The notes beneath the pieces were generated by a model. That model did no database searches, had not been told where the DNA came from, and saw only the letters and a list, made by a program, of their open reading frames with translations. Below are positions 1 through 64,000 of a DNA stretch of 64,000 nucleotides, one piece after another; positions within the stretch are counted from its first letter, which is position 1, and every line of letters starts with the position of its first letter. The stretch spans positions 1-64,000 of the forward strand of contig NZ_FQWO01000007.1 in the NCBI RefSeq assembly GCF_900129705.1, read 5' to 3'. Origin of the DNA: Flavobacterium granuli. GTDB taxonomy: Bacteria; Bacteroidota; Bacteroidia; Flavobacteriales; Flavobacteriaceae. The position numbers were made by a program, and so were the translations under genes.

Positions 1-460
1 AATGTAACTTGTAATGGCGCCAATGATGGAACCATTACCGTAACTGCGCCTGCCGGTGGTTATGGAACTTATGAATACCGATTGAACACTGGAGCATGGC
101 AATCTAGCGGGAACTTCAGCGCTCTGGCCAATGCTACTTATAGTGTGCAGATTCGCGATGCGGCAAATCCTGCTTGTGTAATTGTATTGGGCGACCAAAT
201 CATAACGCAACCCGCTGCCTTGACTGCCGCTGTGGACAAAACAAATGTGACTTGTAATGGCGCCAATGATGGAACTATTACCGTAACTGCGCCAACTGGT
301 GGTTATGGAACTTATGAATACCGATTGGATTCTGGAGCATGGCAAACTAGCGGGAACTTCAGCGCTCTGGCCAATGCTACTTATAGCGTACAGATTCGCG
401 ATGCCGCAAATCCTACTTGTGTAATTACTTTGGGGGACCAAATCATCACGCAGGCTAATG
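1..460 (+). repeat. Two tandem 243-bp adhesin repeats
   Basis: Copy 1 begins at or before base 1 and copy 2 at base 244. Both open with AATGTAACTTG or AATGTGACTTG and continue with the same CNGANDGTITV coding, giving a period of 243 bp (81 codons). More copies probably lie upstream of the window. Confidence 0.85.
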
Positions 461-1056
461 CTACAGAACCTATAATTCCTGAACCTATATGTAATACAGA
501 CAGAACATCAACTATTAGTTTGAATAGTTATCTTCCAACTGGTACTCCTTTAACCGGCAATTGGACTAATGACAGAAATATTGTATTAAGTGACAGTGAG
601 TTTAAGCCCTATAATCTAGCTGTTGGAGAGTACAATTTTGAATATCAGGTTATGATTGAAAGTTGTCCTATAACTTATTTTGTAAAAATAACCATTATAA
701 ACCAAGATTGTGGAATTGTATTGGGTTGTGGTGCTATTGAGGTACATAATGCCTTTACACCTAACAATGATGGCATAAACGACAGTTTTGAAATTGACAA
801 TATTGAAGATGTTGAATGTTATCCTGAGAACACGGTTGAAATTTACAATCGATGGGGTGTATTGGTTTTTGAAACTAAAAATTACAATAATACAACCAAT
901 AACTTTAATGGAATTTCAAGAGGTAGAACCACTATAAGCCAATCTTCAGGTTTACCAACAGGAACATATTATTACATCTTGAATTACACTTCTGTTGATA
1001 CAGTTGGTAAAATTCAGACTAATAAGAAAGACGGATATTTATACCTAACAAGATAA
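1..1056 (+). CDS. Repeat-rich surface adhesin with T9SS type B sorting domain (5' end outside window)
   Basis: The reading frame is open from base 1, so the gene starts upstream; the first in-frame start-like codon (TTG at 82) lies inside a repeat and is not a real start. The visible part has two near-identical 81-residue repeats of SprB/adhesin type (Cys-Asn-Gly-Ala-Asn-Asp-Gly at the front, Gly-Tyr-Gly-Thr-Tyr-Glu-Tyr in the middle). A linker follows, then a gliding-motility-associated C-terminal domain with the motifs NAFTPNNDGIND and EIYNRWGVLVFE and the end DGYLYLTR. That C-terminus is the type B signal that sends proteins through the type IX secretion system to the cell surface. The PorP/SprF gene 58 bases downstream fits the known adhesin-SprF pairing. 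The ligand is unknown. Confidence 0.9.
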   Translation, partial: NVTCNGANDGTITVTAPAGGYGTYEYRLNTGAWQSSGNFSALANATYSVQIRDAANPACVIVLGDQIITQPAALTAAVDKTNVTCNGANDGTITVTAPTGGYGTYEYRLDSGAWQTSGNFSALANATYSVQIRDAANPTCVITLGDQIITQANATEPIIPEPICNTDRTSTISLNSYLPTGTPLTGNWTNDRNIVLSDSEFKPYNLAVGEYNFEYQVMIESCPITYFVKITIINQDCGIVLGCGAIEVHNAFTPNNDGINDSFEIDNIEDVECYPENTVEIYNRWGVLVFETKNYNNTTNNFNGISRGRTTISQSSGLPTGTYYYILNYTSVDTVGKIQTNKKDGYLYLTR

Positions 1057-1074
1057 TTCCAACACAAATCTAAC

Positions 1075-1099
1075 ACCTGAGGTTTAAAATCCCTCAGGT
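1075..1099 (+). promoter_or_regulatory. Intercistronic hairpin between adhesin and sprF-like gene
   Basis: ACCTGAGG (1075-1082) pairs with CCTCAGGT (1092-1099) across a 9-base A/T loop, followed by TTTAAAATAG. It sits in the 58-base gap between the adhesin stop and the PorP/SprF start, and a related hairpin occupies the same place in the second cassette (10527-10549). A weak terminator/attenuator or an mRNA-processing stem that lowers expression of downstream genes are both possible. Confidence 0.5.
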
Positions 1100-1114
1100 T
1101 TAAAATAGAATAAA

Positions 1115-2023
1115 ATGAAGAAAAAAATAATATTATTCGCTTTACTGTTTATCGGGATTGTAAGTTATGCACAACAAGATTCACAATTCACGCAATACAT
1201 GTACAACACAATTACTGTTAATCCTGCTTATGCAGGATCTAGAGGAGCCATGAGTATATTTGCCTTGCATCGTACTCAATGGGTAGGACTTGATGGAGCG
1301 CCAGTAACTAATGCCGTGTCAATAAATACGCCTTTGAATGGAAGTAACTTAGGCTTGGGTGTGTCAGTTATAAATGATAGAATTGGACCCACTCATGAAA
1401 ATACGATCTCTGCAGACTTATCGTATACGGTCCCAACTTCGGAAACATTCAAGCTTTCTTTTGGTGTTAAAGCAACAGCCAATTTGTTTGATTTGGATGG
1501 ATCAAAATTGACACCTAAAGTTTATGGTGATGTATCATTGGAAAGTTTTAATAAATTTACCCCAAATATAGGCGCTGGAGTATATCTCCATTCAGACAAA
1601 GCTTATCTGGGGCTATCAGTTCCGAATTTCATAGAAACGAATCGATACAATGACAATGATGTTGCGATTGCAAAAGAAAAAATAACTTCTTATCTGATTG
1701 CCGGATATGTGTTTAATTTGAATAGTTCCATTAAGTTCAAGCCTGCTCTTCTTACCAAAATGATTAAGGGAGCACCTCTGCAGGCTGATATTTCAGGTAA
1801 CTTTCTATTCAATGACAAATTTATGCTTGGAGCCTCCTATAGATGGAGTGCCGCCCTTAGCGCAATGGCAGGATTTCAAATTTCTGAGGCTTTGTATATA
1901 GGCTATGCTTACGATCATGAAACCACCCAGTTAAAACACTATAATTCAGGATCTCATGAAGTATTTTTCAGATTTGAGTTATTTAAGAACAATGATAAGA
2001 TAACCACTCCAAGATTCTTTTAA
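1115..2023 (+). CDS. PorP/SprF family type IX secretion membrane protein (copy 1)
   Basis: This 302-residue protein has a signal peptide of about 20 residues (hydrophobic run ending SYAQ), the opening QDSQFTQYMYN, and the family motif NPAYAGSRG. The rest is alternating beta-rich sequence ending KITTPRFF, as expected for an outer-membrane barrel of the PorP/SprF family. SprF-like proteins act at the outer membrane and are needed for surface display of the adhesin encoded next to them, so this one probably serves the upstream adhesin. It is a close paralogue of the protein at 10568-11476. The downstream gene starts 21 bases after its stop, so the three genes are probably one operon. Confidence 0.9.
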   Translation: MKKKIILFALLFIGIVSYAQQDSQFTQYMYNTITVNPAYAGSRGAMSIFALHRTQWVGLDGAPVTNAVSINTPLNGSNLGLGVSVINDRIGPTHENTISADLSYTVPTSETFKLSFGVKATANLFDLDGSKLTPKVYGDVSLESFNKFTPNIGAGVYLHSDKAYLGLSVPNFIETNRYNDNDVAIAKEKITSYLIAGYVFNLNSSIKFKPALLTKMIKGAPLQADISGNFLFNDKFMLGASYRWSAALSAMAGFQISEALYIGYAYDHETTQLKHYNSGSHEVFFRFELFKNNDKITTPRFF

Positions 2024-2044
2024 AAAAACAAATAGTATCTTCAT

Positions 2045-3982
2045 ATGAAAAATTATATATTCTTATACCTAGCCCTACTAAGTGTTGTTTCATTTAGTAG
2101 TCATGCACAAAAAACGAAAGTAGCTTCAGCCGATAAAAAGTACGACAACTATGCTTACATAGAGGCCATAAAAACTTATGAAAGAGTTGCTGAAAAGGGA
2201 TACAAATCGGCAGATTTATTCCAAAAGTTAGGAAACTCGTATTATTTTAATGCTGAACTTGATAAGGCAGCAAAATGGTATGGCGAATTATTCTCTATGA
2301 CGCAAGATGTAGAACCTGAATATTATTACAGATATTCACAGTCTTTAAAATCTATAGGGCAGAATAATAAAGCCGATGAAATGTTAGCCTTATTCAATCA
2401 AAAATCAGGAAATGATACCAGAGGAAAAATTTTCAAAAAAAACACCAATTATTTAGAGGTCATTAAAGCAAATTCAGGGCGATATAATGTCGAAAATGCC
2501 GGTATAAATTCCCAATACTCGGATTATGGTAGTTCCTTTTTACACAATAAAATTGTTTTTGCATCAGCTAGAGATACCGGAAGTATCAACCAGCGAAAAC
2601 ACAAATGGACCGATCAAAATTTTACAAATTTATACACGGCTGATTTAGATGACTCTATGAATCCTGGTGTGATTTCTCCATTTTCAAAAAATGTGAATTC
2701 AAAATTCAATGAATCCACTCCCGTTTTCACAAAAGATGGAAAAACAATGTATTTTACACGAAACAATTATCTGGACGGTAAAAAAGGAAAAAATGGAAAT
2801 AACATTACTTTAATAAAAATTTATAAAGCTAATTTAGAAAATAACCAGTGGATTAATATAACAGAACTACCTTTTAATAGTGATAACTACAGTACAGCTC
2901 ATCCTGCTTTAAGTACAGATGAAAAAACATTGTATTTTGCTTCTGATATGCCTGGAACATTGGGACAGTCAGATTTATTCAAAGTTAGCATAAAGGATGA
3001 CGGCAGTTTCGGTACACCTCAAAACCTAGGAAACACCATTAATACCGAAGGAAGAGAAACCTTTCCATTTCTAACAGATGAAAATGAAATCTATTTTGCT
3101 TCAGACGGACACCCTGGCCTTGGCGGATTAGATATTTTTATGTCTAAAATAAAAGCAGATGCTACTTTTGGCGAAGTCCAAAATGTAGGTAGTGATGTAA
3201 ATTCTCCAAAAGATGATTTTGCCTATTTAATCGATACTAAAACTAGAAAAGGTTTTTTTACCTCTAATAGAGACGGCGGAAAAGGATATGATGATATTTA
3301 CAAATTTCTAGAAACTAAAAAACTCAGTTGTGAACAAGAATTATCTGGAATTATAACTGATCTCAAAACTTCCCAAATTTTGCCAAATGCAAAAATAAGC
3401 CTTTTTGATGCAACATTCCGTCTTATGAACTCTACCCTTTCTGATCAAAACGGAAACTATTCTTTCAATGTAGAATGTGGAAGGACGTATCATGTGAGAG
3501 CCGAAAAAACGGAGTATACTACCAAAGAAGAAAAAATAGATATAATAAGTCAAACCGGAAAAACAAACTTATCCATAGCTTTAGAAAAAGAAGCTTGCCA
3601 GGTAGCTGTTGGCGATGATTTGGGAAAATGCTTCGGGATAAAAATGATTTATTTTGATTTAGATAAGCATTTCATTACACCAATAGCGACTTTAGATCTA
3701 GAAAAAATACTAGATGTAATGAATCAGAATCCCACTATGAAAATAGACATTCGATCCCACACGGATAGTAGGCAAACCTTTAAGTATAATGAAATTCTAT
3801 CAGGCAAAAGAGCCAAGGCAACTTTAGAATGGCTGGTTAAAAAAGGAATTAATCCGAACCGTCTTACTGCTAAAGGCTATGGCGAAACCCAATTGGTAAA
3901 TAAATGCTCAGATGGTGTGAAATGTACTGAGGAAGAACATCAAATGAACAGACGCAGTGAATTTATAATTACGGCATTATAA
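2045..3982 (+). CDS. PorE-like OmpA-family protein with TPR, beta-propeller, CRD and OmpA domains (copy 1)
   Basis: This 645-residue protein reads in order: signal peptide (about 1-22), TPR-type helices (about 30-125), WD40/PD40-like propeller blades with repeated PVFTKDGKTMYFTRN and TLYFASD strings (about 165-425), a carboxypeptidase-regulatory-like beta-sandwich (about 430-515), and an OmpA C-terminal domain from about 535. That order matches PorE, the T9SS protein thought to tie the apparatus to peptidoglycan. In the OmpA domain the DIRSHTDS Asp and the later RA arginine, which normally contact peptidoglycan, are kept. Nearby positions differ from copy 2 (DLDKHFI for DFDKSDI, TDSRQ for TDSRG). 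A terminator follows, so this is the last gene of cassette 1. Confidence 0.85.
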   Translation: MKNYIFLYLALLSVVSFSSHAQKTKVASADKKYDNYAYIEAIKTYERVAEKGYKSADLFQKLGNSYYFNAELDKAAKWYGELFSMTQDVEPEYYYRYSQSLKSIGQNNKADEMLALFNQKSGNDTRGKIFKKNTNYLEVIKANSGRYNVENAGINSQYSDYGSSFLHNKIVFASARDTGSINQRKHKWTDQNFTNLYTADLDDSMNPGVISPFSKNVNSKFNESTPVFTKDGKTMYFTRNNYLDGKKGKNGNNITLIKIYKANLENNQWINITELPFNSDNYSTAHPALSTDEKTLYFASDMPGTLGQSDLFKVSIKDDGSFGTPQNLGNTINTEGRETFPFLTDENEIYFASDGHPGLGGLDIFMSKIKADATFGEVQNVGSDVNSPKDDFAYLIDTKTRKGFFTSNRDGGKGYDDIYKFLETKKLSCEQELSGIITDLKTSQILPNAKISLFDATFRLMNSTLSDQNGNYSFNVECGRTYHVRAEKTEYTTKEEKIDIISQTGKTNLSIALEKEACQVAVGDDLGKCFGIKMIYFDLDKHFITPIATLDLEKILDVMNQNPTMKIDIRSHTDSRQTFKYNEILSGKRAKATLEWLVKKGINPNRLTAKGYGETQLVNKCSDGVKCTEEEHQMNRRSEFIITAL

Positions 3983-4016
3983 AGTATTGGTTAAATTTAA
4001 AATTCTCTTAAAAAAG

Positions 4017-4050
4017 ATCCCTTAAAGCTTTCACTTTAGGGGATTTTTTT
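4017..4050 (+). terminator. Rho-independent terminator after cassette 1
   Basis: ATCCCTTAAAG pairs with CTTTAGGGGAT (one G-T wobble) around a short loop and is followed directly by a run of seven T. It lies 35 bases after the stop of the PorE-like gene. Confidence 0.85.
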
Positions 4051-4807
4051 ATACTCTAAAAATAAGTATTCTATATAACGGTAAGTATTTTCTAATAAAG
4101 TCAAGTCTTTAAAAAAAAAAACAACCAATTAAAAACCAAATACTTATCCTATTAACTCTTTACTAAATAATGGCACTAATTAAACTTATTAATTGAATAA
4201 TTTTCATCAAAAAAACACCTTTAAACGACTATTTTGGTTTTTTACGGAAAAAAAAAAACAATATCATTAATTAGTCTTAAATTTAACTATGACTAATTAA
4301 TAATATTGTTTTTAAATAGTCAGAAAGTGTAAGCATTTGAATTTTTTACCCCAAATAAAAATTCCATGTCTTATAATATAGTGTATCTCTAAACACATGC
4401 TCTTGAAGTTTTGAATAAAATAATTTATTATTCATTCAAAAATTAGTATTTAAAAAACGTATTAACAGTTCTTTATTTTTTTAATACAACAAAACTTAAA
4501 TAGATTGATTACCAGACGAAAAAATCAATCAAAAAACAAACATTTTTAAAAAGTACAAAATCTAGTTTAACTTCTAATGGAAATTTTTAGCATTAGTATT
4601 TTGACTCTTTAAATTCAAACTTCAATACTACTTAATCAACAATGAGATTTGCTGATCCATTTATATTTAAGTAGATGAAAAAAACTGACAACGATTGAGA
4701 TTGAATCTTCGTCATGACGTTTCAGCCTTCAATGTACAAAACAATTCCGAGAAGTAGATTTTACTGTTTACAATTGTATCATTTTCTAACGATTTAATTA
4801 AATCAAT
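4051..4807. other. Gene-free, very AT-rich region upstream of the second adhesin
   Basis: These 757 bases hold no convincing reading frame on either strand. They contain the 20-bp inverted repeat at 4257-4310 and presumably the promoter and leader of the large adhesin gene at 4808. No clear TTG/TAnnTTTG promoter could be picked out. Confidence 0.5.
4257..4310. repeat. 20-bp inverted repeat with 14-base loop
   Basis: Left arm 4257-4276 and right arm 4291-4310 are reverse complements with one mismatch. The left arm is preceded by an A run and the right arm followed by T, so it could terminate transcription in either direction. Its core TTAATTAGTC/GACTAATTAA could also be a protein-binding palindrome. 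It is about 500 bases from the nearest gene. Confidence 0.6.
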
Positions 4808-7800
4808 ATGAAATCAATCTTTACCCATTCGACAAAATCATTTATATTTCATTTAGTAAGCTTTTTTAGTTTAACAATGGCTGTTGCCCAAACAACAACA
4901 ACATTTCCTAATCCAAATTCCTGTACATCTGGTGATTTGGAATTAGTTGGTGCAACTCTCGTTGAGGGAGTCGGTTGCGATGCCTGTGACCAAATACCTC
5001 AAGAGATAACCAGAACACTAAAAGTCTCTATTAATAACACCACTGGTTCAACTAGGACATCTTTTGCTTTTTGGGGACAATTAGAAATCTATGACGGGAA
5101 TACGGGATTATTAAAACCTTCCGAGTCCGGACCAATAAGTGGTTGTGGTGGTCCACTACCAGGTAATACTATAACAAGTTTAGCCACTATTCCAATTAAA
5201 TATACTTGTGGTGATATTTTAAAGATAACTAATCTATTTCTAGCATGGACAGATGCATCTCCTGGCAGTACTTGTGCTTCTTTAAATTCTGCCACAATTG
5301 CTCCCAAGTGTGGAACATTACCTTCTATAAAAATTGAAAATGGCGTAAATGGTGAATTTGCTGTCACTAATTTACAATGCTTTGGATCAAATAATGGAAG
5401 TATTGACTTAACCCCAACCGGTGGAACAGCTCCATATTCTTATACTTGGACTGCTTCTGATGGGGGAATTATTCCGGTTGGACAAGAACACAGTCAAGAT
5501 CTTAATGGCTTAGTGGCAGGTATCTATACTGTAAGAATTGAAGATGCTAATCATTGTAGCATTACAAAAAGTCGAACTATTATACAACCTGAGAACCCAC
5601 TTATAGCTACTATTGATTCCGCTGTTAATGTAAATTGCAAAGGTGGCGCAACAGGCTCTGCAACTGCTTCGGCTACTGGCGGAACTGCAGCTTATACCTA
5701 TAGTTGGAATACCAATCCTATTCAAAACACAGCTGTAGCCTCTGGATTAGCTGCAGGTACCTATACCGTAACGGTAACGGATTCCAAAGGTTGTTCTGAT
5801 ACTGAGCAAATTACAATTACTGAACCTCAAAATGCGCTTGTTGCTTCAATTGGTTCTGTGGCGAATGTAAACTGTAAAGGTGCCGCAACAGGCTCTGCAA
5901 CTGCTTCGGCTACTGGTGGAACTGCAGCTTATACCTATAGTTGGAATACCAATCCGATTCAAAATACAGCTGTAGCCGCTGGATTAGCTGCAGGGACCTA
6001 TACCGTAACGGTAACGGATTCAAAAGGTTGTACTGACACTGAACAAATTACTATAACAGAACCGCAAAATGTGCTTGTTGCTTCAATTGGTTCTGTGTCG
6101 AATGTAAACTGTAAAGGTGCCGCAACAGGCTCTGCAACTGCTTCGGCTACTGGTGGAACTGCAGCTTATACCTATAGTTGGAATACCAATCCTGTTCAAA
6201 ATACAGCTGTAGCCTCTGGATTAACTGCAGGTACCTATACCGTAACGGTAACGGATTCCAAAGGTTGTACCGACACCGAACAAATTACTATAACAGAACC
6301 GCAAGATATGCTTGTCGCTTCAATTGGTTCTGTGGCGAATGTAAACTGCAAAGGTGGCGCAACAGGCTCTGCAACTGCTTCGGCTACTGGTGGAACTGCA
6401 GCTTATACCTATAGCTGGAATACCAATCCAGTTCAAAATGCAGCCCTAGCTTCTGGATTAACTGCAGGTACCTATATTGTAACGGTAACGGATTCCAAAG
6501 GTTGCACCGACACTGAACAAATTACAATTAGTGAACCTAAAAATACGCTTGTTGCATCAATTGGTTCTGTGGCGAATGTAAATTGCAAAGGTGGCGCAAC
6601 AGGCTCTGCAACTGCTTCGGCTACTGGTGGAACTCCCGTTTATACCTATAGCTGGAATACCAATCCGGTTCAAAATACAGCTGTAGCCTCTGGATTAGCT
6701 GCAGGTACCTATACCGTAACGGTAACAGATTCTAAAGGTTGTACCGATACTGAACAAATTACTATAACAGAACCGCAAAATGTGCTTGTTGCTTCAATTG
6801 GTTCTGTGACGAATGTAAATTGTAAAGGTGATGCAACAGGCTCTGCAACTGCTTCGGCAACTGGTGGAACTCCCGCATATACCTATAGTTGGAATACCAA
6901 TCCGGTTCAAAATACAGCTGTAGCCTCTGGATTGGCTGCAGGTACCTATACTGTAACAGTAACGGATTCCAAAGGATGTACAGACACTGAACAAATTACT
7001 ATAACTGAACCGCAAGATGTATTAACATGTTCTATTGTACAAGACAAAGCCGTTTCATCTAATGGTTTAAGTGATGGTGAAGCCACTGTTACTCCTCTTG
7101 GTGGAAATGGAGGGTACACCTACTTATGGGATAATGGGGAAACTACTGCTAAAGCTCTAGGTCTTAATGTAGGATTACATACCGTGACTATTACCGATAG
7201 TAAAGGTTGTCAAACAACTTGTCAAGTAACAATCAGTCAACCTGATGTGCTATCTTGTAGCATTATTCAACATGCTCCTGCTAAATGTTATGGAGATAGT
7301 AACGGTATAGCCTCAGTAACAGCTGTAGGTGGTAATGGTGAATATACCTATTTATGGGATAACGGAGAAACCACTGCGCAAGCAATTGCTTTAAATGCAG
7401 GAAATCACAGCGTTACCGTTACCGATAAATTAGGATACCAAACAACTTGTAACATAACTGTTGGGCAACCAAATGCAGCCTTAAGTTGTTCAATTATACA
7501 AAACAAAGCTGTTTCTTCTAATGGCTTAAGTGATGGTGAAGCCACTGTTACTCCTCTTGGTGGAAATGGAGGATACACCTACTTGTGGGATAATGGGGAA
7601 ACTACTGTTAAAGCTGTAGGTCTTAATGTAGGACTACATACCGTGACTATTACCGATAGTAAAGGTTGTCAAACAACTTGTCAAGTAACAATCAGCCAAC
7701 CTGATGTGCTATCTTGTAGCATTATTCAAGATGCTCCTGCTAAATGTTATGGAGATAGTAACGGTATAGCCTCAGTAACAGCTGTAGGTGGTAATGGTGA

Positions 7801-10507
7801 GTACTCTTATTTATGGGATAACGGAGAAACCACTGCGCAAGCAATTGCTTTAAATGCAGGAAATCACAGCGTTACCGTTACCGATAAATTAGGATACCAA
7901 ACAACTTGTAACATAACTGTTGGGCAACCAAATGCTGCCTTAAGTTGTTCAATTATACAAAACAAAGCCGTTTCATCTAATGGTTTAAGTGATGGTGAAG
8001 CCACAGTTACTCCTCTTGGTGGAAATGGAGGATACACCTACTTATGGGATAATGGGGAAACTACTGCTAAAGCTCTAGGACTTAATGTAGGATTACATAC
8101 CGTGATTGTTACCGATAGTAAAGGTTGTCAAACAACTTGTCAAGTAACAATCAGCCAACCTGATGTGTTATCTTGTAGCATCATTCAAGATGCTCCTGCT
8201 AAATGCTATGGAGACAACAATGGGATAGCCTCTGTAACAGCTGTAGGTGGTAATGGTGAATATACCTATTTATGGGATAACGGAGAAACCACCGCACAAG
8301 CCATTGCCTTAAATGCAGGAAATCATAGCGTTACTGTTACCGATAAATTGGGATACCAAACAACTTGTAATATAACTGTTGAACAACCAAATGCTGCGTT
8401 AAGTGCTACCGCTATTATTGTAAACAATAATAATTGTGTGGGATGTAGTAACGGTTCAATAACTCAAACAGTCAGTGGTGGTACAAGCCCATATACCTAT
8501 TTATGGTCTAATGGTTCAACTACCAAAGACATAAATTCACTATCTAAAGGCACCTATTCTGTTGAAATTAAAGATTATAATGGGTGTATCATAAACTACA
8601 CTTATACGATAGTTGAGTCAGGGATAGCCTTGGTAAAAACAGGAACTTTCAACGATAGCAACTCAGACGGATATGCGCAAGCGGGAGAAACTATCAGTTA
8701 TGCTTTCTCTGTCACTAATACTGGTGAGATGACTCTAACCAATATCTCCATTACCGATCCTTTAGTGACCATTATTGGAGGACCTATCACTACACTTTCC
8801 ATTGGAACAACTGATTCTACCACTTTTACCGCTTCTTACCTAGTGACACAAAGCGATATTGATGCTGGAATGGTTATAAACTCTGCTTTGGCAATAGGGA
8901 AAGATTCAGAAAATATTGATGTAAAAGATATCTCAGGAACTGATATAAATAACGATACTAAAACCATAACTCAGCTGATACAATCCTCTTCAATAGTTGT
9001 CTCCAAAGATGGATTTTATAATGACACCAATAAAGATGGAATTACAAATGTTGGTGATAAAGTTATTTATAATTTCACGGTAAAAAACACTGGTAATGTA
9101 ACATTAAAAAATATTACTATAGCTGACTTGTTGCCTGGATTAGAAATTTCAGGTGCTCCAATTGATCTTGAACCTAATGCTATTGATAATAGTACATTTA
9201 CTGCCTTTTATTCAATTACTCAAAAGGATATTAATGCTGGATTCGTGTACAACTTAGCAACGGTAAGTGGAACACCACTTGTAGGAGAACCAGTTACGAG
9301 TACTTCTACTGATCCTACTCCTTGTGTTTCCTGCCCAGTTAATCCTGATTGTCCTGCAGAAACTGATTGTAGTAATTATACCGTTACTCCCCTAAATCAA
9401 ACACCTTCTTTAGTTATCACCAAAGATGGAACTTATATCGATACTAATGAAGACGGTATTACAAACATTGGCGATAAAGTAGCTTACAACTTCACGGTAC
9501 GAAATAACGGTAATGTTCCATTGACAAATATAACCATACATGACCTATTGCCAGATATACAGATTTTAGGCGGGCCAATTGACTTGGAACCCAATGCTAT
9601 TGATAGTAATACATTTACCGCTTTTTATACAATTAAGCAAAATGATATTAACACTGGTTTTGTTTACAATTTAGCTATAGCTACAGGAAAACCGCCTTTA
9701 GGAGAACCCGTTTCAGCAACCTCTACAGATCCTACACCTTGTACTTCCTGTCCTGCTAACCCTAATTGTCCAGCCGAAACTGATTGTAGTAGCTATACAG
9801 TTACTCCGCTCAATCAAAATCCCCGCTTGCAAGTTACTAAAACGGCAACCGTTAGCAGTAATGGTAATGATACAGATGTCTACAGTTTCGTTGGCGATGT
9901 AATCAATTATACCATAATAGTAAAAAATACCGGTAATGTAACACTTCATGATATTATAGTGATAGATGAATTAACAGGATTGACTACACAGCCTATCGCA
10001 ACCTTGGCACCTGGTGAATCTTTGGAAGCTATTCTCCAAACTTATACAATAACCAAAAATGATTTAGCTCAAGATTCAGTCGTCAATATTGCAAAAGCGA
10101 CAGCAAAAGATCCAAATGGAGTGGCAATCCCACCAGCTTCAGGTACTGTGACTGTTGAAAAAGCCAGCGTATTAGGATGTGAAAGTATTGTCGTTCATAA
10201 TGCTTTCTCTCCAAATGGAGATGGAATTAACGAAACCTTTATAATTGACGGTATCGGAGATACTACTTGTTATCCTGAAAATACAGTAGAAATTTACAAC
10301 CGCTGGGGAGTATTAGTTTTTGAAACAACAAACTATAATAATCAAACTAATGTTTTTGATGGCTATTCAAGAGGTAGAACAACCATTAGTAAATCATCCG
10401 GTTTACCTACAGGAACCTATTACTATATCTTGAATTATACTTCGGTTGATCTCAGTGGTAATATCCAAACCAATAGAAAAGATGGGTATTTATACCTCAC
10501 ACGATAA
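4808..10507 (+). CDS. Giant SprB-repeat adhesin with T9SS type B sorting domain (1899 residues)
   Basis: A signal peptide (about 1-28) precedes a unique N-terminal domain (about 30-185). Then come about 14 SprB-type repeats: one diverged (about 188-270), six of 79 residues with the motif NCKGGATGSATASATGG (274-740), three pairs of alternating 76- and 77-residue types (741-1199), and one diverged (1200-1274). Three to four DUF11-like beta domains (VKNTGNVTL motifs) follow to about 1780, two of them joined by a repeated Cys-rich linker (SCPVNPDCPAETDC type). The last 110 residues are the type B sorting domain, nearly identical to the adhesin at 1-1056. It is probably exported by T9SS and displayed for adhesion or gliding, with the PorP/SprF protein 60 bases downstream. 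It is not SprB itself, which is far larger in Flavobacterium johnsoniae. Confidence 0.9.
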   Translation: MKSIFTHSTKSFIFHLVSFFSLTMAVAQTTTTFPNPNSCTSGDLELVGATLVEGVGCDACDQIPQEITRTLKVSINNTTGSTRTSFAFWGQLEIYDGNTGLLKPSESGPISGCGGPLPGNTITSLATIPIKYTCGDILKITNLFLAWTDASPGSTCASLNSATIAPKCGTLPSIKIENGVNGEFAVTNLQCFGSNNGSIDLTPTGGTAPYSYTWTASDGGIIPVGQEHSQDLNGLVAGIYTVRIEDANHCSITKSRTIIQPENPLIATIDSAVNVNCKGGATGSATASATGGTAAYTYSWNTNPIQNTAVASGLAAGTYTVTVTDSKGCSDTEQITITEPQNALVASIGSVANVNCKGAATGSATASATGGTAAYTYSWNTNPIQNTAVAAGLAAGTYTVTVTDSKGCTDTEQITITEPQNVLVASIGSVSNVNCKGAATGSATASATGGTAAYTYSWNTNPVQNTAVASGLTAGTYTVTVTDSKGCTDTEQITITEPQDMLVASIGSVANVNCKGGATGSATASATGGTAAYTYSWNTNPVQNAALASGLTAGTYIVTVTDSKGCTDTEQITISEPKNTLVASIGSVANVNCKGGATGSATASATGGTPVYTYSWNTNPVQNTAVASGLAAGTYTVTVTDSKGCTDTEQITITEPQNVLVASIGSVTNVNCKGDATGSATASATGGTPAYTYSWNTNPVQNTAVASGLAAGTYTVTVTDSKGCTDTEQITITEPQDVLTCSIVQDKAVSSNGLSDGEATVTPLGGNGGYTYLWDNGETTAKALGLNVGLHTVTITDSKGCQTTCQVTISQPDVLSCSIIQHAPAKCYGDSNGIASVTAVGGNGEYTYLWDNGETTAQAIALNAGNHSVTVTDKLGYQTTCNITVGQPNAALSCSIIQNKAVSSNGLSDGEATVTPLGGNGGYTYLWDNGETTVKAVGLNVGLHTVTITDSKGCQTTCQVTISQPDVLSCSIIQDAPAKCYGDSNGIASVTAVGGNGEYSYLWDNGETTAQAIALNAGNHSVTVTDKLGYQTTCNITVGQPNAALSCSIIQNKAVSSNGLSDGEATVTPLGGNGGYTYLWDNGETTAKALGLNVGLHTVIVTDSKGCQTTCQVTISQPDVLSCSIIQDAPAKCYGDNNGIASVTAVGGNGEYTYLWDNGETTAQAIALNAGNHSVTVTDKLGYQTTCNITVEQPNAALSATAIIVNNNNCVGCSNGSITQTVSGGTSPYTYLWSNGSTTKDINSLSKGTYSVEIKDYNGCIINYTYTIVESGIALVKTGTFNDSNSDGYAQAGETISYAFSVTNTGEMTLTNISITDPLVTIIGGPITTLSIGTTDSTTFTASYLVTQSDIDAGMVINSALAIGKDSENIDVKDISGTDINNDTKTITQLIQSSSIVVSKDGFYNDTNKDGITNVGDKVIYNFTVKNTGNVTLKNITIADLLPGLEISGAPIDLEPNAIDNSTFTAFYSITQKDINAGFVYNLATVSGTPLVGEPVTSTSTDPTPCVSCPVNPDCPAETDCSNYTVTPLNQTPSLVITKDGTYIDTNEDGITNIGDKVAYNFTVRNNGNVPLTNITIHDLLPDIQILGGPIDLEPNAIDSNTFTAFYTIKQNDINTGFVYNLAIATGKPPLGEPVSATSTDPTPCTSCPANPNCPAETDCSSYTVTPLNQNPRLQVTKTATVSSNGNDTDVYSFVGDVINYTIIVKNTGNVTLHDIIVIDELTGLTTQPIATLAPGESLEAILQTYTITKNDLAQDSVVNIAKATAKDPNGVAIPPASGTVTVEKASVLGCESIVVHNAFSPNGDGINETFIIDGIGDTTCYPENTVEIYNRWGVLVFETTNYNNQTNVFDGYSRGRTTISKSSGLPTGTYYYILNYTSVDLSGNIQTNRKDGYLYLTR
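5627..7027 (+). repeat. Six tandem 237-bp SprB-type repeats
   Basis: Copies start at 5627, 5864, 6101, 6338, 6575 and 6812, an exact 237-bp (79-codon) period. Copies share long identical stretches at DNA level, including the block encoding ATGSATASATGG and the GTACCTATACCGTAACGGTA block. Such identity implies recent expansion or homogenisation. Confidence 0.95.
7028..8404 (+). repeat. Three 459-bp higher-order repeats (228 + 231 bp alternating units)
   Basis: Type A units (CSIxQxKAVSSNGLSDGEATV) start at 7028, 7487 and 7946. Type B units (CSIIQxAPAKCYGD) start at 7256 and near 7715 and 8174. The A+B pair repeats with a period of exactly 459 bp and near-identical DNA, so the last amplification copied pairs rather than single units. 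Confidence 0.95.
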
Positions 10508-10526
10508 ACCTAACTCAAATCTAACT

Positions 10527-10549
10527 CCTGAAAACTAAATATTCTCAGG
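10527..10549 (+). promoter_or_regulatory. Intercistronic hairpin of cassette 2
   Basis: CCTGA (10527-10531) pairs with TCAGG (10545-10549) around an A/T loop, followed by an A run. It is at the same place as the stronger hairpin at 1075-1099, and the flanking AATCTAAC..CCTGA is shared, so the element was duplicated with the cassette but has weakened here. Confidence 0.4.
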
Positions 10550-10567
10550 TTAAAAAAAACAAGATAA

Positions 10568-11476
10568 ATGAAGACAAGAGTATTATTATTCGCCTTGCTG
10601 TTTACTGGAGCTGTAAATTATGCTCAACAAGATGCGCAATTTACACAGTACATGTATAACACAATCAATATCAATCCCGCTTATGCAGGATCGAGAGGAG
10701 CTTTGAGTATATTTGCTTTACATCGCACACAATGGGTAGGCCTAGACGGAGCACCCGTTACTAATGCGATATCAGTCAATACACCTTTAAATGAAAGTCG
10801 CTTGGGTTTGGGAATATCTCTGATAAATGATAAAATTGGCCCCACACATGAGAATACTATTTCGGCAGATTTATCTTATACCATACCTACTTCTGAGACT
10901 TTCAAACTCTCATTTGGAATCAAGGCAACTGCTAATCTATTCGATTTAGATGTTAACAAACTAAATCCTGTTGATGATGATCCTAGCCTCCACGATTTCA
11001 ATAATAAATTTTCACCAAATATTGGTGGAGGAATTTATTATCATTCTGATAAAGCCTATGTGGGACTATCTGTTCCTAATTTCATAGAAACCAATCGATA
11101 TGATGACAATGAGGTGGCCATATTTAAAGAAAAAATTAATTATTATCTTATTGCTGGATACGTCTTTGATTTAAGCAGTTATGCAAAATTCAAACCTGCA
11201 CTTCTTACAAAAATGGTTAAAGGGGCTCCTCTCCAAGTAGATGTATCCGGGAATTTTATGCTCTATGATAAATTTGTTGTTGGTGTCGCCTACAGATGGA
11301 GTGCCGCATTAAGTACTTCAGTTGGATTCCAAATATCAGATGCATTATATATTGGATACGGTTATGATCATGAGACTACAGATTTGAAACATTATAATTC
11401 AGGATCTCACGAAATATTTCTTCGTTATGATATATTTAAAAAGAATAATAAAATAACAACCCCAAGATTCTTCTAA
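10568..11476 (+). CDS. PorP/SprF family type IX secretion membrane protein (copy 2)
   Basis: This 302-residue protein aligns over its whole length with the one at 1115-2023: a signal peptide ending NYAQ, the opening QDAQFTQYMYN, the NPAYAGSRG motif, repeated beta strands and the same KITTPRFF end. Like other SprF-type proteins it should sit in the outer membrane and help export or anchor the adhesin encoded just upstream. Differences cluster in mid-protein loops (about residues 130-150), where partner specificity could lie. The next gene starts 9 bases after its stop. Confidence 0.9.
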   Translation: MKTRVLLFALLFTGAVNYAQQDAQFTQYMYNTININPAYAGSRGALSIFALHRTQWVGLDGAPVTNAISVNTPLNESRLGLGISLINDKIGPTHENTISADLSYTIPTSETFKLSFGIKATANLFDLDVNKLNPVDDDPSLHDFNNKFSPNIGGGIYYHSDKAYVGLSVPNFIETNRYDDNEVAIFKEKINYYLIAGYVFDLSSYAKFKPALLTKMVKGAPLQVDVSGNFMLYDKFVVGVAYRWSAALSTSVGFQISDALYIGYGYDHETTDLKHYNSGSHEIFLRYDIFKKNNKITTPRFF

Positions 11477-11485
11477 AAAAATATT

Positions 11486-11884
11486 ATGAAAAAAAACCTA
11501 CTTGTTTTACTAGTATTAAATGTCTATTCGTTTAACGGCTATACTCAAAATGAAAAATTCTATGTAACTGAAATAATAAGCGATAAATATGCCTATGTAG
11601 ATGTTGTAAAGACCTACGAAAGAATTGTAGCAAAAGGCTATAAATCCATAGTCATGTTTAAAACAATTGGAGATTCCTATTATACAAATTTTGAATTAGA
11701 CAAAGCAGCAAAATGGTATTGTGAACTATTTGCCATGACAACTGATTTAGAACCTAAATATTATCAACAATACGCCAAGTCATTGAAAGCTATAGGTGAA
11801 AATGATAAGGCCAATGAAATTCTCAAACGTTTAAACCAAAAATATGAAAATAGAGTTGATAATACTTCTTTAAAACTACAATAA
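11486..11884 (+). CDS. TPR-only partial copy of the PorE-like protein
   Basis: This 132-residue protein has a signal peptide (hydrophobic run ending GYTQ) and a TPR-like region matching the first 130 residues of its 645-residue neighbour (KTYERI, KGYKS, LDKAAKWY, LEPKYY). It stops where the propeller would begin. It looks like a partial tandem duplication of the next gene's 5' end. The frame is intact and the start lies 9 bases after the SprF-like stop, so it may still be translated as a small periplasmic TPR protein. A decaying duplicate is the alternative; changes at conserved positions (KYYQQYA for EYYYRYA) suggest relaxed constraint. Confidence 0.7.
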   Translation: MKKNLLVLLVLNVYSFNGYTQNEKFYVTEIISDKYAYVDVVKTYERIVAKGYKSIVMFKTIGDSYYTNFELDKAAKWYCELFAMTTDLEPKYYQQYAKSLKAIGENDKANEILKRLNQKYENRVDNTSLKLQ

Positions 11885-11921
11885 ATTGATAACAACACGA
11901 TTCTTCTAAAAAACAATCATT

Positions 11922-13859
11922 ATGAAAAATAGTATACTTCTTTTTATCACCATAGTTAGTGCTTTTTCATTTAACTGTTTTGCCCAAAAAGCAAGAGTTT
12001 CCATAGCCGAAAAAAAATATGACAACTATGCCTATATAGATGCTATAAAAACTTACGAAAGAGTTGCAGAGAAAGGGTACAAATCGGTAGATATGTTTAA
12101 AAAACTAGGGAATTCCTATTACTACAATGCCCAACTGGATCAGGCTGCGAAATGGTATGCTGAATTATTTGCCATGACCCAAGATTTAGAACCAGAATAT
12201 TATTATCGTTATGCCCAATCCTTAAGGTCTATAGGCAATAATGCCAAGGCGGATGAAATAATGCAAAAATTTAACCAACTAGCCGGAAACGACAGCCGAG
12301 GAACACTTTTTGAAAAAGATCGAAATTTTCTTGAGGAAATTAAGGCCAATTCAGGAAGGTATCAAGTCGAAAACGCAGGAATCAACTCTAAATACTCTGA
12401 TTATGGTTCTTCATTCTATCTGAATAAAATAGTCTTTGCTTCCGCCAGAGATACCGGTAGTCTGGGCCAAAGAAAACATGCCTGGACTAATCAATATTTT
12501 ACTAATCTATATGTAGCTGATTTAGATGAGGCAATGTCTCCTGCTAAAGTCCTGAAATTTGACCGCAATATAAAATCAAGATTCCATGAGTCAACCCCAA
12601 CTTTTACCAAAGACGGAAAAACAATGTATTTTACCCGAAACAACTTTCTGGAAGGAAAAAAAGGAAAAGATGGTAATAACATTACTTTAATAAAAATATA
12701 TAAGGCTAATTTTGAAAATGATAAATGGACAAACATAACCGAACTTCCATTCAATAGCGACAGCTATAGTACAGCACATCCCGCCTTAAGTGCCGACGAA
12801 AAAACATTGTATTTTGCTTCGGATATGCCAGGAACATTCGGACAATCTGATTTATTTAAAGTAAAGATTAACGAAGACGGAAGCTTTGGAACACCCGAAA
12901 ATTTGGGAAAAACCATCAATACTGAAGGCCGGGAAACCTTCCCGTTCCTAACCAATGAAAACGAAATTTATTTTGCTTCAGATGGGCATCCGGGCCTGGG
13001 AGGTTTAGACATCTTTGTTTCTAAAATGAATGCAGACGGCACTTTTGACAAAGTTCAAAACATAGGAACCGATGCCAATTCCCCTCAAGATGATTTTGCT
13101 TATTTAATAGATACCAAAACCCGAAGAGGTTTCTTTTCCTCTAATAGGGATGGAGGTCAAGGTTATGATGATATTTATAAATTTCTTGAAACTAAAAAAT
13201 TAGTTTGTGAACAAGAACTCTACGGTGAAATTACCGATTTAGCTACCGGTGAAATCTTACCAAATACAAAAATAAGTTTGCTAGATGATTCACTCAGTTT
13301 ACTAAATACTGTATATTCGGATGAGAAAGGAAATTATTTCCTAACTGTAGAATGTGGCAAACGATATAGTGTTAGAGCAGCCAAAGAAGAATATACCACC
13401 AAAGAAGAAATAATCACTATCGTCAAAGAAAATGGTAGAACACATCTGCCATTTGCACTGGAAAAAGCAAGATGTAAAGTGGCAGTAGGTGATGATTTGG
13501 GTAAATGTTTTGGAATAAAAATGATTTATTTTGACTTTGACAAATCAGACATTCGAATGGAAGCTGCCTTAGATCTGGAGAAAATATTAGATGTTATGAA
13601 TCAATATCCAACTATGAAACTCGATATCCGCTCTCATACTGATAGCCGAGGAACTTTCAAATACAATGAATCTTTGTCAGACCGAAGAGCAAAATCTACC
13701 ATAAAATGGTTGGTTAAAAATGGTGTCAATAAAAATCGACTCACAGGTAAAGGCTACGGAGAAAACCAACTCGTAAACAGATGTACTGACGGTGTAGATT
13801 GCTCCGAAGAAGAACATCAAATGAATAGACGTAGCGAGTTTATCATAACTGAGTTATAA
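11922..13859 (+). CDS. PorE-like OmpA-family protein (copy 2)
   Basis: It has the same length (645) and domain order as the copy at 2045-3982: signal peptide, TPR helices (about 30-125), PD40-type propeller (about 165-425), CRD-like sandwich (about 430-515) and OmpA domain (about 535-645). Here the OmpA domain is canonical, with YFDFDKSDI, DIRSHTDSRGTFKYNESLSDRRA and the GYGE turn. It should bind peptidoglycan in the periplasm and link it to T9SS or the adhesin partner. It closes cassette 2 and is followed by a strong terminator. Confidence 0.88.
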   Translation: MKNSILLFITIVSAFSFNCFAQKARVSIAEKKYDNYAYIDAIKTYERVAEKGYKSVDMFKKLGNSYYYNAQLDQAAKWYAELFAMTQDLEPEYYYRYAQSLRSIGNNAKADEIMQKFNQLAGNDSRGTLFEKDRNFLEEIKANSGRYQVENAGINSKYSDYGSSFYLNKIVFASARDTGSLGQRKHAWTNQYFTNLYVADLDEAMSPAKVLKFDRNIKSRFHESTPTFTKDGKTMYFTRNNFLEGKKGKDGNNITLIKIYKANFENDKWTNITELPFNSDSYSTAHPALSADEKTLYFASDMPGTFGQSDLFKVKINEDGSFGTPENLGKTINTEGRETFPFLTNENEIYFASDGHPGLGGLDIFVSKMNADGTFDKVQNIGTDANSPQDDFAYLIDTKTRRGFFSSNRDGGQGYDDIYKFLETKKLVCEQELYGEITDLATGEILPNTKISLLDDSLSLLNTVYSDEKGNYFLTVECGKRYSVRAAKEEYTTKEEIITIVKENGRTHLPFALEKARCKVAVGDDLGKCFGIKMIYFDFDKSDIRMEAALDLEKILDVMNQYPTMKLDIRSHTDSRGTFKYNESLSDRRAKSTIKWLVKNGVNKNRLTGKGYGENQLVNRCTDGVDCSEEEHQMNRRSEFIITEL

Positions 13860-13862
13860 ATT

Positions 13863-13901
13863 AAAAGTAAGAGGCCGATTTAAAACGGCCTCTTACTTTT
13901 T
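13863..13901. terminator. Bidirectional terminator between cassette 2 and the CAP genes
   Basis: A perfect 15-bp stem (AAAAGTAAGAGGCCG with its reverse complement at 13886-13900) has A on one side and T on the other. It stands between convergent genes and can stop both. Confidence 0.9.
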
Positions 13902-13915
13902 AATAGAAAATGTTA

Positions 13916-14419
13916 TTATATTCTAACGAAAATATTAGTGTAATATTTTTTTCCAGTAACAGCATCTTGATCAATTGCAATTCCAAAATGAGTGAAATTT
14001 CCAACAATATTTCCTTTATGGGTTGCACTATTCAACCAAGCATTTACTACAGTCTGAGGGTTATCATAATTACGAGCTATATTTTCGGCGACCGCTTTGG
14101 CGCCTAAAGCTTGTATAATATTCTCTGAACGAGCCACAAAACCATCATGATTTAAAACATCATTAGCTATCATGTAAATATTATGTTCTTCTGACTTATA
14201 AGAAATATGATTTATTTTCTCAAGAGGATTTAAGCCAACACTAACTCGGTAATCATTTATTAAATTCATCACTTCTATTTCAGAAGTACTGTAAGTGTAA
14301 TCCAAAACAATTTCAGGTTTGGACGCTATCTTTTCTCGTCCAGACATATCCGAAGAACAAGAACTTATCATAAATATTGCCGCTAAAAGTAGAATTTTGG
14401 GGAGTAAATACAATTTCAT
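13916..14419 (-). CDS. CAP-domain lipoprotein, paralogue 1
   Basis: This 167-residue protein has a lipoprotein signal peptide with lipobox-like ISSCSS (lipidated Cys near residue 21), a short linker and a CAP/SCP-PR1 domain. The domain is visible as LINDYRVSVGLNPL, NHDGFVARS, the AENIA block and the closing WLNSATHKGNIVGNFTHFGIA. Bacterial CAP proteins are secreted or surface-anchored; their activity is mostly unknown. It is one of three paralogues of equal length in a row. Its upstream region lacks the 44-bp leader found at the other two, so it may be controlled differently. Confidence 0.85.
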   Translation of the reverse strand: MKLYLLPKILLLAAIFMISSCSSDMSGREKIASKPEIVLDYTYSTSEIEVMNLINDYRVSVGLNPLEKINHISYKSEEHNIYMIANDVLNHDGFVARSENIIQALGAKAVAENIARNYDNPQTVVNAWLNSATHKGNIVGNFTHFGIAIDQDAVTGKKYYTNIFVRI

Positions 14420-14697
14420 ATAGGTAATCTGGAATTTTTTTTTTGCGTTGTATCAAAACGCTTTCCTAATTCCAAACATACATGCTTCTTTATCAAATGT
14501 CCAAAAAATATCGACGAACTACATAAATTTAACCATTCTTTATTATTTTTCGTACTGAAAAAAGGAAAATGATAAAATACAGCCTAAAAGAATGAAAGCA
14601 AAATCAATCAATGAGAAATAGACATTAAGTAATTAATCATAACAGCTGTACATTTAGAAACAGAATCACAATCACTAAAAAAACTCTTGTTATAAAT

Positions 14698-14730
14698 AAA
14701 AAGCTGACTTTGGGGAGAAGTCAGCTTTTT
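14698..14730 (-). terminator. Terminator of CAP paralogue 2
   Basis: A perfect 13-bp stem (AAAAAGCTGACTT with AAGTCAGCTTTTT) encloses a 7-base loop, 12 bases beyond the stop of the gene at 14743-15246. It is symmetric and could work both ways. Confidence 0.85.
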
Positions 14731-14742
14731 AGAAGTAATCGA

Positions 14743-15246
14743 TTAAATTTTTGCAAAAATATTAGTGTAATATTTTCTCCCATTTTCCGGATCTGCTTTT
14801 ATCGCTATCCCAAAATGAGTAAAGTTGCCAAGGATATTCTCTTTATGACCAGGACTATTCAGCCAAGCTTTTAAAGCATCTTTAGGAGAATTATAATTAT
14901 AAGCAATATTCTCTGCTACTGTTATTGCACCTAAAACTTTTATGATGTTTTGAGAACGTGCAACAAAATCGTTATGATTTACAACTTTATTAGCAATCAT
15001 ATAGTTGTCATGCTCTTCAGATTTATATGACATATGATTTATTTTCTCTAAACGATTTAACCCAACACTAACTCTGTAATCATTTATCAAATTCATGGCT
15101 TCCAATTCAGTTGCAGTATAATCGTAATTTTCAACCACACTTAGATTGGTATCTAACGCATCTGCATCAGAAGTATCAGAAGAACAGGAATTCATTATAC
15201 ATACCACTGATAGGAGCAATACTGTACGAAGTAATTTTGTTTTCAT
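14743..15246 (-). CDS. CAP-domain lipoprotein, paralogue 2
   Basis: This 167-residue lipoprotein has a hydrophobic leader with lipobox MNSCSS, a spacer and a CAP domain (LINDYRVSVGLNRL, AENIAYNY, WLNSPGHKENILGNFTHFGIA). It closely resembles its neighbours on both sides, so the trio arose by tandem duplication. It is transcribed alone, between its own terminator and a conserved 44-bp upstream block (15252-15295). Probably surface- or periplasm-facing; substrate unknown. Confidence 0.85.
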   Translation of the reverse strand: MKTKLLRTVLLLSVVCIMNSCSSDTSDADALDTNLSVVENYDYTATELEAMNLINDYRVSVGLNRLEKINHMSYKSEEHDNYMIANKVVNHNDFVARSQNIIKVLGAITVAENIAYNYNSPKDALKAWLNSPGHKENILGNFTHFGIAIKADPENGRKYYTNIFAKI

Positions 15247-15251
15247 AATAG

Positions 15252-15295
15252 TAGTAGTTTAAGTTTAAAGTAGATTGCGGGGCAAACTCCTTTAA
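15252..15295 (-). promoter_or_regulatory. Conserved 44-bp leader of CAP paralogue 2
   Basis: Starting 5 bases upstream of the ATG, 44 bases match the block at 16111-16154 except for one C/T difference. On the minus strand it reads AAAGGAGTTTGCCCC, then CAATCTACTTTAAAC. The neighbouring DNA has diverged, so the block looks selected: a shared promoter (TTTG core) plus 5' leader is the simplest reading. Confidence 0.6.
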
Positions 15296-15552
15296 TATAT
15301 TTTCTAAAAATTCATAGATTAAATTTACATCTTTTTCCGTTAAAAAGCACAAAATAATCGACTAAATACATCTTTTTTAAAAATGAATATGTATTTTCCT
15401 ATAATTTACAGTAAATAGCTATTCTTAGAATGAAAAGAAACCGTTGCTGTTTTTTTCTTTCAATAGTTTAAAAAAGGAATTAGCTATGAAAATTAAGTAA
15501 CTAATAAAACATGCTTATAGAAATTATTAGCATTATTTATAAGCCCAAAAAA

Positions 15553-15582
15553 AAAAGCCGTATCCTGGGGGATACAGCTTTT
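15553..15582 (-). terminator. Terminator of CAP paralogue 3
   Basis: AAAAGCCGTATCC pairs with GGATACAGCTTTT (one mismatch) around TGGG, 20 bases beyond the stop of the gene at 15603-16106. The T run follows on the minus strand. Confidence 0.8.
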
Positions 15583-15602
15583 ATAATGATTTTTGATAGC
15601 GC

Positions 15603-16106
15603 TTATATTTTAGCGAATATATTGGTATAATACTTTTTTCCAGTGGCTGGATCTTCTCGAATTGCCATTCCAAAGTGAGTAAAATCACCTTCAATGTTCT
15701 CTTTATGACCAGGACTATTTAACCAGGCAGTAACAGCACTTTTAGGGCTTACAAAATTAAATGCAACATTCTCCCCTACTTTCTTAGCTCCTAAAACATT
15801 CATAATATTTTCTGAACGAGAAACAAAACCATCATGACTAGGTTCTTTTTTAATGATCATGTAATTATCATGCTCTTCAGATTTAAAAGAAATGTGATTA
15901 ATTTTTTGTAAAGAATTTAAACCTACACTTACACGATACTCATTTATCAACTTCATAGCTTCCAATTCAGAAGCATTATAAGTATAATTTTCAACTATTT
16001 CAGTTTTAGCTTCAACTGAAGCTGTTTCTGAAGTATCAGAGCTACAGGAATTTAAAGTAAATATCGTAACTGCTAGCAATACTGTACGTAGTAATTTTAT
16101 TTCCAT
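15603..16106 (-). CDS. CAP-domain lipoprotein, paralogue 3
   Basis: This 167-residue lipoprotein has lipobox LNSCSS, a spacer and a CAP domain (LINEYRVSVGLNSL, SHDGFVSRS, GENVAF, WLNSPGHKENIEGDFTHFGMA). The conserved His, the E/N pair and the C-terminal HFG of the CAP fold are present. It shares its first dozen codons and 44-bp leader with paralogue 2, so those two are the most recent duplicates. Confidence 0.85.
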   Translation of the reverse strand: MEIKLLRTVLLAVTIFTLNSCSSDTSETASVEAKTEIVENYTYNASELEAMKLINEYRVSVGLNSLQKINHISFKSEEHDNYMIIKKEPSHDGFVSRSENIMNVLGAKKVGENVAFNFVSPKSAVTAWLNSPGHKENIEGDFTHFGMAIREDPATGKKYYTNIFAKI

Positions 16107-16110
16107 AAAA

Positions 16111-16154
16111 TAGTAGTTTAAGTTTAAAGTAGATTGTGGGGCAAACTCCTTTAA
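16111..16154 (-). promoter_or_regulatory. Conserved 44-bp leader of CAP paralogue 3
   Basis: This is the second copy of the block at 15252-15295 (43 of 44 identical), at nearly the same distance from the ATG. Conservation ends sharply at both sides. Confidence 0.6.
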
Positions 16155-16270
16155 AGAAATTTAGATATTTAATCTTTTTCGTTACTCAAACATATCAAAA
16201 ATTTCGCTAAACAAAGTAAAATAATCGATGAACTACATTATTACTAAACTATTGTAATTTTTTTCCTAAA

Positions 16271-16915
16271 CTATGGAGATAATCTTTCTATCTTCCATGA
16301 AAAATCATCTTGGCTAGTATATCGAATTCTATCATGCAAACGATTGGGTCTTCCTTGCCAAAATTCCACTTCATGAGGAACTACTAAAAAGCCTCCCCAG
16401 TGTTTTGGTCTTGGGATAACCATACTCTCGTACTCACTTTCTAATTGCTTTAAATTTTCCTCCAAAAAAGAGCGAGACGGAACCACTTCGCTTTGGTTTG
16501 AAACAATAGCTCCCAATTTGCTACCATCTGGTCTGGAATCAAAATAATTATCCGAAACTATTTCAGCGGTTTTTTGTGCAATTCCTTTAATAATTACTTG
16601 GCGTTCCATACTGTGCCAAAAAAAAGACAAACACACTTTAGGATTATTAGCAATTGCCTTTCCTTTTTCTGAATTGTAATTGGTGTAAAAAATAAAACCT
16701 TCTTCAGTGAATTTCTTTAATAAAACGACTCTAGATTTAGGAAATCCATCCAAGCCTATTGTGGCTACAGTCATAGCATTCACTTCCTCGGTACCGCCAA
16801 AATCTTCTGTCTCATGAAACCATCTGTTAAAAAGATTGATAGGATCTTCTGGAATATTGGATTCCAACAATTCACTTTTATCGTATGATTTTCTATAATT
16901 ACTTAAATCTTGCAT
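16271..16915 (-). CDS. pdxH: Pyridoxamine 5'-phosphate oxidase
   Basis: This 214-residue protein, the usual length, oxidises pyridoxamine or pyridoxine 5'-phosphate to pyridoxal 5'-phosphate with FMN and oxygen, the last step of the salvage and de novo vitamin B6 routes. Visible family motifs are MTVATIGLDGFPKSRVVLLK, IFYTNYNSEKG, the FFWHSMERQVIIKG FMN-binding strand, SRPDGSKLGA, and the C-terminal FWQGRPNRLHDRIRY active-site signature. It is cytoplasmic and last in a minus-strand run after rnz. Confidence 0.96.
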   Translation of the reverse strand: MQDLSNYRKSYDKSELLESNIPEDPINLFNRWFHETEDFGGTEEVNAMTVATIGLDGFPKSRVVLLKKFTEEGFIFYTNYNSEKGKAIANNPKVCLSFFWHSMERQVIIKGIAQKTAEIVSDNYFDSRPDGSKLGAIVSNQSEVVPSRSFLEENLKQLESEYESMVIPRPKHWGGFLVVPHEVEFWQGRPNRLHDRIRYTSQDDFSWKIERLSP

Positions 16916-17020
16916 TTCTTTGATTTAAAAGGATTAATTCTTCTTTAAATTTACTGCTTTTTAAACTTTCGAGAAATTAAAATTCCTGTTGAAAAAACAA
17001 CTTCCATAAATTGACAGCTA

Positions 17021-17926
17021 TTAAAGGTCAAAACTTTGTCCGTCATCTGCCAAAAGTACTTCTGAAAAAATAGTCTGGGCTTCCTCTTTAAAAAGTTCTA
17101 TATTTTCATATCGGGTAGAATAATGTCCCAAAATTAATTGCTTAACATTGGATTTCAAAGCAATTGTGGCAGCTTCTTTGGCTGTTGAATGCATTGTTTT
17201 GGCCGCTAAAGCTTCTTCAGATTGTAAAAAAGTAGCTTCATGATAAAGAACATCTACGCCATCTATAACTGGAATTATATCCTCATTATAAACAGTATCC
17301 GAACAAAAAGCATAACTCTTTGGCGCTGCTGGATCAAAAGTCAATTTCTCATTCTCAATGATTCTTCCGTCATCTAAAACAATATCTTTTCCGTTTTTAA
17401 TATTTTGGTAATAACATTCCTCTATTTCATAATTTTGAGCGGCCTCAATATTGAGTTTCTTTTTATCAATTTTCTCTTGAAACAAAAAACCATTAGTATA
17501 GACACGATGTTTTAAAGGAATTGTCTTTACTGTAACTTTTTGGTCTTCATAAACTATTTCACTTTCATTAGACTCTAATTCATGAAAGAACAAACCGTAA
17601 TTAGTCCACGAGTTGGCCAATCGCAGCTGCAATTTTATAATTTCTTTGATTCCTTTTGGTCCGTAAATATGCAAATCAGTAGTTCGATTCAACAAAGTAA
17701 AAGTGGACACTAAACCTATAAGCCCAAAAAAATGATCCCCATGCAAATGAGAAATAAAAATATGGTTTATTTTTGAAAATTTAATTTTGTTTTTGCGAAG
17801 TTGCACTTGGGTTCCCTCCCCACAATCGATAAGAAATAATCTGTTTTTTATTTCTAAAATCTGAGAAGTAGGATTGGTAAAAGTACGCGGAGTGGCTGCA
17901 TAGCAACCCAGAATGGTTAATTTCAA
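17021..17926 (-). CDS. rnz: Ribonuclease Z
   Basis: This 301-residue metallo-beta-lactamase-fold endonuclease cuts 3' trailers from tRNA precursors. It carries the zinc motif SHLHGDH (about residues 59-65), the DCGEGTQ segment near residue 34, a CSDTVYNED metal-ligand Asp, HEATF, and the final LGHYSTRY. It is the short bacterial form. It lies in a minus-strand series with pyrR, pyrB and a small conserved gene. Confidence 0.96.
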   Translation of the reverse strand: MKLTILGCYAATPRTFTNPTSQILEIKNRLFLIDCGEGTQVQLRKNKIKFSKINHIFISHLHGDHFFGLIGLVSTFTLLNRTTDLHIYGPKGIKEIIKLQLRLANSWTNYGLFFHELESNESEIVYEDQKVTVKTIPLKHRVYTNGFLFQEKIDKKKLNIEAAQNYEIEECYYQNIKNGKDIVLDDGRIIENEKLTFDPAAPKSYAFCSDTVYNEDIIPVIDGVDVLYHEATFLQSEEALAAKTMHSTAKEAATIALKSNVKQLILGHYSTRYENIELFKEEAQTIFSEVLLADDGQSFDL

Positions 17927-18009
17927 GATATTCTCTTATTTGGCAAAATGGTTATTGCATATTTGATTACAGCATTTAAACGATTAAACAAATAACCGAA
18001 TAGACTGTG

Positions 18010-18342
18010 TTAAAAACCCAAATCTCTTTCAATCTCTTCCATTTCAATGATATCGTGTGCTTCCAGTAAAGAAGGCACTACAGTCAAAGTATCTGGAATT
18101 GCGTTATAATCAAAATCTGAAATGACAATAACAAATGATTTTTTGGCTTTTTTATGCAACTTAGACAAAGGCATAAATGGTTTAACATCAGTTAGGGTCA
18201 ATTCATTATACGAGAGAAGATCTATAACTATATTATGCTTTTCGAATGTTTTATATTGATGCGTTACTTTCATTAAAAAAGAAGCAATATCTCCCTGAGT
18301 GTCTTTAATTGTAATGGTATGTCCTTTTTGATCTACTTTCAT
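18010..18342 (-). CDS. Small conserved protein, possibly STAS-like
   Basis: The 110-residue reading from the ATG at 18342 (MKVDQKGHTITIKD) is preferred over a longer version beginning with TTG at 18369. The sequence alternates predicted strands and helices (IVIDLLSYN, KSFVIVISDFDY, EAHDIIEMEEIERDLGF), which suggests a STAS/SpoIIAA-like fold; that is inference. Similar genes sit beside rnz in related genomes as I recall them. No catalytic residues can be named, and its role is unknown. Confidence 0.7.
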   Translation of the reverse strand: MKVDQKGHTITIKDTQGDIASFLMKVTHQYKTFEKHNIVIDLLSYNELTLTDVKPFMPLSKLHKKAKKSFVIVISDFDYNAIPDTLTVVPSLLEAHDIIEMEEIERDLGF

Positions 18343-18399
18343 TGTATGTGTTTTATCAAAATTATGCAATGCTGAGCCTTCGATGCTTATATTATAAAA

Positions 18400-19326
18400 T
18401 TACTGGATTTTAGATGCCAAAAGATAAATCACCGCCATTCTGATAGCAACACCGTTTTCTACTTGGTTTAAAATCACCGATTGACTTGAATCGGCAACTT
18501 CAGATGTGATTTCCACTCCCCTATTGATGGGTCCCGGATGCATTATTACAATCTCTTTACTAAGAGAATCCAATAATGGTTTATCTACCCCATATTGTTG
18601 GGCATATTCTCTAGTTGATGGGAAAAAATTCACATCCATTCGTTCATTTTGTACCCTCAACATATTAGCAACATCACACCATTCCAATGCTTTTCTCAAA
18701 TTCGATTCCACCGTTACACCCAGTGATTCAATGTATTTTGGAATTAGTGTTTTAGGTCCGCAAACTTTTACTTCGGCACCCTGCATTTGCAAAGCATAAA
18801 TATTAGACAAGGCTACTCTAGAATGTAATATATCACCCACAATCACCACTTTCTTACCTGCTACATCTCCCAATTTTTCTCTGATGGAATAACTGTCTAA
18901 TAAAGCTTGAGTAGGATGCTCATGAGCTCCATCACCAGCATTGATAATACTTGCTTTAACATTTTTGGATAGAAAATAAGCCGCTCCAGGATTCGAATGG
19001 CGCATTACCACCATATCCACTTTCATCGAAAGGATATTGTTTACGGTATCGATAAGGGTTTCTCCTTTTTTAACGGAAGATTGTGCTGCCGAAAAACTAA
19101 TAACATCAGCCGATAGTCGTTTTTGGGCTAATTCAAAAGAAAGTTTAGTACGGGTACTATTTTCAAAAAATATGTTTGCAATGGTAATGTCACGTAAAGA
19201 AGGTACTTTCTTAATTGGTCGATTGATAACTTCTTTAAAATGATCGGCGGTTTCAAAAATAAGGTCAATATCTTTTTTGTTGATGTATTTTATACCTAAT
19301 AAATGATTTACACTTAATTCGCTCAT
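18400..19326 (-). CDS. pyrB: Aspartate carbamoyltransferase catalytic subunit
   Basis: This 308-residue enzyme joins carbamoyl phosphate and L-aspartate to give carbamoyl aspartate, the first committed step of pyrimidine synthesis. It shows the carbamoyl-phosphate loop ENSTRTKLSFE, the HPTQALLD motif, VIVGDILHSRVALSN, LRVQNERM and the C-terminal HPGPINRGVEI. No pyrI regulatory subunit gene is near. It starts 6 bases after pyrR, so the two are co-transcribed and probably controlled together by pyrimidine levels. Confidence 0.97.
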   Translation of the reverse strand: MSELSVNHLLGIKYINKKDIDLIFETADHFKEVINRPIKKVPSLRDITIANIFFENSTRTKLSFELAQKRLSADVISFSAAQSSVKKGETLIDTVNNILSMKVDMVVMRHSNPGAAYFLSKNVKASIINAGDGAHEHPTQALLDSYSIREKLGDVAGKKVVIVGDILHSRVALSNIYALQMQGAEVKVCGPKTLIPKYIESLGVTVESNLRKALEWCDVANMLRVQNERMDVNFFPSTREYAQQYGVDKPLLDSLSKEIVIMHPGPINRGVEITSEVADSSQSVILNQVENGVAIRMAVIYLLASKIQ

Positions 19327-19332
19327 CGCTAT

Positions 19333-19878
19333 TTATTGATTATTATTAATTAAAAAGACCCCGTCTTCCCCTTCATTTTCTTTCCAATTCACTTTTACTT
19401 TTTCATCATTGATGGCATCTACCTGTCTTCCTCTATAATCTGGTTGTATGGGTAAATTACGGCTAAAGCGTCTGTCAATTAAAACCAACAATTCAATTTC
19501 CGAAGGCCTTCCAAAGGATTGAATCGCAGTCAATGCGGATCGAATGCTTCTACCCGTATACAAAACATCATCAATAAAAATGACTTTTTTGTTTTCGACT
19601 ATAAAATCAATTTTGGTTTTATTGGCTTCCAATGGTTTGTCGGTTCTACGAAAATCATCTCTAAAGAACGTAATATCCAGATACCCCAGTTTAATTTCAG
19701 GTGTATTGTATTCTTTTTCTAATATCTCTTTCAATCGTTCTGCCAGAAAAGTTCCCCTTGGCTGTATTCCTACCAAAATAGTATCCGAAAAATCAAGGTG
19801 CTTTTCAATTAACTGGCAAGCCAAACGATGTAGAATGATATTGACTTCTTTGGAATTGAGCAATACTTTTTGAGTCAT
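19333..19878 (-). CDS. pyrR: PyrR: pyrimidine operon regulator / uracil phosphoribosyltransferase
   Basis: This 181-residue protein of the PRTase fold carries the PRPP loop VIFIDDVLYTGRSIRSAL, the VGIQPRGTFLAERL segment, and RRFSRNLPIQPDYRGRQV. In Firmicutes PyrR binds pyr mRNA and causes attenuation; in Bacteroidota the RNA-binding role is less certain, and it may act mainly as uracil phosphoribosyltransferase. The leader before the start is short, with no room for a typical PyrR attenuator. Confidence 0.93.
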   Translation of the reverse strand: MTQKVLLNSKEVNIILHRLACQLIEKHLDFSDTILVGIQPRGTFLAERLKEILEKEYNTPEIKLGYLDITFFRDDFRRTDKPLEANKTKIDFIVENKKVIFIDDVLYTGRSIRSALTAIQSFGRPSEIELLVLIDRRFSRNLPIQPDYRGRQVDAINDEKVKVNWKENEGEDGVFLINNNQ

Positions 19879-19901
19879 AGTAAAGATTGGGTTTGGTTTT
19901 G

Positions 19902-19909
19902 CAAATATA
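19902..19909 (-). promoter_or_regulatory. Candidate -7 element for pyrR-pyrB
   Basis: TATATTTG on the minus strand matches the Bacteroidota TAnnTTTG element, 24 bases from the pyrR ATG. No good TTG is seen at -33. Confidence 0.45.
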
Positions 19910-20144
19910 AGAATTATGAGTTAGGAATTTTGAATTATGGCCTGAGTTTTTTTTAAGTATAAAAGTATCAACTTTAAATAAAAAGCTCCAAAATTATTTT
20001 ATTTAAAATCAACAAAATTATATAAGATATCAAAAAAAATGTGCAACAAGTTATTTTGTCAATTATCGTATCTTTATAGTATCAAAATCATTCAAAAAAT
20101 GATTTCCAAACACTGTTAAATAAAAATTTAAAAACCAAGAAATC

Positions 20145-20318
20145 ATGCAAAACAAACTAACAAGAATAGCAATGCTTTTAATTGTATTGATTTCATTTAC
20201 GAGTTGTTCCGTAATTGAAGGAATATTTAAAGCAGGAATGGGTGTTGGAATTTTTATTGTAGTTGTTATAGTTGTTATCGTCATTTTTGTAATAAGTAAA
20301 ATTCTAGGGAAAAAATAA
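20145..20318 (+). CDS. Small lipoprotein with one membrane segment (57 residues)
   Basis: From ATG at 20145 the frame encodes a signal peptide with lipobox FTSCS (Cys near residue 21), GIFKAGMGVG, then a strongly hydrophobic run rich in Val and Ile, and a basic tail ILGKK. It stops at 20316-20318 and is followed by a terminator. Similar tiny proteins occur in flavobacteria, sometimes labelled phosphatidate cytidylyltransferase, which the length makes implausible. It probably sits in a membrane by both lipid and helix; function unknown. Confidence 0.75.
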   Translation: MQNKLTRIAMLLIVLISFTSCSVIEGIFKAGMGVGIFIVVVIVVIVIFVISKILGKK

Positions 20319-20333
20319 CAAATTACTGCACAA

Positions 20334-20366
20334 AAAAATCCCGCTCTCATTGAAAACGGGATTTTT
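20334..20366. terminator. Bidirectional terminator
   Basis: AAAAATCCCG (20334-20343) pairs perfectly with CGGGATTTTT (20357-20366). It serves the small lipoprotein gene on the plus strand and the ABC-F gene on the minus strand. Confidence 0.88.
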
Positions 20367-20384
20367 GATATATAACAACATGTT

Positions 20385-22010
<1,626 letters not shown>

Positions 22011-22024
22011 TTATAAATTTTCTG

Positions 22025-22032
22025 CAAAAATA
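22025..22032 (-). promoter_or_regulatory. Candidate -7 element for the ABC-F gene
   Basis: TATTTTTG on the minus strand matches TAnnTTTG, 24 bases from the ATG. No clear -33 TTG was found. Confidence 0.4.
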
Positions 22033-22063
22033 CGAAAAAAATACTGATTTTTTACTCGAAAAA

Positions 22064-22088
22064 AAACCTGATAAAAACTATCAGGTTT
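22064..22088 (-). terminator. Terminator of the chitinase gene
   Basis: AAACCTGATA pairs perfectly with TATCAGGTTT across 5 bases. On the minus strand it is followed by a T run, about 40 bases beyond the chitinase stop. Confidence 0.85.
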
Positions 22089-22126
22089 AAGAAAATCTAA
22101 CTTTATTTTTTCATCATAAAAACACA

Positions 22127-23215
22127 TTAATTTGCTGTTTTCACTTGATATATGGCCTCTAGCAAGCCGTTTCTATTCGTGTCCAAAACCAGTTCCCAAA
22201 ACATAATTCCACCTAATTTTTTTTGAATTGCATAAGTTGTTTTTTCTATTACACTGGAAATATCGTCCCCTGTGGCAAATAATTGTTCTTTTTCATTGTA
22301 CCAATAAGCCGCTTTTGCCTTTTTGTCCCAATGGTATTTCCAGCCTTTTTCGTCAGTAAACGCAGTTGAATAATCTTTAAAATTTACTCCACTAGTATGT
22401 ATTCCGGCTTGATATAGCCCATTATTAACATTAGCGACTTCTTTCCAAACTCTGGTATAAAAAGCGGCTCCGATAACCAGTTTTCTGGCTGGGATTCCTA
22501 ACTTCAATAGATAATCTACCGCTCGATCTGTAGATTCTTCACTCGCATTAGTGCTAAATATAGGGGTGTGATGCCCTGTAATCTTTGAATAGCCGTTGAC
22601 CAAATCGTAACTCATAATATTTACCCGATCAACCAATGGCATAATTTTTTTCCATTCTATTGATTCGTCCAAAAATTTTTGAAAACCACCGGCTGCAAAA
22701 CTAAGTTCGTTTTTGTTTCCCAAAAGCTTACGAAGAATGATTATTAACTCCGTGAAATTTTCCTTGTCTGCCAATTGATACAAATGCCCCGGATGTCCTT
22801 CAATCGTAGGGTATTCCCAATCCAAATCGATACCGTCACAGTTAAAATACGCATTGGTTTCCCGTACTGATTCAGCGAAAACTCTACGTCCTTCAGCCGT
22901 AGAAAAAGCTTCCGAACAAGGCGCGCAGCCTCCCCATCCTCCCAAAGACAACATCACTTTAAGTTTTGGATTTTTATTTTTTAACGAAACCAAATGTTTA
23001 ATCGCCAGCGAATCCTGAGCATTATCAACGGATAATTTTCCTTCTTTCAGATGACAGAAACTGTAGATTATATGAGTGAGTTTATCTACTTCATAGTCAT
23101 CTATTTTTTTGTCATCTCCCGTATAGTAAGCTATAACAGCTAATTTCTTTTGTCCTTGGACATCCGAACATAATAAGATTACAACTATGAAAAAGAACAA
23201 TTTTAAATATTTCAT
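22127..23215 (-). CDS. Secreted GH18 family chitinase-like glycosidase
   Basis: This 362-residue protein has a signal peptide (about 1-20) and one GH18 barrel. The catalytic signature DGIDLDWEYP is complete (D127, D130, D132 and the proton donor E134), the SLGGW strand precedes it, and MSYDLV follows. It probably cleaves beta-1,4 bonds in chitin or related GlcNAc glycans. There is no carbohydrate-binding module or sorting domain, so it may be periplasmic. The NagB/PIG-L and sugar-transporter genes nearby support a GlcNAc pathway. It has its own terminator. Confidence 0.88.
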   Translation of the reverse strand: MKYLKLFFFIVVILLCSDVQGQKKLAVIAYYTGDDKKIDDYEVDKLTHIIYSFCHLKEGKLSVDNAQDSLAIKHLVSLKNKNPKLKVMLSLGGWGGCAPCSEAFSTAEGRRVFAESVRETNAYFNCDGIDLDWEYPTIEGHPGHLYQLADKENFTELIIILRKLLGNKNELSFAAGGFQKFLDESIEWKKIMPLVDRVNIMSYDLVNGYSKITGHHTPIFSTNASEESTDRAVDYLLKLGIPARKLVIGAAFYTRVWKEVANVNNGLYQAGIHTSGVNFKDYSTAFTDEKGWKYHWDKKAKAAYWYNEKEQLFATGDDISSVIEKTTYAIQKKLGGIMFWELVLDTNRNGLLEAIYQVKTAN

Positions 23216-23294
23216 CTTAAATAATGGTTTAGGTTAATTTTAGGTTTATAAATCTAGTTAATTCCAAATTATATCTACAGAAAAAACTTAGCAA

Positions 23295-23327
23295 AAAAAA
23301 ATACCGCTAATTCGCGGTATTTTTTTA
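23295..23327 (-). terminator. Terminator of the NagB-like gene
   Basis: AAAAAATACCGC pairs with GCGGTATTTTTT around TAATTC, about 75 bases beyond the gene's stop; a T run follows on the minus strand. Confidence 0.85.
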
Positions 23328-23401
23328 GAAGCTAAAACTAAGCACATAAAAATGCATTATTGCAACTATTTATGTGTCCAATAAAATTTAGCTGCTGTTT
23401 T

Positions 23402-25339
23402 TTAATAATCAAAACGCTTAAAAGCTTCTATTGCTTCGTATTCTGCCAGACCTAAATCATCGTACAACTTTGCCGTATTCTTGTTGCGATCTTCAGCTCT
23501 TACCCAAAATTCTCTGGAGTCGTTTCCTTGAAACATAACTCTGTCTTTTTGAGATTGATGATACAAAATGGCGTGTCTTTTTAATAAAACCTCGTCCGGA
23601 CTTAAAGGAACAGCCATATCTATTTCATGTAAATCCCACTCATGCCAAGCCCCACGGTACAACCACAACCAACAATCGTTCATATATGGTTCCGACTTCA
23701 ATTGCTTCATCGCCGCAAAAATAGCATTCAAACAAACCTCATGAGTTCCGTGCGGATCAGCAAGATCACCGGCTGCAAAAACCTGATGCGGCTTAATTTT
23801 AGCAATAATATCGGCTACAATGGCGATGTCTTCTTTTGCTAAAGGATTTTTCTTTATTTGCCCGGTTTCATAAAAAGGCAAATCTAGAAAATGGGTGTTT
23901 TCATCTTTCAATCCTATATATCTTGTGGCAGCGTAGGATTCCCTTCTTCTGATTAATCCTTTCAATTTTCTAACTTCAAGCGAGTCGATTTCATTTTCTT
24001 TTTTATTATTCAAAAAGTCAATAGTGGACTGGAAATCTATATTGCCTTTATCCTTGCCCATAAAATCATTACAAACTTCCGCAAATTTTAATGCTTCATC
24101 ATCCGTAACGGCAATGTTGCCGGAAGTTTGATAAACCACATGAACATCGTGTCCTTGTTTTATTAGTTTCGAAAAAGTTCCGCCCATAGAAATCACGTCG
24201 TCATCCGGATGCGGACTAAAAAGGATAATTCTTTTCTTGGCAGGATTGGCTCTTTCTGGTCTGTGTGAGTCATCTGTATTGGGCTTACCTCCCGGCCATC
24301 CGGTAATGGTATGCTGCAAGACATTGAACATATTAATATTCAAGTCATAAGCAGAACCTTCTTGCGCCAAAAGATCCGACATTCCGTTATTATTGTAATC
24401 CCTGTCTGTTAATTTTAAAATCGCCTGATTTGTTTTTTGACAAAGCCATACGATAGCCTTGCTTTTCAGTTCCGGTGTCCAAATGCATTCTCCAACCAAC
24501 CAAGGTGTTTTGAATCGAGTCAGTTCTGAAGCTGCTGACTGATCCAAAACGAAAGTCGCATTGGTATGATTTTGCAGGAAAGTGGCGGGAATTTCTGAAC
24601 TAATATCACCTTGAATGGTTCTCTTTATAATATCGGCCTTGTTTTGCCCCCAAGCCATCAATACAATCCTTTTGGATCTCAAGATGGTTGAAACTCCCAT
24701 TGTGATGGCTCTTTTAGGAACATTGTCAATACCATTGAAATCCGAAGACGCATCCACTCTTGTGATATGATCCAATGTAATGATTCGCGTTCCTGAATTA
24801 ATATGAGAACCCGGTTCATTGAAACCTACGTGACCTGTGCGCCCGATACCCAATAATTGAAAATCCAAACCACCGGCTTTTTTAATGTTCATCTCATAAT
24901 CAACGCAATACTGATTCAATTCTTCAATTGCAACAGTTCCGTCGGGGATATTGATATTTTCCGGTTTTATGTCAATATGATTGAAAAGGTGCTGATGCAT
25001 GAAATAATGGTAACTCTTACTGTTTTCTTTTGTCATTGGATAGTATTCATCCAAGTTGAAAGTGACAACATTTTTAAAGCTAAGTCCTTCCTCTTTATGC
25101 ATGCGCACTAATTCTTCGTACACTTTTATAGGCGAAGAACCTGTAGCCAAACCAAGAACGCATGGCTTGTTTTTTTCCTGTTTAGACCTGATTAATTGTG
25201 CAATTTCTTGAGCGACAACTAAAGAAGCTTCGACGGAGTTTTTGAAAATTTCATTGTGAATTTTCTCAAATCTGGTATCTTCAAATTTACCTACGCTTTT
25301 ATAGCTAATATCCGATTTGATTTTTAACGCATTTTTCAT
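23402..25339 (-). CDS. nagB: Glucosamine-6-phosphate deaminase-like / PIG-L deacetylase-like fusion
   Basis: This 645-residue protein joins a NagB-type sugar-phosphate isomerase domain (about 20-280: GLATGSSP, FNLDEYYPM, GIGRTGHVGFNEPGS) to a LmbE/PIG-L metal-dependent deacetylase domain (about 373-640: FSPHPDDDVISMGGTF, later DPHGTHE). Together they could deacetylate and deaminate GlcNAc-6-phosphate or related sugars to fructose-6-phosphate and ammonia. The fusion is usual in Bacteroidota. In the NagB half, E. coli H143 and E148 are matched by H170 and E175, but the catalytic D141 position is T168, so the mechanism or substrate may differ from canonical NagB. Confidence 0.9.
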   Translation of the reverse strand: MKNALKIKSDISYKSVGKFEDTRFEKIHNEIFKNSVEASLVVAQEIAQLIRSKQEKNKPCVLGLATGSSPIKVYEELVRMHKEEGLSFKNVVTFNLDEYYPMTKENSKSYHYFMHQHLFNHIDIKPENINIPDGTVAIEELNQYCVDYEMNIKKAGGLDFQLLGIGRTGHVGFNEPGSHINSGTRIITLDHITRVDASSDFNGIDNVPKRAITMGVSTILRSKRIVLMAWGQNKADIIKRTIQGDISSEIPATFLQNHTNATFVLDQSAASELTRFKTPWLVGECIWTPELKSKAIVWLCQKTNQAILKLTDRDYNNNGMSDLLAQEGSAYDLNINMFNVLQHTITGWPGGKPNTDDSHRPERANPAKKRIILFSPHPDDDVISMGGTFSKLIKQGHDVHVVYQTSGNIAVTDDEALKFAEVCNDFMGKDKGNIDFQSTIDFLNNKKENEIDSLEVRKLKGLIRRRESYAATRYIGLKDENTHFLDLPFYETGQIKKNPLAKEDIAIVADIIAKIKPHQVFAAGDLADPHGTHEVCLNAIFAAMKQLKSEPYMNDCWLWLYRGAWHEWDLHEIDMAVPLSPDEVLLKRHAILYHQSQKDRVMFQGNDSREFWVRAEDRNKNTAKLYDDLGLAEYEAIEAFKRFDY

Positions 25340-25837
25340 TTTTATTTTTTTTAATTGATTGATTAGACAATTATTATAGAAATATTATTTTTACAAATAT
25401 CCTTTACTTGCTTTTAATCCGGTTCGTTTTGTTAATTTTATTTGATTTTCAATGAGATAAAAGTACCTAAACCGTTTTTCTGCCAAAAATAAATTATACA
25501 AACTACCCAATACTTTATACAAACGACAGGAATTATTCAATAAAGTGTTTTTTGATGTCATTAATAGGCTAAATCCATAGTATTGGAGATTTTCATCCAA
25601 TAAAAGCCGATTTTAGTTTTCAAATTCTTTTTGAGTATATAAATAAAATACCTCAAATAATAAATCGAACATTGAGGCATCAAAATCCTTACTTTATTAA
25701 TCATCTTCAATTAATTAAAAATACATTCGAGTACAGCAATCACCAAAATAATAATCTCATAATCAAGAGCATTTTAAAAATTATCAGCAAAGCGATTCAA
25801 GAATTAGAAATACTAAATATTTTTGTACTTTCACAAA
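25340..25837. other. Gene-free region between the NagB-like gene and the regulator
   Basis: These about 500 AT-rich bases separate divergent genes. The short frames at 25391-25600 (minus) and 25672-25878 (plus) have no recognisable features and look accidental. A near-match to TAnnTTTG on the minus strand (GATATTTG, 25402-25395) could serve nagB. Confidence 0.4.
25818..25825 (+). promoter_or_regulatory. Candidate -7 element before the small ORF and LytTR regulator
   Basis: TATTTTTG matches TAnnTTTG, followed by TACTTTCACAAA and the ATG of the small ORF at 25838. No good TTG lies at the right spacing. Confidence 0.4.
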
Positions 25838-25975
25838 ATGCAAAAAACCAAGAAAGGGATTGTTTTATCTACTGCTAAAAAGAGACTGAAACTGGTTTTT
25901 CAAAACAATTTTACTGCACAAAAAACAGTAAAATTCAATTATTACATCCGATTAGAAATACCCATTCAAAAATGA
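25838..25975 (+). CDS. Possible 45-residue basic peptide coupled to the LytTR regulator
   Basis: The frame begins MQKTKKGIVLSTAKKRLKL and ends with a TGA that overlaps the next gene's ATG as ATGA. That overlap and the promoter-like element just upstream suggest a real leader peptide with translational coupling. No family is recognised, and chance is possible in AT-rich DNA. Confidence 0.3.
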   Translation: MQKTKKGIVLSTAKKRLKLVFQNNFTAQKTVKFNYYIRLEIPIQK

Positions 25976-26673
25976 AGATTAAATGTGTTTTGATTGATGA
26001 TGAGCCGTTGGCCACAGAAGTATTGTTGAATTACTTCACTAATTTTACAGATTTTGAGATCATTGGCACGTTTCGCAATCCCATAGAAGCTTTGGAGTTT
26101 ATAAACAGTAATACAGTAGATGTTGTCTTTTTAGAAATCCATATGCCGGTGATGACAGGATTTGAATTAATTCGATTAATTGGCAACAAAACTAAAGTTG
26201 TAATTACGACCGCTTTTAGAGAATTTGCCGCCGAAAGTTACGAATTGGATGTTTTGGATTATTTAGTAAAACCCATACCACTTCCTCGTTTTATCAAATG
26301 CATTCACAAAATCGAAGCCGATTACAATTTAAAGAATAATTTCAAAATTGAATCCCTTAAAATAGATCCGCATATTTTTATCAAAGTAGATAAGAAAATG
26401 GTAAAAATTATTATCGATGAAATTCTGTTTATCGAAGGAATGAAAGAATACATCAAGCTCGTAACAGCCGATAAAAGCTATATCACCCACAAATCATTAA
26501 CTTCTTTGTCAGAAGAATTGCCGCAAGATCAATTTACCCGCATCCATAAATCTTACATTATTGCTGTCAACAAAGTAAAATCTATTGAAGGAAATAGAAT
26601 ACAAGTTCATTCTCATACCCTTCCGATAGGCCGGAACTACAGTAAGGATGTGAAAATAAGGATTTTAGAATAA
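25972..26673 (+). CDS. LytTR-family response regulator with Glu at the phospho-acceptor position
   Basis: This 233-residue protein has a receiver domain (about 1-120) and a LytTR DNA-binding domain (about 135-233: FIKVDKKMVKI, EILFIEGMKEYIK, FTRIHKSYIIAVNKV, LPIGRNY). The acidic pocket D9-D10, T199-like TTAF and K102-type VKP are present, but the acceptor Asp is Glu (VVFLEIHMP, E55, codon GAA at 26134-26136). Glu often mimics phospho-Asp, so it may be permanently active or not phosphorylated. No histidine kinase is adjacent. Its place between the NagB-like gene and the sugar transporter makes control of amino-sugar use a reasonable guess. Confidence 0.88.
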   Translation: MKIKCVLIDDEPLATEVLLNYFTNFTDFEIIGTFRNPIEALEFINSNTVDVVFLEIHMPVMTGFELIRLIGNKTKVVITTAFREFAAESYELDVLDYLVKPIPLPRFIKCIHKIEADYNLKNNFKIESLKIDPHIFIKVDKKMVKIIIDEILFIEGMKEYIKLVTADKSYITHKSLTSLSEELPQDQFTRIHKSYIIAVNKVKSIEGNRIQVHSHTLPIGRNYSKDVKIRILE

Positions 26674-26852
26674 GACAAATAACTCCCAAAAATTTTTCAA
26701 AATCATTAAAATAGGCCGTTGATAATAGAAATATTGTCGATTGTATAATTTTAATCAATTTTCTTATAAATAATTTTTTTTTAATTTACTTAAAAGATAC
26801 TTTTACCAACTGAACTAATTTAATAATCTAAAAATTTAACCTAACTTTAATT

Positions 26853-28289
26853 ATGAATTCAGAAAATTCGCAAACCAAATGGGGGCAATTTATCCCTTTA
26901 GCCATTGTCTTCTTTTTTTGGGGATTTGTTGCTGCCAGTAATGATATTTTAATTCCAGTTTTCAAAACAGCCTTTAATCTAACACAAGGCGAAAGTCAAT
27001 TAGTCTCATTAGCTTTTTATATAGCCTATACAGTAGGTTCACTGATATACATGGGAATTTCTGTTTTAATTAAAGAAGATATTGTAAACAAAATAGGTTA
27101 CAAAAATGGATTAGCTTTAGGATTGGCTATTTCAGCTTTAGGAACCTTATTATTTTATCCGGCTGCCAATACAGGTTCATTTCCTTTAATGTTATCCGGT
27201 TTATTTATTGTGGCATTGGGTTTCTCTTTACAACAAACTGTTGCCAATCCACTAGCTATTGCATTAGGACCTATTTCAACTGGTTCCCAGCGTTTGACTA
27301 TGGCCGGAGGAATCAACAATCTAGGAACTACCATTGGTCCGCTTATCGTTAGTTTTGCCATTTTTGGAACCAATACAAACGGAAGTACTAATATGAGTAT
27401 AGAAAGTGTAAAAATCCCTTATCTTATCTTAGGACTTGCCTTCTTGTTAGTAGCGATCTTATTGAAATTTTCATCTATTCCAGAGCGTCCGGCAACCATT
27501 TTAGAAGTGGCTGATGAAAATGCTTCTACAAAAAAATCAGCATTGCAATATCCTCAATTGGTTTTAGGAATGATTGCCATCTTTTTATATGTTGGAGTTG
27601 AAGTATCTACAGCCAGTAATTTACCGGCATATATGGAAACCCATTTAGGATTTTTGACACATGAAGTTGCTCCATACATTTCTTTATACTGGGCGAGTTT
27701 GATGATTGGTCGTTGGACTGGAGCTGTTGAAGCTTTTACCAATGATCTTAGTTTGAGAAAAATATTGCGTTTTTTAGCTCCTTATTTAGCTTTTGGAGTA
27801 TTCTTAGCTGTAAATGCAATTGCTAAACATGATTTAACTCCTTTTTATGTTTATGGTTTAATCATTCTTGTACTTATTGCAGCTGATATTGCCAGTAAAG
27901 GAAACCCTGCCAGAATGCTACTTATATTCTCATCTTTAGGAATTTTAGCCCTTTTAATAGGAATGTTTACCCATGGAATGGTTAGTGTTTATGCTATTAC
28001 AAGCGTTGGTTTGTTCTGTAGTACCTTGTGGCCTTGTATCTTTACTTTAGCAGTAAGTGGCTTAGGTAAAAATACCAGCCAAGGAAGTAGCTTCTTAATC
28101 ATGATGATCATGGGTGGAGGAATTATCAGTTGGTTACAAGGTTTTATCTCGGAGACCATTGGTATCCAAAACAGTTATATCGTTGGAGTTTTGTGCTTTG
28201 CCTACTTAGCATTCTATGCTTGGAAAGTAAGCGGAATCCTTAAAAGTCAAGGAATTAATTTTGACTCAAAAATAGCTGGAGGACATTAA
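26853..28289 (+). CDS. Sugar MFS transporter, FucP/NagP-like
   Basis: This 478-residue membrane protein has about 12 hydrophobic segments. It begins with FFFWGFVAASNDILIPVFK, typical of the FucP/glucose-galactose/NagP branch of the major facilitator superfamily, and carries LSGLFIVALGFSLQQTVANPLA. Members are inner-membrane proton symporters for fucose, glucose/galactose or N-acetylglucosamine. With a chitinase and NagB-like enzyme in the block, GlcNAc is the likeliest substrate. A strong terminator follows; it appears to be transcribed alone. Confidence 0.88.
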   Translation: MNSENSQTKWGQFIPLAIVFFFWGFVAASNDILIPVFKTAFNLTQGESQLVSLAFYIAYTVGSLIYMGISVLIKEDIVNKIGYKNGLALGLAISALGTLLFYPAANTGSFPLMLSGLFIVALGFSLQQTVANPLAIALGPISTGSQRLTMAGGINNLGTTIGPLIVSFAIFGTNTNGSTNMSIESVKIPYLILGLAFLLVAILLKFSSIPERPATILEVADENASTKKSALQYPQLVLGMIAIFLYVGVEVSTASNLPAYMETHLGFLTHEVAPYISLYWASLMIGRWTGAVEAFTNDLSLRKILRFLAPYLAFGVFLAVNAIAKHDLTPFYVYGLIILVLIAADIASKGNPARMLLIFSSLGILALLIGMFTHGMVSVYAITSVGLFCSTLWPCIFTLAVSGLGKNTSQGSSFLIMMIMGGGIISWLQGFISETIGIQNSYIVGVLCFAYLAFYAWKVSGILKSQGINFDSKIAGGH

Positions 28290-28350
28290 TTACATCTATT
28301 AAAAATATTAAATTGCAATAGAAATTAATACTTCATACTGAATAAATTAG

Positions 28351-28383
28351 AAAACCACCAAATAGTTGTTTGGTGGTTTTTTT
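28351..28383 (+). terminator. Terminator of the sugar transporter gene
   Basis: AAAACCACCAAA pairs perfectly with TTTGGTGGTTTT around TAGTTG, followed by more T. Confidence 0.9.
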
Positions 28384-28395
28384 ATGGCAATGATT

Positions 28396-28426
28396 TTGAG
28401 TTTCCAATTTAAAAAAAATATATTTG
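28396..28426 (+). promoter_or_regulatory. Consensus Bacteroidota promoter
   Basis: TTG at 28396-28398, a 20-base spacer, then TATATTTG at 28419-28426: a full match to the TTG/TAnnTTTG consensus. The ATG at 28442 is 16 bases downstream, so the leader is very short. Confidence 0.7.
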
Positions 28427-28441
28427 TTTAAAATTTAACCT

Positions 28442-29626
28442 ATGAAAAAAACTATACTTTTATTTTCCTTTATAATCCTTGTGGCTGCTTGTGGAGCTAA
28501 ACAAACACGTAGTCTGCTTTCGTCAGGGAATTATAATGAAGCGATTAATAATGCGGTATCAAACTTAAGAACAAACAAAGACAAAAAAGGGAAACAAGAC
28601 TATGTGTATATTCTCGAAGAAGCCTTTGCTAAAGCCAAAGAACGAGATTTAAATTATATAAATTTATTGGCCAAAGATGCTAATCCGGCGCAATTAGAAA
28701 AAATGTATACGACCTACTTGCAATTAAATGAGCGCCAGGAAAAAATCAAACCTTTGCTTCCCTTGCGATTAATTAATGAAGGTAGAAATGCTATTTTTCC
28801 TTTTGATAATTATAATGACCAAATCATAGACAGTAAAAATGCTTTATCGGCTTATTTGTATTCCAATGCAAAAAAATTGCTTTTGACTTCTGATAAAATG
28901 AATTTTCGCAAGGCTTATGATGATTTAGCTTATTTGAATCAGATAAATCCAAACTACAAGGATGTCTTGAAATTGATGGATGATGCTAAATTTAAAGGAA
29001 ACGATTATGTTATGGTTAATACTAAAAATGAAACCAACATGATTATCCCCGTTCGTTTGCGCAACGATTTGTTGGATTTTAGTACCTATGGGTTAAATGA
29101 CAAATGGACCGTTTACCACAGTAACAAGCAAAAAGGCATTAATTATGATTATACGATGATGATTAATTTTAGAGAAATAAACATTTCGCCTGAGCAAATC
29201 AAAGAGCGAGAATTTATCAAAGAGCGTCAAATAAAAGACGGTGTTAAGAAACTATTAGATGCCAATGGAAAAGAAGTATTGGACAAGGATGGCAAAGTGG
29301 TTATGGTGGACAATCTTAGAAAAGTAACGGTTCAGATTTATGAATTCAGACAATTTAAATCCTCTCAAGTCACCGCAAAAGTGGATTACATAAATTATAA
29401 AAACAATCAACTTTTACAATCTTTTCCGATAAGCAGTGAATATATTTTTGAGAATATCTATGCTACTTATAAAGGGGACAAACGCGCTTCTGACGATAAT
29501 TACTACTCTTATTTTGACAAAAAAGCCGTTCCTTTTCCTAGTAATGAACAAATGATTTATGACACTGGCGAAAATTTAAAGGCCAAAATAAAAGACGTTA
29601 TTAATAGAAATCCATTTAACAGATAG
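28442..29626 (+). CDS. Conserved lipoprotein, possibly TPR-like N-terminus
   Basis: This 394-residue protein has lipobox VAACG (Cys near residue 17). A helical region follows in which SLLSSGNYNEAINNAVSNL resembles a TPR helix pair, and the second half is beta-rich (about 200-370). It is probably anchored to the outer membrane from the periplasm. I recognise it only as a conserved Bacteroidota lipoprotein; no function can be assigned. It has a strong promoter and its own terminator-like repeat. Confidence 0.75.
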   Translation: MKKTILLFSFIILVAACGAKQTRSLLSSGNYNEAINNAVSNLRTNKDKKGKQDYVYILEEAFAKAKERDLNYINLLAKDANPAQLEKMYTTYLQLNERQEKIKPLLPLRLINEGRNAIFPFDNYNDQIIDSKNALSAYLYSNAKKLLLTSDKMNFRKAYDDLAYLNQINPNYKDVLKLMDDAKFKGNDYVMVNTKNETNMIIPVRLRNDLLDFSTYGLNDKWTVYHSNKQKGINYDYTMMINFREINISPEQIKEREFIKERQIKDGVKKLLDANGKEVLDKDGKVVMVDNLRKVTVQIYEFRQFKSSQVTAKVDYINYKNNQLLQSFPISSEYIFENIYATYKGDKRASDDNYYSYFDKKAVPFPSNEQMIYDTGENLKAKIKDVINRNPFNR

Positions 29627-29645
29627 ATTTCATTACTGTCAAACT

Positions 29646-29708
29646 GAAAAGTTATTTAGAAAAATATTTGAGTTTTATTGCCCGCTCCTATTTTCTAAAT
29701 AACTTTTC
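29646..29708 (+). terminator. 18-bp perfect inverted repeat after the lipoprotein gene
   Basis: GAAAAGTTATTTAGAAAA (29646-29663) and its exact reverse complement (29691-29708) enclose a 27-base loop, followed by CTCTTTTT. The stem is AT-rich and the loop long, so termination is likely but not textbook. Confidence 0.6.
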
Positions 29709-29755
29709 TCTTTTTAAAGCCCGTAAAAATAATACAATCAACCGTAAAATTATAA

Positions 29756-30751
29756 ATGGATTCAATAACCCAAATTGCTTTAGGAATTGCCGTTGCCGAA
29801 GTTTGTGCAGGGAAAAAACTTAAAAACAGCAGCTTTTTATACGGTGCTATTTTGGGAACAATTCCTGATATAGATGTTTTAGTGGGTTTATTCCTAACAG
29901 CTGTTGAGGGAATTAGAATTCACCGAGGTCTTAGTCATTCTCTTTTTTTATTTCTTTTTCTATCGCCTTTTTTTGGCTGGCTTGTTAGCAAAATTGAAAG
30001 AGGAAAAATAAACTTCCTTAGTGCTACAAATATGGTTTTTTGGTGCCTCTTCACCCACGTACTACTCGATATGTTTACTTCTTGGGGGACACAAATTTTA
30101 TGGCCACTTGAGCATCGTTTTGCTCTAAAAACTATATTTGTAATTGATCCTTTGTATACTATTCCCTTACTTATCACGCTAGTAATGCTTTGGAAAACAA
30201 AAGAAATACCGCTTCGTCAAAAATACGTTTGGAAAGGCTTATTCATTAGCAGTGCTTACCTGATTTTATCCTGCTTTATAAAATTATATGCTTTAAATCA
30301 ATTTGAAAAGGCATTGAAGAACCAAGGAATCCAATATACTGAAATTATAGTAAAACCAACGGCTTTTAATCTCATTTTATGGAATGCAAACGTGTCTACA
30401 GCAGATGATTACTTACTTGGCGATTATTCGCTTCTGGACAGCCAAGCTATTTCTTTTACTTCTTATTCGAAAAACACAACTTTAGAATCGAAATTAAAAG
30501 GAAACTCTGATTTTGAAAAGCTCAAAAAAGTGAGTGAAGGCTGGTATATCATTTCTCAACAAAATGAAAACTTGTACTTCAATGATTTGCGTTTTGGCCT
30601 CTTGAACGATAATCCTAAAGATCCACAGTTTGCTTTCAGTTATCAATTTATCGTAACTGATTCCGGCTTAAAAGCAATCGAAGTGCCAAAACAAAAACGA
30701 GATGGAAAACTATTGCTGAACAGAATTTTAAACCGAATAAAAGGAAATTAA
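29756..30751 (+). CDS. Membrane-bound metal-dependent hydrolase, YdjM-like
   Basis: This 331-residue protein begins MDSITQIALGIAVAEV with the family motifs GTIPDIDVL and HRGLSHSLF, whose His and Asp residues are the expected metal ligands. About four hydrophobic segments lie in the first 180 residues, and a soluble C-terminal part is predicted outside the membrane. YdjM-type proteins are inner-membrane hydrolases of unknown substrate. The next gene starts 10 bases after its stop. Confidence 0.85.
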   Translation: MDSITQIALGIAVAEVCAGKKLKNSSFLYGAILGTIPDIDVLVGLFLTAVEGIRIHRGLSHSLFLFLFLSPFFGWLVSKIERGKINFLSATNMVFWCLFTHVLLDMFTSWGTQILWPLEHRFALKTIFVIDPLYTIPLLITLVMLWKTKEIPLRQKYVWKGLFISSAYLILSCFIKLYALNQFEKALKNQGIQYTEIIVKPTAFNLILWNANVSTADDYLLGDYSLLDSQAISFTSYSKNTTLESKLKGNSDFEKLKKVSEGWYIISQQNENLYFNDLRFGLLNDNPKDPQFAFSYQFIVTDSGLKAIEVPKQKRDGKLLLNRILNRIKGN

Positions 30752-30761
30752 TTATCATAGT

Positions 30762-31322
30762 ATGCAGAATCGTTATTCCCTAGTAATCAGTCCACCCGAT
30801 GTTATTATTGATTTGGTTAAATCCATGAAAGAGCAATTAGCAGATCAAATTGGTTGGTTTCACAGTAAAAATTCCTTGGCGCATATTACCATCAATGAAT
30901 TTATGGCTACCGAAGCTGAAATCGAGAACATCAAGAAGCAGCTGGCTACTATATCAGATGCTCTGGAGCCAACAACAGTCTGTTTGAATCATTTTGACAA
31001 CTATCCTAACGGCGCTTTTTTTATCGCCCCAGACGAAAATTCAACCGAAAAGCTGAAGAAAATAATCAAACACATCCATCAATTCTTTCGCACTAAAACA
31101 CTTTTTAAAAATAACGAACCCCATCTTTCCATTGGACGCCAACTAAAATCGGATCAACTAACAACAGCCTACCGAACATTTACTCACGTCGACATGAATT
31201 TTCTTTGTGACAATGTTACTTTGCGCCGTTTTGATCCAAACAAAAAACAATTTGAAATAATCGACCATTTTATGTTTAATAATAATCCAAATTCCTCCTT
31301 TGTGCAGGGAACACTTTTTTAG
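30762..31322 (+). CDS. 2H phosphoesterase, 2'-5' RNA ligase family
   Basis: This 186-residue protein has the two histidine motifs of the 2H superfamily, HITI (about residue 43) and HLSIG (about residue 121), at the right spacing for one bilobed catalytic site. Relatives (ThpR/LigT) act on 2'-5' or cyclic phosphodiester bonds in RNA or nucleotides. It is probably co-transcribed with the YdjM-like gene. Confidence 0.82.
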   Translation: MQNRYSLVISPPDVIIDLVKSMKEQLADQIGWFHSKNSLAHITINEFMATEAEIENIKKQLATISDALEPTTVCLNHFDNYPNGAFFIAPDENSTEKLKKIIKHIHQFFRTKTLFKNNEPHLSIGRQLKSDQLTTAYRTFTHVDMNFLCDNVTLRRFDPNKKQFEIIDHFMFNNNPNSSFVQGTLF

Positions 31323-31463
31323 TCTGACTTTTTCCTCTCGCAAAATCTACAATTCAGCATTGCTTAGATTTGATAACAAAAAAACTATCTCGGTAAAACC
31401 CAAAATAGAAAGCGTAAAATTTTCTTAAATAGTATTTCAAGAAAAAAAACGTAACTTTAAGAT

Positions 31464-32606
31464 ATGAAAAAGCATTATAACATTATTATTGCCGGCGCTG
31501 GTGGTATTGCCGAAGCTGTTGCCTTACTATTGAACGAATGGAGTGAACTGACTCCAACTATTTTCATTGGCGACAGGAGTCTTCCCAAAGCTCAAAATGT
31601 AGCCCAATGGATTCAAGAAGGCAGTACAAAACCCTCTAATATCAAAGCTTATCATTTACCAGAAAATGGAATTTCTGACGAAATGAAAGCCATCCTACAG
31701 CAAGGAGATATCATTCTCGACTGCTTACCCGGTAGTCAGGCACCTAGAATAGCGCAGTTTGCCAAGGACTACGAACTGCATTATGCAAACCTTACAGAAT
31801 ACGTTTCAGAGACCGAAAAAATAATAACTTTGGCCAAAGGAGCTAAAACAGCCTTTATACTTCAAACCGGTCTTGCACCCGGCTATATTGATTTGCTTGC
31901 TCATGGTCTTTTTCTACAATTTTGTAAAGACTATAAAGTGAATACCGTCGATAAATTGGAGTTAAAAGTAGGAGCGCTTACAAAGCATGCCGTAGCTCCC
32001 CATTTTTATGGTTTTACTTGGAGCCCAGTAGGTGTTGCCACAGAATATCTTAAAGATACAATTGTACTGAGAAACTATATCAAAACCACACTTCCTTCCT
32101 TATCCGAAAGAGCCACAATTATCATTAACGGCACCGCTTATGAGGAAGATTTAACCTCTGGTGGCGCAGCCGATTTACCGGATGCACTTATTGGAAAAGT
32201 AAATTCACTGAGCTACAAAACCTTGCGATTTCCGGGACATTATGCTTGGGTTGATAAGCAAATTTCGAATTTTAAAAACTCCAATGACCTCATTAAACAG
32301 CTGCAGCAAAAAATGGAATCCGTCATACCACATATTGAAGACGATCAAATTGTACTCTATGCCGCAGTAGAAGGTAAAGATGAAGAAGGTATTTTGCGCA
32401 GACGCGAAATTGTAAAACAAATACTTCCTCTAAAAGTAGGTAAAAATCAATTGCGAGCCATTCAAACCACAACGGCAGCTCCATTAGCCCAAGCGGCTCA
32501 ACTGCTACTTGAAGGCAATTATTCCGGTATTTTGCTTCAAAGCCAAATTGATCCTTTCCTCTTTTTGAACGGAAAATTTATCACAAACGTCTACGGAAAA
32601 TTCTAA
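31464..32606 (+). CDS. Saccharopine dehydrogenase-like NAD(P)-dependent protein
   Basis: This 380-residue protein begins NIIIAGAGGIAEAVALLL, a Rossmann dinucleotide-binding loop, and continues with DIILDCLPGSQAPRIAQ and LQTGLAPGYIDLLAHGL, characteristic of the saccharopine dehydrogenase / carboxynorspermidine synthase superfamily. The exact substrate cannot be read from sequence. It stands alone on the plus strand with 100-140-base gaps on both sides. Confidence 0.8.
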   Translation: MKKHYNIIIAGAGGIAEAVALLLNEWSELTPTIFIGDRSLPKAQNVAQWIQEGSTKPSNIKAYHLPENGISDEMKAILQQGDIILDCLPGSQAPRIAQFAKDYELHYANLTEYVSETEKIITLAKGAKTAFILQTGLAPGYIDLLAHGLFLQFCKDYKVNTVDKLELKVGALTKHAVAPHFYGFTWSPVGVATEYLKDTIVLRNYIKTTLPSLSERATIIINGTAYEEDLTSGGAADLPDALIGKVNSLSYKTLRFPGHYAWVDKQISNFKNSNDLIKQLQQKMESVIPHIEDDQIVLYAAVEGKDEEGILRRREIVKQILPLKVGKNQLRAIQTTTAAPLAQAAQLLLEGNYSGILLQSQIDPFLFLNGKFITNVYGKF

Positions 32607-32745
32607 AAGAATAATTCCATTTTTCGAAACTTAATTTCAAGTATAACATCCGATATGAATTCGAAAAAACAACTCATAAAAATGATTTGTTTTTGTACTT
32701 TTGAAATATAAAGAATCGCAAAAAATAAAAAGCCTCAATACTAAA

Positions 32746-33456
32746 ATGAACACTTATTACCTACACGACGGAAATGAAAGTAGCGGTCCATTTGGACTGG
32801 AGGAATTAAAAACTAAGAAAATTACCAGTACAACTCCGGTTTGGTGTCAAGGCATGGTGGATTGGAAAAATGCTGGCGAAGTACCTGAATTGAGGAGTCT
32901 TCTAATGATTGTACCGCCACCTATAAAAGTAAGTGCACCGATACCTGAAGTCGAAAAGATCAAAAAAAATCATCTTATTTTTGGAATCAAAAGAAGCTAC
33001 TTTTATTTAGCTTCCACCTTATTGCTTCTAATTATTGGTACATTTATTTTTAATATAGTTCGTGAAAACAGAAGAGCCGACTTAGAATTAAAAAACAGGA
33101 TTACTGAAAAAGACAACCAACAATACCTGATACAACAAAAAGAGATTGAACAGCAAAAAAAACTGCTCGCTGAACAAGAACAAATGGAAGCAGAAAGAAT
33201 TGCTAGAGAAAAAAAAGAAACGATTACCAATAGACTTTTGGAAATCCAAAATACTCTTTCGGACAATAATAACAATTTGGAAATCTTCAAAAAAAAATTA
33301 ATCGATGCTTCCGATTTTAAATTTTTTAGAACCGCCGAAGAGAAAAGGGAAGAAATCAATCTGATTCATAATCAAATTCAATCCTTGAAAAAGGATATTG
33401 AAAAATTAGAACAAGAAAACAATCAATTAAAACTAGAATTAGAAAGAGTTCACTAA
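32746..33456 (+). CDS. GYF_2-domain membrane protein with coiled coil
   Basis: The ATG at 32746 is preferred over the upstream TTG at 32701, because the protein then opens with the GYF_2-type domain itself (MNTYYLHDGNESSGPFGLEEL, then TPVWCQGMVDWKNAGEV). This 236-residue form has the domain at 1-60, one membrane segment at about 85-105 (YFYLASTLLLLIIGTFIF), and a long Gln/Glu/Lys-rich coiled coil to the end. Probably a peptide-binding membrane adaptor; partner unknown. Confidence 0.75.
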   Translation: MNTYYLHDGNESSGPFGLEELKTKKITSTTPVWCQGMVDWKNAGEVPELRSLLMIVPPPIKVSAPIPEVEKIKKNHLIFGIKRSYFYLASTLLLLIIGTFIFNIVRENRRADLELKNRITEKDNQQYLIQQKEIEQQKKLLAEQEQMEAERIAREKKETITNRLLEIQNTLSDNNNNLEIFKKKLIDASDFKFFRTAEEKREEINLIHNQIQSLKKDIEKLEQENNQLKLELERVH

Positions 33457-33488
33457 TAAATGCTCTGCCAAAAAACGAAACCAAAAAC

Positions 33489-33692
33489 ATGAGATATGTA
33501 ATTGCCTTTTTTTTACCTTGGTTGTCTTTAATATTACAAGGAAAAATTCTGTCTGGAGTTATTTGCTTGTTTTTACAAATCACAATTATTGGATGGATTC
33601 CGGCTTGCATTTGGTCATTTACCGCTTTAAATAGAATGTATGCCGACCGAAGAACTCAAAAAATAGTACAGGAAATCAGAAGGAATAATTGA
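33489..33692 (+). CDS. YqaE/Pmp3-family small membrane protein
   Basis: These 67 residues have two hydrophobic segments (YVIAFFLPWLSLILQG and GVICLFLQITIIGWIPACIW) separated by a short turn, the Pmp3/YqaE arrangement, then a charged tail. Related proteins influence membrane potential or stress response. It follows the GYF_2 gene by 32 bases and may share its transcript. Confidence 0.78.
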   Translation: MRYVIAFFLPWLSLILQGKILSGVICLFLQITIIGWIPACIWSFTALNRMYADRRTQKIVQEIRRNN

Positions 33693-33716
33693 GTTTTTTC
33701 TAATCTGTTTTATTTC

Positions 33717-34310
33717 TTAATCGCATTTTAACCATCCTGTAATACTCATTCTGGTCTTTTGTGTTACCAAAACCTCATGTACTAATTCATCACTTTTAAA
33801 GAAAACGGTTTTCCCTTGAGTTGGTGCTATTTTTTGATTGTTATTGAGTTGATGTATCAATAGTTCTCCTCCGTCACTACTTTGCCAATTGCTGTTTAAA
33901 TAACTGATCATGGAGTATTTTCGGCTGGGATTATTCTTGAACTGATCTAAGTGTTTCAGGTAAAAATCGCCTTTTTCGTATAAGGAATAGTGAAACTCGT
34001 AGCCCGTTATTCCGGTGTAGCAACTTTGATTTAAATAGATTATAAAAGCTTCTATCTGCTTAAAAAAAACATTCTCAAACGAATTATTGTTTTTCTTATC
34101 TAACCAATAAATTGAATCACTTCTCACGGCACTATCATAAGAAATAAGTTCTGAATTTCCTGTTCCTGCTTCGATCAATAAACTTTTTTGCTGCAAAGCA
34201 AGTAAATTTTGTTTCAGATTGTTCGCTAAATCATCGCTTAAAAAATTTTCAGAAATCCCTACTTTATTTTCAATATATGAAGCAATAAGTGCTTCAAAGT
34301 TATTTTTCAT
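33717..34310 (-). CDS. 2-oxoglutarate/Fe(II) oxygenase, prolyl-4-hydroxylase-like
   Basis: This 197-residue protein contains the double-stranded beta-helix core of SM-20/P4H-type oxygenases. The iron ligands are seen as HLD (about residue 117) and VHEV (about 178), and the 2-oxoglutarate-binding Arg as TRMSITGW. YEKGDFYLKHLDQF and MISYLNSNW match the family. Substrate unknown; possibly a protein side chain. Confidence 0.85.
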   Translation of the reverse strand: MKNNFEALIASYIENKVGISENFLSDDLANNLKQNLLALQQKSLLIEAGTGNSELISYDSAVRSDSIYWLDKKNNNSFENVFFKQIEAFIIYLNQSCYTGITGYEFHYSLYEKGDFYLKHLDQFKNNPSRKYSMISYLNSNWQSSDGGELLIHQLNNNQKIAPTQGKTVFFKSDELVHEVLVTQKTRMSITGWLKCD

Positions 34311-34468
34311 GGCTGTTTAAATTGGCTGTATAGACAGCCAACGTTGTAAGGTACTATAAATTAGTACTTATCTAACAAACAAGCAATACTATTTCAACCA
34401 AAATATATCCGGTGTACAAATAAGCTAGAACTCTAGTTTGGTCATTTTGTCAAGTGTAGCGTAGCTTT

Positions 34469-34843
34469 TTAGAAAAAAGTACCGTCAACATAATACCATT
34501 TCCCATTTTCAAGTTTAAAAATAGAGTGTTCATGATGAATCTCAGATTGAAGTTGGTTATTGATATAAAAAGCCTTAAAAGTCACTGAATTTATTGAGGA
34601 ATTCAATACCAACAATTTAATCCATTGATTGCTTGTTGCCCATTCTAGAATATCCTCTCTTTTATGGTGCTTGCGGGTTGAAAAATGGGTAGTTGCTACT
34701 AAATAATCTGCGTTATGGGTAGCAAAAGCGGAATAACGGGAACGCATCAAAGCCTCCGCTGTAGGTGCATGTTTCGTTCCACTGATATAGGGTTTGCAAC
34801 AGTTTTCAAATTCGAGTTGTGAACCACAATAGCATTTTATCAT
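34469..34843 (-). CDS. YchJ family protein with SEC-C motif
   Basis: This 124-residue protein starts with a zinc-binding SEC-C motif (CYCGSQLEFENCC) followed by PTAEALMRSRYSAFA and the YLVATTH segment of the YchJ family. The C-terminal half is an NTF2-like fold (HEHSIFKLENGKWYYVDG). Function is not established; SEC-C motifs often bind zinc and proteins of the translation or secretion machinery. The stop of the upstream 76-residue gene is 12 bases away. Confidence 0.85.
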   Translation of the reverse strand: MIKCYCGSQLEFENCCKPYISGTKHAPTAEALMRSRYSAFATHNADYLVATTHFSTRKHHKREDILEWATSNQWIKLLVLNSSINSVTFKAFYINNQLQSEIHHEHSIFKLENGKWYYVDGTFF

Positions 34844-34855
34844 TTTATAAAACAG

Positions 34856-35086
34856 TTATAGATGTCCATTAAGTGCCACTATTCTTTGATGCAATTGATT
34901 CAATAATACCTGATATTTACTAATTTCAATTAAATCCTCATCATCTTCAGAAAAATCAAGCAGATCATCTAATTCCTCACTAACTTCTACCAATTTATTA
35001 TTAGCTTCTTTAGCATTTTTATTAGCTATTAAATCTATAATTTCCTGAACATTTGCTTTTAAAGCATTCAATTTATGGTCTTCCAT
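34856..35086 (-). CDS. Small acidic helical protein (76 residues)
   Basis: The sequence is helical and acidic (VSEELDDLLDFSEDDEDLIEI) with no signal peptide. No family is recognised. It appears to be the middle gene of a minus-strand series with the 48-residue gene upstream and YchJ downstream. Confidence 0.65.
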   Translation of the reverse strand: MEDHKLNALKANVQEIIDLIANKNAKEANNKLVEVSEELDDLLDFSEDDEDLIEISKYQVLLNQLHQRIVALNGHL

Positions 35087-35104
35087 ATCCTTTATAGTTT
35101 AAAT

Positions 35105-35251
35105 TTATTCTGAAGATTTAGTATCATTAAATTTCTTTACAATCTGCTTTAGTTTTTCCTTACGAAGCATTTGAGCTTGTTTTGCTTTGTCTTGGGCTTT
35201 GTGCAATTTGTCGTTATGTTTTTTGATGTTTTTTTCGTTATTTCTACTCAT
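35105..35251 (-). CDS. Very basic 48-residue protein
   Basis: From ATG at 35251 to TAA at 35105-35107 the frame encodes MSRNNEKNIKKHNDKLHKAQ followed by a Lys/Gln-rich helix. It starts 18 bases before the 76-residue gene, in the same direction. Lys-rich composition suggests nucleic-acid or ribosome contact, but that is a guess. Confidence 0.55.
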   Translation of the reverse strand: MSRNNEKNIKKHNDKLHKAQDKAKQAQMLRKEKLKQIVKKFNDTKSSE

Positions 35252-35530
35252 TTTTTAAATATTTTAATGTAACAAAACCTTGTTTTTCCCATTCTGGACA
35301 ACAAAGTTCGGCCAACTGCAAAGTTCGTTTTTTTAATTCAAACTAGATGGCTTTTACTTGATCAAAGTTTAGCTTTTTAACTTGTAAGCTAAATCCGTTT
35401 TTAATTTTTAATTGTTTTAAAATTAACACTAAATTTAGATAGAAAACTTCTTTTTTTATGCTTACTAAACTTTTTTATATATATTTATCGCATTATAAAA
35501 AGTTAGCCCAAAACCTACCAAATAATATAA

Positions 35531-38374
35531 ATGGATTCTGAAAAAAAGTGGTCCCAATTCATCAATTGGCTTTTAAAAAAACCAAAAAGTATTGGCTTTT
35601 TCATATCTCTTTTCCTGAGCGTTATTGTTTTTTATATCGTTTCACAACAATATCAAATTGCAAAAAAAAATGAACATCTGGAAATGGATAACTCATTAAA
35701 AGCGATTAATCAAAATATTGACCAATCACTTAAAAACTGTTATACCGCTGCGCTTACACTAGCACTTACGCTCAATAATGACGGTATTCCTGAGGACTTT
35801 GAAGCTATTAGTAAAAAACTATTGCAATCTAATAATAGTATTGATGCTGTACAATTAGTTCCCAATGGTGTCATTCGATATGTTTATCCTTTCAAAGAAA
35901 ATCAAGCCGCTTTAAATTTTGATATTTTAAAATCGAAAGAGCATCAAAAAGAAGCCTTAAAATCCATTACAACTAAAAAAATGTATTTTGCCGGTCCATT
36001 AGAATTAAAACAAGGTGGCATTGGGATTGTAGGGAGATTCCCCGTTTATATCAAAAATAAATTTTGGGGATTTTCGGCCGTCATTATTAAACTGAATACC
36101 TTATTAAAAATATCTGGAATTAACTCGATTAACAAGTCAAAATATTCTTTCCAAATCTCGAATAAAAACCCGCTCACACAAAAAGAAGATTTTTTCTTGC
36201 CCTACGCAGGCGATTTATCTAAGACTTATTATGTAACCAACACAATTCCTGATGGTGACTGGAAACTATATTTGATAGCTAAAAACCCTAATAGCTTTTT
36301 CATTCCGCTTTTGCTACCCGCTGCATTAGGTTTTATTTTGGCAGCTTTATTTGGTTTTTCGATAACATTATTATTAAAAAAACCAGCCGAATTACAACTA
36401 TTAGTCAATGAGCAGGCATCGAATCTTGAAGAAAGTGAAATAAAATTCAAAACTATTTTTGATCAGGCTTCTGTGGGAATTGCTCAGATGGATTATAATA
36501 CCGGAGATTTCATCCAGATTAATAAAAAATACTGCGAAATGCTGGGCTACACTCCATTGGAAATGAAAAATAAAAATTTTCAATCTGTAACCCATCCTGA
36601 AGATTTAGAAACCAGCTTGTCTTATATGAAAAAGCTCAAAGAAGGAAAAATAAGAGAATATTCAATCGAAAAAAGATACTTAACCAAATCTGGCGGAGTC
36701 TTTTGGGGAAAACTTTCCATTTCTCCTTTTTGGGAAACAAATCAAAAAAACACAACTCACATTGCAATTGTTGAAGACATAACATTAAGAAAAGAAAACG
36801 AGAATTTAATTCAAAAAAGTCAATTGCGATTTAAAAGTTTATTTAACAACTCTCCTGTAGCGCTTTGGGAACAAGATTATTCAGCTGTAAAAAAGCATCT
36901 AGAATCCCTGAATCTGATTAACGAAAGCCCAGAAAAAGTTTCTCTTTATTTAAATACAAATCCTGATTTACTATTAAAATGTTTCTCATTGGTAAAAGTT
37001 ATTGATGTCAATAAACAATGTCTTATTCAATATGCTCCAAGAACCAAAGAGGAAATCCTCAATAATAACAGCATTATTTTTGACAAAGAAGCCATTCCTT
37101 CTTTTACAAAACATCTGATAGCGATTTGTAAAGGGCAAAATTATTTAAAAATGGATGCCCAAATAAAAAACCCAAAAGGAGAAATAAGAGATATCAATCT
37201 TATTTATAGCGTGGTCAAAGGCTATGAAGAAACGCTGGAAAGAGTCATCATATCTACGGAAGATATTACTGATCGAAAAAAAGATGAAAAACTGATTTTA
37301 AATTCACAGCAAAAAATCGAATCCCTTATAAACACTATAGACGGAATCGTTTGGGAATGTGATATTCAAACCTTACATTTTAATTTCATCAGTAAAAAAG
37401 TAGAAAACATCTTAGGATATACAGCTGACGAATGGTTAGCATGTCCCACTTTTTGGCAGGATCACATCTATGCTGATGATCGTGAGCATGTGTTAAAATA
37501 CTGCTCGGACAAAGTCATTGAAAATTTAGACCATGATTTTGAATATCGAATGGTGGCCAAGAACGGTGCTATAGTCTGGCTAAGAGACATCGTAAATATC
37601 GTCTATGAAAACAAACAAGCCTTGAGTATGCGCGGTATTATGATTGACATAACTAAAACCAAAGAAATCGAAAAAGATTTGAACAATTCCTTCCATTTGG
37701 TCAACGAACAAAATAAGCGATTATTAAATTTTTCATATATCGTTTCACACAATTTAAGATCGCATACCAGCAATATTTCATCTATCATTAATTTGATTGA
37801 AACTTCAGAATCCGAAGAAGAAACCAAAGAAATGGTACAATTATTAAAATCAGTTTCAAATTCTCTTAATGAATCTATTTTCAATCTGAACGAAATTGTA
37901 GATATTCGAAAAAACGCCAATTTAATTACCGAAAAACTAAACCTTAAACAATATATTACAAATGCTTTAACCGTTCTTTCGGACCAAATTAAGAATAAAA
38001 ACGCAAGAATTATATGTACTGTTGAAGACACGATTGAAGTGAATTATAATCCGGCCTATCTCGAAAGTATCTTGTATAACCTTCTTTCTAATGCAATTCG
38101 CTATAGCCATATAGAACGAAATCCTACAGTCTCTATTTCTTGTTCTGAAGAAAACAGCAAAAAAATACTGAAAGTCTCAGATAATGGCATAGGAATAGAT
38201 TTAGTCAAAAATGGTGACAAGATTTTTGGAATGTACAAAACATTCAGTAACAACCCTCATTCCAAAGGAATTGGATTATTTATAACAAAAAACCAAATTG
38301 ACGCTATGGGTGGAAAAATAAGCGTAGAAAGCGAACCTAACATAGGAACAACATTTAAAATCTGTATTCAATGA
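35531..38374 (+). CDS. CHASE/PAS sensor histidine kinase
   Basis: This 947-residue sensor has membrane segment 1 (about 20-42), a periplasmic CHASE-like domain (about 60-250), membrane segment 2 (about 256-282), three PAS domains (about 300-420, 425-570 and 590-715, with PAC-type IVEDITLRK and ISTEDITDRK ends), a phospho-acceptor helix with YIVSHNLRSH (His740), and an ATPase domain with NLLSNAIRYS, DNGIGID and GIGLFITK. It senses an external signal and phosphorylates a regulator, almost certainly the one at 38371, whose ATG overlaps its stop as ATGA. Confidence 0.9.
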   Translation: MDSEKKWSQFINWLLKKPKSIGFFISLFLSVIVFYIVSQQYQIAKKNEHLEMDNSLKAINQNIDQSLKNCYTAALTLALTLNNDGIPEDFEAISKKLLQSNNSIDAVQLVPNGVIRYVYPFKENQAALNFDILKSKEHQKEALKSITTKKMYFAGPLELKQGGIGIVGRFPVYIKNKFWGFSAVIIKLNTLLKISGINSINKSKYSFQISNKNPLTQKEDFFLPYAGDLSKTYYVTNTIPDGDWKLYLIAKNPNSFFIPLLLPAALGFILAALFGFSITLLLKKPAELQLLVNEQASNLEESEIKFKTIFDQASVGIAQMDYNTGDFIQINKKYCEMLGYTPLEMKNKNFQSVTHPEDLETSLSYMKKLKEGKIREYSIEKRYLTKSGGVFWGKLSISPFWETNQKNTTHIAIVEDITLRKENENLIQKSQLRFKSLFNNSPVALWEQDYSAVKKHLESLNLINESPEKVSLYLNTNPDLLLKCFSLVKVIDVNKQCLIQYAPRTKEEILNNNSIIFDKEAIPSFTKHLIAICKGQNYLKMDAQIKNPKGEIRDINLIYSVVKGYEETLERVIISTEDITDRKKDEKLILNSQQKIESLINTIDGIVWECDIQTLHFNFISKKVENILGYTADEWLACPTFWQDHIYADDREHVLKYCSDKVIENLDHDFEYRMVAKNGAIVWLRDIVNIVYENKQALSMRGIMIDITKTKEIEKDLNNSFHLVNEQNKRLLNFSYIVSHNLRSHTSNISSIINLIETSESEEETKEMVQLLKSVSNSLNESIFNLNEIVDIRKNANLITEKLNLKQYITNALTVLSDQIKNKNARIICTVEDTIEVNYNPAYLESILYNLLSNAIRYSHIERNPTVSISCSEENSKKILKVSDNGIGIDLVKNGDKIFGMYKTFSNNPHSKGIGLFITKNQIDAMGGKISVESEPNIGTTFKICIQ

Positions 38375-38763
38375 AAAAGAAAGTATGGGTAATTGATGAT
38401 GACCCTATCTACCAAATCATCGCAAATAAAGTAATTCAAAAATCTAAAATGTTTGCAGAGTCTGAATCTTTCAAAAATGGAAAAACAGCTATTGATGCTT
38501 TAAATGGCCTAGTCAAAAATACTGAATTACTTCCGGATTTAATTCTGCTAGACATCAATATGCCCATTATGGATGGTTGGGAATTTATGGAGAAAATGAG
38601 TATTATTAAACCTATAATCAACAAGCAAATTCTTATTTATATAGTAAGCTCTTCCATAGCTCAAGAAGACAAAACAATGGCAAAAAATCATCCAGATATT
38701 TTAGGCTATCTGTCAAAACCACTGTCAATAGATGACTTGGTGCTTATTGCTTCGAATGATTAG
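38371..38763 (+). CDS. Single-domain response regulator
   Basis: This 130-residue CheY-like receiver has the acidic pair D9-D10, acceptor Asp61 (LILLDINMP), a VSSS Ser/Thr position and the YLSKP lysine. There is no output domain, so it acts by protein contact or passes phosphate on. Its ATG overlaps the kinase stop (ATGA), so the pair is translated together. Confidence 0.92.
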   Translation: MKKKVWVIDDDPIYQIIANKVIQKSKMFAESESFKNGKTAIDALNGLVKNTELLPDLILLDINMPIMDGWEFMEKMSIIKPIINKQILIYIVSSSIAQEDKTMAKNHPDILGYLSKPLSIDDLVLIASND

Positions 38764-38817
38764 AAGAGTTTTCTTTTAATCATTCGATTATAATTGGTAT
38801 CAAAAAAAAAAGTTTTT

Positions 38818-39375
38818 TTACTGATTTTGTAATGCTATTTTCCTTTTTATTTCCTCCAAAGTTGCTGTAGTAAAAATCAATTCGTCAATGATTTCTTTTC
38901 TTAAAACATCCAAATCCTCGTATTCAAAATATTTGGCCCATGAATTCAGATTAAAAAGATTACGAATCTGCTTTATTTTCTTTGTTGTTTCAAAACTCGT
39001 TCGCAGAATCGCTTTGCCATCATAATTTGGATTGTTTTTATGTTGATAATTCACGGTTCTCTTCACATAATCAGCCTCTAAATAATACAATTCATCCAAG
39101 GCATTGTCAGGATAAAAATTATCCCATGAAGCATAACCCAACTTAGTTTTAGAAGTTGACTCGGGCTCCATAGGCTCTAAACGCCATTTACTATTGGCTA
39201 ATCTTCCCCAATGATTCGACAATCGATACATTCCCTTAGCAGTATAATAGTAAGAACTCCCGGATTTACTTTGATACTGTATCGATAATCCAGCAATTGC
39301 ATCCAAAGACATTTCATCAAAAACACAAAAGGTATTCTTAAATGAATTAGGGCTAGGTCGAAAGTTTTTTTCCAT
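38818..39375 (-). CDS. Conserved hypothetical protein (185 residues)
   Basis: The ATG at 39375 gives MEKNFRPSPNSFKNTF; a further ATG at 39405 would add 10 residues. The sequence is soluble, with many Tyr and Trp in the middle (SYYYTAKGMYRLSNHWGR, ASWDNFYPD) and a helical C-terminus. I do not recognise a family beyond a vague memory of similar flavobacterial proteins. Confidence 0.65.
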   Translation of the reverse strand: MEKNFRPSPNSFKNTFCVFDEMSLDAIAGLSIQYQSKSGSSYYYTAKGMYRLSNHWGRLANSKWRLEPMEPESTSKTKLGYASWDNFYPDNALDELYYLEADYVKRTVNYQHKNNPNYDGKAILRTSFETTKKIKQIRNLFNLNSWAKYFEYEDLDVLRKEIIDELIFTTATLEEIKRKIALQNQ

Positions 39376-39463
39376 GGGCAAATATAACCAGAAAGCGCAG
39401 AACATGAAAACACAAGTTATAATTGATTAACTTTGCCAATTCAAAATATTAAAAAAAAAGATT

Positions 39464-39712
39464 ATGACTAAAGATGCCGAAGAAAAAATGCTTCAAAAAG
39501 GAGTTTTTACAGGAATCATTGAAAAGGACGAAAACAACAATTTTTTTTGTGGTGAATATCTTTTAGACTATAAAATGGTTATGGCTAAGCACGCTGTTGG
39601 TGATTGGATTACTATAAAATCAATTATTGAAAATCCAAGCGATATCAGTTACAATAAGTACCCTAAAAAGTCAAAAAACTTTGATAAAGCAAACAATAAA
39701 CCACAACAATAA
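39464..39712 (+). CDS. Small hypothetical protein (82 residues)
   Basis: The frame encodes a soluble, Lys-rich protein with GVFTGIIEKDENNNFFCGEYLLDYKMVM and a basic disordered tail. A -7 element TAACTTTG lies at 39428-39435, 29 bases before the ATG. No family recognised. Confidence 0.6.
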   Translation: MTKDAEEKMLQKGVFTGIIEKDENNNFFCGEYLLDYKMVMAKHAVGDWITIKSIIENPSDISYNKYPKKSKNFDKANNKPQQ

Positions 39713-39787
39713 TTTATCAATTAAAATAAATAAAAGCTCATTTTATGATTTTTTTTTTACTACAAAGTAAAAACTTAAAAAAAAGTG

Positions 39788-39795
39788 TACCTTTG
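39788..39795 (+). promoter_or_regulatory. Candidate -7 element for the J-domain/KTSC gene
   Basis: TACCTTTG followed by C matches the TAnnTTTG(C) element, 70 bases before the ATG at 39865. Confidence 0.45.
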
Positions 39796-39864
39796 CAAAA
39801 AATTGTTGATTTTGGAATTATAGTATAATAATTCCATATTAAAAGACAAGTAGTTACCATATTT

Positions 39865-40305
39865 ATGAAAAAAATAGTTGAATACCGCAAGCTGCTAAAC
39901 GTAGACAAAACTGCAGAGTTAAAAGATTTAAAAACCATCTACCGCAATGCGATGAAAGAAGCGCATCCTGATAAATTTCAAGGAGATGAAGCTGGTCTAA
40001 AAGCTGCTGAAGAAAACAGTAAAAAAATTATTGAAGCCTACCATTTCTTGGTAAGTATCAATCCGGAAACGATCAAACAAAACTTACCAGAATATACAGA
40101 AACAATTAGCACTTCAACAATTACGGATTACAAATTCGTTGAAGGTCGATTAATCATCAACTTTTCTAACGGAAGTGTTTATGAATACATTAGTGTACCA
40201 AAAGCAACTTATGTAAAAATGGTAAATGCTGATTCTCCTGGAAGATTTGCAAAAAGACACATTCTTAACTCTTTTACTTGGAGAAAAACAATTAACCAAG
40301 ATTAG
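39865..40305 (+). CDS. J-domain-like and KTSC domain fusion protein
   Basis: This 146-residue protein has an N-terminal DnaJ-like helix bundle (about 1-65) with the HPD tripeptide (KEAHPDKFQ) that stimulates Hsp70. The C-terminal KTSC domain (about 80-140) reads SGTITDYKF-like, then FSNGSVYEYISVP and GRFAKRHI. KTSC domains occur in lysyl-tRNA synthetase-related and RNA-binding contexts; the function of the combination is unknown. A terminator follows directly. Confidence 0.82.
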   Translation: MKKIVEYRKLLNVDKTAELKDLKTIYRNAMKEAHPDKFQGDEAGLKAAEENSKKIIEAYHFLVSINPETIKQNLPEYTETISTSTITDYKFVEGRLIINFSNGSVYEYISVPKATYVKMVNADSPGRFAKRHILNSFTWRKTINQD

Positions 40306-40332
40306 ATTTAAAACAGAATAAATTTAGAAAAG

Positions 40333-40360
40333 CATCCTCATCTCGAGGATGTTTTTTTTT
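40333..40360 (+). terminator. Terminator after the J-domain/KTSC gene
   Basis: CATCCTC pairs with GAGGATG around 5 bases and is followed by nine or more T. Confidence 0.88.
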
Positions 40361-40471
40361 ATGCTCTACTATTTCCTTATTTCAAGTTTAAAAACAAAGA
40401 AAACCATTGCTAATTTAACTTCCTTTTAGTACTTTTAACAGCAGATCTAAACAAACCTAAACTTTTTTATA

Positions 40472-40711
40472 ATGGATGACCCTTGTCGCTTATATAAATC
40501 GCAATACAAAAAAGCAAAAGAAACGCTAGATCAATTATTAGTACAAAAAGCTGAAATCGATTTTAAATTAGAATCAAACCCTATTAGTGCTTCCTTGCAT
40601 AAGGATTTAAGAACAATAAATCTAGAAATCAAAATTACGCAGAACGAGCTAGAACATGCTGAGTCCAATATACAGGATTGTGAACAGAAACACAATCTGA
40701 CTAAAAATTAA
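40472..40711 (+). CDS. Small coiled-coil hypothetical protein (79 residues)
   Basis: A Lys/Glu-rich helical protein (YKKAKETLDQLLVQKAEIDFKL, then LEIKITQNELEHAESNIQ) likely to form a coiled-coil pair of helices, with Cys near both ends. No signal peptide and no family recognised. Confidence 0.55.
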   Translation: MDDPCRLYKSQYKKAKETLDQLLVQKAEIDFKLESNPISASLHKDLRTINLEIKITQNELEHAESNIQDCEQKHNLTKN

Positions 40712-40973
40712 GACAGCTGCTGCGCTACTAATTTACATTCCATATTTTCCAACAAAATTTATCTGTTACACATCAAACTGTAGCAGATTTTGCATGTGCA
40801 ACAATAAATAACAATCTAAATATCAACTAAGACAATATTTCTGCTATTTAAAACAATTACTAATTGAATATGTCAAAAAAATAAGAAACGAATAAAGAGG
40901 TTTTGATTTTTGGCATTGTAAAATATAACAAAAAATTAGCTCACAAAAACATTTATACTTTGATAAAATTAAA

Positions 40974-40981
40974 TACTTTTG
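40974..40981 (+). promoter_or_regulatory. Candidate -7 element for the TlpA-like lipoprotein
   Basis: TACTTTTG followed by CA matches TAnnTTTG, 31 bases before the ATG at 41012. The 300-base gap upstream (40712-41011) holds nothing else recognisable. Confidence 0.45.
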
Positions 40982-41011
40982 CACACTTAACTTAATTAAC
41001 TAAATTAAATA

Positions 41012-41788
41012 ATGAAAAAAATAGTTTTATTACTTTCAGCTACTGTTGTTTTTATTTCTTGTAGCAAAGTCGGAAAAGATGAATTCCTAATCACAGGTAC
41101 TGCAACCGGTATTGAAAACGGGAAAACAATAATCCTGGAAACACCTGATGAAAACGGTATGGGAGTAGTTTCTATCGATACTGTAAAAGTTGAAAACGGT
41201 AAATTTGAAATCAAAGGAAAAGTTACCGAACCTTCTTTCCACATGTTACAATTAGAATCAGAAGCTGGTAAAGCCCCTTATTCTAAAGTTCTTTTTATCC
41301 TGGAAAACGGAGAAATCAATATTGCTATAGACAAAGACAGTATCCATAAATCTAAAGTTTCAGGCACTTACAGCAATGACGAGTATGCTAAATTTAATGA
41401 AGAGATGAAAGTAGTTCAAAAGAAACTAATGGATTTTCAAAATAAAAACATGCAAGCTATGAAAACAGCACAAGAAACTAAAGATACTGCTGTTATCAAT
41501 AATCTAATGAAAGGCTATTCAAAAATACAAGAAGAAGTAGGTGTTGCGTCTAAAACAAAATACACAACTTATTCTGAAACACACCCAAAATCATTCATCA
41601 GTGTTTTAATCGTACAAGGAATGCTTAATGACCCAAGTGCTGATATTAAAAAAACAGAAGCAATTTACAATAGCTTAGATGAAACTTTAAAAAATTCTAA
41701 ACCAGGTAAAGCTATAAAAACGAGACTTACTGAAATGAAATCGCCTTCTGTTGGTGCCAGTGCTCCAGCTGTAGGTGACGCTAAATGA
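41012..41788 (+). CDS. DUF4369-type lipoprotein: N-terminal part of a TlpA-like thioredoxin protein, ended by in-frame TGA
   Basis: This 258-residue frame has lipobox FISCS (Cys near residue 17), a DUF4369-like beta domain (about 24-125: FLITGTATGIENGKTIILE) and a helical linker. It ends at TGA (41786-41788) right after GASAPAVGDAK. The same frame stays open beyond the stop and encodes a complete thioredoxin domain, so the ancestral protein was a membrane-anchored TlpA/ResA-like disulfide reductase of about 393 residues. As written it makes only the non-catalytic half. One base change, a sequencing error or recoding could explain it. Confidence 0.75.
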   Translation: MKKIVLLLSATVVFISCSKVGKDEFLITGTATGIENGKTIILETPDENGMGVVSIDTVKVENGKFEIKGKVTEPSFHMLQLESEAGKAPYSKVLFILENGEINIAIDKDSIHKSKVSGTYSNDEYAKFNEEMKVVQKKLMDFQNKNMQAMKTAQETKDTAVINNLMKGYSKIQEEVGVASKTKYTTYSETHPKSFISVLIVQGMLNDPSADIKKTEAIYNSLDETLKNSKPGKAIKTRLTEMKSPSVGASAPAVGDAK

Positions 41789-42193
41789 ACTTCTAATTTT
41801 TCTGCTCCTAATCCTGACGGAAAAGTCATTTCTCTAAAAGAGAGCTTAGGAAAAGTTACCATTGTAGATTTTTGGGCGTCTTGGTGCGGTCCTTGTCGTC
41901 AAGAAAATCCTAACGTAGTGGCAATCTATAAAGAGTTTCACTCAAAAGGATTAAACATTATAGGAGTTTCACTAGACAAAGATGCTGCTAAGTGGAAAGA
42001 AGCCATTGCAAAAGATAAATTAACCTGGACTCAGGTTTCTAATCTGAAGTTTTGGGATGAACCGATAGCCAAACAATACCAAGTTGAATCTATTCCTGCT
42101 ACTTTTATTCTGGATGCTTCCGGAAAAGTAGTTGCAAAAGACTTAAGAGGCGACGAACTTAGAGCAAAAATCAAAGAACTTTTGGCTAAATAG
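41789..42193 (+). pseudogene. Thioredoxin (TlpA/AhpC-TSA) half separated from its start by TGA
   Basis: Reading on in the same frame gives TSNFSAPNPDGKVISL, the redox centre FWASWCGPCRQ, LNIIGVSLDKD and SIPATFILDASGK, ending at 42193. All parts of a TlpA-like thioredoxin domain are intact, including both Cys of WCGPC and the cis-Pro (IPAT). No good internal start gives a whole domain: the ATG overlapping the TGA runs into a stop after three codons, and the first GTG (41918) lies beyond the CxxC. Either recently inactivated or rescued by read-through. Confidence 0.7.
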
Positions 42194-42214
42194 TCTGTTT
42201 CTTCAATCAAAATT

Positions 42215-42242
42215 AAAATCTCCCTAGTGGAGATTTTTTTTT
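42215..42242 (+). terminator. Terminator of the TlpA-like gene
   Basis: AAAATCTCC pairs with GGAGATTTT around CTAGT, then a T run. Confidence 0.88.
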
Positions 42243-42298
42243 ATTTTATTCAATACCAATACGTTAAAAATAATACTAAAATTAAGTGCAAAATTAGT

Positions 42299-42328
42299 TT
42301 GTAGAAACGAAAACTGTTTCTATATTTG
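42299..42328 (+). promoter_or_regulatory. Consensus promoter of tRNA-Tyr
   Basis: TTG (42299-42301), a 19-base spacer and TATATTTG followed by CA (42321-42330): a complete match to the Bacteroidota consensus. It lies 40 bases before the tRNA. Confidence 0.75.
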
Positions 42329-42367
42329 CACCGCTAACAACAACTAAGTGTTGTACTCAAAGGCTTC

Positions 42368-42451
42368 GGGGAGATACTCAAGCGGCCAACGAGGGCAGAC
42401 TGTAAATCTGCTGTGAAAACTTCGCAGGTTCGAATCCTGCTCTCCCCACCA
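42368..42451 (+). tRNA. tRNA-Tyr (GTA)
   Basis: The acceptor stem GGGGAGA pairs with TCTCCCC. A D arm (CTC/GAG), an anticodon stem GCAGA/TCTGC with loop CTGTAAA (anticodon GTA), a long class II variable arm, and a T arm GCAGGTTCGAATCCTGC follow. Discriminator A at 42448 is followed by encoded CCA. Downstream lies an integrase gene, so the 3' part of this tRNA is the likely integration target of the ICE. Confidence 0.97.
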
Positions 42452-42515
42452 AAAGGGTAAAAGAAGCAAAAAGGCAACTTTTTCAATCTTTTCAAAAACC
42501 CGCAAAAAACGTGGT

Positions 42516-42549
42516 AAAACCTGCAAATCCAAGGATTCGCAGGTTTTTT
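42516..42549 (+). terminator. Terminator downstream of tRNA-Tyr
   Basis: AAAACCTGCAAATCC pairs with GGATTCGCAGGTTTT (one mismatch) around AA, followed by more T. It repeats the TTCGCAGGTT string of the tRNA variable/T-arm region. Confidence 0.8.
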
Positions 42550-42668
42550 TGTTTTAAAGCACTTTTCAATATTTATAAAAACGCTGAAAGTTTCTATGGC
42601 AAAATCGTGGCACATTACCGTGTTCGCAAAATGTGCCACAGAATACCACTTAAACACTAGTAAATACA

Positions 42669-42686
42669 GAGGTTAACGAGGTTAAC
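42669..42686 (+). repeat. Two tandem 9-bp repeats upstream of the integrase
   Basis: GAGGTTAAC occurs twice without a gap, 55 bases before the integrase start. Such repeats near an attachment site may be arm-type integrase or excisionase sites; unproven. Confidence 0.4.
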
Positions 42687-42740
42687 GACTTGTTTTTTTG
42701 ATGCTATAATTCTACATTTATTAATCTAAAAAGTTGAATT

Positions 42741-44051
42741 ATGTTAGAGAGCAGCTTTGGGTTGGTTTTCTTTTTGAAAATCCCCCGCAATGAAAGTAAA
42801 ATTAGAACAGTTTATCTTAGAATAACTGTAGATGGAATCCCTAAGGAAACATCCACCAAACGAAAATGGGACAGCGCCCGCTGGGACCAGAAAACCGAAA
42901 GGGCTATCGGCACCAAAGAAGATGCGAGATCCCTTAACTTTTTTCTGGATTCACTGATTTTAAAAATCAATGAATACAAGACCGACATCATGTACAGCGG
43001 AAAACCGATAACTTCCCAAAAGATCATGGATTACATATTAGGAAACGTTACTCCAAGGGTTAAAGTACTAGAAGAATTTCAAAAACATAATGATGAAATG
43101 ACTGCCTTACTGGGAAAAGGATATGCTAAAGGAACTCTTGATCGTTTTACCATTACGATAAATCATTTAAGGTCATTTATTCGATTTAAATTTAATACTG
43201 ATGATATTGAATTTACAGATCTAAATCTTGAATTTATTAAGGACTTTGAGTTTTACCTGAGAACAGTGCGAAATTGCAGCAACAATACCACGCTTAAATA
43301 CATTGCTAATTTTAAAAAAATTGTCATTCGTGCAATCGATAAGGAAGTCATCCTAAAAGACCCTTTTAAAAACTTTAAAAGCCGAAAAACCAAAATAGTT
43401 AAGAAACCTCTTTCCACACAAGAACTGTATGAATTGGAAAGGCATTATTTTACCACAGAAAGACTTAATGTCGTCAGAGATGTATTTGTATTCCAATGTT
43501 ACACGGGATTGGCTTACATCGACGCATATCAATTAAAAAAAACCGATATCAAAGATGGTATTGACGGGAATTCTTGGATAATGTCTGAAAGACAAAAAAC
43601 GGGTTCTCCTACAAATGTCCCACTATTGCCTCAAGCACTCAAAATAATTAAGAAATATAAAGAACACCCTCTTTGCTTAAAGCGTGGCACCGTTTTACCA
43701 GTTTCTTCCAACCAGAAAATGAACGAGTATCTTAAAGAGATTGCGACTCTATGCGGTTTTCCCTTCACATTAAATACACATATGGCACGTCGAACCTTTG
43801 GAAGTACAGTTACATTAAACAATAATGTCCCCATTAATGTAGTTAAAGAAATGCTAGGCCATGCTTCTGTTAAACAGACGGAAGCCTATGCCATTACAGA
43901 ACAGGTAACTATTGGACGCGAAATGTCACTGCTCAATAAAAGATTGACTAAAACGTCCTTTAAGATGTCCAAAGTAGATTTAGCTGTACTTTCAAGATTA
44001 GAAAAAGATATAAAAACAATTAAGGAAAAATATAATATACCCTCATCTTAA
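42741..44051 (+). CDS. Tyrosine recombinase / ICE integrase
   Basis: This 436-residue protein has an N-terminal arm-binding domain (about 1-95), a SAM-like core-binding domain (about 100-215) and a catalytic domain. Visible catalytic residues are a Lys in QKTG, H347 and R350 (HMARR), H374 (LGHAS) and nucleophile Y383 (TEAYAI). At the first Arg position the sequence is TGLAYID, without Arg, as described for IntDOT-type Bacteroidota integrases. It should integrate and excise the element at the 3' end of tRNA-Tyr, 290 bases upstream. Confidence 0.93.
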   Translation: MLESSFGLVFFLKIPRNESKIRTVYLRITVDGIPKETSTKRKWDSARWDQKTERAIGTKEDARSLNFFLDSLILKINEYKTDIMYSGKPITSQKIMDYILGNVTPRVKVLEEFQKHNDEMTALLGKGYAKGTLDRFTITINHLRSFIRFKFNTDDIEFTDLNLEFIKDFEFYLRTVRNCSNNTTLKYIANFKKIVIRAIDKEVILKDPFKNFKSRKTKIVKKPLSTQELYELERHYFTTERLNVVRDVFVFQCYTGLAYIDAYQLKKTDIKDGIDGNSWIMSERQKTGSPTNVPLLPQALKIIKKYKEHPLCLKRGTVLPVSSNQKMNEYLKEIATLCGFPFTLNTHMARRTFGSTVTLNNNVPINVVKEMLGHASVKQTEAYAITEQVTIGREMSLLNKRLTKTSFKMSKVDLAVLSRLEKDIKTIKEKYNIPSS

Positions 44052-44089
44052 TTCATATACCGGAAACATAAATAAATAGTACAACAAAG

Positions 44090-44122
44090 AGGTTATCTCA
44101 TTAGTTATGAGATAACCTTTTT
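44090..44122. terminator. Bidirectional terminator between integrase and a convergent gene
   Basis: AGGTTATCTCAT pairs perfectly with ATGAGATAACCT around TAGTT, followed by a T run. It overlaps the last codons of the minus-strand gene at 44101. Confidence 0.85.
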
Positions 44123-44421
44123 TCATGTAGTTCAACTTCGCTCCTATAGTCTGGATGGTATGAGGGGCTGTACTTGAAATATCCAAAATCTTGAAGCTGT
44201 TTAAAGTATTTATGGTATGTTGGCAGTGTATTTATGTGCGACAATGCCATTATTTTACTGCGACTAACTTTGATTCTCTGCCATTGTCTCTGCCTGTAAC
44301 CTAAATTTAGAATTGCCGCTAAAATGGCCAGATGCCATACGTTAAGCCTTGAATCATCCATACAAATGGATAAATAGTTCATGATTTGGTCTTCACTTGG
44401 TTTATTTGTCTGATTCATCAT
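44101..44421 (-). CDS. Probable winged-helix DNA-binding protein of the ICE
   Basis: This 106-residue protein has helices and a turn (RIKVSRSKIMALSHINTLPTYHKYFKQL, then DFGYFKYSPSYHP) resembling a winged-helix reader: recognition helix about 50-75, beta wing about 80-95. Its position beside the integrase and overlap of 20 bases with the upstream HTH gene fit a regulator of excision. No exact family is recognised. Confidence 0.65.
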   Translation of the reverse strand: MMNQTNKPSEDQIMNYLSICMDDSRLNVWHLAILAAILNLGYRQRQWQRIKVSRSKIMALSHINTLPTYHKYFKQLQDFGYFKYSPSYHPDYRSEVELHEKRLSHN

Positions 44422-44680
44422 TGAAAAGTTTCTGAAGATCTTCTTTATTGTAATAATACGAACCCAGAACTTTTTTAAATCGGACTTTCTGTGTCACTCT
44501 GAGATTCTGCACTGAACCTGCAGAGATATCCAGCAGCTTTTTAACAGCCTTACTTTTGAGCCATTCTGGCTGTACTAATTCCGTTTGCGCAGGAGTGGTC
44601 TCTTGAACTATAATGCGCATTTTATCTAATAATTGCAGACCAAACTGCCTTAAATCTTCTTTTGTTATAATTTCTTCCAT
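44402..44680 (-). CDS. Excisionase-like helix-turn-helix protein
   Basis: The ATG at 44680 (MEEIITKEDLRQFGLQLLDK) is preferred over the longer frame, whose upstream codons are low-complexity. The 92-residue protein has the HTH_17-type block EWLKSKAVKKLLDISAGSVQNLRV followed by KVLGSYYYNKEDL, as in MerR/excisionase-like proteins of Bacteroidota mobile elements. It probably binds the attachment region or the integrase promoter. It overlaps the next gene by 20 bases. Confidence 0.8.
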   Translation of the reverse strand: MEEIITKEDLRQFGLQLLDKMRIIVQETTPAQTELVQPEWLKSKAVKKLLDISAGSVQNLRVTQKVRFKKVLGSYYYNKEDLQKLFNDESDK

Positions 44681-45570
44681 AACATTTTTTTTAAAATTTG
44701 ACTGTCGCATATTTTCATTTACCAAAAAATAAATTCTGCTTTTTTGATTTCTTTTTTTTAATCGGTACAATTACTAAATTATTACAATGGTATAGAAATA
44801 ATCAACCTTCGACTTTAAAAGGAGATTTTTGGCTATGATTGGCTGTTTATCAACTCCTGGTAATTAATTTTTAGTAGAGGCAACTTCAAAAATGCTTTCA
44901 AAAACGAGCCTTAAGCAAACGAATCATCCTCGGTTTGAAGAAAACCTTTCTCGATAGTATTTTGTAATTTTTGCCGAGATTTTTTTTGCAATTCTCCTTA
45001 TTCGTAAATCTCACCCTGATAAGTATTAGTTTGATGTTCTATAACTTTTCCATTCTACAGTGCATCACCTTTTCTATCGGTATAGTCTCTAGTTTAGTAT
45101 TTTTTTTCGGCCCATATCGCTCCTTATAAATCATGAATATCATCCCCAGTGATTAATATGACATGCAATCTAAAAATGATACAATCTTATTAGAGAAAAT
45201 GTCTTTCTCATGGTACTATTTGTCCTTATTTGGAATCCAATATCTTCAAAACAAATATTTGACGGATTAAGACTTCGATCAGTTATTCTAGCTATTTTTT
45301 TTTTACCATTTTATCTCATTTAACTTCCTTTCTTCCTATTTCATTTGGTGAGGAGCACGGATGCTTGGTTCTTTTTTTCAGGAGCAAAGGTATTTACGGG
45401 CTCTTAACGGATAACCAAGGTCAGGCCCTTTGAGGTTTTGAATAAAATCTCCACCCATGCGGGTTGTATTTTTCTCAAAAACCTTGGTTTTCCTAAACCC
45501 TACCTTTTTATGCTCATGAAACAAAACAAGCATACTCCGGCTCTTTACACGAATAAAAAAAATGTCACAT
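44681..45570. other. 890-bp stretch without an intact gene
   Basis: No intact reading frame with recognisable features is seen. On the minus strand around 45087 to 44940 a peptide-like reading (YTDRKGDAL, NGKVIEHQTNTYQGEIYE, GELQKK) is broken by TAG (45055-45057) and TAA (44998-45000), suggesting a decayed gene. A leftward promoter candidate lies at 45385-45418. A 9-bp inverted repeat AACCAAGGT/ACCTTGGTT (45413-45421 and 45481-45489) encloses 59 bases. The 92-residue frame at 45378-45656 (minus) looks accidental. Confidence 0.5.
45385..45418 (-). promoter_or_regulatory. Candidate leftward promoter
   Basis: On the minus strand: TTG (45418-45416), a 23-base spacer, TACCTTTG followed by C (45392-45385). 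It would transcribe toward the HTH gene 700 bases away, leaving a long leader or a non-coding RNA. Confidence 0.35.
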
Positions 45571-45741
45571 ATGAAAAACAATGACTTAAATATTACAAAT
45601 GAAACAAAACAGCGCCTCCTCTCATTGCCGAATAAATATTTTAAAAAAATAGGCAAACCTAATAAGGCTCACAGAGGAGAACAGATTGAAAGAAAATCAA
45701 GTGTAACAATAGTGAATAACAGTAAAAAAAGAAAATCATGA
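45571..45741 (+). CDS. Small basic protein coupled to ssb (56 residues)
   Basis: From ATG at 45571 the frame encodes MKNNDLNITNETKQRLLSLP followed by a Lys/Arg-rich part (KYFKKIGKPNKAHRGEQIERK) and ends in a TGA overlapping the ssb ATG as ATGA. The overlap and basic composition favour a real gene, perhaps a DNA-binding partner. No family is recognised. Confidence 0.5.
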   Translation: MKNNDLNITNETKQRLLSLPNKYFKKIGKPNKAHRGEQIERKSSVTIVNNSKKRKS

Positions 45742-46115
45742 ACATCATCGGAAGACTGACAAGGGATGCAGAAGTACGCAGAACGTCACAGGAAAAACAA
45801 GTAGTAAACTTTTCGGTAGCTACTAACGACAGCTACAGAAACAAGCAGGGCGAACGCATAGAGCAGACAACATACTTCGACTGTGCGTATTGGCTTAGTG
45901 CAAAAGTAGCGCAGATACTTACAAAAGGTACGGTGGTAGAACTGACAGGCAGAGTAAGTGCAAGGGCGTGGACAGGCAATGACGGACAACCACACGCAGG
46001 GCTGAACTTCAACACCTCGCAAATCAAACTGCATGGGGGTGGCAAAAAATCAGAAACGGTGCAGGCTCACGCAGGAAACAGCAACGATAAGGAAAATGAC
46101 GACCTCCCATTTTAA
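45738..46115 (+). CDS. ssb: Single-stranded DNA-binding protein
   Basis: This 125-residue protein has the OB-fold of bacterial SSB (NIIGRLTRDAEVRRT, VVNFSVATND, EQTTYFDCAYW, GTVVELTGRVSARAW) and the acidic C-terminal tip DDLPF that recruits partner proteins. It is shorter than the chromosomal type and element-encoded. It probably protects the single strand transferred during conjugation. Confidence 0.95.
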   Translation: MNIIGRLTRDAEVRRTSQEKQVVNFSVATNDSYRNKQGERIEQTTYFDCAYWLSAKVAQILTKGTVVELTGRVSARAWTGNDGQPHAGLNFNTSQIKLHGGGKKSETVQAHAGNSNDKENDDLPF

Positions 46116-46159
46116 TCAAGAGCATTCAAACAATTATCAAATTTTTAAATCATTTTATC

Positions 46160-47233
46160 ATGGCACATAATATCAATTTCAACAGCACAACAGGACGTTA
46201 TTCATTCTTTAGCGTAAAAGAAAAAGCGTGGCACGGCTTAGGGCAAATCGTAGCGCAATACCCTACAAGCGAAGAAGCAATCAAGCACGCAGGATTAGAT
46301 TATGAAGTCATAAAAACACCACTATATACCAAAGGTTCGGGCATCATCGAAACCAGAAACGGTATTGAAATAGGCAGTAGCGAATTGGAAGTACCTTCCT
46401 ATTATGCCAATATCCGTGCCGATAACAATGCCGTATTGGGCGTGGTTGGCAAAGACTATCACATCGTACAAAACCGTGAAGCATTCAATTTTTTTGATGC
46501 TATTGTAGGTGGTTCACAAGGAATATTGTACGAAACCGCAGGAGCATTGGGACAAGGGGAACGCATCTTTATCACTGCCAAACTACCCGACTATATCCGA
46601 GTAGGAAATGGCGATGATGTAACGGAAAAGTACATTTTCCTGACCACTTCACACGATGGCAGTGGAAGCATAACAGCAGCCTTCACCCCTATCCGTATTG
46701 TTTGCCAAAATACCCTTAACGCCTCGCTTCGTTCGATGAGCAACGTGGTACGCATCAAACATACTTCGGGAGCAAAACAGCATTTGGAAAATGCCCACAA
46801 GGTTATGGGATTAGCGGATACCTTAAGCAACCAGTTAGAAGGAATATTCAACCAATGGGCTAAAGTAAAGGTGACTGACCAAGAAGTAAAAAAACTAATC
46901 CAATTGGCTCTTTGCCCGAACAAGGAAACATTGGATTTGCTTAAAAAGGGTGCGGAAGATGAAGTTTCCACCGTGTTCAAAAATGTGGTGCAAGATGCCT
47001 TTGCATACGCTATGACAAGCGACACTCAACAAATGGATACCACCAAAGGCACATTGTTCGGGGCGTACAATGCCGTGACAGGCTACTATCAGAATGTACG
47101 CAATTACAAAGATGATGAAGCCAAGTTACAAAGTATTGTAATGGGTGGAACAGCTCAAATGAAATCACAGAAAGCATTTGAATTATGTACTGCCTTTTCA
47201 ATAAACGGCTCGGAAATCTTAAATCTCAATTAA
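46160..47233 (+). CDS. DUF932 / phage-plasmid-like protein
   Basis: This 357-residue protein begins with HNINFNSTTGRYSFFSVKEKAWHGLGQ and contains FTPIRIVCQNTLNASL, features of the DUF932 family (TIGR03299 type) found on plasmids, phages and Bacteroidota ICEs beside ssb. The biochemical role is unknown; a link with DNA replication or recombination of the element is inferred from context. Confidence 0.88.
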   Translation: MAHNINFNSTTGRYSFFSVKEKAWHGLGQIVAQYPTSEEAIKHAGLDYEVIKTPLYTKGSGIIETRNGIEIGSSELEVPSYYANIRADNNAVLGVVGKDYHIVQNREAFNFFDAIVGGSQGILYETAGALGQGERIFITAKLPDYIRVGNGDDVTEKYIFLTTSHDGSGSITAAFTPIRIVCQNTLNASLRSMSNVVRIKHTSGAKQHLENAHKVMGLADTLSNQLEGIFNQWAKVKVTDQEVKKLIQLALCPNKETLDLLKKGAEDEVSTVFKNVVQDAFAYAMTSDTQQMDTTKGTLFGAYNAVTGYYQNVRNYKDDEAKLQSIVMGGTAQMKSQKAFELCTAFSINGSEILNLN

Positions 47234-47285
47234 TAACTACAGGCGATTGCCTTTACAGGTGGTCGCCTATTTAAAATTTACAATC

Positions 47286-47660
47286 ATGACAAAGGAAAAC
47301 AAGAAGAAAAATGAATTTGCAGATTACCTTTTCAACCAATTTGTAAAAGCAGAACGCAGGGACAAACAAGATTGGTCGCTGAATTATTGGAACGTTTTAA
47401 CCCAATTTGCAGAGATTGGGTTGTCTGATGAAGAACAGTCTGAAGAAAGATTATACGTATTTAAACTTGATATTATAATTAGGGAAGCTATGTCAGGCTG
47501 GAACACACACCTATTGATCCTGCGTGGAAAAGAAGCCGAACAGGATTACAGGGAAAGAATGAAAAAATATGAAGAACGCTTACGTGCCATTGGACATGAC
47601 GAAGCAACAATTAAGCAAATGTTAGACTATAAAATCAAATTAAATTATGGAACCGACTAA
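47286..47660 (+). CDS. ICE conserved hypothetical protein ahead of PRTRC genes
   Basis: The ATG at 47286 (MTKENKKKNEFADYLFNQF) is chosen over a TTG 39 bases upstream. The protein has 124 residues, is soluble, helical and charged, and overlaps the PRTRC-E gene by 14 bases, so it is part of the same operon. No function can be given. Confidence 0.7.
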   Translation: MTKENKKKNEFADYLFNQFVKAERRDKQDWSLNYWNVLTQFAEIGLSDEEQSEERLYVFKLDIIIREAMSGWNTHLLILRGKEAEQDYRERMKKYEERLRAIGHDEATIKQMLDYKIKLNYGTD

Positions 47661-48186
47661 TTTTTTCAATCAGATAGCGCAAATGGGCATTACGGGAGAT
47701 TTACAGCTCACTATATCAAAGGGTATAGATAACACCATTATTGTTTCCATAATGCTTCAAAATGAGCAATGTGGTGATAATTCGAAACAAATGATACCAC
47801 CGCTTAATCTAAGAGGAACGGCAGAAGAATTGGACGAGGGATTTTTTCAGCAGATAACAACGCCTTTGCAAACCGCTTCGGGTTTAATGGTAAATATGGA
47901 AGCCTTTATGAAGCAATTGGAAGTAGCCAAAAAGCAATCGGCAATGGAAAAGGAAAAATCCGACATACAAAAGAAAGAACAGGAAACCAAAGACAAAAAG
48001 TTTAAAGATGGTATGGCAAAGGCTGACGAATTGGAGACAGCGGGCAAATTCCGTGAAGCATGGATGAAAGTACCCGAAATTACCGACTACCCTGAAAAAG
48101 CGGACGAGATACGCAAACGCAAATCGGAACTATCAAATCAATTTTCTTCAACAGGTCTATTTGCGACAGAACAACCTACCGTTTAA
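47647..48186 (+). CDS. PRTRC system protein E
   Basis: This 179-residue protein begins FFNQIAQMGITGDLQLTISK, has IPPLNLRGTAEELDEGFF, then a Lys/Glu-rich coiled coil and a short C-terminal domain, as in PRTRC protein E. PRTRC genes form a conserved cluster on plasmids and ICEs that includes a ThiF-like enzyme; their joint role is unknown. Confidence 0.87.
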   Translation: MEPTNFFNQIAQMGITGDLQLTISKGIDNTIIVSIMLQNEQCGDNSKQMIPPLNLRGTAEELDEGFFQQITTPLQTASGLMVNMEAFMKQLEVAKKQSAMEKEKSDIQKKEQETKDKKFKDGMAKADELETAGKFREAWMKVPEITDYPEKADEIRKRKSELSNQFSSTGLFATEQPTV

Positions 48187-48203
48187 CACAAAATCCAATA
48201 GTT

Positions 48204-48422
48204 ATGTTATTAGCAACACAGTTAGAACGAGTATTTATACTTAAAGATAAAGGACAGGACATCACACTGACCGACCCCGAACCACGCTGGAGTGTGGAAG
48301 CGGTATTGAATTTTTACGCCAATACGTATCCCATTCTAACCACCGCAAAAGTATCTGCCCCCATCATCCGTAATGATATGATAGAGTACAAATTAGAGAG
48401 CGTAATGGGAACAAAAGGTTAA
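48204..48422 (+). CDS. PRTRC system protein C
   Basis: This 72-residue protein (LERVFILKDKGQDITLTDPEP, VEAVLNFYANTYPILTTA) matches the small PRTRC protein C, which resembles ubiquitin-like or Mub-type small proteins encoded beside ThiF/E1 enzymes. If that is right it could be the substrate of the ThiF-like protein at 50334; inference only. It follows protein E by 17 bases. Confidence 0.85.
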   Translation: MLLATQLERVFILKDKGQDITLTDPEPRWSVEAVLNFYANTYPILTTAKVSAPIIRNDMIEYKLESVMGTKG

Positions 48423-48446
48423 ACCAAAAATAAAAAACAATGAACT

Positions 48447-49615
48447 ATGCAACGCAATATCCTAGCGGGAACTATCTGCGTACCTCAGCAGAAAACACAA
48501 CGGCAACTGCACCGACAATTGGGCGAGTTCTCACAATGGATGCAAAGAGCCAAAGACACAAACGAAGTACGGAAAGACAAACTGAAATCTGTACCCATAG
48601 CAATGCTTCCAATGGTTTTCTAAAGTGTGGGTTTCTGCCTAAACTGAAAACAACACAATCCATACAGGATTGTAAGAAAACAGCAAAAACGCAAAGGGAT
48701 TTTTACAAATCCCTTTCCCAACTTGCAGAGCATTACCGCATTGAACTGTTACAAACGCAGGAATATAGCTATCCCTACAATATGGCTTTGGCTATTTGGG
48801 ATGCTGAAACCAAATTAAAACAAAACAATGTCAATTGGGATAATTTACGTTTGGTACAGGATAGTAAGAAAACATTTTTTACGAGCGAAGAACGATACAG
48901 CATAGGTACAACCCTGTACTATATTCCAATTGTGCCACTCTTTCTAATGCTCCATGACCCAAAGCGTAAAAAGACGGCTCAATTGCTTGTTTCGGTTTGC
49001 AGTTATCTGTACCATATTGTCGATATACCGTATTACCGACAGGAAAACTGCTATCTGTATTGGATGTACGAAATGATGAACGATTGGGTGGAACAAGATG
49101 ATTATACCGAAAAAACGGACAGCTGTATTGCAGAGATTGCAAAAGCCGAATGGATAGGCGAACGGGTTGAACAGAAGCTATTCAACCGTATCAATTTACA
49201 GGTATTTGAACAGCGGTATAACCACTTTAAAAGCCGTGACAAATTCGACCAGGAGTGCCAAAAAGTAGCTTGCGATGCCTTTGCCCTTTATTCACAATAT
49301 CCACACGAGAGCATTTTCCGAAACGCACCAAGACCCGAAGAAGACCCCTATACTGATGAAAACGAATCCGAAACTATTGGAATGGAAAAATACATCTCCT
49401 TTATAGCTGATACTACAGGTTGGCTGTATGAGAGACTTGCCGACAGTATTAACAATGAGTTTAACGAGTATGGAGCAATGGAAGAACCAACGATTTGTAA
49501 ATACTTTGACGGAAGCAATATAACACAAACCAACCTTGATTTTGAGAACCGCCTGTTTGCCCTTTTGGACGAACTATGCACACTACTGTATGATTATAAA
49601 ACAACAAGAAAATGA
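48447..49615 (+). CDS. PRTRC-cluster conserved protein with an apparent frameshift
   Basis: The long open frame starting at ATG 48440 gives 391 residues, but its first 60 or so are a Thr/Ser/Asn-rich string unlike a protein core. From ATG 48447 another frame reads naturally (MQRNILAGTICVPQQKTQRQ, then LGEFSQWMQRAKD, VPIAMLPMVF) and stops at 48621. The long frame continues exactly there with LKCGFLPKLKTT. Adding one T to the TTTT run near 48615-48619 would join them into one about 389-residue protein. The 3' part, to 49615, overlaps the PRTRC-B start (ATGA). Function unknown. Confidence 0.65.
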
Positions 49616-50334
49616 GCAACGTAAACGACATAACCGATAATTTTGGAACGCTTTACCATCCAAAATCTGCATTGGTTTTTTACCAAACCAAAGGGACAAA
49701 TACCTATATGTACGTGGAGCATTTTGATATGAACAAAAACGGAAATCCTATCAATGCCCATCCATTGACCGTAAATGAAGCCAAAATATTGGCAAAGGCT
49801 TTGCACACCGATAAAGAAAAGGACAAAGCCTTTTTAAAACCAAAAGGAATTTTGCCGACCAATATACTGCATATTAATCCGAGCGAAAAAGGCACTGTAC
49901 TTTGGTACACCAAGGCACAGGAACAGCAATTGTATTTTGTAAACGGTTTGGGCATACCCAACGGCAAAGCGTCTGTACCGTCAATGCTTTGGTATGCTAG
50001 TAAAAACAGCCTTGTCGTATTTGCTCTTACTACCGACAGAAGACCAACAGAAAATACACCATTGTATTTTGCTCCTTTCTTCAACATTTATGAAGATGGT
50101 AAAGTATGTATGGGAACTGTAAGTATAGACATTAAAAATTCTGCTTCTGTAGAGGAATTTACCGATGCTTGGGAAGACTACTTTTTTAACAGCTATTTCA
50201 GCCATTTATTAGGAAAACAAAATCCCATAAAAGGGAATTGCGTAAGCCTTTGGAAAAAATTGATTGAAACAGGTGAAGCCTTTCCTAAAGATGTATTGAA
50301 AAAGAACAACAAAACCCTTAAAAATATTTTGTGA
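49612..50334 (+). CDS. PRTRC system protein B
   Basis: This 240-residue protein (NFGTLYHPKSALVFYQ, LPTNILHINPSEKGTVLWYT, LWYASKNSLVVFAL, YFAPFFNIYEDGKVCMG) matches PRTRC protein B. It is soluble and starts on an ATGA overlap with the previous gene, so expression is coupled. The system's function is not known. Confidence 0.87.
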   Translation: MSNVNDITDNFGTLYHPKSALVFYQTKGTNTYMYVEHFDMNKNGNPINAHPLTVNEAKILAKALHTDKEKDKAFLKPKGILPTNILHINPSEKGTVLWYTKAQEQQLYFVNGLGIPNGKASVPSMLWYASKNSLVVFALTTDRRPTENTPLYFAPFFNIYEDGKVCMGTVSIDIKNSASVEEFTDAWEDYFFNSYFSHLLGKQNPIKGNCVSLWKKLIETGEAFPKDVLKKNNKTLKNIL

Positions 50335-51140
50335 TGAATACCGAAAAACTAAAAGTACATTTTACAGATAACTATCTGATAACTCCCACCAATCCCATTA
50401 CGGTAAACTTAATCGGTGCAGGTGGTACAGGCTCAAAGGTTTTGACCGCTTTAATGGAAATAAACCACAGCTTAATCGAATTGGAACACGCAGGGTTACA
50501 GGTGCGTTTGTGGGATGATGATATTGTGACCAATGCCAATTTAGGAAGACAGCGTTTTGCAGAAAGTGAAACAGGGTTATACAAATCCGTTGCACTCGTT
50601 AACCGTGCAAACCGCTTTTCAGGGACAAATTGGAAAGCCGAAACCGTAAAGTTTGAAAAGGATAGTTTGGGCAGAATCCCCGAAGAAGCAAGGGCAACTA
50701 TTTACATTACCTGCGTGGACAATGTACAGGCGAGATTTGGGGTTGCTAAAATACTAAAAGAAGTAAGCAACCACAGACACCACAGGGACGAACCAAAATA
50801 TTGGTTGGACTTTGGTAACAGCCAGCATACAGGGCAAGTGTTACTATCTACCATAGGAAACATTCGCCAACCCAATTCAGAAAAATACGAAACGGTGGCA
50901 AGCCTGCCAATGATTACGGAAGAGTTTGGCGAATTGTTGAAGCAGTCTGAACAAGAGGACGACACACCGAGTTGCAGTTTAGCGGAAGCATTGGAAAAAC
51001 AGGATTTGTTTATCAATTCCTCTTTGACCCAAATGGGCTGTTCGCTTTTATGGAGCTTGTTTCGATATGGTATGACACCGTACAGAGGCTTTTTTCACAA
51101 TCTGAAGGACTTTCGTACCCACCCCATAAAAGTCGCCTGA
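50334..51140 (+). CDS. PRTRC system ThiF family protein
   Basis: The ATG at 50334 shares its A with the previous stop (TGATG); a GTG three bases earlier is less likely. The protein of about 268 residues has the E1/ThiF adenylation fold: nucleotide loop VNLIGAGGTGSKVLTAL, RLWDDDIVTNANLGRQRF, ITCVDNVQARF, and a long C-terminal part. ThiF-like enzymes adenylate the C-terminus of ubiquitin-like proteins; PRTRC protein C is a possible substrate. It is the last gene of the plus-strand operon. Confidence 0.9.
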   Translation: MNTEKLKVHFTDNYLITPTNPITVNLIGAGGTGSKVLTALMEINHSLIELEHAGLQVRLWDDDIVTNANLGRQRFAESETGLYKSVALVNRANRFSGTNWKAETVKFEKDSLGRIPEEARATIYITCVDNVQARFGVAKILKEVSNHRHHRDEPKYWLDFGNSQHTGQVLLSTIGNIRQPNSEKYETVASLPMITEEFGELLKQSEQEDDTPSCSLAEALEKQDLFINSSLTQMGCSLLWSLFRYGMTPYRGFFHNLKDFRTHPIKVA

Positions 51141-51407
51141 TAACCGAAATCGGGCGGCAAAAAGACACTCCCTCCTATGGTCGGGACAGTCTTTTTGCGG
51201 CAAATCGGTGCAACCACTTTGCCAAAATGCACCCACTCAAACGTCCTCTCTTCACATTTTACCAAACAGGTTGCGTTCTGATTTCTAAGGGATATTCATT
51301 ATCCCTTTCGTTGTTTTAGGGGACTTCTTTTCTTTTCCCATCAGCGACCAAAGAAAAGAAGCAAAAGAACGCCGCCTTACTATAACTGGATTTTCTGCCA
51401 TTATTAA
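51141..51407. other. Structured intergenic region after the PRTRC operon
   Basis: CCGAAATCGG is self-complementary. GCAAAAAGAC (51157-51166) pairs with GTCTTTTTGC (51189-51198), extended inside by ACTCCC/GGGACA partial pairing. AAGGGATA and TATCCCTT follow near 51288-51307. I recall this type of sequence ending PRTRC operons in other elements. It may hold the operon's terminator or a single-strand origin; neither can be decided here. Confidence 0.45.
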
Positions 51408-51956
51408 TTACTGAATTGGCTGTGTTTTCCACACAGAAAAGCCTTCAAAAAGATGTTCAATGCTTTCAAACTCTATAAATGCGATTAGTTCTTTTTTGCA
51501 CAGTTCCTTAAATCCCTTGAAACACACAAAACTTTTCAGAGGTATTTCAGCTAGTTGTCCTATAGTTTGAATATCCAAAACCTCGAACATACTATTCATT
51601 CTCTTACTAAAAGGAAAATGGCTTGCATAAAGCATTTTATTCAGGTCAATTTCCGTTTTATTTTTCCGTTTTTTGATTTGTTGAGTCTCGCATTTAAATT
51701 CGTATTTTAACTGTTCCAATTTAAGCTTATAGTCTTCAATTTCAGCAAGTAACTGGGTTACGCTCTTTACTTTTTTATATGTTCTTTCGTAAATTTGGCG
51801 AACGCTTTCACGCGTGACCCCATAAATGGCAGCCACTTCCTGAAGCGTCATTTTTTCTATCAAGAGGTTCTGCAATACATCATACTCCTTCTCAGAAAGT
51901 ACTTTTCTGGACATTTCGATATAAAATCTATTGGTACGTGCTATTACATCTTTCAT
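51408..51956 (-). CDS. Sigma-region-4-like HTH protein with alpha-CTD-like end
   Basis: This 182-residue protein has an N-terminal sigma-70 region 4-type HTH (LSEKEYDVLQNLL, MTLQEVAAIYGVTRESVRQIYERTYKK), a Lys-rich coiled coil (about 70-110) and a C-terminal helix-hairpin-helix resembling the RNA polymerase alpha C-terminal domain (VLDIQTIGQLAEIPLKSF, FKGFKELCKKEL). It probably binds promoter DNA and RNA polymerase to control ICE genes. It lies beside the transfer operon but outside its terminator. Confidence 0.8.
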   Translation of the reverse strand: MKDVIARTNRFYIEMSRKVLSEKEYDVLQNLLIEKMTLQEVAAIYGVTRESVRQIYERTYKKVKSVTQLLAEIEDYKLKLEQLKYEFKCETQQIKKRKNKTEIDLNKMLYASHFPFSKRMNSMFEVLDIQTIGQLAEIPLKSFVCFKGFKELCKKELIAFIEFESIEHLFEGFSVWKTQPIQ

Positions 51957-52081
51957 AAGAATGTTGTTAAAATCTCATTATTAAAATAGTATTTGGATGC
52001 CACAATTTAGAACCAAGATAATAATGTTTAATCAGTTATACAATGAGCTTAATAGAGATCCATAGGGTAATAGCAAATAAA

Positions 52082-52108
52082 ACAACCCGAAGATAATCTT
52101 CGGGTTGT
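52082..52108 (-). terminator. Terminator of the transfer operon
   Basis: ACAACCCGAAGAT pairs perfectly with ATCTTCGGGTTGT. On the minus strand a TTTT run follows. It lies 52 bases beyond the traQ stop. Confidence 0.85.
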
Positions 52109-52159
52109 GATTAAATACGAATTTTATAGCGAGAGAACATAAAAACCTATATCTGGCGG

Positions 52160-52600
52160 CTAATTACTACTGTTAAACTCAAAACTCAACTGCTTTTCGT
52201 TGCCAAAATTATCCAAAATCCATACTTCAAAGGATTGGGAAACGGTGGAATGCGAAGTATAATACAACCTGAATTGCTTCGCCTGCAACGGATACAAATC
52301 GTTGGGCAGATACGGCGGTTCATCGTAATACTGTAAAGTTCCTTGTCCGCCAAATTGGAAGTAACGAATAAAGTATTGTGTGTTACTATAATTGCCGGTT
52401 GGCTCTATCGTCAGCCTAATCTCCACGATATTGCCATTAGCAATTTCTTCGGGTACGGGCATCACCTTTACCTCAAAAGGGAAATCATTTTGTATTTCCA
52501 GTTCGTCTTTGTTACAGGATGTAACGGAGCTTATCAGGATTGCCAGCAATACATACATTGGCAGTAATCCTATTCTGAATTTATTGAAAAATGTTATCAT
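52160..52600 (-). CDS. traQ: Conjugal transfer lipoprotein TraQ (DUF3872)
   Basis: This 146-residue protein has a membrane-type leader with lipobox SVTSCN (Cys near residue 29) and a beta-sandwich domain typical of DUF3872/TraQ (DFPFEVKVMPVPEEIANG, FIRYFQFGGQG). It is part of the CTnDOT-type transfer apparatus, probably on the periplasmic face of a membrane. It is the last gene of the leftward tra operon and follows traO by 11 bases; no traP primase gene lies between. Confidence 0.88.
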   Translation of the reverse strand: MITFFNKFRIGLLPMYVLLAILISSVTSCNKDELEIQNDFPFEVKVMPVPEEIANGNIVEIRLTIEPTGNYSNTQYFIRYFQFGGQGTLQYYDEPPYLPNDLYPLQAKQFRLYYTSHSTVSQSFEVWILDNFGNEKQLSFEFNSSN

Positions 52601-52611
52601 TGTTTTATATT

Positions 52612-53172
52612 TTAAAAGTTAATCCTCAATCCCAGACCCGCTGATGGTCGGAACTGTTCCAGGTCCGTACCCCACAAAACTTTTGTACGCCCCTGCAGGA
52701 TCAGTACAAAACGGTCGGACAGGTATGTTTCAAAAGACAACCGTCCGCCTGCACCGTAAATGAAGTTGTCTTCAGTCAGTATTTTTGCCCCGTCATACAA
52801 CAAAGCTTTGCCACGGTTAATGCTTTCATAACCCAGTACACCAGTTATTGCTGCATTCAGGGTAATGTTCTTACGGGTATCACCCAACAGGAAGAAACTG
52901 TAACCACCTTCTGCTGTGTATGTTTCCTGTGGTAAGCGGAGGTTTTTATATTCATCATACTGGTGCGTATATTCCAATGCCCAAAGCTGATAATTACCAT
53001 TTCTACCGTTTAAGGTCATTCCGATATTGAGGAAGTAGTTACTGCTGGGATAGTCATCGGATAAGGTTCCTGCGTTTACTTCCAGTCCTTTCTGTTTAGG
53101 CAGCATTCGCTGTGCCTGTGCGATAGTGATGCCTATAAGGACAAACATCATCGTATAAATATACTTTTTCAT
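52612..53172 (-). CDS. traO: Conjugative transposon protein TraO
   Basis: This 186-residue protein has a signal peptide (ending AQAQ) and alternating strands (YPSSNYFLNIGMTLNGRNG, EGGYSFFLLGD, GAGGRLSFETYLSDRFVL) ending GLGLRINF, the pattern of TraO, a beta-barrel-like outer-membrane component of the transfer system. It lies between traN and traQ. Confidence 0.9.
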   Translation of the reverse strand: MKKYIYTMMFVLIGITIAQAQRMLPKQKGLEVNAGTLSDDYPSSNYFLNIGMTLNGRNGNYQLWALEYTHQYDEYKNLRLPQETYTAEGGYSFFLLGDTRKNITLNAAITGVLGYESINRGKALLYDGAKILTEDNFIYGAGGRLSFETYLSDRFVLILQGRTKVLWGTDLEQFRPSAGLGLRINF

Positions 53173-53199
53173 TTTTCTGTTATTACGTTTAATGGATTA

Positions 53200-54093
53200 C
53201 TAAAATTTCAGGTGCATATCGTTAATCAAACGTGCCTTAATCAAATCGGAATTTTCTACCTGAAATGTTTGATGTCTGCCCCCGTTCTTCTCGAAAATCT
53301 CAATCAATAACACTTTGTCATCGGCAATGGTAAACTGATCCAACAGGAACACATTTTGTTTGGTCATTTTCCCGCCAATCTCGTCCAGCGGCTTGTAAGT
53401 GCGTAGTGGCATTATTGGTCTTTCCTGCACCACGGTTCGCTTTGCGATCTTTTTGTCCACTACCTTGAAATTGATAAAATCAATCTGGAAAGGAACATTG
53501 GTACGGTTTGCGAGTTCCGTATAGAAATAGTATTTACCATTATGGATGTAAATTCCTTTCAGGATAAACTGTATGCCGAAACTTTTCGCCCCGATATGCT
53601 TTACAATTCGATTGTCGTTTTTGTAAATTGTTTCCAGTAACAAGCCTGCCAGGGATGGTGAGTTGTTACCCAACTCTTCAAAAAGCACATCACTTCCATT
53701 AGCCTTGTCCACTGTCTTTTGCATTGTTAGCAGGTCATAACTCAACACCTCCGGGGATGAGCTGTAATGCACATTGAAGCTGTAAAAATGGCCGTCATTG
53801 GTAATTACCGAAAAATTGGTTTCCGGTTCAAATTCTTTTACCGATGCTTTTACACGAAGTACATTTTCAGCATCTTCTGCTTTTCCCGCAATCAGGTATT
53901 CACTGCCTAAATCCACGTAGCGGATAGCGGTCGGGAAAATCAGATGCGAAGTCTTGTCATAAGTAACTTCCATACAGTACGGTTCTATCTTGCCCAAAGC
54001 AAGAGGAATTTTTGCACTGTCCTGTGCAAAAGAGGATACGACAAAGCCAATGATCATGGCAAATGCCCAAAAGGTTCTAAAATGATTTTTCAT
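53200..54093 (-). CDS. traN: Conjugative transposon protein TraN
   Basis: This 297-residue protein has a signal peptide (FWAFAMIIGFVVSSFAQ) and beta-rich sequence (CMEVTYDKTSHLIFPTAIRYVDLGS, FGIQFILKGIYIHNGKYYFY). TraN is the VirB9-like core-complex protein of Bacteroidota conjugation systems, linking to the outer membrane. It follows traM by 25 bases. Confidence 0.9.
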   Translation of the reverse strand: MKNHFRTFWAFAMIIGFVVSSFAQDSAKIPLALGKIEPYCMEVTYDKTSHLIFPTAIRYVDLGSEYLIAGKAEDAENVLRVKASVKEFEPETNFSVITNDGHFYSFNVHYSSSPEVLSYDLLTMQKTVDKANGSDVLFEELGNNSPSLAGLLLETIYKNDNRIVKHIGAKSFGIQFILKGIYIHNGKYYFYTELANRTNVPFQIDFINFKVVDKKIAKRTVVQERPIMPLRTYKPLDEIGGKMTKQNVFLLDQFTIADDKVLLIEIFEKNGGRHQTFQVENSDLIKARLINDMHLKF

Positions 54094-54118
54094 TATTTAA
54101 TTCTATTTATGTTTAACA

Positions 54119-55447
54119 TTATTTTTTGGAGACAAGGAACAGTTGATGACCTGTCTTTAAGGTAACTTTCGGTGTCTTCACTTTTTTGGAGAAATAACCT
54201 GAAATGCCCTGTACTACACCACGGCTCAAATCAGCGGCAGCCTGTTGTCCTGCCGATTGGGTAAGCATCAGGCTCGTCCCGGATTGCTGGCTCATATTGC
54301 CAGCCATTTCAGTAAGAGCATTCATTTCAGGCGAATATGGCACATACAAACCCTGCTGACCGTCCAGATCATAAATCGTAATATCAACTGGGATGATGTT
54401 TCCGTCCAGTTCTATGGAAGTAACCTTCATCTGTAAACGTCCTCCCTCAAGTTTGGCATTAGCCGTTAAAATTGTTCCTTTGGGAATGGTACGATTAGGC
54501 GTTTGAGCGGGTTCCAATAAGCGTAAGCGTACACCGCTTTCACCGGTAATGGTCTGCGTTTCCTGTACACAGGCTTTGATGCTGTTTTTGGGTTGTACCA
54601 CTTGTTCTAAAGCACTGGCAGTATAAAAACGGCTGTTTTTGTTTTGACTCCAATCTGCTAAAAAGACACTATCGTTAGGCTCTCGGTACAAGGCCGATAC
54701 AGTGTTCTTTCTTGTAGCAGTAAATGCCACAAAATGCTCTTTTTGTATAGACGAAGACGACTTAGAAACAGCATCATTGGCAGGTACAACTTCTCTCATA
54801 TTTGTACCAGAAGGAAGATATTTTGCAGCCATCTGATAGGATTTCTCCATTAATGCCAATTGGTCATCTACCGTTACTTTGGCTGGAATATCTTTCTCCG
54901 CCAGTTTTCCCTTTAATTCCTCCAATTGCTTGCGGAGTTCCTGTATTTCAGAATTATCGTCCTTATAGAAGGAACCTAATGTGCTTTGCACATTGCGGTA
55001 ACTGTTCAAAGCGGGATTACTTTGTTTTCCAGATCCGTTGGCACTGCTGTAGCTTTCTTCCTCTTCAGGTAGCTCATCTCCCACTTCTCCTTTTTCGTCT
55101 GCATTCCAATAATCAGAAAGAGATGTGAGAGCGTTCCTTTTTTCCTCGTTCTTACGTTCCAGCATTTCCTCCTCGTATGCCTTACCCTTATCGGCAGGCA
55201 TTCCTGCACCGGTAGCCTCAGGTACAACCTCGTTTAGTCCGATTTTCTCGATTTCTTTTTTCTCGGAAGACGGTTTAAAGATCAGATACATACAGCCGAG
55301 GAACACAACACCCATTAAACCGAAGATGAGCGGTTTTTTAAGCTTTTGGGCTTTGTTCTGTGTACTGTCTTGCAGTACATCAGCGGTTTCTTTCAGGTTA
55401 CCTTCCGTTACCCGAACAACCGTTTTTTTGTTTTCATTTTCTTTCAT
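54119..55447 (-). CDS. traM: Conjugative transposon protein TraM
   Basis: This 442-residue protein has one membrane segment near residues 38-58 (PLIFGLMGVVFLGCMYLIF), a long charged linker with a coiled coil (about 165-195), and a C-terminal domain (RTIPKGTILTANAKLEG, GNIIPVDITIYDLDG, QGISGYFSKKVKTPKVTLK). That is the arrangement of the VirB10-like TraM, which spans the periplasm. It lies between traL and traN. Confidence 0.9.
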   Translation of the reverse strand: MKENENKKTVVRVTEGNLKETADVLQDSTQNKAQKLKKPLIFGLMGVVFLGCMYLIFKPSSEKKEIEKIGLNEVVPEATGAGMPADKGKAYEEEMLERKNEEKRNALTSLSDYWNADEKGEVGDELPEEEESYSSANGSGKQSNPALNSYRNVQSTLGSFYKDDNSEIQELRKQLEELKGKLAEKDIPAKVTVDDQLALMEKSYQMAAKYLPSGTNMREVVPANDAVSKSSSSIQKEHFVAFTATRKNTVSALYREPNDSVFLADWSQNKNSRFYTASALEQVVQPKNSIKACVQETQTITGESGVRLRLLEPAQTPNRTIPKGTILTANAKLEGGRLQMKVTSIELDGNIIPVDITIYDLDGQQGLYVPYSPEMNALTEMAGNMSQQSGTSLMLTQSAGQQAAADLSRGVVQGISGYFSKKVKTPKVTLKTGHQLFLVSKK

Positions 55448-55459
55448 AAACCTTATTTT

Positions 55460-55720
55460 TTAAAATTGTGATAATGTGTCCTTCAAGAGTGTGGGACTTC
55501 CTTTCTTTTTGAGAACAGGATTTTCGATATGCTCGATGACCATATCGTTATTGGACTTATTGGCATCATACCATACTTTGAATATGACCCCTGCGGTAAG
55601 CAACAGATACCCCGCAAAAAAGTACAGCGTGTACTTGTGCTGTTTTCTTAAAGGCAGTGTTCGCCAACGTTCATCCAGTTTCTCAAACCACTTGTCCATA
55701 TCAGTTCGTAATTTTTTCAT
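55460..55720 (-). CDS. traL: Conjugative transposon protein TraL-like (DUF3989)
   Basis: This 86-residue protein has a basic N-terminus (MDKWFEKLDERWRTLPLRKQHK), one membrane segment (YTLYFFAGYLLLTAGVIFKVW) and a short tail, matching the small TraL/DUF3989 protein that sits between traK and traM in CTnDOT-like elements. Probably an inner-membrane subunit of the channel. Confidence 0.82.
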   Translation of the reverse strand: MKKLRTDMDKWFEKLDERWRTLPLRKQHKYTLYFFAGYLLLTAGVIFKVWYDANKSNNDMVIEHIENPVLKKKGSPTLLKDTLSQF

Positions 55721-55731
55721 ATCCTGCGTTT

Positions 55732-56355
55732 TTAGCGTTCAATGACTTCGATGTCTTTGTTTTCCACAACAGCAAACTTTTCGATATTGAAACCCTGCGG
55801 GTTATTGTCCGAACGGACAGAATTCACAAGAAAACAGGAAGTAACCAGATTACGTTTGGTCACATTACTGGAACGGATGATGAACTGTCTGGCATAGGTA
55901 CGTACCGAATAGGGATAGGTGTCGAAATTGCAGACCACACTATCCACTTCGATACGTTGCTGTACGTTACCCGATATAATACGATTGTAATATCCCTTTT
56001 CCGAAAGGTCTTTATAATAATCAAAAGCACTTTTATCGGCAAGGTTAAACGCCCGGCTCATATTACTTTCGATAGCATTCTTATCGGGAGCCAGCGTAAA
56101 GAACAGTTCGTGAAAACGTCTTACATGTTCCCTTGCTTCGACCGGTCGGTTGATGGACGCATCCTGTGCAAGTGCCAGCATCAGTGATTTGCCATTGTCC
56201 AGTACATAGATCTTCTGGCGTTGTTCTGCTGCAAAGCGGTAGGATTGCCATACTGCATATCCTGCAACACTGATGCAGAGAACAGCAAATACAAGAGCGT
56301 ACAACCTGATTTGGCGAAAACTGTTTTCGATATTTCTTAGCGTTTTAAATTCCAT
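55732..56355 (-). CDS. traK: Conjugative transposon protein TraK
   Basis: This 207-residue protein begins MEFKTLRNIENSFRQIRLYA followed by a membrane segment (LVFAVLCISVAGYAVWQSY) and a periplasmic domain (RFHELFFTLAPDKNAIESNM, FKDLSEKGYYNRIISGNVQQ-like). This is the VirB8-like TraK of Bacteroidota elements. It lies 25 bases after traJ. Confidence 0.92.
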   Translation of the reverse strand: MEFKTLRNIENSFRQIRLYALVFAVLCISVAGYAVWQSYRFAAEQRQKIYVLDNGKSLMLALAQDASINRPVEAREHVRRFHELFFTLAPDKNAIESNMSRAFNLADKSAFDYYKDLSEKGYYNRIISGNVQQRIEVDSVVCNFDTYPYSVRTYARQFIIRSSNVTKRNLVTSCFLVNSVRSDNNPQGFNIEKFAVVENKDIEVIER

Positions 56356-56379
56356 TTTTTACTGATTAATCGTTCTACA

Positions 56380-57372
56380 TTATTTGAGTAATTGCCCGCC
56401 GATATTTCCTGCTGCCGAGCCGGCTCCGGCTCCAGCAATATTTCCGGTTTTCATTGCGGTTTGATTTACATTACGAGTAAAATTCCCTGCCCCACCAGCC
56501 TGAATAATCCAGCCTGTCACGGTTGGGATAGTAAAATATCCCACAATTCCAATGATCATAAAAATCACATACACGGTATTTGACGTATCGGGAATGAAAG
56601 TCGGGTCAGCAAGCATTTCGATATCCCTTTCTATAATCAGGGATTGTATCTTGGCAAGCATGGAGCTGAACAGGTCGGCAACTGGTAGCCATAGATATAC
56701 ACTAACGTATCGGGTAAGCCATTGCGTAAGTGTGGATTGAAAACCATCCCAAACCGATATAGCAAAAGCTATCGGACCCAAAATGGACAACACAATCAAA
56801 AAGAAAGTACGTATGGTGTCAATTACCAGAGCAGCTGCCTGAAATAAAATTTCCAGCAATTCCCTGAACCAGTTTTTTACAGACTGCTCAATGTTGTACA
56901 TCCCTCTTTCCATATACATCCCCGACATCGTAACCAGATCGGATGCTGACCAGCCCAGTTCTTCCAGTTTTTTATCGAACTCTTCGTCCGATACCAAATA
57001 AGCGTTTTCAGGATTTCGAAGCATGGCTTCTCGTTCCAACAGGTCTTTTTTTGTCTGCAGGTCGTTCAGGTCAAGCACCTGATTTTCTAGAATGGCATGT
57101 GTCCCCTGTACCACCGGGCTTAACACAGCATTGATAGTTCCAAGTACCATGGTCGGGAAAAACATAATACAAAGACCCAATGCAAAAGGACGGAGCAAAG
57201 GGTACATATCAATAGGCTCTGCCCTGCTTAGTGCCTCCCATACTTTAATAGCTACATAGAATAGGGCTCCCAAACCAGCCACTCCTTTAGCCACTGCCGC
57301 CATATCTGCGGACAGTGGCATCATCTCATCGTACAAGGAGCGCAGAACCTCGTGAAGATTATTAAATTCCAT
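56380..57372 (-). CDS. traJ: Conjugative transposon protein TraJ
   Basis: This 330-residue polytopic inner-membrane protein has several hydrophobic segments (LFYVAIKVWEALSRAEPI, LCIMFFPTMVLGTINAVL, FFLIVLSILGPIAFAISVWDG, VYVIFMIIGIVGYFTIPTV) and a Gly/Ala-rich end. It corresponds to the VirB6-like TraJ of the transfer channel. It follows traI by 3 bases. Confidence 0.92.
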   Translation of the reverse strand: MEFNNLHEVLRSLYDEMMPLSADMAAVAKGVAGLGALFYVAIKVWEALSRAEPIDMYPLLRPFALGLCIMFFPTMVLGTINAVLSPVVQGTHAILENQVLDLNDLQTKKDLLEREAMLRNPENAYLVSDEEFDKKLEELGWSASDLVTMSGMYMERGMYNIEQSVKNWFRELLEILFQAAALVIDTIRTFFLIVLSILGPIAFAISVWDGFQSTLTQWLTRYVSVYLWLPVADLFSSMLAKIQSLIIERDIEMLADPTFIPDTSNTVYVIFMIIGIVGYFTIPTVTGWIIQAGGAGNFTRNVNQTAMKTGNIAGAGAGSAAGNIGGQLLK

Positions 57373-57375
57373 AAC

Positions 57376-58008
57376 TTACCAGTATTTTTGGTTAGCTGTT
57401 CCGTAGAGTTCAAGTACTCTTTTAGTATTGTTCTGCTTTTTTGCCCTTAGCAAGCTTACAGAGATATTTTTGTTCGTGTAATAGCGTACAAGGCTGTGGT
57501 ATTCCTTCACTTCTTTGTACACACGGTCAATAATATCCATACGCTCTTTGTCATTCAATGACAAACTGGAAGAACTTACAATCTGCTTTAGTTCTTTCAG
57601 CAGTTCGGTACTTTCGTTAAGCAGTGCTGCATAACCATTGGCGATAGCTATTAATTCTTGAGCAGAAAAATTGGGGTCGTTCATCATCTTGCCAAAATTC
57701 TGAACATACATTTCCGACACATCACCAACCAGCAGTACTGTCTGCTGCACCTTGCGGGCATCTTTCACCAAATTATTGACAGCTTGCAACTTATCATAGT
57801 ATTCTTTGCCCTGTTTATATACCTTTTCCACTTCCTTGAAATTTTTAATAACATTGGACACTGTGGATGAAGTCTGTACCATTTCATTGGCACTATTAAC
57901 AATTCCCTGAGCCAGATTTGTGGGATCCGTAACGACCCATTGGGCTTTTGCGGACGGTGCTACAGCAAACATAAGTGCTGTGCACACCATGAATAGTATT
58001 TTTTTCAT
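57376..58008 (-). CDS. traI: Conjugative transfer protein TraI (DUF4141)
   Basis: This 210-residue protein has a signal peptide (LMFAVAPSAKAQW), then helices with WVVTDPTNLAQGIVNSANEM and FSAQELIAIANGYAALLNES, typical of the DUF4141/TraI family of Bacteroidota. It is a periplasmic, VirB5-like component, not the relaxase called TraI in F-type plasmids. It sits between traG and traJ. Confidence 0.88.
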   Translation of the reverse strand: MKKILFMVCTALMFAVAPSAKAQWVVTDPTNLAQGIVNSANEMVQTSSTVSNVIKNFKEVEKVYKQGKEYYDKLQAVNNLVKDARKVQQTVLLVGDVSEMYVQNFGKMMNDPNFSAQELIAIANGYAALLNESTELLKELKQIVSSSSLSLNDKERMDIIDRVYKEVKEYHSLVRYYTNKNISVSLLRAKKQNNTKRVLELYGTANQKYW

Positions 58009-58042
58009 TGTTCTTCGATTTATAAATGATTAATAATTGTAT

Positions 58043-60538
58043 TTACTTTTCTCTTCTTTGTAGGGCTATCCGTTTGATAGCGTGCTCTACATTTCCATCT
58101 AGTTCACCGGCAAGCTTCATCACTTCCATTTTCTCCGTTTCTTCGGTGGTATAAGCGAGATACTCTTCAACCGACACTTCTGTGGCATATACAGCCGAAT
58201 GGGTTCCCCCCAGACCAATCCAAACTTCCTTGTATAGCCGTGACGGGTCATTGTTCATATTGATGGAAAGTACCTGTGCCTTTTCTTTATCAGTCAAGCC
58301 AAGCATTGCCTGTATGTCATCAAACTTATTCATGTACTTGCGCTGGTCGAGCAGGATTTTACAATCGGAATTGTTGATGATAGTTTCCTTGACAATGGGC
58401 GACTGGATGATGTCATCGACTTCCTGTGTTACGACGATAGCTTCACCGAAAAACTTCCTTACCGTTTTGAAGAGATACTTTATGTATTCTGCCATTCCCT
58501 CTTTGGCAATGGCTTTCCAAGCCTCTTCAATCAGGATGAGTTTGCGGATACCTTTCAATCTTCTCATCTTATTGATGAACACCTCCATGATGATGATAGT
58601 CACAATTGGAAAGAGAATTTTATGATCTTTTATCGCATCAACCTCAAACACTATGAAGCGTTTGGAAAGCAAGTCTAATTGCTTTTCAGAATTGAGCAGG
58701 TAATCGTATTCGCCTCCTTTGTAATAAGGTTCCAGTACGTTCAAAAAATTAGCGATGTCAAAGTCTTTTTCCCTTACCTTTTTTTCTTCCAATACCTTAC
58801 GATAATCGCCCTGCACATACTCATAGAAACCATTGAAAGAAGGATATACATCATCCTGTTTGATACGCTCTATATAGCCACTTACCGCATTGGATAATGC
58901 AACTTCTTCGGAACGGGTCGGCGGTTCATCATCACGTTTCCAAAGTGTAAGTATCAGGGTTTTGACACTTTCTCTTTTCTCTATGTCAAACACACCATCA
59001 TCGGTGTAGAATGGATTGAAGGCAATGGGATTGTCTTCTGTGTAAGTGAAGTAAACCCCGTCTTCGCCCTTGGTTTTTCCTTTGATAAGTTCGCACAATC
59101 CCTGATACGAGTTACCCGTATCCACAAGCAGGACGTGTGCGCCTTGCTCATAGTATTGCCTCACCATATGATTGGTAAAGAAAGATTTACCGCTTCCCGA
59201 AGGACCCAATATAAACTTGTTTCGGTTCGTGATAATACCTCGCTTCATTGGCAAATCGGAAATGTCCAGATGTATGGGTTTTCCGGTCAGGCGGTCTGCC
59301 ATCTTGATACCAAATGGTGATGGCGAATTGTGATAATTGGTTTCTTCAGTAAATAAGCACAAAGCGGGTTCAATGAACGTGTAAAAGCTTTCTTCACTTG
59401 GAAAATCTCCAGCATTTCCAGGCATTCCCGCCCAATAGAGCGTAGCAACGTCCGTGGTGTTATGGCGTGGCTTGCATTCCATCAGTGCCAAAGCACTACC
59501 ACTATCATTCTTTAGCTGTTTGAATTCGCTAGGGTCATCCGACCAAGCCATAACGTTAAAGTGTGCCCTGATGGACGACAGTCCAAAACTGTGTGCTTCG
59601 TTGAGGTACCGCTCTATCCATTCTTTATTGATCTGGTTGGCACGACTGTATCGAGCCAGTGAGTGCATATTCCTTGCGGACTTCTCAAACTTTTGCAGGT
59701 TGTCTTCGCTGTTATCCAAAAACAGATATTGGTTGTAGATATGATTGCAGTTTAAGAGCAAGCCCACTGGAGCAGCGAACGACAAACGGCAGTCACTCCG
59801 GTCGGTAGATAGTTTTTCATAACGGGTATCTGCTGATACAGTTGAAGGCAGATCGTCCGTATCGGATAAAGTGTGCAGGCACAATCTTTTGTTCCCAACG
59901 CGTACTTCTTCGGCTCCGAGTGCTATGTCCTGCATTGGTGTTCCGGCTTCCCTTGACAGCGTCAGATATTGTTCCAATAATCCTTGTTTTTCATCCGTAC
60001 CAATGATGTCTTCTTCCGTTAAGCGTCGTAACCCGATAAATCCGCTGTCATTTGCAATACGTTCAAACTGTGAAACCGCTTCCATAAAACGATGGATCGC
60101 TTCCTTATCCCTGATTTCTTTTGGTATGAGAGCACCTTTACAAAGCGATGAAAAATTACTCTGTGTACGCATTCTTTCCTTAGTGGTTTTGGTCAGGAAC
60201 AGGTAGCAATAATGGTTAAGAAAAGGACGTTCGTTAAAATGCTGTTGGTAGGATTTGCCCAAAAAGCTCAAACCATCATCCCCAATATCGGGTGCATAGT
60301 TTTCCTTGATATACCAGTCCTGTTTATGGATAACTGTATAATCTGGCAACGTCTTGATGGCTTTGTGCCAAGCAGAATGAATGGCTTCATATTCCGCAGA
60401 AGCTACCGTAAACAGTTCCGGCAAACGCACTTCAAAACAGGCAGTAATGTCTGCATCCTTGGACAGAATACAATTGTTTTCCACTGCCAGTAAGGGAAAC
60501 TTATTTTCCAGTGTAGTGGTCTTGGCTACATTCCTCAT
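58043..60538 (-). CDS. traG: Conjugation system ATPase TraG (VirB4-like)
   Basis: This 831-residue cytoplasmic ATPase powers assembly of the conjugation channel. The N-terminal domain (about 1-430) is VirB4-like. The ATPase part has Walker A GPSGSGKSFFTNHMV (about 447), the line LLVDTGNSYQGLC, Walker B LILIEEAWKAIAKEGMAEYI (about 669) and VTQEVDDIIQSPIVKE. The 4-base overlap with traF shows coupled translation. Confidence 0.95.
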   Translation of the reverse strand: MRNVAKTTTLENKFPLLAVENNCILSKDADITACFEVRLPELFTVASAEYEAIHSAWHKAIKTLPDYTVIHKQDWYIKENYAPDIGDDGLSFLGKSYQQHFNERPFLNHYCYLFLTKTTKERMRTQSNFSSLCKGALIPKEIRDKEAIHRFMEAVSQFERIANDSGFIGLRRLTEEDIIGTDEKQGLLEQYLTLSREAGTPMQDIALGAEEVRVGNKRLCLHTLSDTDDLPSTVSADTRYEKLSTDRSDCRLSFAAPVGLLLNCNHIYNQYLFLDNSEDNLQKFEKSARNMHSLARYSRANQINKEWIERYLNEAHSFGLSSIRAHFNVMAWSDDPSEFKQLKNDSGSALALMECKPRHNTTDVATLYWAGMPGNAGDFPSEESFYTFIEPALCLFTEETNYHNSPSPFGIKMADRLTGKPIHLDISDLPMKRGIITNRNKFILGPSGSGKSFFTNHMVRQYYEQGAHVLLVDTGNSYQGLCELIKGKTKGEDGVYFTYTEDNPIAFNPFYTDDGVFDIEKRESVKTLILTLWKRDDEPPTRSEEVALSNAVSGYIERIKQDDVYPSFNGFYEYVQGDYRKVLEEKKVREKDFDIANFLNVLEPYYKGGEYDYLLNSEKQLDLLSKRFIVFEVDAIKDHKILFPIVTIIIMEVFINKMRRLKGIRKLILIEEAWKAIAKEGMAEYIKYLFKTVRKFFGEAIVVTQEVDDIIQSPIVKETIINNSDCKILLDQRKYMNKFDDIQAMLGLTDKEKAQVLSINMNNDPSRLYKEVWIGLGGTHSAVYATEVSVEEYLAYTTEETEKMEVMKLAGELDGNVEHAIKRIALQRREK

Positions 60539-60864
60539 ACGGCATTCGATTTAGGGGTGAACTTTAAATATCGGTGTACAGGCTTGCGGCAGATGATGTA
60601 TCTGGGATGCTTTTTTCTTGCACCGATTTTCATCAGCCCATGTTCTCCATACTTTTTGTTCAGTGAAAAGGTCTGCCATACTATCAGCGAAGCACCACCA
60701 GTTCCAAGAAACAGGCAGATGTAGGAATTGACCCCGGCCATGTAAAGTATCATGACCAGAATAAGCGTTCCTAGCAGTCCACCAGCGAAAATGAACAGGT
60801 ATTGTGCTTTGAGCCCCTTAAATTCGACCGTTCTTCCGATTCCTTTGTTGATGTTGTAATTCAT
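60535..60864 (-). CDS. traF: Conjugative transfer protein TraF (DUF4133)
   Basis: This 109-residue protein has two adjacent membrane segments (YLFIFAGGLLGTLILVMILYMAG and SYICLFLGTGGASLIVWQTF) and a basic end (RYIICRKPVHRYLKF). This is the VirB3-like TraF of Bacteroidota ICEs. It overlaps traG by 4 bases and follows traE by 11. Confidence 0.92.
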   Translation of the reverse strand: MNYNINKGIGRTVEFKGLKAQYLFIFAGGLLGTLILVMILYMAGVNSYICLFLGTGGASLIVWQTFSLNKKYGEHGLMKIGARKKHPRYIICRKPVHRYLKFTPKSNAV

Positions 60865-60875
60865 AAGGCAAGGGA

Positions 60876-61181
60876 TTAAAGAAAGAATGAACGCAAAATA
60901 GTAGCTGCAACAATCAAGAAGATACAGGCTCCAAACCAGCTTGCTGCAGTCTTGCTTGTATCGGGATCTCCGCTACTGAACTTGCCGTACACTTTAACCC
61001 CTCCAATGAGACCTACCACGGCTCCAATAGCATAGATGAGTTGTGTGGCAGGATCGAAATAGGCCGTAACCATTTGAGTGGCTTCGGTGATACCAGCTGA
61101 ACCGTCTCCCTGTGCCATCGCACCCAAACCTGTCAGCATTACCATTGCTGCCAGCAGGATTTTTTTTCTTTGTTTTTTCAT
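60876..61181 (-). CDS. traE: Conjugative transfer protein TraE (DUF4134, VirB2-like)
   Basis: This 101-residue protein has a signal peptide (ending AMAQ), a short segment GSAGITEATQMVTAYFDPAT, and two membrane helices (LIYAIGAVVGLIGGVKVYG and WFGACIFLIVAATILRSFF). It fits the VirB2-like pilin or channel subunit TraE. It is the first visible gene of the leftward tra operon; the traA-D genes usually found upstream of it are replaced here by a divergent defence-like operon. Confidence 0.92.
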   Translation of the reverse strand: MKKQRKKILLAAMVMLTGLGAMAQGDGSAGITEATQMVTAYFDPATQLIYAIGAVVGLIGGVKVYGKFSSGDPDTSKTAASWFGACIFLIVAATILRSFFL

Positions 61182-61372
61182 GATTAAACACTTTAGATTG
61201 TTTTTGTTATGCCGCAGTATGCGGATTTCCCTGACAAAGATGATATGGAAATGAAGATGTTATAAGTATGTGTCTTTGAATGGTAATACTTGGCATTAAA
61301 TGACAGAATTATTGTATATTAGCAAACTGATCATTATAAGAACCAGATGAATTAAGGAAATGCAAATTGCCT
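61182..61372. other. Divergent promoter region between traE and the ABC-3C operon
   Basis: This gap must hold promoters for both directions. CCGCAGTATGCGG (61212-61224) is a 5-bp inverted repeat about 30 bases before traE and could be an operator. On the minus strand CATCTTTG (near 61240) is one mismatch from TAnnTTTG. Base composition changes here from GC-richer tra DNA to AT-rich DNA, marking a likely insertion junction. Confidence 0.4.
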
Positions 61373-62608
61373 ATGAACGACATAGAATTATTATTAACAA
61401 AACATACAGTTGCGGCTCAGACAATAGGGTTTGATTATCAATTTTACTATTTCATTTATCTATCCTTAGGCCTTAAATTTGGTGAAAAAATTGGATTTGA
61501 GGTCAAAGAAGACGTACATATTGATATGGCAGATGGTACAACGGTTTTACTTCAAATGAAGCATTCTGTCCTCCAAAATGCAGCAGGACAAATTCAAAAT
61601 TTAACCTCTTTAGATTCTGACTTGTGGAAAACGCTAAGTAATTGGAGTGATTTTATCAAAGCAGATAAAAATAATAAGGATAATTTTCTAAATAAGCATA
61701 CTTTTATTTTAGTGACCAATAAAAACCACTGGGATAATAACTTCATTGATGCTCTTGAAATTTTTAAAAAGGATTTTGATCTTGATAAACTATTGCATAT
61801 TCTTTCAGCACTGGAGGAAAAAACTCAAGATACAACTCTCAAAAATTACATAAAAAATGTACGCACTCTCGGTAAAAAAAGGTGCAGATTTTTTTTTCAA
61901 AAATTAATGATTGAAACTGGTGTTGACAATATCATACAGAAAATAAAAAACAAGATTTTGGAAAATGTAAAACAGCATAAATTTGTTGACCCTATTTTTG
62001 AAAGTCTCTACTCAAACATGCATGTGGCAAAATTCACAGATATAAAAGACAGAATCAATTTTGAAATAAGCTTTGATGATTTCAACAATAGATTTGGTAA
62101 GTGTTTTGAAGTTGCATTTGTGGCAGGCTCGTTGCCTCAAAGAAATTTACCAGTGTTGCTTCCTGATAATTTGGAGGAGCAGATATTTATTAAACAGCTT
62201 ATAGATATAGGAGAAGTTGACTCAGGTTCAATATATATAAGAGATTATACAACTCAAATGCTCAAATTTCTTAACGATTTTACATATTGGTCAGAAGAGA
62301 GTTTTTTACTTCCAATGGATATTGAAAGTTTCAAGCAGAATAGTATTCAAATGTGGTTGAATGAATTTAAAGTAAAATATAGAAATATTGAAAGAAAAAT
62401 AAAATCAGGAGAAAAACCGAGTGACTTAGAAGAGGATGTTAAAAGCATGGGGTTAGAAATTATAGATTATGTTAAGAGACAAAATTTAACGATACAAGGT
62501 TTTACACCATTGGGGCTTGAATCAAGCAATGGACATTATTACGTGTTATCTGATAATCTGGAAATAGGCTGGCACTTTGACTGGAAAGAAAAATACAAGA
62601 AATTATGA
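61373..62608 (+). CDS. ABC-three-component system effector, putative nuclease domain
   Basis: The ATG at 61373 (MNDIELLLTKH) is chosen over a TTG 6 bases upstream. The 411-residue protein starts with GFDYQFYYFIYLSLGLKFG, then E43-VKEDV and, after a strand, Q61-M-K63-H. This E...(E/D)D...QxK pattern is that of DUF4297-type PD-(D/E)xK nuclease domains. The remainder (about 200-411) is helical, fitting the C-terminal region of ABC-3C effectors. It overlaps the next gene by 4 bases (ATGA). It is probably the toxic part of an anti-phage or anti-plasmid system. Family placement is from memory. Confidence 0.75.
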   Translation: MNDIELLLTKHTVAAQTIGFDYQFYYFIYLSLGLKFGEKIGFEVKEDVHIDMADGTTVLLQMKHSVLQNAAGQIQNLTSLDSDLWKTLSNWSDFIKADKNNKDNFLNKHTFILVTNKNHWDNNFIDALEIFKKDFDLDKLLHILSALEEKTQDTTLKNYIKNVRTLGKKRCRFFFQKLMIETGVDNIIQKIKNKILENVKQHKFVDPIFESLYSNMHVAKFTDIKDRINFEISFDDFNNRFGKCFEVAFVAGSLPQRNLPVLLPDNLEEQIFIKQLIDIGEVDSGSIYIRDYTTQMLKFLNDFTYWSEESFLLPMDIESFKQNSIQMWLNEFKVKYRNIERKIKSGEKPSDLEEDVKSMGLEIIDYVKRQNLTIQGFTPLGLESSNGHYYVLSDNLEIGWHFDWKEKYKKL

Positions 62609-63063
62609 AGGAAGTTTACTACGTTTATAATAATGAAGCTATAGCCAGCTGTGTGTTTTTGTCAATCTTAGATAAAATTGAAAGTATTGATATCGCTCGA
62701 AGCTGTTTAATTTTACCTTTTTTATTAGATGATAAAACTGTCAGTTTTATAAAAAAAAATAATAGTTCAGAAAGCAATTTGGAACACCTCGTTAATATTA
62801 ACCAAAGATTGTTTGCTTCATTCAATAAAAGATATTTATCATTATTGCCTGTATCAATTAACTCGTTAATAATTTTAAAAAAAGGAGAACAATTGTATGT
62901 CAATGACAATATAATAAGAAAAAGTAATACTAAAATTAATATTGATGTTGAAGAATTAGGTGATCGATTTTCAAAATTACGGGAGGTTATTCCAGTTTTT
63001 TTATCACTTATTGAAAATTATTCCACTAATCAACTTTACAGAATACTAAAGGTCCAATTATGA
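62605..63063 (+). CDS. ABC-three-component system middle component
   Basis: This 152-residue soluble protein (VYYVYNNEAIASCVFLSILDKI, CLILPFLLDDKTVSFIKK, RYLSLLPVSINSLIILKKGEQL) fits the small middle components that link effector and ATPase in ABC-3C operons, which share the pattern of a helix, an LP..LD motif and a later helical end. Both ends overlap neighbours by ATGA, so the three genes are translated as one unit. Confidence 0.75.
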   Translation: MKEVYYVYNNEAIASCVFLSILDKIESIDIARSCLILPFLLDDKTVSFIKKNNSSESNLEHLVNINQRLFASFNKRYLSLLPVSINSLIILKKGEQLYVNDNIIRKSNTKINIDVEELGDRFSKLREVIPVFLSLIENYSTNQLYRILKVQL

Positions 63064-64000
63064 AATTCACTCTCCACGAAATAAAATTATGGTTTAAAAA
63101 TGATTTTTCTGAATCAAAAAGTTATGAATTCCTTCCTAACAAGGTCAATGTAATTACTGGAAATGCTACTACAGGTAAGTCAAGTTTTTGGAGCATTATA
63201 GACTATTGTCTCTTATCAGGAAAAGTAAACCTACCTAATACTATTTATGAAAAAGCTTTGTGGTTTGGTATACGATTTACAATAAATGACAAAGAAATTT
63301 CTATTATAAGAAAAGCTCCTGAGAAAGGGACTCCTGCATCTGATCTTATATTTAAAGAAGGGGGATTTCCGGATAATTTTGAAATTAAAACACCAATTGA
63401 AGAAGCAAAAACTTTTTTAGATAATGAATTTGGAATTACTGATGCTTTAAGATTTCCTTATGGCAATGAGTTTGGTAAATCGTCGCTTAATATTTCATAT
63501 AGACATTTTCTATTATTTAACGCTTTAACAGAAACTGTTATTGGTGCTCCTGAAACATACTTTGATACAATTTTCTTCGGTAAGGAAGAATATGAAAATG
63601 CACTTAGCCATATTTTTGATTTAGTGATAGGTGTAAATGATTTGGAAAATATAAAAGCACTTGAACGTCTTAAGGAAATTGAAAATGACTTAAAAAAAAT
63701 TCAAAGTCAAAATAAGAGTAATGAAACCAAAGAGAAAAACTTTGGTGTTAATGTAAATAGACTGCTGGATAAATGCAAAGAATACAATTTTGTTGAATTT
63801 GACTATTACAGTGAAACTACTGAAGAAGCTTTAGATACAATTCAGGAAGTAATTGAAAACACAAAGCAGAAAGCATCTAACTCTAACTTGTTTTTAGAAT
63901 TAGATATACTGAACAAAGATCGTAGTAGAATCCAAGGACAGATAAATGCTGTAACCCAGTACCAAAGGGAGTACGATCTATACAGAAGAAATTTAAATAA
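63060..64000 (+). CDS. ABC-three-component system ATPase, DUF3732/SMC-like (3' end outside window)
   Basis: The frame opens with ATG on the ATGA overlap at 63060 and is open to the window end (313 residues seen). It begins FTLHEIKLWFKNDFSESKSY, then Walker A GNATTGKSSFWSIIDYCL (about residues 34-50), the FGIRFTINDKEISIIRKAP strand, SYRHFLLFNALTETVIG, and enters a coiled coil after about residue 195. This matches the DUF3732 family of SMC/Rad50-like ATPases, the sensor-motor of ABC-3C systems. Walker B and the second half lie beyond 64000. Confidence 0.82.
   Translation, partial: MKFTLHEIKLWFKNDFSESKSYEFLPNKVNVITGNATTGKSSFWSIIDYCLLSGKVNLPNTIYEKALWFGIRFTINDKEISIIRKAPEKGTPASDLIFKEGGFPDNFEIKTPIEEAKTFLDNEFGITDALRFPYGNEFGKSSLNISYRHFLLFNALTETVIGAPETYFDTIFFGKEEYENALSHIFDLVIGVNDLENIKALERLKEIENDLKKIQSQNKSNETKEKNFGVNVNRLLDKCKEYNFVEFDYYSETTEEALDTIQEVIENTKQKASNSNLFLELDILNKDRSRIQGQINAVTQYQREYDLYRRNLN

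Follow-up and report, generated by a model that had tools for sequence, protein, structure and literature searches.

The gene at positions 41012-42193 of the forward strand, in the 64,000-nucleotide stretch of Flavobacterium granuli DNA analysed here (the window), is a single open frame broken only by a TGA at 41786-41788 (codon 259), after which 134 sense codons lead to a TAG. Is a gene of this form damaged, misread in sequencing or whole, and, if whole, how is the part behind the stop made? An earlier note, written from the sequence alone, had offered three options: a fresh nonsense mutation, a sequencing error, or read-through producing two forms. Here we compare the gene with its homologues in Flavobacterium and weigh these and other explanations.

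Organization of the gene and position of the TGA

The note's description of a TlpA-like thioredoxin lipoprotein split by an in-frame TGA agrees with both the reading frame and the Pfam assignments. Two domains of such a lipoprotein, DUF4369 and TlpA/AhpC-TSA, score above their cut-offs (Table 1), a CXXC motif is present, and a signal peptide with lipobox cysteine (Cys17, 41060-41062) was assigned by eye. Cys17 is invariant in 36 aligned sequences, as are the W, both C and the P of the WCGPC motif, which lies within the 134 open codons as the note had said. In its thioredoxin half the protein is similar to ResA and to thiol-disulfide oxidoreductases of Bacteroides. An AlphaFold2 model made with 36 sequences has a mean pLDDT of 86.5 and a pTM of 0.57, with pLDDT below 50 at residues 245-253 and 255-258; codon 259 is thus predicted to fall at the end of a low-confidence linker, consistent with the note's placement of the stop between the two domains. 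The sequence of this linker is variable between TGA carriers. Upstream of the gene lies TACTTTTG, which we take to be a putative promoter element of the Bacteroidota TAnnTTTG type.

Table 1. Features of the lipoprotein gene and its flanks, in window coordinates.
Feature	Coordinates	Strand	Basis
Promoter-like element TACTTTTG	40974..40981	+	Fits TAnnTTTG motif
Zero-frame short product (258 aa): lipoprotein signal, DUF4369, helical region, linker; stop TGA	41012..41788	+	
DUF4369 domain, residues 25-125	41084..41386	+	Pfam PF14289, 71 bits against a cut-off of 25
Ala/Pro/Gly-rich low-confidence linker, immediately 5' of TGA	41744..41785	+	pLDDT
Putative recoding site AAA TGA ACT (pre-stop codon, TGA, A-starting next codon)	41783..41791	+	Conservation
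Thioredoxin/TlpA-like domain (AhpC-TSA), residues 261-375	41792..42136	+	Pfam PF00578, 76 bits against a cut-off of 26
WCGPC redox motif	41882..41896	+	Sequence
GTG, first in-frame ATG/GTG/TTG after TGA, 3' of WCGPC	41918..41920	+	ORF listing
TAG, end of full-length frame	42191..42193	+	Sequence
Inverted repeat then T run, intrinsic-terminator-like	42217..42235	+	Sequence only

The bare pattern of a stop between two long open frames is not unusual. Seven in-frame stops of the window, this one included, are flanked on both sides by 100 or more open codons, and the other six are all TAA; what lifts the TGA at 41786-41788 above chance is its conservation in 133 of the 286 Flavobacterium genomes with a homologue. 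TGA also serves as an ordinary stop elsewhere in the window, as the note had stated: the 55 open reading frames (orfs) kept by a simple filter end in TAA (40), TGA (8, this gene included) or TAG (7).

Downstream of the gene are a tRNA-Tyr gene (42368-42451) and a 436-aa orf (42741-44051) that resembles a tyrosine recombinase by eye, so that a mobile element may sit at the tRNA adjoining the lipoprotein gene.

Conservation of the TGA across Flavobacterium

A six-frame search of 299 Flavobacterium genomes found homologues in 286 and no homologue match in 13. The same in-frame TGA is present in 133 of the 286, and in all 128 of the full-length or near full-length homologues with at least 69% identity; these counts are not independent, as most carriers belong to one clade. 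The 133 carriers comprise 126 full-length rows (at least 69% identity) and seven others: G179 and G246, which have the TGA plus a later TAA or frame break, G269, where it stands alongside other frame breaks, G073 and G103, where it is on fragments at contig ends, and G279 and G196. The F. frigoritolerans and F. tiangeerense records have the TGA, and one-contig genomes are among the carriers.

The DNA of 94 carriers was taken (the best 30 of the 126, 60 of the remaining 96, and L051, L052, L055 and L062), and the stop is TGA in every one. Among 250 random pairs from 89 carriers (the alignment excludes L051, L052, L055, L062 and L088), pS is about 0.6 in both domains, so that synonymous sites are near saturation, and pN/pS is 0.165 for the thioredoxin domain, 0.324 for the N-domain and 0.564 for the linker. 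These ratios indicate that the thioredoxin half is under purifying selection even though it follows a stop codon. A stop drifting neutrally would not be expected to remain TGA in 94 of 94 genes with so low a downstream pN/pS, and a site at which any stop sufficed should include TAA. A conserved stop (94/94 TGA) followed by conserved coding sequence in the same frame (pN/pS 0.165) is the pattern of programmed read-through.

Comparison with close strains, one of the checks that the earlier note had proposed, separates its three options. Both the fresh nonsense mutation and the sequencing error are refuted by a TGA that recurs in 133 genomes of the genus and in 94 of 94 genes at the DNA level, and read-through giving two forms is the option that is supported. 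Nothing favours an accident in one strain except the view from a single genome; against it are the other carriers, one-contig genomes included, and the purifying selection on the downstream half, and its probability is practically negligible.

Beyond the genus, 249 genomes of the family were drawn, of which 176 gave a match at E 1e-40 and 73 gave none; among the 150 matches listed, the only TGA carriers are the F. granuli genome itself and one congener. Other genera of the family may have split genes, given the 73 of 249 genomes without a match at E 1e-40 and the 150 matches listed. One thioredoxin-only match (G373:C14) is cut by a contig end, and no frame was obtained for L234.

Nucleotide context of the TGA

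The bases on both sides of the TGA are strongly constrained in the 94 carriers: base -2 is A in all 94 and base +4 is A in 93. Immediately before the stop, AAA stands in 71 genes, AAC in 20, and AAG, CAA and CAC in one each. Asn before the stop is always AAC (20/20), against 666 AAC (36%) and 1162 AAT elsewhere in these genes. The codon after the TGA is AGA or AGG in 74, ACT in 9, AGT or AGC in 9, and ATA and GGA in one each, so that the residue itself varies (Arg, Ser, Thr, Ile, Gly). No CGN or TCN codon directly follows the TGA in any of the 94; Arg at this position is AGA/AGG in 74 of 74 and Ser is AGT/AGC in 9 of 9, although elsewhere in the carrier genes CGN makes up 64 of 317 Arg codons and TCN 1767 of 2323 Ser codons. 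A varied residue with a codon that starts with A in 93 of 94 genes argues for a constraint on bases, not on amino acids. A conserved stop context of this kind (A at -2, A at +4, codon bias on both sides) is a further mark of programmed read-through.

Within the same set, the full-length frame ends in TAA (87) or TAG (7) and never in TGA (0/94), in a scan that halted at TAA, TAG or a further TGA.

In E. coli, a UGA followed by A is leaky to tRNA-Trp, and in yeast read-through is promoted by adenines before the stop. According to passages of PMC11126739, no stop in E. coli is as leaky as TGA, which is decoded mainly as Trp and secondarily as Cys, and more often in the cold or when nutrients are depleted; G after the stop is named there as lowering termination efficiency, whereas the base at the Flavobacterium site is A.

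No consensus RNA structure was found after the UGA (RNAalifold, about -0.6 kcal/mol over the 120 nt that start at the UGA, 90 carriers). Folded one sequence at a time in 30 of the 90 carriers and scored against single-base shuffles, the downstream stretch has a mean z of -0.8, the 90 nt 5' of the TGA -2.22, and two control stretches -1.43 and -0.75. Structure upstream may have a role. With no consensus structure downstream, the signal would be the short context alone, which may give modest read-through.

Two other features of the codons around the site were seen. AGG accounts for 20 of the 74 Arg codons after the TGA and for 10 of the 317 Arg codons at other positions of these genes, which suggests that this rare codon is favoured after the stop. 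Lys or Asn precedes the TGA in 92 of 94 carriers, and the C-terminus of the short form is often Lys or lies close to a run of Lys.

A poly(A) frame change in other species

In a subset of the genus, the N-domain and thioredoxin matches are separate and lie in different frames. Thirty such stretches were taken, and 22 were counted as split genes (L322-L341, L343, L344); excluded were L342 and L347, in which the thioredoxin motif was not found by search, L345, which is continuous, L346, L348 and L349, which have the TGA, and L350 and L351, which were judged not orthologous. Relative to the N-domain, the thioredoxin domain is shifted to the -1 frame in all 22, and where the two frames overlap, in the linker, there is a run of nine (9 genes), ten (8) or eleven A (5), with the N-frame stop 0 to 46 nt after the run. 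Each of the 22 thus has the nine or so A, at least, that mark a slippage site at a frame change, nine being the usual length in passages of PMC1088944. The longest coding A run is eight both in the 94 TGA genes and in 63 comparison genes (60 fused, of which 4 are named records that may duplicate others, and 3 TGA). Elsewhere in the split genes, there is one more A8 run in each of L333, L343 and L344, and L340 and L341 have a second A9 run 5' of the start codon. The thioredoxin half of the 22 has a pN/pS of 0.269 over 100 codons.

None of the 22 has a TGA at the joint, and with its thioredoxin domain out of frame by -1 behind an A9-A11 run, each depends on transcriptional slippage or -1 ribosomal frameshifting to connect the halves. 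All 22 contain the slippery heptamer A AAA AAN in the zero frame, which any run of this sort would supply; ribosomes could also shift to -1 on it, but would not require nine A. At length nine, selection against transcriptional slippage is evident in a large share of bacterial genomes, according to passages of PMC1088944. A homopolymer sequencing error is unlikely, because all 22 shift in the same direction and the single-contig genomes G210, G118 and G238 are among them. As far as these homologues indicate, the alternative to the UGA is a poly(A) run with a frame change at the same linker, which is invisible from the window alone. The split genes also have a KKK shortly 5' of the N-frame stop.

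Evolution of the two devices

Neither device is present in 131 of the 286 genomes, as judged from the rows seen; these are mostly plain fusions, some of uncertain orthology and several with tandem copies, and they imply that two products are not needed everywhere. On a gene tree of 98 rows, the TGA label needs three changes, forced by well-supported branches, and the carriers fall into a main clade, the pair L055/L177, and L062, in which the TGA is a few codons farther from the thioredoxin core. On a 78-row tree with the linker omitted, parsimony gives nine changes for the three states TGA, slippage and fused, six for slippage alone and three for TGA alone; some deep branches are weak in both trees, and gains and losses are indistinguishable in these counts. 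The presence of two unrelated devices at a single linker is an argument that selection favours making both forms; selection appears to act on both products and not on one mechanism.

Two adjacent copies of the gene are present in nine genomes with neither device (G001, G284, G058, G067, G072, G131, G213, G231 and G245).

Alternative explanations for the conserved UGA

The two halves might also be produced without an amino acid being inserted at the UGA. Ribosomes could stop there and the thioredoxin fragment be started independently, as two distinct domains would allow, but in the window the first ATG, GTG or TTG after the TGA is already past the WCGPC, so that the thioredoxin half needs read-through. 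The ATG that overlaps AAATGA is in another frame and is absent where the pre-stop codon is AAC (20/94), and a fragment started separately would be without a signal peptide. The split genes point the same way: their thioredoxin frame has no ATG, GTG or TTG before the WC in 8 of 22, and in the other 14 the starts, 65-129 nt after the run, were judged to be inside the domain. Separate initiation is accordingly very improbable. Hopping of the ribosome over the stop, or a double frameshift across it, would fit the fixed bases on both sides of the UGA; however, no landing codon that matches the pre-stop codons was seen directly behind the UGA on inspection, the frame is the same before and after it, and according to passages of a review (PMC5009743) no natural in-frame stop hop is known, all of which makes these routes very improbable. 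A different reading of the codon itself is selenocysteine, since the UGA lies within a thioredoxin-fold protein, a common setting for selenoproteins. The machinery was sought and not found: SelB exceeds its cut-off in 0 of 60 genomes, F. granuli included (2 of 14 control genomes exceed it), with sub-threshold matches in 60 of 60 sized like EF-Tu and other factors, and tRNA-Sec, searched with the stricter filters meant for more than 40 genomes, exceeds its cut-off in 0 of 37 genomes of the genus (F. granuli, the best score of which is 38.4 bits against a cut-off of 47, included), in 2 of the 60 genomes, both from other families, and in 5 of 14 controls. The UGA moreover falls in the low-confidence linker with the CXXC intact, the fused homologues displayed have no Cys at its position, and RNAalifold found no consensus stem-loop after it in the 90 carriers; selenocysteine is hardly conceivable here.

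It could instead be the cell, and not the site, that is special. The earlier note had thought a changed genetic code unlikely, and we concur: prfB is present with its usual frameshift signal, and ARAGORN reads no UCA anticodon in any of the genome's 46 tRNA hits. A code with UGA as Trp (table 4) was rejected on the same grounds, RF2 being present and a UCA tRNA-Trp absent among the 46. A dedicated suppressor tRNA meets the same objection. A generally leaky UGA in Flavobacterium is suggested by the tRNA-Trp, which has a G27-U43 wobble atop the anticodon stem and a U11-A24 pair (by eye; L265, L266, L302-L321); the E. coli passages of PMC13092985 connect UGA read-through with a broken top anticodon-stem pair and with G24A, but do not contain the G27-U43 and U11-A24 variants themselves. 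Against this, both variants occur whether or not a genome carries the TGA, RF2 is encoded with its own UGA-dependent frameshift at the usual CTTTGAC site, and TGA terminates 8 of the 55 window orfs. Either form of this explanation is unlikely. A carrier-specific tRNA-Trp was likewise rejected: F. granuli has two identical tRNA-Trp(CCA) genes, the same sequence is present in 11 other carriers and in 4 of 9 non-carriers (the other five have small changes), and nothing in trans therefore marks the carriers.

The F. granuli prfB (L299) keeps an AGGAGG...CTTTGAC signal; the phylum Bacteroidota is naturally without Shine-Dalgarno sequences, as stated in the abstract of PMC6847099.

Proposed mechanism

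We propose, with a probability of roughly 0.78, that the TGA is a conserved functional recoding site from which a short lipoprotein and a read-through redox protein are made, with poly(A) slippage taking its place elsewhere. Ribosomes that obey the UGA would release a 258-residue lipoprotein consisting of DUF4369 and a helical region. Others would read the UGA in its leaky context (A, A or C, UGA, A), most likely by near-cognate tRNA-Trp(CCA) inserting Trp, and yield a 393-residue product that has a TlpA/ResA-like thioredoxin domain on a flexible linker. In the 22 other species, slippage at A9-A11 (or -1 ribosomal frameshifting) would join the same domains. That read-through takes place is highly probable on the conservation data; Trp is probably the main residue inserted, and the short form may well have a function. 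The occurrence and frequency of read-through, the identity of Trp and the role of the short form are points that we infer from sequence. As a guess, DUF4369 could serve as a scaffold or binding module, functional both when joined to the redox domain and alone.

A TGA kept in over a hundred species, where others have a poly(A) run and a shifted frame in that linker, offers a natural experiment on why a cell wants two forms of a protein through recoding. Such genes, perhaps called pseudogenes or two orfs by annotation pipelines, are probably whole. A more speculative view, and one we hold to be rather doubtful, is that decoding fidelity acts as a control knob on an envelope redox protein and that two unrelated mechanisms gave rise to this device several times within a single genus: the rate of UGA misreading or of poly(A) slipping would set the ratio of thioredoxin-bearing to thioredoxin-less lipoprotein. 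If so, cold, starvation, RF2 or the modification state of tRNA would alter the disulfide chemistry of the envelope.

Comparison with known systems

To our knowledge, conserved stop-codon read-through in a cellular bacterial gene outside the selenoproteins is hardly documented. Phage Q-beta has a conserved stop followed by a conserved extension in the same frame. Conserved read-through in animals has the same two features, but in Flavobacterium the extension is a whole catalytic domain and the gene is bacterial. No paper on this gene was found in the open-licence full texts, a collection outside which most subscription papers and all bioRxiv preprints lie. The main text of a survey of conserved frame changes (PMC3711429) does not mention thioredoxin, redoxin, TlpA or Flavobacteri-.

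The closest parallels are single genes with a short and a long product. Passages of PMC1088944 describe dnaX of Thermus thermophilus and E. coli, whose homologues use A9 transcriptional slippage in one case and ribosomal frameshifting in the other and so likewise act at different levels. In Thermus dnaX the standard frame gives the full-length product, whereas in the Flavobacterium gene it gives the short form; moreover, the alternative to slippage here is a stop codon, and the switch occurs within one genus. Shigella mxiE, in the same passages, also has two orfs in different frames and needs homopolymer slippage for its long product, but it is a different gene with a different homopolymer, and a stop-codon version of it is not mentioned there (PMC1088944). 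At the retroviral gag-pol joint, some viruses use read-through and others -1 frameshifting, much like the Flavobacterium linker, according to passages of PMC5009743; that is a virus gene with a stimulatory pseudoknot in the case described, while ours is chromosomal and no downstream structure was found. As for the thioredoxin half, the Bacteroides oxidoreductases 3fw2 (38% identity, Foldseek E 6.9e-13) and 3fkf share the thioredoxin domain, and are chains of about 150 residues with this domain only.
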